DNA from: a bacterium
Lineage (GTDB): Bacteria; Patescibacteriota; WWE3; 2-01-FULL-39-13; JAQBTZ01
NCBI GenBank assembly: GCA_027624675.1
Contig: JAQBTZ010000002.1
Coordinates: 1-19,383 of the forward strand
Direction of reading: 5' to 3'
DNA: 19,383 nucleotides
Positions 1 through 19,383 of this stretch are shown piece by piece. Under the pieces are notes generated by a model. That model saw nothing but the letters and a program-made list of their open reading frames with translations. It searched no databases and was not told the DNA's origin. The position numbers and the translations under genes are program-made. Positions within the stretch are counted from its first letter, which is position 1, and each line of letters starts with the position of its first letter.

Positions 1-191
1 GAGTAAAGATTATGGCAAAGGGAGTACTTGGAGGATCTTCTTCTATCGCAAGAATAGAGAAAGTAACACAAGGTTCAATTCCTCTACAGACATTAAGAGC
101 TGATGTAGATTTTTATACTACATACGCACATACATCTTATGGTTCAATTGGGATAAAAGTGTGGGTTTATAAAGGAGATATAGAAATTTAA
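1..191 (+). CDS. rpsC: 30S ribosomal protein S3, C-terminal end (5' truncated)
   Basis: Only the last 63 codons are present; the gene enters from outside the window, reading from position 3 to a TAA at 189-191. The translated tail contains an LGG followed by an isoleucine-alanine-arginine turn, then IPLQTLRADVDF, then AHTSYGSIGIKVWVYKG. These match the conserved C-terminal domain of S3, which helps form the mRNA entry channel of the 30S subunit. It is the usual neighbour upstream of rplP, which starts three bases after this stop. The in-frame ATG at 12 is an internal Met and not a start. Confidence 0.95.
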   Translation, partial: VKIMAKGVLGGSSSIARIEKVTQGSIPLQTLRADVDFYTTYAHTSYGSIGIKVWVYKGDIEI

Positions 192-194
192 GAT

Positions 195-602
195 ATGTTA
201 ATACCTAAAAAAAGTAAGTACAGAAAACAAATGAGAGGAAAAAACAGAGGTATAGCTACTAGGGGTGTTGATGTAAGCTTTGGTGAGTTTGGACTAAAAG
301 CAATGGCTGCAGGGATGTTTACTTCAAGACAGATGGAGTCTGCCAGGAAAGCTATAATGCATCATACTAAAAGAGGCGGAAAGTTATGGGTAAGGGTTTT
401 TCCTGATAAACCAATGACAAGAAAAGGTGAGGGAAGAATGGGGAGTGGTAAAGGAGCAGTTGACCATTATGTAGCAGTTATCAGACCAGGTGCTACACTA
501 TTTGAGATGTCCGGAGTAACAGAAGCAATTGCAAAAGAGGCTTTTAAAAGAGCATCAGACAAGATACCTTTTAAAACCAGTTTTATAACAAATGAAAATT
601 AA
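195..602 (+). CDS. rplP: 50S ribosomal protein L16
   Basis: The 135-residue product has the full family length. It opens with MLIPKKSKYRKQMRG, carries the basic GKLWVRVFPDKPMTRK segment around residues 61-76, and then the GSGKGAVDHYVAVIRPG motif near residues 83-99. L16 binds 23S rRNA near the A-site tRNA and is needed for late 50S assembly. The ATG lies three bases after the rpsC stop. The 3' end overlaps the rpmC start by 11 bases (592-602), so the two genes are probably translationally coupled. No strong Shine-Dalgarno sequence precedes it; the rpsC end may supply the ribosome. Confidence 0.97.
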   Translation: MLIPKKSKYRKQMRGKNRGIATRGVDVSFGEFGLKAMAAGMFTSRQMESARKAIMHHTKRGGKLWVRVFPDKPMTRKGEGRMGSGKGAVDHYVAVIRPGATLFEMSGVTEAIAKEAFKRASDKIPFKTSFITNEN

Positions 603-813
603 TGAAATGAGAGATATGAATATTAAAGATATAAATCAGAAAATTAATGGCCTTAAGGTTGAGATAGCAAATTTAAGTTTAAAAATTGCAAACTCTGATG
701 TTAAGGCAATTAAAGAAAAAAGAGAAAAAAAGAAAGAGGTTGCAAGACTAAGTACTATATCAACAGAAAAAATGATATTAGCAGAGTTAAATAAGGAGGA
801 TAAAGATGCCTAA
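592..813 (+). CDS. rpmC: 50S ribosomal protein L29
   Basis: This 73-residue, lysine-rich, mostly helical protein fits L29, which sits beside the exit tunnel where signal recognition particle and trigger factor dock. The N-terminal MKINEMRDMNIKDINQKING pattern aligns with the usual M-K-x-x-E-[LM]-R opening, so I keep the ATG at 592 despite its 11-base overlap with rplP; ATGs at 607 and 616 are alternatives. The second helix contains REKKKEVARLSTI, the expected arginine/lysine-rich rRNA-contact stretch. The end overlaps rpsQ by eight bases. Sequence conservation in L29 is low, so order in the cluster is part of the evidence. Confidence 0.93.
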   Translation: MKINEMRDMNIKDINQKINGLKVEIANLSLKIANSDVKAIKEKREKKKEVARLSTISTEKMILAELNKEDKDA

Positions 814-1033
814 GAAAAGAATAGAAGGAATAGTTGTCTCGACTATTAACGATAAAACAGTTAAGGTTTCTGCTGAAAGAATTAAAGTACATGCATTTTA
901 TGGTAAAAGAATGAAAGAAACTAAAAGTTATCTAGCACATGATGAGGAAAATACATTAAAAATTGGAGATAAGGTAATTATTGAGGAAACAAGACCAATT
1001 AGTAAAAGAAAAACTTGGATAGTTATTAAATAA
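806..1033 (+). CDS. rpsQ: 30S ribosomal protein S17
   Basis: The 75-residue product has the S17 OB-fold signature: an N-terminal GIVVSTINDKTVKVSAERI strand pair, a central HAFYGKRMKETKSYLAHDE region, then NTLKIGDKVIIEETRPISKRKTW. S17 is a primary 16S rRNA binder that helps assembly of the 30S body. An unusually good Shine-Dalgarno sequence, AAGGAGG at 793-799, lies inside the end of rpmC with six bases of spacing and fixes the ATG at 806. The overlap with rpmC is eight bases. Most neighbouring genes lack such a site. Confidence 0.96.
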   Translation: MPKKRIEGIVVSTINDKTVKVSAERIKVHAFYGKRMKETKSYLAHDEENTLKIGDKVIIEETRPISKRKTWIVIK

Positions 1034-1034
1034 T

Positions 1035-1403
1035 ATGTTACAAAAAGAGTCTATTGTTAAAGTTACAGATAATTCGGGGGCAAAACAGTTTAAAGTAATA
1101 GGTATACCGGGATATTCTAAAAAAAGATTTGCAACTATAGGGCAAGTTGTTGTTGGGGCTGTTCATGGAGCATCTGCAGGTGGAGCTGTTTCTAATAAAC
1201 AAAAGGTGAAAGGATTAATTGTTAGGGCAAGGAAAGAAAGAAGAAGATCAGATGGAAGTTATGTAAGATTTGACGATAATGCAGTAGTACTTATTGATAA
1301 AGATGGAAATCCATTGGGAACTAGGGTTTTTGGACCAATTGCAAGAGAAATTCGCGATAAAGGTTATACAAAAATTACGTCTTTAGCTACAGAAGTTTGG
1401 TAA
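1035..1403 (+). CDS. rplN: 50S ribosomal protein L14
   Basis: L14 is a 122-residue five-stranded barrel protein that bridges the subunits at the B8 contact. Key matches are MLQKESIVKVTDNSGAKQ at the start, VKGLIVRARKERRRSDGSYV in the middle, and DNAVVLIDKDGNPLGTRVFG followed by PIAREIRDKG toward the end. The length equals the bacterial norm. It starts one base after the rpsQ stop and its TAA is two bases before the preferred rplX ATG. Confidence 0.97.
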   Translation: MLQKESIVKVTDNSGAKQFKVIGIPGYSKKRFATIGQVVVGAVHGASAGGAVSNKQKVKGLIVRARKERRRSDGSYVRFDDNAVVLIDKDGNPLGTRVFGPIAREIRDKGYTKITSLATEVW

Positions 1404-1405
1404 AT

Positions 1406-1714
1406 ATGAAAATAAAAAAAGGTGATCAAATAATTGTAATATCTGGTAAGCACAAAGGGACTAAGGGACCTGTTGTTAAGGTGTTGCTTGAAACCTCAAA
1501 GGTATTAGTAACTGGAGTAAATAAAGTTAAAAAACACGTAAAGCCATCTCGTGAACACCCTGAAGGAGGAATACTTGAGTTTGAAAAGCCTGTGAATATT
1601 GGCAACGTTATGTTAGTATGTGAATCTTGCAAAAAACCAACTAAAGTAGGCATTAGAAGAGAAAATGGCAAGAAGTTAAGATTTTGTAAAAAGTGTGAAG
1701 CATTAATTAAATAA
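1406..1714 (+). CDS. rplX: 50S ribosomal protein L24, four-cysteine form
   Basis: The product begins MKIKKGDQIIVISGKHKGTKG, a KOW motif typical of L24, an early initiator of 50S assembly. An in-frame TTG at 1397 would add three residues, but the ATG at 1406 matches the family start and avoids overlap with rplN. From this start it has 102 residues. The C-terminal half carries CESC at 72-75 and CKKC at 94-97, separated by a basic GIRRENGKKLRF loop. This is a probable zinc ribbon, found in many but not all bacterial L24 proteins; zinc binding here is inferred from the cysteine spacing. Confidence 0.95.
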   Translation: MKIKKGDQIIVISGKHKGTKGPVVKVLLETSKVLVTGVNKVKKHVKPSREHPEGGILEFEKPVNIGNVMLVCESCKKPTKVGIRRENGKKLRFCKKCEALIK

Positions 1715-1718
1715 AGAT

Positions 1719-2258
1719 ATGTTAAAGGAAAAATTTACTACAACTGTAATACCAGCACTTGGAAAAAAGTTAAATATAACAAATGTTAATGCTGTACCTA
1801 AAATAGAAAAGGTGGTTGTTAATGCTGGAATAGGTAAGTTAAAAGATAATAAAGCAGCTGTTGCAAGTTACATTAAGGATTTTGTAACTATTACAGGGCA
1901 GGCACCAAGTAAAAGACAGGCAAATAAAGCTATTAGCAATTTCAAATTAAGAGAAGGTGAAGTAATAGGATTAACAGTGACTTTAAGAGGTGATCGTATG
2001 TGGACATTTTTAGAAAAACTTTTGTATACTGTATTACCAAGAACAAGAGATTTCGAAGGCATTTCTACTAAGGCATTTGATAATGCAGGAAACTATTCAT
2101 TAGGGATGAATGATCATACCGTATTTCCTGAGATTGATACTAATAGAGTAGATATGATAAAAAATTTACAAATTAACGTAGTAACTAGTACGAAAAATAA
2201 AGAGGAGTCTTTTACTCTACTTGAAGAGTTAGGATTTCCATTTAAGAAAACTAAATAG
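1719..2258 (+). CDS. rplE: 50S ribosomal protein L5
   Basis: The 179-residue product matches L5, which binds 5S rRNA in the central protuberance. Conserved pieces visible are VVVNAGIGKLKDN near residues 32-44, the TGQAPSKRQANKAISNFKLR stretch, IGLTVTLRGDRMW, and the C-terminal NYSLGMNDHTVFPEID followed by INVVTSTKNKEE. Length is standard. It starts four bases after the rplX stop and its TAG ends directly against the rpsN ATG, with no intergenic base. Confidence 0.97.
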   Translation: MLKEKFTTTVIPALGKKLNITNVNAVPKIEKVVVNAGIGKLKDNKAAVASYIKDFVTITGQAPSKRQANKAISNFKLREGEVIGLTVTLRGDRMWTFLEKLLYTVLPRTRDFEGISTKAFDNAGNYSLGMNDHTVFPEIDTNRVDMIKNLQINVVTSTKNKEESFTLLEELGFPFKKTK

Positions 2259-2444
2259 ATGGCAAAACAGGCACTGATTATAAAACATAAACTTGAACCT
2301 AAATTTGAAGTAAGAAAATACAATAGATGCAGTTTATGTGGTAGGCCAAGAGGATATATGAGAAAATATAAAGTTTGTAGGATTTGTTTTAGAGAACTTG
2401 CGTATAAAGGGGAATTACCTGGAGTAAAAAAATCAAGTTGGTAG
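2259..2444 (+). CDS. rpsN: 30S ribosomal protein S14, zinc-binding (type Z)
   Basis: At 61 residues this is the short, zinc-containing S14 form. Two CxxC knuckles are present, C24-C27 (CSLC) and C40-C43 (CRIC), flanking the [12 protein letters not shown] segment, with the family's LPGVKKSSW ending. S14 binds the 16S 3' domain in the head of the 30S subunit. The ATG abuts the rplE stop, so coupling is likely. The CxxC form is ancestral; the longer zinc-free form used by many proteobacteria is not seen in this window. Confidence 0.97.
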
Positions 2445-2462
2445 AAAATTGAAAAAATATAA

Positions 2463-2861
2463 ATGATAACAGACCCGATAGCGGATTTATTAACACGAAT
2501 AAGAAATGCGAACCAAGTCAATAAACAACTTGTAGAATTGCCATACTCTGCAATGAAAGAGAACGTATTAAAGGTTCTTAAGCATAGTGGCTTTGTTGGT
2601 GAGGTAAAAGTTTTTAAAGATAAGGGTGTAAAACATAAAATGTTAAGTGTTGAACTAATATATATCGATGGAGAACCAAGAATTCAACACATAGAGAGGG
2701 TTTCAAAGCCAGGACTTAGAGTTTATACAGGTTATAGAGATTTGCAAAAAGTATTAGGTGGTTTTGGAACGTATATTATTTCAACTCCAAAAGGAATAGT
2801 AAATTCAGTAGAAGCAAAGAAGAAAAAGCTAGGTGGAGAAATAATTTGTAAAATTTGGTAA
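2463..2861 (+). CDS. rpsH: 30S ribosomal protein S8
   Basis: The 132-residue product opens with MITDPIADLLTRIRNANQV, the standard S8 start, and ends with the conserved GIVNSVEAKKKKLGGEIICK block. In S8 this C-terminal region recognises helix 21 of 16S rRNA, and in E. coli it also recognises the spc-operon mRNA in autoregulation. An 18-base gap separates it from rpsN, the largest gap in this part of the cluster, and holds no clear ribosome-binding site. Whether feedback regulation exists here cannot be told from the sequence. Confidence 0.97.
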   Translation: MITDPIADLLTRIRNANQVNKQLVELPYSAMKENVLKVLKHSGFVGEVKVFKDKGVKHKMLSVELIYIDGEPRIQHIERVSKPGLRVYTGYRDLQKVLGGFGTYIISTPKGIVNSVEAKKKKLGGEIICKIW

Positions 2862-2867
2862 ATTATT

Positions 2868-3407
2868 ATGAGTAAAATAGGTAAAAAAACAATTTTAATA
2901 CCAGCTGAGGTTAAGGTTGAGATCGCTAAGAATATTATAAAAACAACAGGACCAAAAGGAATCTTAGAATTAGATTTTAAAAATTTAGTAAATATTAAGA
3001 TTGAGGATAGCTTAATTGCTATACAAGCAAAGGGTGAAGGAAGACAAGCTTCTGCATATTGGGGACTTTATAGATCATTGGTATCGAACATGATAACTGG
3101 AGTTTCAGCTGGCTTTGAAAAAGATTTAGAGTTGTTAGGTGTGGGTTACAGGGCGATAGGTTCTGGTAAACAAATTACTTTAAACCTAGGGTTTTCACAT
3201 CAGATTGAGTTTCAAGCACCAGAAGGTATCTTGATTGAGGTAACAGATCAGACAAAGATAAAGATTAAGGGTATTGATAAAACTTTAGTTGGACAAGTTG
3301 CGGCAAATATTAGAAAACTTAGAAAGCCTGAACCATATAAAGGTAAAGGTGTAAGATATGTAGGTGAAGTAGTAAGAATAAAAGCAGGAAAAACAGGAGC
3401 AGTTTAA
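2868..3407 (+). CDS. rplF: 50S ribosomal protein L6
   Basis: A 179-residue two-domain L6. It starts MSKIGKKTILIPAEVKVEI and has TGPKGILELDF in the first domain. The second domain contains GVGYRAIGSGKQITLNLGFS near residues 91-110 and the C-terminal NIRKLRKPEPYKGKGVRY signature that contacts 23S rRNA near the sarcin-ricin loop. Length is normal. It follows rpsH by six bases and precedes rplR by one base. Confidence 0.97.
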   Translation: MSKIGKKTILIPAEVKVEIAKNIIKTTGPKGILELDFKNLVNIKIEDSLIAIQAKGEGRQASAYWGLYRSLVSNMITGVSAGFEKDLELLGVGYRAIGSGKQITLNLGFSHQIEFQAPEGILIEVTDQTKIKIKGIDKTLVGQVAANIRKLRKPEPYKGKGVRYVGEVVRIKAGKTGAV

Positions 3408-3408
3408 A

Positions 3409-3759
3409 ATGATAAAATTAAGATTAAGCAAAAACAATATAGATAGAAGAAGAAAATTAATTAGATCAAAAATTAGTGGTACTGCAACGCGTCCAAGAAT
3501 TGCAATTCACAGAAGTAACGCATCTATTTATGCTCAATTTATAGATGATACAACACATACTACTTTATTAAGTATGGATGATAGAAAGATAAAAAAAGGT
3601 ACGAAAGTAGAAAAGGCTAATGAACTTGGAAAAAGCATTGCAAAAGAAGCATTAAAATTAGATATAAAACAGGTAGTATTTGATAGAAGAGGGTATAAAT
3701 ACCATGGTAGAGTAAAATCTTTGGCCGAAGGTGCTAGAGAAGCTGGACTTATAATATAA
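3409..3759 (+). CDS. rplR: 50S ribosomal protein L18
   Basis: A 116-residue L18, a 5S rRNA-binding protein of the central protuberance. The basic N-terminus (RRRKLIRSKISGTATRPR) is followed by IAIHRSNASIYAQFIDD, the typical R-S-N/K-x-x-I-Y-A-Q core. The end carries FDRRGYKYHGRVKSLAEGAR followed by EAGL, the family's C-terminal signature. The ATG is one base past the rplF stop. Confidence 0.97.
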   Translation: MIKLRLSKNNIDRRRKLIRSKISGTATRPRIAIHRSNASIYAQFIDDTTHTTLLSMDDRKIKKGTKVEKANELGKSIAKEALKLDIKQVVFDRRGYKYHGRVKSLAEGAREAGLII

Positions 3760-3769
3760 GGAAATAATT

Positions 3770-4267
3770 ATGAATAATAGAGATAACAAATTTGCAAATA
3801 CAACTAAACCTGAGTCAGATATTGAGGAAAGAATTGTACAGGTAAAAAGAGTAGCAAAGAAAAATAAAGGTGGAAATAGAATTAGCTTTACTGTTTTAAT
3901 GGCAGTAGGTGATAAAAAAGGTAAAGTAGGAGCAGCACTAGGTAAGGCACCTAATGTTACTGCTGCAATAAAAAAAGCTATAACTAAAGCTAGAAAAGAT
4001 ATTATGGATGTAACATTAATAGAGGGTGGAACAATTTCGCACGAAGTATTATCTAAAATGGGTGCATCATATATTATGTTAAAACCAGCACCAGTTGGAG
4101 CAGGTGTTATTGCCGGTGGAGCGGTTAGAACTATGTTAGAGCTTGCAGGTGTACAGAATATTTCATCTAAGATATTGGGTTCTAAGAATAAGGCTTTAAA
4201 TGTTTATAATATGTTAAGTATTTTTAAGAATCTTGAAAAGAGTAAATTGAAAGAAAAGGTAAAATAA
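3770..4267 (+). CDS. rpsE: 30S ribosomal protein S5
   Basis: S5 helps control decoding accuracy and mRNA unwinding. The 165-residue product shows EERIVQVKRVAKKNKGGNRI, the N-terminal RNA-binding domain start, then VAVGD-like GDKKGKVGAALGKA. The second domain has the GAGVIAGGAVRTMLELAGV motif and the ILGSKNKALNV segment. A modest AAGG-type purine run in the ten-base gap after rplR may serve as its ribosome-binding site. The stop at 4265-4267 is one base from the rplO ATG; in most bacteria rpmD (L30) would sit between the two, and here it is missing. Confidence 0.97.
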   Translation: MNNRDNKFANTTKPESDIEERIVQVKRVAKKNKGGNRISFTVLMAVGDKKGKVGAALGKAPNVTAAIKKAITKARKDIMDVTLIEGGTISHEVLSKMGASYIMLKPAPVGAGVIAGGAVRTMLELAGVQNISSKILGSKNKALNVYNMLSIFKNLEKSKLKEKVK

Positions 4268-4268
4268 A

Positions 4269-4712
4269 ATGGAATTATCAGGTTTAAAGAAAATCAGGAC
4301 AACAATACATTCAAAATCTAAAAAGAGAATTGGTAGAGGATATGGAAGCGGTGTTGGTGGACATACTTCGACTCTTGGATCAAAGGGTCAAAAATCTAGA
4401 ACAGGTGGCAATATCCCTTATTGGTTTGAAGGTGGACAGCTCCCGCTTAGAAAAAGGTTGCCACATACCAGAGGATTTAAGCCAGTAACGAGGAAAGAAT
4501 ATATGATCTTGGATTTAGCAGATATTAAAAGCTTAGACAAAGAAAATATTGATTTAGCAGATTTAATCAAACAAGGTTTAGTTCGAGATGTTAAGTATGG
4601 TGTTAAAGTGCTAGGTACTGGTAAATTAGATAAAAAAGTAAACTTAACTGGTTTTGAATATACAAAATCTGCAAAAGAAAAAATAGAAAAAGCTGGCGGA
4701 ACAGCAAAGTAA
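4269..4712 (+). CDS. rplO: 50S ribosomal protein L15
   Basis: The 147-residue protein has the long glycine- and basic-rich N-terminal extension of L15 ([20 protein letters not shown] then KGQKSRTGG), the [18 protein letters not shown] signature, and the [17 protein letters not shown] core. L15 is a late 50S assembly protein whose extension threads through 23S rRNA. Its TAA shares its last base with the secY ATG (TAATG at 4710-4714), the classic spc-operon coupling of rplO and secY. Confidence 0.97.
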
Positions 4713-5995
4713 TGTTTAAAAGTTTAACTGCCCTATTTACAGTTTCAGAGATTAAAAATCGCCTTTTATTTACTTTAGGTGTGTTATTTATTTTTAGGCT
4801 TTTAGCACATATCCCTGTACCTGGTATCGATACTTCATCCTTACAACAATTTTTTTCAGAATTTGCAATTCTTGGTTTTTTAGATATTTTTTCAGGTGGT
4901 GGTTTTCAAAATTTTTCAATTATTACTCTTGGACTTGGTCCATATATTAATGCATCAATTATTATGCAGCTTTTAGCAATGACTATACCAAAGTTAGAAG
5001 AACTTCAGAAAGAGGGTGAGTATGGTAGAGAAAAGATTAATTTATATACTAAGGCTTTAACAATACCTTTAGCAGTTATTCAAGGCTTTGGTACTTATTT
5101 TTTACTTAGCAGGCAGGGTGTAATCTCAACTTTATCAGTTTTCCAGATTGTAACATTAATAATAACTCTTTTAGCGGGTACATTACTGGTTATGTGGATT
5201 GGAGAAATTCTAACGGAGTACGGACTTGGAAATGGAATTTCTGTTTTGATTTTTGCAGGTATAATAAGTCAGATGCCAACTTCAACTTTTCAGATGTTCG
5301 AGATAAGTAGATCCTCTGGCAATTATTTTCCACTAATTATTATGGGTATTATAGCAGTTCTATCTGTGGCAGGTATTATTATGGTTAATGAGGCTGTTAG
5401 AAAAATCCCCATAGAGTATGCCAGAAGGGCAGCAGGAACAATTTCTTATGGTGGTGGAGTAAGTTATCTTCCAATGAAGTTAAATCAAGCGGGTGTTATT
5501 CCAATTATATTTGCAGTATCTTTGGTGTTTTTACCATCAGTTTTGGGTAGTTATTTTTCATCATCAAGTAATGTTAACTTAGTTAACATAGGTGCATTTT
5601 TAACTACTAATTTTAGCTCACAAAGTTGGACTTATGTAATACTATATTTTATCTTAGTAATGGGGTTTACATTTTTCTATACTGCATTACAATTTAATCC
5701 TGAAAAGATTGCTGAAAACTTAAAGCAAAGTGGAGCATTTATTCCAGGTATTAGACCAGGAAAGTCAACTGCGGATTATCTCTATAGTGTACTTACAAGA
5801 ATAACTTTTTTTGGTGCGATTTTCTTAGGATTTATTGCAGTGTTACCAACCATTTTACCTATGGTTACAAGTCTTAATAGTAGTTTTGCAATAGGTGGAG
5901 CAGGGTTACTGATTGTTGTTTCTGTTGTATTAGATACTGTAAGACAAGTTGATAGCTTAGTGGTAACAAGAAATTACGATAGTTTTCTTAAATAG
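4712..5995 (+). CDS. secY: Protein translocase subunit SecY
   Basis: SecY is the channel of the Sec translocon in the cytoplasmic membrane. The 427-residue product has about ten hydrophobic segments. Signature pieces are [12 protein letters not shown] (residues 29-40) after TM1, the glycine-rich plug region near [11 protein letters not shown] (60-70), [12 protein letters not shown] (77-88), GLGNGIS (171-177), the cytosolic [10 protein letters not shown] loop (230-239) and [16 protein letters not shown] (253-268). The late [18 protein letters not shown] loop, a SecA/ribosome contact region, is also present. The 34 bases after the gene are AT-rich with no clear hairpin. Confidence 0.97.
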
Positions 5996-6029
5996 TTTTG
6001 TATTAATTAGTTGTAAAGGCAAAAATATT

Positions 6030-6296
6030 ATGTTTGATCAGATGAAAGATCTTTATAAATTAAAAAAACAGGCAGATGATTTAAAGAAAAAAATGCAAAC
6101 GATTACAATTGAGGTTGAAGAAAAAAATATAAAAGTTGTAATGCGTGGTGATAATAATGTAGAGGCAGTTTATATAAATGGAGAAGAAAATACTGATGTA
6201 AAAAGAGCAATAAATAAAGCTACAAAAGAGGTTCAGAAAAAAGTTGCTAAGAAGTTTCAGAGTCAGATATCAGGAATGAATATTCCAGGAATGTAA
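6030..6296 (+). CDS. YbaB/EbfC-family nucleoid-associated protein
   Basis: The 88-residue product begins MFDQMKDLYKLKKQADDLKK and continues into KMQTITIEVEEKNIKVVMRGDNNVEAV, the helix-then-strand layout of YbaB/EbfC proteins. These are small dimers that bind DNA or RNA. Its C-terminal helix ANKATKEVQKKVAKKFQ-like pattern and the MNIPGM tail also fit; E. coli YbaB has about 109 residues and ends with a similar glycine/proline-rich tail. The gene sits between secY and adk, whereas in E. coli ybaB is beside dnaX and recR. I am confident of the family, not of a specific function. A 34-base gap precedes it and a 17-base gap follows. Confidence 0.85.
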   Translation: MFDQMKDLYKLKKQADDLKKKMQTITIEVEEKNIKVVMRGDNNVEAVYINGEENTDVKRAINKATKEVQKKVAKKFQSQISGMNIPGM

Positions 6297-6313
6297 TAAG
6301 TTTAAGATAAAAA

Positions 6314-6859
6314 ATGAATATTGTTTTAATTGGACCACAAGGGTCAGGTAAATCTACACAAGGAAAGTTAATATCAGATAATTTTGGTATGCCATATATA
6401 TCAACTGGTGATATGTTTAGGGAGATAATGACAGGAACGGATGAATTTTCTATAAGTATAAAGAAGATGATGGATGAAGGGGCCCTTATAGATGATGAAA
6501 CTACAAATAAAATCGTAAGACAACATTTAGAAAGAGGGAAATACTATAAAGGGTTTGTTGTGGATGGATACCCTCGAAGTGTTAATCAGTCGATGTCAGC
6601 ACCGTTTGTGTTGGATATAATTCTTCATATTAGGGTTCCAGAAAGCATCTCTATTGAAAGATTATTAAAAAGAGGTAGGTGGGACGATAACGAAGTAAAC
6701 ATTAGAAAAAGACTTTCACTATATAATCAAGAAACTGCGCCTATTATTGAGTACTGGAGAAAACACGACAAAGTAGTAGATATAGATGGGGTTGGTGGTG
6801 TAGATGAAATTCATCAGTTAATTTACGAGAAAATAACTAACTTAATAAATGGTAATTAG
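6314..6859 (+). CDS. adk: Adenylate kinase, short-LID form
   Basis: Adenylate kinase converts ATP and AMP to two ADP in the cytosol. The 181-residue product has the P-loop GPQGSGKST (7-15), the AMP-binding STGDMFRE segment (30-37), DGYPRS (84-89) and the catalytic arginine region RGRWDDN (120-126) followed by IRKRL (130-134). The LID domain is the short version with no zinc-binding cysteine insert, which explains a length below the roughly 214 residues of E. coli Adk. The gene follows secY/YbaB in the common secY-adk-map order and overlaps map by 11 bases. Confidence 0.96.
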   Translation: MNIVLIGPQGSGKSTQGKLISDNFGMPYISTGDMFREIMTGTDEFSISIKKMMDEGALIDDETTNKIVRQHLERGKYYKGFVVDGYPRSVNQSMSAPFVLDIILHIRVPESISIERLLKRGRWDDNEVNIRKRLSLYNQETAPIIEYWRKHDKVVDIDGVGGVDEIHQLIYEKITNLINGN

Positions 6860-7604
6860 TAGATTAGACAACAGTAAAGAGTTGTTGGCATTAAAAGAGG
6901 CTGGAAGAGTTAATGACACAATTAGACAGCAAGCTATAGAGATCACAAGGGTAGGTGTAAGTACACTAGAGATTGACACATTTATTAATAAACAAATATT
7001 AGAGAGCGGAATGAAGGCATCCTTTAAGGGTATTGATGGGTACAAGTTTTCCTCTTGTATAAATATAAACGAGGGAGTATTACACGGTATACCAAGTAAA
7101 AACTGTATTGTAGAAGACGGAGATATTGTAACTATTGACATGGGTGTTAATTATAAGGGGCTACATACCGACACTTCTTGGACTTTTGGGGTAGGTAAAA
7201 TATCAAAAAGTACGCAAAGATTTTTGGATATAGGTGAAGAAACATTGTTTATGGCTATTGATGAATGTAATGTTGGAGCAAGAATAGGTGATATTGCATC
7301 GACAATTCAGAGGAATATAGAAAAAAATGGGTATAATGTAATCAGAGAATTTGTAGGGCATGGTGTTGGATATGAATTGCATGAAGATCCGCAAATCCCC
7401 TGTGCTGGCAAGGCAAATACGGGATTGTTAATTAAAAATGGTATGGTATTAGCGATAGAGGTTATGTACACGCAGGGCAGTAGTCAGATAGTATTAACTA
7501 ATGATGGGTGGACTTATAATACAAAAGATGGTAAATTAGCTGGGATGTTTGAGCATACAATTGTTGTGACCGATAGTGGACCTGTAGTATTGACTAGTAA
7601 ATAG
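6849..7604 (+). CDS. map: Methionine aminopeptidase, type I
   Basis: It removes the initiator Met from nascent proteins. All catalytic residues are visible and fall at the same numbers as in E. coli MetAP: H79 (LHGIP), metal ligands D97 (TIDMG), D108 (HTDTSW), H171 (GHGVG), E204 (AIEVM), E235 (FEHT), plus H178. The usual T-I-E-P around the fourth ligand is A-I-E-V here, with the Glu kept. At 251 residues it is close to the short type I form without an SH3-like or zinc-finger N-terminal extension. The ATG lies inside adk (11-base overlap). A candidate intrinsic terminator starts about 55 bases after the stop. Confidence 0.97.
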   Translation: MVISRLDNSKELLALKEAGRVNDTIRQQAIEITRVGVSTLEIDTFINKQILESGMKASFKGIDGYKFSSCININEGVLHGIPSKNCIVEDGDIVTIDMGVNYKGLHTDTSWTFGVGKISKSTQRFLDIGEETLFMAIDECNVGARIGDIASTIQRNIEKNGYNVIREFVGHGVGYELHEDPQIPCAGKANTGLLIKNGMVLAIEVMYTQGSSQIVLTNDGWTYNTKDGKLAGMFEHTIVVTDSGPVVLTSK

Positions 7605-7641
7605 GACACCTGTTAAAATAGGCTGTGTTTAAAAAAGGACT

Positions 7642-7704
7642 GGTTACTTAAGAATATTAACCTGCAAGATAAAAGTAGGTTCATATTTTTTTTGTATCAG
7701 GTTG
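7642..7704 (+). promoter_or_regulatory. Terminator-like hairpin and alternative pairings in the infA leader
   Basis: A 7-bp stem AACCTGC (7659-7665) with GTAGGTT (7675-7681, one G-U pair) closes a nine-base loop and is followed by CATA and eight T residues (7686-7693), the form of a Rho-independent terminator. The same 5' arm can pair instead with GGTTA at 7642-7646 (with TAACC 7658-7662), which would prevent the terminator, or with CAGGTT at 7698-7703 (six pairs with AACCTG), which covers the only Shine-Dalgarno-like sequence before infA. It may simply end map transcripts or may be an attenuator. Both readings are inference from base pairing. Confidence 0.5.
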
Positions 7705-7708
7705 AATT

Positions 7709-7930
7709 ATAGCGATTAAGAAAGATATACTTGAAATAGAAGGAACAGTTTTAGAAACTTTACCTAATGCACAATTTAGAATTGAAACTGCAGAAGGTGA
7801 TAAGATTTTGGGACACACATCAGGAAAGATGAGAATGTTTAAGATAAAGATATTGCCAGGAGATAAAGTTAGATTAGAAGTAAGTAAGTACGATAAAACT
7901 AGAGGACGAATTACGTATAGATTTAAATAA
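7709..7930 (+). CDS. infA: Translation initiation factor IF-1, non-AUG start
   Basis: Reading the frame that ends in TAA at 7928-7930 gives a full IF-1: [20 protein letters not shown], then [24 protein letters not shown] and [12 protein letters not shown]-1 is an OB-fold protein that blocks the 30S A site during initiation. The frame has a TGA at 7703-7705 and no ATG, GTG or TTG before the conserved core. Possible starts are ATT 7706, ATA 7709 and ATT 7715. I chose ATA 7709 (73 codons, product starting M-A-I-K-K-D) because AGGT at 7699-7702 is spaced six bases upstream. A sequencing error is the alternative. The start is uncertain; the gene is not. Confidence 0.9.
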
Positions 7931-7936
7931 AATTTT

Positions 7937-8050
7937 ATGAAGGTTAGAGCAAGTGTTAAAACAATGTGTAGAGATTGCAAGGTTGTCCGCCGAAGTGGAG
8001 TAGTACGAGTAATATGTGTAAACCCTAAGCATAAACAAAGACAGGGTTAA
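7937..8050 (+). CDS. rpmJ: 50S ribosomal protein L36, zinc-binding
   Basis: A 37-residue product reading [19 protein letters not shown] and then [13 protein letters not shown]. The four zinc ligands C11, C14, C27 and H32 match the C-C-C-H form of L36, a small protein buried in 23S rRNA near the peptidyl transferase side. Its position between infA and rpsM is the standard one. The ATG is six bases after the infA stop. The zinc-free L36 paralogue used under zinc limitation in some bacteria is not seen here. Confidence 0.97.
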
Positions 8051-8059
8051 AAAAATAAT

Positions 8060-8446
8060 ATGCCAAGAATATCAGGAATTGATATCCCGGAACAAAAAAG
8101 AATAGTCATCTCACTTGCTTATATTAGGGGTATTGGAGATGTTTTATCAAGAAAAATCCTATCCCAAGTAGGAATTGATGAAAGTGTTAGAGCTAAAGAT
8201 TTAACTGAAGATGATATTGCAAAGATCAGAAGCAAGATAGATGAATTAAAAATCCCAGTAGAAGGAGAGCTTAGAAAAATAGTTAGTCAAAATATAGCAC
8301 GACTGAAAGATATTAGGAGTTTTAGAGGGTTAAGACATGGAAAAAGTTTACCAGTTAGAGGCCAAAGGACAAAAACCAACGCACGAACAAGAAGAGGTAA
8401 GAAAGCAACTGTAGGTGGAATGAAGCGAATATTACAAAAGACATAA
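8060..8446 (+). CDS. rpsM: 30S ribosomal protein S13
   Basis: The 128-residue product starts MPRISGIDIPEQKRIVISL and has the helix-two-turn-helix LAYIRGIGDVLSRKILSQVG, then RLKDIRSFRGLRHGKSLPVR and GQRTKTNARTRRGKK near the C-terminus. S13 sits in the 30S head, contacts P-site tRNA through its basic tail and bridges to L5. The length is typical. Nine bases separate it from rpmJ and four from rpsK. Confidence 0.97.
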   Translation: MPRISGIDIPEQKRIVISLAYIRGIGDVLSRKILSQVGIDESVRAKDLTEDDIAKIRSKIDELKIPVEGELRKIVSQNIARLKDIRSFRGLRHGKSLPVRGQRTKTNARTRRGKKATVGGMKRILQKT

Positions 8447-8450
8447 AAAT

Positions 8451-8846
8451 ATGAATAAACCTAATAATCAGACACCTAAAGTAAGAGCAAGAAAGCAAAT
8501 CCCAACCCAAGGAAAGGCTTACGTAGTAGCTACTTTTAATAATACAATTGTTACAATTACTGATAATATTGGAAACACCATAGCTCAGAAATCAGCTGGA
8601 GCCGTAGGATTTAAGGGAGCAAGACGTTCAACTCCTTACGCTGCTTCGCAGGCTGCTGAGATGGCAAGTAGAGATGCATATAATATGGGATTAAAAGAGG
8701 TTGCTATTGTCGTTAAAGGTGCTGGAAATGGTAGGATGTCAGCAATAAAGAGTATTAAGGCTGGCGGGCTTAATGTTTTAAGTATAATTGACTTAACACC
8801 TATTCCACATAATGGTTGTAGGTCTAAAAAGAGAAGGAGAATATAA
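8451..8846 (+). CDS. rpsK: 30S ribosomal protein S11
   Basis: S11 lies on the 30S platform near the E site. The 131-residue product has ATFNNTIVTITDNIGNTIAQ, KSAGAVGFKGARRSTPYAAS, and the C-terminal LTPIPHNGCRSKKRRRI signature. In that tail the asparagine-glycine pair is the one known in some bacteria to convert to isoaspartate. The first 15 or so residues form a basic leader before the conserved core. The gene begins four bases after rpsM and ends three bases before rpsD. Confidence 0.97.
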   Translation: MNKPNNQTPKVRARKQIPTQGKAYVVATFNNTIVTITDNIGNTIAQKSAGAVGFKGARRSTPYAASQAAEMASRDAYNMGLKEVAIVVKGAGNGRMSAIKSIKAGGLNVLSIIDLTPIPHNGCRSKKRRRI

Positions 8847-8849
8847 ACT

Positions 8850-9452
8850 ATGGCAAGATATACAGGATCACAAAGAAAATTAAGTAGAAGAGAGGGTGTA
8901 GACATATTTGGTGAGGCAGTTCGAAAAAACAGCCCAGAGATAGCTGCAGCACTTGCTCAACCACCAGGACAGCATGGTAAATCTAGAAAAAGACCTTCCG
9001 TTTACGGTAATCAATTAAGAGAAAAGCAGAAAATAAAAAGAGTATATGGTGTTCTTGAAAAACAGTTTAAGAAATATTACTTACAAGCATCAAAAAGTAA
9101 TGAAATTACAGGTGAAAAGCTTTTAGTAACGCTTGAGTCTAGACTTGATAATGTAGTATTTAAGTTAGGCATAGCGGTTACAAGGCCTCAAGCACGTAAT
9201 ATGGTTAATTCAAAACAGATTAGTGTTAATGGAAAAGTAGTAGATATTTCTTCTTATAGCGTAAAAGTAGGCGATAAAATCTCACCTGCAAATGATAAGG
9301 TTACAGTAAATGCTGACTTCGAATTAAACCCAGTTGAGTGGTTAGAGTGGAATAAAAGTAAAAAAACTGGTACAATATTAAGCCTCCCAACACGTGATAT
9401 GATCGACCAAGAATTTAATGAAAAATTGGTTGTTGAGTATTATTCTAGGTAG
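8850..9452 (+). CDS. rpsD: 30S ribosomal protein S4
   Basis: A 200-residue primary 16S binder. It opens MARYTGSQRKLSRREGVDIF and has PPGQHGKSRKRPSVYGNQLR-type basic loop near residues 38-57, then the S4 domain (TLESRLDNVVFKLGIAVTRP, ARNMVNSKQISVNGKVVDI) and the C-terminal LPTRDMIDQEFNEKLVVEYY. The zinc-binding cysteines found in some S4 proteins are absent. In E. coli S4 represses the alpha operon at the mRNA level; its place here just before rpoA is the usual one. A 40-base AT-rich gap follows. Confidence 0.97.
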   Translation: MARYTGSQRKLSRREGVDIFGEAVRKNSPEIAAALAQPPGQHGKSRKRPSVYGNQLREKQKIKRVYGVLEKQFKKYYLQASKSNEITGEKLLVTLESRLDNVVFKLGIAVTRPQARNMVNSKQISVNGKVVDISSYSVKVGDKISPANDKVTVNADFELNPVEWLEWNKSKKTGTILSLPTRDMIDQEFNEKLVVEYYSR

Positions 9453-9492
9453 TAAAAGTAATTAGTTTTTTATAAAATAAGGAGTAAATTAT

Positions 9493-10419
9493 ATGCTGAC
9501 ATCAAGAGATCTAAATATTAAAATAATCGAAGAAAAGCCAAATTATGGCAAATTTTCGATGTCCCCACTTCCAACTGGGTATGGGTTTACGCTAGGAAAC
9601 ACAATGAGAAGAGTAATGCTTTCATCTATGAAAGGTTCTGCAATAACAGAAGCTACCATTAAAGGTGTTTCACACCAGTTTTCTTCAATTGATGGAATTA
9701 AAGAAGATATGGTTGAGATTGCAATGAATCTTAAGTCAATTAAAGTAAAATCAATAAGTCAAGGATCAGCAAAATTAAAAATTTCTAAAAAAGGTGTAGG
9801 AGTTATTACAGCAGCAGATATTGAAATAAATGCAGATGTGCAAATAGTTAATAAAGATCAGGTAATTGCAACCTTAACAAAAGACAAGTCAAGTTTTGAA
9901 GTAGAGCTACTAGTCGAAAATGGTGAAGGATTTAGCCCAGTAGAATCAAGGGAGATAAGTAAAGTTGGAGCTATGTTGATAGATGCTATATTTAGCCCAG
10001 TAATTAACGTTGCATATACTGTTGTTCCTACTAGAGTTGGAAGACAAGGTGGACTTGATGAATTAATATTTGAGATTGACACAGACGGAACAATAACAGC
10101 AGAAGAAGCATTAGTCGAATCAGCAGGGATTTTAAGAAAGTTTTTTTCAAAGATAAATGATGGACCAGATGAGATTGAAGAAGTAGAAGTATCAGACGAA
10201 AGCCAAGCAGAACTAGATTCAAACGAAGACAGCTCATTACAAGTTGAAGAATTAGATTTACCTACAAGAACAATAAACGCGCTTAAGAAAGCAAAGATTA
10301 ACACAGTTAAAGAGCTTTTAAACAGAGAATTTGATGAACTTTCAGCAATTAAGGGTTTAGGAGAAAAGTCAGTTGAAGATATCAAAAAAGTATTAGACAA
10401 AATGAATATAACTAAATGA
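9493..10419 (+). CDS. rpoA: RNA polymerase alpha subunit
   Basis: Alpha dimerises to nucleate RNA polymerase assembly. The N-terminal domain (about 1-225) shows GYGFTLGNTMRRVMLSSMKG (29-48), the dimerisation helix, and VVPTRVGRQGGLDELIFEID (177-196). An acidic linker (about 224-254, rich in Glu, Asp and Ser) leads to a complete C-terminal domain (255-305; LPTRTINALKKAKINTVKEL and IKGLGEKSVEDIKKVLD) that can bind UP elements and activators. Length is 308. A clear Shine-Dalgarno AAGGAG at 9479-9484 sits eight bases before the ATG. The TGA stop overlaps the rplQ ATG (ATGA). Confidence 0.97.
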   Translation: MLTSRDLNIKIIEEKPNYGKFSMSPLPTGYGFTLGNTMRRVMLSSMKGSAITEATIKGVSHQFSSIDGIKEDMVEIAMNLKSIKVKSISQGSAKLKISKKGVGVITAADIEINADVQIVNKDQVIATLTKDKSSFEVELLVENGEGFSPVESREISKVGAMLIDAIFSPVINVAYTVVPTRVGRQGGLDELIFEIDTDGTITAEEALVESAGILRKFFSKINDGPDEIEEVEVSDESQAELDSNEDSSLQVEELDLPTRTINALKKAKINTVKELLNREFDELSAIKGLGEKSVEDIKKVLDKMNITK

Positions 10420-10847
10420 CACATAAGGTAAAAAAGGGAAGAAAGTTTAATAGAGATTTAGGACAACGAACAGCCTTGCTTAAAGGGCTTGCGATAAATC
10501 TGATTGAGCATGGAGTTATTGAGACAACTTTGTATAAGGCAAAAGACACAAGACAGGTAATTGATAAGTTAATGAAATTTGCTAGAAGAGGAAACTTAAA
10601 TGATCGAAGAATTTTAATCTCAAGATTAGGATCCCCAGTTTATGCAAGTAAATTAATAGAAGAAATTGCTCCTAAATTTACTAACAGAGTTAGTGGATTT
10701 ACATCAGTACAAAGAACTTCTAAAAGATTAGGTGATAATGCTCAGATGGCTTTTATAAAATGGGTAACCCCATTAAAAGAAAAAGTAGTAGTGGCAAAAG
10801 CAAAAGAAGTTAAAAAGCCAAAAACTGTAAAAAAAGAAAGTAAGTAG
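10416..10847 (+). CDS. rplQ: 50S ribosomal protein L17
   Basis: The 143-residue product starts MTHKVKKGRKFNRDLGQRTA, an L17 hallmark (H-x-x-x-x-x-K-x-x-R), followed by LLKGLAINLIEHGVIETTLY and a terminal conserved block ending near residue 120 with MAFIKWV. The last 25 residues are a lysine- and valine-rich tail beyond the bacterial core. L17 lies near the tunnel exit. The four-base ATGA overlap with rpoA is a common coupling arrangement for this pair. Confidence 0.96.
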   Translation: MTHKVKKGRKFNRDLGQRTALLKGLAINLIEHGVIETTLYKAKDTRQVIDKLMKFARRGNLNDRRILISRLGSPVYASKLIEEIAPKFTNRVSGFTSVQRTSKRLGDNAQMAFIKWVTPLKEKVVVAKAKEVKKPKTVKKESK

Positions 10848-10851
10848 AACA

Positions 10852-11274
10852 ATGAACGTAACAAAACAAACAAAGATAGCAATAACAGATAGTAAACCAA
10901 ATTGGCATGTAGTAGATGTTAAGGGTAAGGTATTGGGTAGAGTAGCAACAGAGATTGCTGATTTATTAATGGGAAAAGGGAAAACTTCGTTTGTACGAAA
11001 TTATGTGGTAGGTGATAAGGTAATTGTTATTAATGCAAGTTTTGTAGAACTTACTAGAAATAAGGCAGAAAAGAAAATGTATTACTGGCACTCAGGCTTT
11101 CCTGGAGGTTTAAGTCAAGAAACATTTGCAACAAGATTAGTTAGAAGACCAGGTCAAGTAATAGTAGATGCAGTAAGAAGAATGTTACCAGTAAATAGAT
11201 TAACCAGTAGTTTTGTAAACAATTTATATGTATATCCTGGTGAGGAACATCCACATCAAGGACAAGCCAACTAA
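10852..11274 (+). CDS. rplM: 50S ribosomal protein L13
   Basis: L13 is an early 50S assembly protein. The 140-residue product contains WHVVDVKGKVLGRVATEIAD (residues 18-37), LMGKGKTSF, VGDKVIVINASFVELTRNKA, MYYWHSGFPGGLSQETF and the late VDAVRRMLPVNRL segment, ending with NLYVYPGEEHPHQGQ. All match the family. It follows rplQ by four bases and precedes rpsI by two, the usual rplM-rpsI pairing fused here to the alpha operon. Confidence 0.97.
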   Translation: MNVTKQTKIAITDSKPNWHVVDVKGKVLGRVATEIADLLMGKGKTSFVRNYVVGDKVIVINASFVELTRNKAEKKMYYWHSGFPGGLSQETFATRLVRRPGQVIVDAVRRMLPVNRLTSSFVNNLYVYPGEEHPHQGQAN

Positions 11275-11276
11275 AT

Positions 11277-11867
11277 ATGCCAAAAAAGGAAACACCAGCA
11301 GTAAAAAAAGTAACTAAAAAGAATAAAGAAGTTGAAAAGGTAATCAAAGTTGTGGAAGCAGAAGTTAAAGAAACTGTTGAAATAAACGAAGAAGATCCAG
11401 AAAACCTTATTGAGATTGATGGATTTGCAGAAGTTACGAAAAAAGTTGAAAAAGCATTAAAAGGAAAAGAAAAATTTTGGCCAGGAGTAGGAAGAAGAAA
11501 GAGTTCTACAGCAAGAGTCTGGATGTTTGAAGGCAGAGGCGATATATTAGTAAATGGAATGTTAATTGATGAATATTTTAAGGATGTAATAGAACCTCAT
11601 TTAATTTATCTAAAACCATTTCATGCAGTAGGTGTTTCTCACCCAAAATCACATTTTTCAGCTTCAATTAAAGTTTCAGGTGGTGGAATAACAGGACAAA
11701 TCGAAGCAATACAGCTTGCAATCTCAAAAGCATTGTTAAAATATGATGGAGAAAACAGGCCACAACTTAGAAAGTTTAGTTTATTAACGACAAACGCAAA
11801 GGTAAAAGAGAGAAAGAAATACTTTTTGGTCAAGGCACGAAAACGACCACAATACTCAAAACGATAA
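11277..11867 (+). CDS. rpsI: 30S ribosomal protein S9 with N-terminal extension
   Basis: The conserved S9 fold begins near residue 68 (FWPGVGRRKSSTARVWMFEG) and runs through VSGGGITGQIEAIQLAISKA to the canonical basic tail KARKRPQYSKR, whose last residue reaches the P-site tRNA anticodon. Usual length is about 130 residues; this product has 196 because of about 65 extra N-terminal residues rich in Lys, Glu and Val, probably helical or disordered. No internal ATG sits near the start of the S9 core, and the ATG at 11277 is two bases after rplM, so I accept the long form. This is the last gene of the ribosomal cluster. Confidence 0.95.
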   Translation: MPKKETPAVKKVTKKNKEVEKVIKVVEAEVKETVEINEEDPENLIEIDGFAEVTKKVEKALKGKEKFWPGVGRRKSSTARVWMFEGRGDILVNGMLIDEYFKDVIEPHLIYLKPFHAVGVSHPKSHFSASIKVSGGGITGQIEAIQLAISKALLKYDGENRPQLRKFSLLTTNAKVKERKKYFLVKARKRPQYSKR

Positions 11868-11929
11868 ACATTTTTCCGAAAAAATATTATATAACTACTT
11901 TGTAGAAATACACGGAGTGTGTAGAAGTT

Positions 11930-11957
11930 TTGTTCAATCTTCATTTTGCTTTATAAT
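11930..11957 (+). promoter_or_regulatory. Candidate promoter for the BRO/DinD-like gene
   Basis: A perfect TATAAT lies at 11952-11957, 43 bases before the ATG at 12001. The best -35 match is TTGTTC at 11930-11935 (three of six) with 16 bases between. The 133-base gap between rpsI and this gene holds no strong terminator. It has a weak TTTTTC/GAAAAA fold at 11871-11884 and two copies of TGTAGAA (11901-11907 and 11920-11926), the first part of a short palindrome CTAC-TTT-GTAG (11895-11905). These could be operator parts, but the evidence is thin. Confidence 0.4.
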
Positions 11958-12000
11958 ATCACCAGTACAATCCAATTAGTGTTTTTATAACTAAACAAAA

Positions 12001-12703
12001 ATGAAAAAAAATCAAAACTCGCTAGCAATTTTTGAAAACTTTAAAATTCGAAGGCATTATAATGAACCAACTGAAAATGCAATCTTCTGATGGAAAATTT
12101 TATAAAACAGATGTTGCTAATGTTGAAACCTTATTGCGTTTAGTACAGTCAGTACCAAGTAAAAAAGCAGAGCCAATTAAACTCTGGCTAGCTAGAGTTG
12201 GATATGAAAGAATGCAGGAAATGACTGATCCAGAAAAAGCTTTAAATCGTTCTCGTGAGTTTTGGCAAAAACAAGGAAGAAGTGAAAAATGGATTCAACA
12301 GAGAATGATGGGGCAGGAAACTAGAAATAAATTTACCGATTATTGGAGTAACAACGCAGTTAAAAAAGGTGAGGAGTTTGCAATACTTACAAATATTATC
12401 CATCAAGAGTGGAGTGAGCTGTCTATAAAAGATCACAAAAACCTAAAAGGTTTAAAAACACAAAATTTAAGAGACCATATGAGTGAAGAAGAGCTGATTT
12501 TTACTGCACTTGCAGAACTTTCTACTAGAAGAATTGCAGAAACAGAAAAAGCTAAGGGAATCGAAGAAAATAAAGTACCAGCTAAAAAGGGTGGCAAAAT
12601 TGCCAAAGATGCACGGGTTGCACTGAAAAATAAAACAGGAAAAAGTGTTATAACAGGGGAGAATTTTTTAGAATCTAATAAACAAAAAGAAAGGTTGAAA
12701 TAA
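12001..12703 (+). pseudogene. BRO-N/DinD-like protein, internally deleted and frameshifted
   Basis: The ATG at 12001 opens a frame reading MKKNQNSLAIFENFKIRRHY then NEPTENAIF and a TGA at 12088-12090; this is the usual start of BRO-N-domain/DinD-like proteins. The rest of the family continues in the next frame from about 12062: NQLKMQSSDGKFYKTDVANV, SVPSKKAEPIKLWLARVGYE, RSEKWIQQRMMGQETRNK and LKGLKTQNLRDHMSEEEL, to TAA at 12701-12703. About 40 residues of the BRO-N domain that normally lie between the halves are missing. I therefore call one broken gene. The C-terminal part (ATG 12062, about 213 residues) could still be translated alone. Related proteins are often annotated as DNA-damage-inducible or phage antirepressor-like; their role is unclear. 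Confidence 0.75.
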
Positions 12704-12704
12704 T

Positions 12705-12780
12705 CGGGGTGTAGCGCAGATGGTAGCGCGCAAGGCTGGGGGTCTTGAGGTCGCAGGTTCGAGTCCTGTCACCCCGACCA
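12705..12780 (+). tRNA. tRNA-Pro (anticodon GGG)
   Basis: A complete 76-base cloverleaf with encoded CCA. The acceptor stem CGGGGTG (12705-12711) pairs fully with CACCCCG (12770-12776), followed by A73 and CCA. The D arm is GCGC/GCGC (12714-12717, 12726-12729) with GG in the loop. The anticodon stem CAAGG/TCTTG encloses loop CTGGGGG (12736-12742), giving anticodon GGG at 12738-12740. The T arm is GCAGG-TTCGAGT-CCTGT. It reads CCC and CCU. The C1-G72 pair and sequence resemble bacterial tRNA-Pro. It starts one base after the preceding pseudogene stop. Confidence 0.95.
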
Positions 12781-12800
12781 AAAATATTTAAATTAAGAAA

Positions 12801-13688
12801 TTAAAGTGGATTTATAGTAAAAAGTCTTTCACAGTCAATTTTTCCGAAATTTGCTTCTGTTCCACAAAGAGTTGTATCTCCAGTTTGTGAAATATAGTTA
12901 GATATACAAGTGAAGTCATTGTTGCATGCCTCAACAGATTTTGTATTTAGGGCTTTAGCTGTTCTACACGGTGTATGTAAATCAGAAGAACAGTTTTCAG
13001 TGTCAACCAAATATTTAACTTTAATATTTGATAAAACTTCTTTATAACCAACAAGAGAAGTCCCGTTAATTATGCAAGAATCATTTTTTGTATTTGTAGA
13101 GGTATTGTTATATTCAGTTTTCCACCAATATTTCCCATTTTCATATACTAATTCAGGATTTATCTCAACGTCATAAATGGATGAAGAGTTAATTTCTCCA
13201 CAACCTAATGTATATACTGCAGGATCATGATTAACCGTATCTGGTAAGTCTAAAAAGTCAAAGAGATTTTCTTCGCTATCAAACCATCGCACAGTTGTTG
13301 TACAGTCGGCCATAAATCCACATTCAAATTCCCACTGTTTGTCTACTATTCCGGCAACTACATATACTCTTGTGATTGATTTTCCGTTATTAGTTACTTT
13401 ATAAGTTTCTTGCTTACAACGACTAAAAGGATGTTTATCATTTTTACTTTCTAAAATTTTAATTGCAAGTTTTTTACAATTTTTTGACTCAAGATCATCT
13501 GTCAAATTGATAACTTGTGAAATCAGTGTTGATTTTTTTGATTGGGGTAAAAAATATAGACTTATGAACAATAATATCAAAATTAAACAAATAGATATGA
13601 TGATTAGAGTGAGTTTAAATATTTTTTTTATCGAGAGTAATTTTACATTTTGCGTTTGAAATTGCAATATTTTGTTGACAATTGCCAT
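12801..13688 (-). CDS. Membrane-anchored, cysteine-rich extracellular protein of unknown function
   Basis: I do not recognise the family. The ATG at 13688 is preferred; a GTG one codon upstream (13691) is the alternative. From the ATG it has 295 residues: a short cytosolic basic region, one transmembrane helix (about residues 25-47, LTLIIISICLILILLFISLY), then a roughly 245-residue extracytoplasmic part. That part has 12 cysteines, an even number suited to disulfides, several N-x-S/T sites and repeated acidic/aromatic patches such as VRWFDSEENLFDFLDL. The C-terminal third spaces cysteines as C-x7-C-x13-C-x5-C-x13-C-x10-C. It is the only minus-strand gene seen and converges on the tRNA gene. 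Confidence 0.7.
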   Translation of the reverse strand: MAIVNKILQFQTQNVKLLSIKKIFKLTLIIISICLILILLFISLYFLPQSKKSTLISQVINLTDDLESKNCKKLAIKILESKNDKHPFSRCKQETYKVTNNGKSITRVYVVAGIVDKQWEFECGFMADCTTTVRWFDSEENLFDFLDLPDTVNHDPAVYTLGCGEINSSSIYDVEINPELVYENGKYWWKTEYNNTSTNTKNDSCIINGTSLVGYKEVLSNIKVKYLVDTENCSSDLHTPCRTAKALNTKSVEACNNDFTCISNYISQTGDTTLCGTEANFGKIDCERLFTINPL

Positions 13689-13703
13689 CACTGTATATAC
13701 AAT
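13675..13703 (+). promoter_or_regulatory. Near-consensus promoter of the toxin-antitoxin pair
   Basis: A perfect -35 TTGACA (13675-13680), a 17-base spacer and -10 TACAAT (13698-13703, one mismatch to consensus) make the best promoter in the window. Transcription would start near 13710, at most two or three bases before the toxin ATG at 13712, so the mRNA would be almost leaderless. A perfect 10-bp palindrome TGTATATACA (13692-13701) overlaps the -10 and lies between this start codon and that of the opposing minus-strand gene, a natural place for an antitoxin operator. Confidence 0.7.
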
Positions 13704-13711
13704 GTATGTTA

Positions 13712-13981
13712 ATGTATTACGATTGGGATGAAGAAAAAAATAACATTCTTAAATCAAAAAGGGATATAGGTTTTGAGCAAATAATTATTGAGATTAATAG
13801 TGGGAATTTATTGGATGTTCTAGAGAATCCCAATCAAGATAAATTCTCTCACCAGTTTATGTATGTTGTTAAATCAGGTGAATATGTTTATTGTGTACCT
13901 TTTGTGCAAGATGAAGAAAAGATTTTTTTAAAAACGATTTATCCCAGTAGAAAATTTAAAAAACTTTATGAACAAAAATAA
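13712..13981 (+). CDS. BrnT-like (DUF497 family) toxin
   Basis: From the ATG at 13712 the product has 89 residues and begins MYYDWDEEKNNILKSKRDIG, the D/E-W-D-x-x-K-N opening of BrnT/DUF497 proteins. It continues with short strands and ends with VQDEEKIFLKTIYPSRKFKK, matching the family's final strand and basic helix. BrnT toxins are RelE-fold ribonucleases that inhibit translation. In-frame TTG 13682 and ATG 13706 are rejected: the promoter -10 overlaps the first and 13706 precedes the expected transcription start. The 3' end overlaps the next gene by 14 bases, in the toxin-first order of brnTA. Ribonuclease activity is inferred from the family. Confidence 0.75.
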   Translation: MYYDWDEEKNNILKSKRDIGFEQIIIEINSGNLLDVLENPNQDKFSHQFMYVVKSGEYVYCVPFVQDEEKIFLKTIYPSRKFKKLYEQK

Positions 13982-14261
13982 TATATACGAACCTTTAGAT
14001 AAATATGAAGCTATTTTAAGAGATTCAATCGAGAATGCTATTACATTTAAAAGACCAGCAAATTATAAGGATATGTTAAAAGATGCTTCTGCTACTGCCT
14101 ATAATACAACTTTAAAATCTAAAGCTATTAGTGTTAGAATTGCCGAAAAGGATTTATTGAAACTTAAAACTAGAGCAGAAGAGTCAGGTGTGCCATACCA
14201 AACATTAATTAGCTCTTTGTTACATCAATACTTGCGTGGAGCTTTAGATTTAAAGGTATAA
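13968..14261 (+). CDS. CopG/RHH-type antitoxin
   Basis: The 97-residue product has a partly charged N-terminal half (residues 1-50) and a C-terminal ribbon-helix-helix: strand KAISVRIAEKDLLKLKTRAE, then helix SGVPYQTLISSLLHQYLRG (about residues 52-91). RHH antitoxins dimerise through the strand, bind operator DNA and neutralise the toxin with their other half. The order here is unusual in that the RHH lies at the C-terminus, as in BrnA/CopG-type antitoxins. Its start sits inside the toxin gene, so toxin and antitoxin are probably co-translated. Toxin neutralisation and binding to the palindrome at 13692-13701 are inferred. Confidence 0.78.
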   Translation: MNKNNIYEPLDKYEAILRDSIENAITFKRPANYKDMLKDASATAYNTTLKSKAISVRIAEKDLLKLKTRAEESGVPYQTLISSLLHQYLRGALDLKV

Positions 14262-14275
14262 GATTCTTATAAACT

Positions 14276-14857
14276 ATGATAGTGGAGTTTATATATAGCA
14301 ATATTGATGCAATAACAAATTCGTTAAAAGAAGGCAAAGTTATTGTTCTGCCTTCCGATACCTTGTACGGTTTTTCGTGTTTAGCTTTAAGTCCAATATC
14401 AGTTGAGAAAATATATACTCTAAAACAGCGAGAAAATAATAAGCCTTTTATAATCTTAATCTCAGATATATCAGAGTTAGAAAAGTTTGGAATAAAATTA
14501 AACGATTATCAATTAAATTTTTTGAAATTGAATTGGCCTGCATCACTTACTGTAGTGTTTGATGTAACTGATGAAAAGTTTTCATATTTACATAGGGGTA
14601 TAAAATCTTTAGGATTTAGAATTCCAGCTAATCAATTATTAATTGATATTTTAAGACAAGTTGGGCCAATTACCTCTACTACTGTAAATATTTCAGGTCA
14701 GCCACCTGTCAAAACTGTCGATGAGGCTATTAAACTGTTTGGATCTAAAATTGATTTATATGTTGAGAATGGGGTTATGCAGTCCGAGCCATCTACTGTT
14801 ATAAAACTAGATAAAAGCAGTTTTGCCGTGTTAAGGCAGGGTAAAGTCTTGTTATAA
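14276..14857 (+). CDS. tsaC: L-threonylcarbamoyladenylate synthase (TsaC/YrdC/Sua5 family)
   Basis: TsaC makes threonylcarbamoyl-AMP from threonine, bicarbonate and ATP, the first step of the t6A37 modification of ANN-decoding tRNAs. The 193-residue product carries PSDTLYG (26-32), the K-x-R site in LKQRENNKPF (49-58), SLGFRIP (111-117), STTVNISGQPP (134-144) and EPSTVIKL (171-178), all YrdC-domain landmarks. It is the short form without the extra Sua5 domain. It begins 14 bases after the antitoxin gene with no evident promoter, so it may be read from the toxin promoter. Its stop codon lies within a TATAAT that may serve the copper operon. Confidence 0.93.
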   Translation: MIVEFIYSNIDAITNSLKEGKVIVLPSDTLYGFSCLALSPISVEKIYTLKQRENNKPFIILISDISELEKFGIKLNDYQLNFLKLNWPASLTVVFDVTDEKFSYLHRGIKSLGFRIPANQLLIDILRQVGPITSTTVNISGQPPVKTVDEAIKLFGSKIDLYVENGVMQSEPSTVIKLDKSSFAVLRQGKVLL

Positions 14858-14906
14858 TCACACCTAGGGGGTAGGTATTGACTTCTTTTATTTTTTACTC
14901 TAATCT
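14831..14906 (+). promoter_or_regulatory. Copper operon promoter region with candidate CsoR operator
   Basis: An inverted repeat ACCTA (14862-14866), GGGGG (14867-14871), TAGGT (14872-14876) occupies the 58-base gap before the cupredoxin gene. Its G5-TA core resembles CsoR operators of Firmicutes, which contain A/T-ACCC followed by GGGGTA. Two promoters are possible. One uses TATAAT (14853-14858) with a weak TTAAGG (14831-14836), putting the repeat over the start site. The other uses TTGACT (14878-14883) with TCTAAT (14899-14904, 15-base spacer) or TAATCT (14901-14906, 17-base spacer), with the repeat just upstream of the -35. csoR is the second gene of the operon, so autoregulation is expected. 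Confidence 0.6.
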
Positions 14907-14915
14907 TAGTGGATC

Positions 14916-15332
14916 ATGAAAGAAAATCCTGAATCCAAAATTACAGTTTATCTATTTTTAATAGTTATTGTCGTTATTTTATTTGTTTTTTTTAAAGTGG
15001 TTTCTGGAGGTAATAATGCTGAACAAAATGAAGTTTTAGGTGCGAAAAACACAGTTACAGTTGAAGGGACTCAGTATCTTGATGTAACAGCAAAAGGAGG
15101 TTACGCACCTTCTGTTATTAACGCAAAGGCGGGTATGGAAACTATCTTAAGGATCAAAACATCTAGTACTTTTGACTGTAGTTCTGCATTTAATATTCCT
15201 AAACTTAATATTCGAAAAAACCTTCCACCTACTGGGAGTATTGAAATTGCATTAGGAGTTCAAACTGCTGGGACCAAATTATTGGGAACCTGCTCGATGG
15301 GTATGTACAGTTTTAATATGATTTTTAATTAA
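14916..15332 (+). CDS. Membrane-anchored cupredoxin-like protein
   Basis: The 138-residue product has an N-terminal transmembrane anchor (about residues 9-30), a short linker, and a cupredoxin-like domain (about 45-138): VTAKGGYAPSVINAKAGMET, then FDCSSAFNIPKLNIRKNLPP and a C-terminal LGTCSMGMYSFNMIF. The arrangement resembles cupredoxin_1-type domains found with copper ATPases. Candidate metal ligands are C88, C126, M128 and M130; no histidine is present in the domain, unlike plastocyanin or azurin. First gene of the copper operon, two bases or less from csoR in effect (stop 15330-15332, next ATG 15334). Likely an extracytoplasmic copper binder or chaperone. Confidence 0.8.
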   Translation: MKENPESKITVYLFLIVIVVILFVFFKVVSGGNNAEQNEVLGAKNTVTVEGTQYLDVTAKGGYAPSVINAKAGMETILRIKTSSTFDCSSAFNIPKLNIRKNLPPTGSIEIALGVQTAGTKLLGTCSMGMYSFNMIFN

Positions 15333-15333
15333 T

Positions 15334-15609
15334 ATGGTTAATTCAAAGAAAAATTCTAAAATTGCATTAAAAAAAGCACAAACTAGTATTAATAATATCT
15401 TAAAAATGATTGAAGATGATAGGTATTGTATTGATATCCTACAGCAGATTTTATCTGTAAATGGATTATTAAAATCAGCTTCAAGCAAGATATTAGAAAA
15501 TCATTTAAACACCTGTTTTATAGAGGGGATGTGTTCTGCAGATACCAAAATAAAAAAGGATTTAGTAAAAGAGGTGTTGGATGTAATTAAATTAGGAGGG
15601 AAAAGTTAA
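15334..15609 (+). CDS. csoR: Copper-sensing transcriptional repressor, CsoR family
   Basis: A 91-residue all-helical CsoR/RcnR/FrmR protein. It contains IEDDRYCIDILQQILSVNGL (26-45) and LENHLNTC (54-61), giving the Cu(I) triad C32-H57-C61, with the same spacing as C36-H61-C65 of Mycobacterium tuberculosis CsoR. That distinguishes it from formaldehyde-sensing FrmR and nickel-sensing RcnR, whose N-terminal ligand positions differ. An extra C67 follows. CsoR binds DNA as a tetramer and releases it on Cu(I) binding. Its gene precedes copA and shares a TAATG junction with it (15607-15611); the candidate operator is upstream of the cupredoxin gene. Confidence 0.92.
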   Translation: MVNSKKNSKIALKKAQTSINNILKMIEDDRYCIDILQQILSVNGLLKSASSKILENHLNTCFIEGMCSADTKIKKDLVKEVLDVIKLGGKS

Positions 15610-17912
15610 TGGAATATAATGCTGGAGTTAAAGGTATGCACTGTGCTAGTTGTGCGATGATAATCGAAAAAACTTTGTTAAAAGAGGATGGGGTTAAAAG
15701 TTGTCAGGTTAATTACGCTACAGAAAAATTAAAGATTGAGTTTGATGATTCTAAAGTAAACCTTAAAGATTTAGGTAAAAAAATTGAACCTTTGGGTTAT
15801 ACGTTAAATATTAAAGAAGAAGCACATACAATGGCAGATGGAACTGTTATGAGTGGAATGGATCATTCAGAACATTTAGGGTTAGATCAGAGTAAGCAAG
15901 ACAAACTTAAGGAGTTAGAAAGTCTTAAGAAAAAGGTTATAATTGTTATCCCCCTTATAGTTTTTAGTTTTCTTGTAATGGGTTGGGAAATTCTTGCTAC
16001 ATATAAATTTGTTCCGGAAATGACTTTTAGTACAAGTGAATTTGTTCATCATATTTTACCTTTATTTGCAACATATACTTTATTTGTTGTAGGAGCTGTT
16101 TATTTAGAAGCTGTTGTTAGATTTATAAAATACAAAGTTGCAAATATGGATACTTTAGTGGGTATCGGGACTTTAACTGCTTACTTATACAGTATTTTGG
16201 TAATCACGTTCGAGACTTTTTTACAAAAATATATAAATGTTGAACATACTTATTTTGATGTAACAATTATTGTTATTGGTTTTATTACATTAGGTAAATA
16301 TTTAGAGTCAAAATCTAAACTTAAAACAGGTGAGGCTATAGAAAAGTTGTTAAATTTACAGGCTAAAACTGCGTTAGTAGAAAGAAATGGAGAAAGGGTA
16401 GAAATTCCAGTTGAAAAGGTTTTAGTTGGTGAACTTATTATTGTTAAACCTGGCACTAAGATTCCTGTTGATGGAAAGGTGGTTGAGGGTTACTCATCTG
16501 TTGATGAATCAATGATTACAGGCGAGTCAATTCCAACGGATAAATCTATTGGAGATTTGGTTATTGGAGGAACAATAAATAAGCAAGGGATGTTAAAGTT
16601 TATGTCTACTAAGATTGGCTCTGATACTGTTTTATCACAAATTGTTAAGATGGTTGAAGATGCTCAGGGTAGTAAAGCTCCAATTCAGAAGCTTGCCGAT
16701 AAAATTTCTGCAATTTTTGTTCCAATCGTTTTAGTTCTTTCAGTAGTAACACTACTTGTTTGGGTCATTGTTGGATCATTTTTCCTTCCTTTTAGTCAGG
16801 CGTTATCAATTGGGCTGCTTTCGTTTATTGGGATATTAGTAATTGCTTGTCCTTGTGCATTAGGTTTGGCAACGCCAACTGCAATTATTGTAGGAACAGG
16901 TAAAGGAGCAGAAAACGGAATATTAGTTAAAAATGCCGAAGGGTTAGAAAAGTTAAATAAGGTTAATACAATCGTTACGGACAAGACAGGGACGTTAACA
17001 AAGGGATTGCCCGAGGTTACAGATGTTATAAAAACTGGAGATTTTACTGAAGATCAGATTTTACAAATCTTAGCCTCTATTGAGGAAAATTCAGAACATC
17101 CATTAGCGTTAGCTGTTACAAAAAAGGCAACTGAAAAGAAATTAACATTAAGTAGTATTACTGATTTTTCAATTATAGAAGGTAAGGGACTTACCGCAAA
17201 GATTGATGGGGTTAAATATTATGCAGGTAATTTAAAGTTGATTGAAGATTTAAATATTGATTTTGATATATCAATGATTGATAGTCTAACAAATAAAGGT
17301 AAAACACCAGTATTTTTAGTTAAAGAAGCTAGCGTAATTGGTGTTATTGGGATTGCCGATACATTGAAAGATAATGCCAAAGACACAATAACTGCGTTAC
17401 ACAAACTTAATATTAAGGTCATATTATTAACTGGGGATAATCTACAAACGGCTAAATATATTGCTGATCAGGTGGGCATAGACGAAGTAATTGCAGAAGT
17501 ATTACCTAATCAAAAAGCTGACAAGATTAAAGAGTTACAAAAAACTGGTTTAATAGTTGCAATGGTTGGAGATGGAGTTAATGATGCTCCTGCACTTGCT
17601 CAATCTGATGTTGGAATAGCAATGGCAACTGGAACTGATGTTGCAATTGAATCTGCAGAACTTACCCTGCTTAAGGGGGATATATCTAAAATTTTAAAAG
17701 CAATAAAGCTTTCAAAGTTTACGATGAGTGCTATTAAACAAAATTTGTTCTGGGCATTTATTTACAACATAATTGGAATCCCTATTGCTGCAGGTTTGTT
17801 ATACCCATTTTGGGGTGTCTTACTTAACCCTGTTTTTGCAGGACTTGCAATGTCACTTAGTAGCGTATCGGTAGTTTCAAATTCGTTAAGACTAAAGTAT
17901 AAATCATTATGA
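15609..17912 (+). CDS. copA: Cu(+)-exporting P1B-type ATPase
   Basis: A 767-residue P1B ATPase. It has one N-terminal HMA domain (C12-x-x-C15 in GMHCASC), then a His/Met-rich linker (about 73-90), two leading helices, the actuator loop TGES (304-307), membrane CPC (414-416), phosphorylation site DKTGT (458-462), HP (498-499) and GDGVND (654-659). The last helices carry YN (719-720) and the M748-S-L-S-S-V-S pattern, which with CPC specify Cu(+) (P1B-1). AGGAGGG at 15594-15600, inside csoR, is a strong Shine-Dalgarno sequence eight bases before the ATG. The TGA stop overlaps the next ATG (ATGA). It pumps Cu(+) out of the cytosol. Confidence 0.95.
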   Translation: MEYNAGVKGMHCASCAMIIEKTLLKEDGVKSCQVNYATEKLKIEFDDSKVNLKDLGKKIEPLGYTLNIKEEAHTMADGTVMSGMDHSEHLGLDQSKQDKLKELESLKKKVIIVIPLIVFSFLVMGWEILATYKFVPEMTFSTSEFVHHILPLFATYTLFVVGAVYLEAVVRFIKYKVANMDTLVGIGTLTAYLYSILVITFETFLQKYINVEHTYFDVTIIVIGFITLGKYLESKSKLKTGEAIEKLLNLQAKTALVERNGERVEIPVEKVLVGELIIVKPGTKIPVDGKVVEGYSSVDESMITGESIPTDKSIGDLVIGGTINKQGMLKFMSTKIGSDTVLSQIVKMVEDAQGSKAPIQKLADKISAIFVPIVLVLSVVTLLVWVIVGSFFLPFSQALSIGLLSFIGILVIACPCALGLATPTAIIVGTGKGAENGILVKNAEGLEKLNKVNTIVTDKTGTLTKGLPEVTDVIKTGDFTEDQILQILASIEENSEHPLALAVTKKATEKKLTLSSITDFSIIEGKGLTAKIDGVKYYAGNLKLIEDLNIDFDISMIDSLTNKGKTPVFLVKEASVIGVIGIADTLKDNAKDTITALHKLNIKVILLTGDNLQTAKYIADQVGIDEVIAEVLPNQKADKIKELQKTGLIVAMVGDGVNDAPALAQSDVGIAMATGTDVAIESAELTLLKGDISKILKAIKLSKFTMSAIKQNLFWAFIYNIIGIPIAAGLLYPFWGVLLNPVFAGLAMSLSSVSVVSNSLRLKYKSL

Positions 17913-18943
17913 TTGAAAATATAAAGATTCAATTTTTTGAATATTACGTTAAAGGAATGCATTGTGGATCATGTGAGTTAGTTGTTGAGGATAGTATTGC
18001 TAAACACAAAAGTATTAAAGATGTTAAGGCCAATTTAAAAGATAGTAAAGTTGTAATAAATTTTAATACAGAAGTTGATCCAACTGAGATTAAAAATGAT
18101 TTAGATTTATTACTGAAAGATCTTGGGTACTCGTTACATAATGAAAAAGTTATTAATGAAAAAACTAATTATAAAGAACTTGGATTAGCATTTTTTATTG
18201 CATGTTTATTTTTAGGATCTTTTATACTTCTTCAAAAACTTGGAGTTGTAAATTTATTAAATGCAAATCAGGTAACCTTGCCATTTGTTTTTTTTATTGG
18301 TGTTATTGCTTCTTTATCTACATGTATGGCAGTTGTTGGAGGGCTGGTCTTAAGCCTTTCATCTTCGTATGCAAAGGTTAATAAAAATAGTTATTTACCT
18401 TTAGTTACGTTTCATGTCTCTAGAGTTTTAAGCTTTCTTATTTTAGGAGGTGTAATAGGTTTGATTGGTTCCGCTTTTACATTAACATCTACTACTACAT
18501 TTCTGATTAGTTTGGTTCTATTTTTTGTAATGGTGGTATTGGGTCTAAACTTATTAGAGGCTTTTCCGTTTGTTAGAAAATTACAAATTAAGATACCAAA
18601 CAGATTAAGGTTTAATGTTTCTGAGGGTAAATTTAACAGTTTAACTCCAATTTTATTAGGAATGTCTACTTTTTTTCTACCTTGTGGATTTACACAGTCA
18701 ATGCAAGTTTATGCACTAGCTACAGGTGACGTGCTATCAGGTGCAATGACTATGCTGGTTTTTTCGTTGGGGACTTTGCCAGTATTAGCACTAATTAGTT
18801 TTGCATCTGTTAAATTATCTAAAAACCTACAATCTGGTTTATTTTTTAAGACTGCTGGATTTATTATTATTTTCTTTGCAATATTTAATCTTTTGGCAGC
18901 TTTGGTCGCAGTTGGTTTAATTAATCCTTTAGGGATATTTTAG
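17909..18943 (+). CDS. HMA domain fused to a DsbD/SafE-like membrane protein
   Basis: The 344-residue product begins with an HMA copper-binding domain (about 9-78; C19-x-x-C22 in VKGMHCGSC). A membrane region follows with six or seven helices from about residue 91. Two halves each start with a conserved cysteine: C139 in SLSTCMAVVGGLVLSLSSSY and C259 in FFLPCGFTQSMQVYALATG. The second motif matches the DsbD_2 group, often annotated as sulfite exporter TauE/SafE or UreH-like. Such paired cysteines in DsbD/CcdA relatives carry electrons across the membrane. Translation is coupled to copA. It may move copper, or pass reducing power to external copper proteins; the substrate is unknown. Confidence 0.8.
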   Translation: MIENIKIQFFEYYVKGMHCGSCELVVEDSIAKHKSIKDVKANLKDSKVVINFNTEVDPTEIKNDLDLLLKDLGYSLHNEKVINEKTNYKELGLAFFIACLFLGSFILLQKLGVVNLLNANQVTLPFVFFIGVIASLSTCMAVVGGLVLSLSSSYAKVNKNSYLPLVTFHVSRVLSFLILGGVIGLIGSAFTLTSTTTFLISLVLFFVMVVLGLNLLEAFPFVRKLQIKIPNRLRFNVSEGKFNSLTPILLGMSTFFLPCGFTQSMQVYALATGDVLSGAMTMLVFSLGTLPVLALISFASVKLSKNLQSGLFFKTAGFIIIFFAIFNLLAALVAVGLINPLGIF

Positions 18944-18951
18944 ATAATAAT

Positions 18952-18980
18952 TTGTACACTTTAAAAAAATAAAGTATTAT
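18952..18980 (+). promoter_or_regulatory. Weak candidate promoter before the SurA-like gene
   Basis: TATTAT at 18975-18980 (five of six) with TTGTAC at 18952-18957 (three of six) and a 17-base spacer, 47 bases before the ATG at 19027. A six-bp AT-rich inverted repeat ACTTTA/TAAAGT with an A6 loop (18958-18975) lies in the spacer. It lacks a T-run and is too weak to count as a terminator of the copper operon. The 83-base gap shows nothing else. Confidence 0.35.
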
Positions 18981-19026
18981 GGTTAAATTACCTATAGTGT
19001 TTAAGTTTTAATTTAGAAAGAAAAAT

Positions 19027-19383
19027 ATGGAAAATCGAAAAGAAATGAATCAAGAAAAAGTATCATCAGTAAAAAATGTAGTTAGTTTTGTTAAAAAGGT
19101 TAATTTTTTTCAGATACTAATACTACTAGTTTTAGTTTTAGTAGGGTTTTTTGCATACAAATATAAAGGTGAGTTTATTGTAGCTACTGTTAATGGAAAA
19201 CCTATAACTAGAATAGAACTTATGAAAGAGCTAGAGAAACAAGGTGCAAAGCAAGCTTTGGATTCTATTATAGTTCAACGATTAATCGCAGAAAAGGCAA
19301 AAAATGAAAATATAGAAATTTCAAATGAAGATGTTGCAGCTGAGATTAAAAATATTAAAGAGATGTTAACTGCGCAAGGTTTA
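19027..19383 (+). CDS. SurA/PrsA-like membrane-anchored chaperone, 3' truncated
   Basis: The first 119 codons are present and the frame is open to the window edge. The N-terminus is charged, then one transmembrane helix (about residues 27-43, FFQILILLVLVLVGFFAY) is followed by VATVNGKPITRIELMKELEK, QALDSIIVQRLIAEKAKNEN and ISNEDVAAEIKNIKEML. This matches the SurA_N chaperone domain that precedes a parvulin peptidyl-prolyl isomerase domain in SurA and PrsA proteins. In a single-membrane cell it would help fold exported proteins. The isomerase domain, if present, is outside the window. Confidence 0.8.
   Translation, partial: MENRKEMNQEKVSSVKNVVSFVKKVNFFQILILLVLVLVGFFAYKYKGEFIVATVNGKPITRIELMKELEKQGAKQALDSIIVQRLIAEKAKNENIEISNEDVAAEIKNIKEMLTAQGL

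Follow-up and report, generated by a model that had tools for sequence, protein, structure and literature searches.

How does a gene for translation initiation factor IF-1 begin when its reading frame offers none of the usual start codons? This question is posed by infA in the window, i.e. the whole analyzed stretch of 19,383 nucleotides, whose features are listed in Table 1. Judged from its sequence, the protein encoded by the frame is beyond doubt IF-1: The 74-residue translation scores 99.7 bits against the NCBIfam infA model TIGR00008 (cut-off 61.15), and the locus shows the gene order map-infA-rpmJ-rpsM, in which we take the name rpmJ from recognition of its sequence together with this order. 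It is also the only frame in the draft genome (84% complete) that matches IF-1. The frame is open from ATT 7706 to TAA 7928–7930 and, over positions 7700–7720, follows the codons GGT, TGA (7703–7705), ATT (7706), ATA (7709), GCG, ATT (7715), AAG and AAA. Upstream of the TGA it is closed a second time by TAG 7676–7678, and between this TAG and the conserved core it contains no ATG, GTG or TTG. A previous sequence-only reading of the window had claimed that infA has no usual start, that the TGA shuts the frame, that ATT 7706, ATA 7709 and ATT 7715 are the remaining options, and that a TTG at 7702 lies out of frame; all of this is borne out, with frame and coordinates exact. Its statement that no ATG occurs between the stop of map and rpmJ is wrong: An ATG at 7767 lies outside the IF-1 frame, and the ATGs at 7829 and 7835 are codons 42 and 44 of IF-1.

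Table 1. Features at the infA locus, in coordinates of the window.
Feature	Position	Strand	Basis or remark
map, type I methionyl aminopeptidase	6849..7604	+	TIGR00500, 256.3 bits (cut-off 171.35); upstream of infA
Candidate infA promoter TTGACT-18-TAAAAT, TG before the −10	7590..7619	+	10 of 12 consensus matches; inside the map end
Leader hairpin AACCTGC-9-GTAGGTT	7659..7681	+	followed by T8 at 7686–7693
Bases printed around the infA start	within 7680–7720		ATTATAGCG
Putative Shine–Dalgarno AGG(T), possibly extended AGGT(T)GA	7699..7705	+	sequence; duplex with the 16S 3′ end
TGA closing the infA frame	7703..7705	+	sequence
ATT, second-choice start	7706..7708	+	sequence; 4 nt after AGG
ATA, best candidate infA start	7709..7711	+	sister-lineage alignment, AGG spacing, ATA starts on infC in the class
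infA, IF-1	7709..7930	+	73 codons from ATA, then TAA; TIGR00008 match
rpmJ, ribosomal protein L36, ATG start	7937..8050	+	translation

An absent start codon may simply reflect a faulty sequence, in that a real usual start is hidden by a mistake in sequencing or assembly or by a minority variant, or that a one-base change would join the frame to TTG 7702 or TTG 7692. The fragmentation of the draft into 126 contigs, the T8 run and the usual start found in 75 of 77 infA loci speak for this explanation; the closest relatives, however, speak against it. The IF-1 of P0001, an entry that stands for six member sequences and lies on a 23,317-nt contig, is 95% identical, and its N-terminus M-C-F-F-V-P-I-K-I-I-A-N-K-K-D aligns gaplessly to the window from 7682 onward: F-F-V-P-I-K-I-I-A-N-K-K spans 7688–7720, where F-F-V falls on the T run plus GTA, and I-I-A on ATT ATA GCG. 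Between the T run and the core the register is thus unchanged, with no indel and no Met at this place. P0001 is no strain copy of our sequence but separated from it by a deep split, since the RpoA entry P0170, whose contig matches that of P0001 in length and is presumably identical with it, is 81% identical to the RpoA of the window. Deduced from amino acids alone, and therefore as lower bounds, at least five of nine nucleotides differ between P0001 and the window in 7697–7705 and at least four of 222 in 7706–7927; because the differences are dense in the former stretch and sparse in the latter, constraint begins at ATT/ATA. In P0001, the gene caller placed the start at a usual codon lying in frame farther upstream. 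As the stretch between this called start and ATT/ATA is unconstrained, we think that the call is wrong, although this relative may nonetheless start elsewhere.

A third lineage (P0002–P0005) has an IF-1 with 81–82% identity whose first residue falls exactly on ATA 7709. This residue is given as L in the jgi records and as M in the ena records, which is why we read the start codon of these genes as probably TTG. At this place, ATH-ATH is kept in P0001, P0002–P0005 have a probable TTG, and six other genomes of the order have ATG. Ala follows the residue aligned to ATA 7709 in all three lineages. Since P0001 reads I-I-A in unbroken register and the third lineage starts exactly at ATA 7709, a sequence error behind the missing start is unlikely. 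Contigs from closer by add an indirect argument: RpoA sequences 98–100% identical to that of the window are listed for 14 other contigs (P0160–P0165), and despite these, the E-ranked IF-1 matches listed include no full-length protein of more than 95% identity. What they do include are internally started fragments: P0006, of 56 aa, comes from two contigs, and P0121, of 31 aa, from a single contig of 4,018 nt. This pattern speaks indirectly for a real absence of a usual start, an argument that contig ends and the six members of P0001 could weaken. A search for related contigs with the map protein returned eight distant loci, none of this lineage, and these were left aside. Taken as a whole, the error explanation is distinctly unlikely, and the one-base error that the sequence-only reading had offered as an alternative finds no support in the genus-level relative on another contig, which keeps the same ungapped register and likewise lacks a Met there.

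Among the codons available, the start is most likely AUA 7709, which we chose because the sister lineage starts there and because AGG 7699–7701 sits 7 nt upstream; the corresponding spacings are 4 nt to ATT 7706 and 13 nt to ATT 7715. The earlier suggestion of a rare ATN start on infA is thereby supported and narrowed to a single codon. Initiation at AUU 7706, which would yield fMet-Ile-Ala-Ile-Lys... and resemble the start of Escherichia coli infC, is unlikely: This codon lies in frame directly after the stop and its Ile is kept in P0001, but it is just 4 nt from AGG and zero from the extended AGGTTGA, the sister lineage begins one codon later, and the invariant infC codon of the class is ATA rather than ATT. 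The predicted Shine–Dalgarno duplex of infA with the 16S 3′ end amounts to −4.6 kcal/mol and is weaker than those of all 23 infC ATA sites described below (median −10.2, weakest −5.2 kcal/mol). No 16S was found in this draft; the anti-Shine–Dalgarno was seen in the 16S of three other genomes (G001–G003). Both the low duplex energy and the lack of the same Shine–Dalgarno in P0001, in which P-I-K cannot encode AGG at that place, count against the AUA start and against strong infA expression.

Ribosomes might also reach infA from a short frame at 7692–7712 (TTG UAU CAG GUU GAA UUA UAG), so that IF-1 is made by reinitiation and not by direct initiation. The stop of this frame does overlap the ATA as AUAG. 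Yet its TTG 7692 follows the T run without a Shine–Dalgarno, the bases in between are changed in P0001, and a non-AUG restart would be needed anyway, which together make this route very unlikely.

Transcription from the candidate promoter listed in Table 1 would produce a leader about 80 nt long. The promoter scan returned four sites against 2.4 expected, and the site at 7590–7619 is by itself not above chance; of the 70 relatives with an ATG start, 56 show a promoter-like site no farther than 120 nt from infA, versus 10.9 in mononucleotide shuffles. Within the leader, the 5′ arm AACCTG of the hairpin can alternatively pair with CAGGTT 7698–7703 over the Shine–Dalgarno. The 46-nt hairpin has a z of −2.08 (3 of 200 shuffles as stable), and the stability of the whole 110-nt leader is unremarkable (z −1.46; 10 of 200). 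The terminator scan, whose loop limit of 8 lies below the 9-nt loop of this hairpin, found none in the leader, and the Rfam search gave no match except a tRNA. Among the 77 loci, 15 have a hairpin with a T-rich tail no more than 90 nt from infA, compared with 3.5 in dinucleotide shuffles. We regard a possible role of the leader hairpin as a lead only. In seven other loci (L011, L018, L021, L024, L035, L039, L116) a T-tailed hairpin ends 6–13 nt before the infA ATG; in L011, L024, L035 and L039 its 3′ arm, as read by eye, contains a Shine–Dalgarno-like GGAG or GGGGA, and there it may hide the ribosome site of infA.

Deviations from the standard reading of the codons were considered and rejected. 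Reading TGA as sense would supply no start, because the frame is blocked again at TAG 7676 and offers no ATG, GTG or TTG from there to the TGA; within the window, TGA terminates rpoA and copA. A reassignment of AUA to Met was checked on IF-1 only, where ATA 7727 falls on a nearly invariant Ile while the conserved Met residues 42 and 44 are encoded by ATG. Internal ATA codons number 137 in 25 genes. A-to-I editing of AUA was set aside, since the UACG that the known TadA target possesses is absent here. The draft yields 15 tRNA matches with one tRNA-Met(CAT) among them; as the anticodon stem of the latter looks elongator-like (letters read by eye), the initiator tRNA gene probably falls in a draft gap.

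How exceptional is this infA? Matches were obtained in 180 of 189 genomes, and 77 loci were inspected, a non-random sample made up of the 30 best matches, genomes of the same class, and some loci picked for short open frames. In this sample, 70 loci have an in-frame ATG at least seven codons before the conserved Gly, five have only GTG or TTG (G012, G029, G059, G072, G157), and two have none of the three: the present genome and G078. As all six other genomes of the same order in this comparison use ATG on infA, the missing usual start is confined to the closest lineages. The sequence-only reading had held that an ATG at this place in relatives would count against a rare start; such an ATG is indeed present in 70 of the 77 loci, outside the closest lineages, and we do not take it as a refutation because the closest lineages themselves are without ATG here. 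The locus in G078 (L012, near 1385–1470), which has no ATG, GTG or TTG at least seven codons before Gly, carries a GTG five codons before it and a five-codon ATG frame that ends just upstream, so that its status as a second case of infA without a usual start is ambiguous.

The gene for IF-3 in the same class provides the context in which an AUA start can be judged. We sought infC in 45 genomes and obtained a match in 43, the exceptions being this genome and G039. Counting a usual in-frame start at nine or more codons before the anchor, 24 of the 44 infC loci (one genome, G044, contributes two) have no usual start, 14 have only GTG or TTG, and six have ATG. One of the 24 is an artefact, namely the frameshifted infC of G006 (L078): In this genome the gene is split into overlapping halves in two frames (L078, L079), probably by an assembly error. 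Within family f12, for which 27 genomes were searched and 26 matched, 22 of the 26 have an ATA that precedes the anchor by 15 or 16 codons, and 20 of these 22 have no usual in-frame start. Of 27 loci, 22 have ATA as codon −15, while the codons at −14 and −16 occur in 16 forms each, and all 23 loci with the ATA signature (L062, L070, L072, L075, L134–L140, L142–L147, L149, L150, L153, L155–L157) show a 4-nt Shine–Dalgarno core within 20 nt. Because codon −15 is invariant against variable neighbors and always stands behind such a core, the AUA start on infC looks conserved in f12, and AUA starts look established in the class. Within the order, infC starts differ between genomes: In G005 an ATA is accompanied only by a distant TTG, TTG is found in G002 and G003, ATG in G004, and a distant ATG in G001. 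The two infC copies of G044 (L138, L157) lie on two contigs of a draft with 7% contamination. Neither infC nor rplT, which is expected beside it, was found in the draft of our genome, and since rplT is missing too, a draft gap is likelier than a loss of infC. A loss of IF-3 as the cause of lax starts was rejected, given the absence of rplT as well and the presence of infC in 20 of 20 other genomes of one search.

From these observations we consider it probable that infA is a working IF-1 gene translated from AUA 7709, a start that would keep IF-1 low and may place it in an IF-3-dependent loop as on infC. The AGG(T) 7 nt upstream would position the ribosome on AUA 7709, which the ordinary initiator tRNA would read with a mismatch at the third base. 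Near-cognate starts are those that IF-3, helped by IF-1, rejects; for this reason, the weak start would hold IF-1 synthesis low and probably expose it to IF-3 proofreading. Synthesis would then rise when IF-1 and IF-3 fall short relative to 30S subunits. The weak start may also have arisen by drift alone, with AUA being tolerated as little IF-1 is needed and no regulation being involved. In line with drift, the start is seen within the order in this lineage only, weak Shine–Dalgarno and weak codon coincide, and relatives of this population waver between TTG and ATH. Selection against non-AUG starts argues the other way, with AUG to AUU occurring once in 61,358 reconstructed AUG starts according to PMC5622118, as does the ATTATA block, which has been retained even though the RpoA sequences on the two sides of the split are 81% identical. 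We judge drift to be somewhat unlikely, though clearly worth keeping in mind, and prefer the regulated AUA start.

More tentatively, and with considerable doubt, we suggest that AUA serves as the start codon of both infA and infC in this Patescibacteria family; IF-1 and IF-3 would then be set jointly by how strictly 30S subunits discriminate against AUA, a two-gene self-tuning circuit. In open PMC papers we found no report of such a circuit and none that describes an AUA start on infA in a bacterium. If correct, the regulated AUA start would extend infC-type fidelity control to IF-1 and make a natural AUA initiation site available for study. There is also a practical consequence: As P0006 and P0121, with their internal starts, suggest, gene callers limited to ATG, GTG and TTG drop or truncate this essential gene; infC is exposed to the same trap across family f12.

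The textbook case of a factor that senses its own fidelity is the near-cognate start on infC: In E. coli, infC starts at AUU, reportedly described by Butler in 1987, and IF-3 represses its own start. The infA gene of the window resembles this system in that it encodes an initiation factor, probably begins at a near-cognate ATN codon and is proposed to be subject to factor-dependent rejection of that start; it differs in the gene, in the codon, which is AUA, and in that regulation is here a proposal. In family f12, infC likewise has an ATA start after a Shine–Dalgarno and belongs to the same class, but it is an IF-3 gene with a stronger Shine–Dalgarno, and infA in f12 mostly has ATG. PMC13009471 describes infC of Staphylococcus aureus with an AUA start, an extended Shine–Dalgarno and Ribo-Ret peaks, and puts the output of AUA and AUU sites at about 10% of that of AUG and, for ccpN in rich medium, at up to 30%. 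What the two share is a gene for a translation initiation factor with AUA as its start, here a proposed one; in contrast to the S. aureus case, the gene is infA and its AGG(T) is weak. The nearest parallel for infA itself comes from chloroplasts: A functional infA with a UUG start is found in Chlorella vulgaris and tobacco (Hirose 1999, as cited in PMC9845219), and a change of UUG to AUG raised its translation 300-fold (as cited there). The two are alike as IF-1 genes with an inefficient non-AUG start, in the window a proposed one, but UUG is a usual bacterial start, whereas the codon proposed here is AUA, and it stands in a bacterium.
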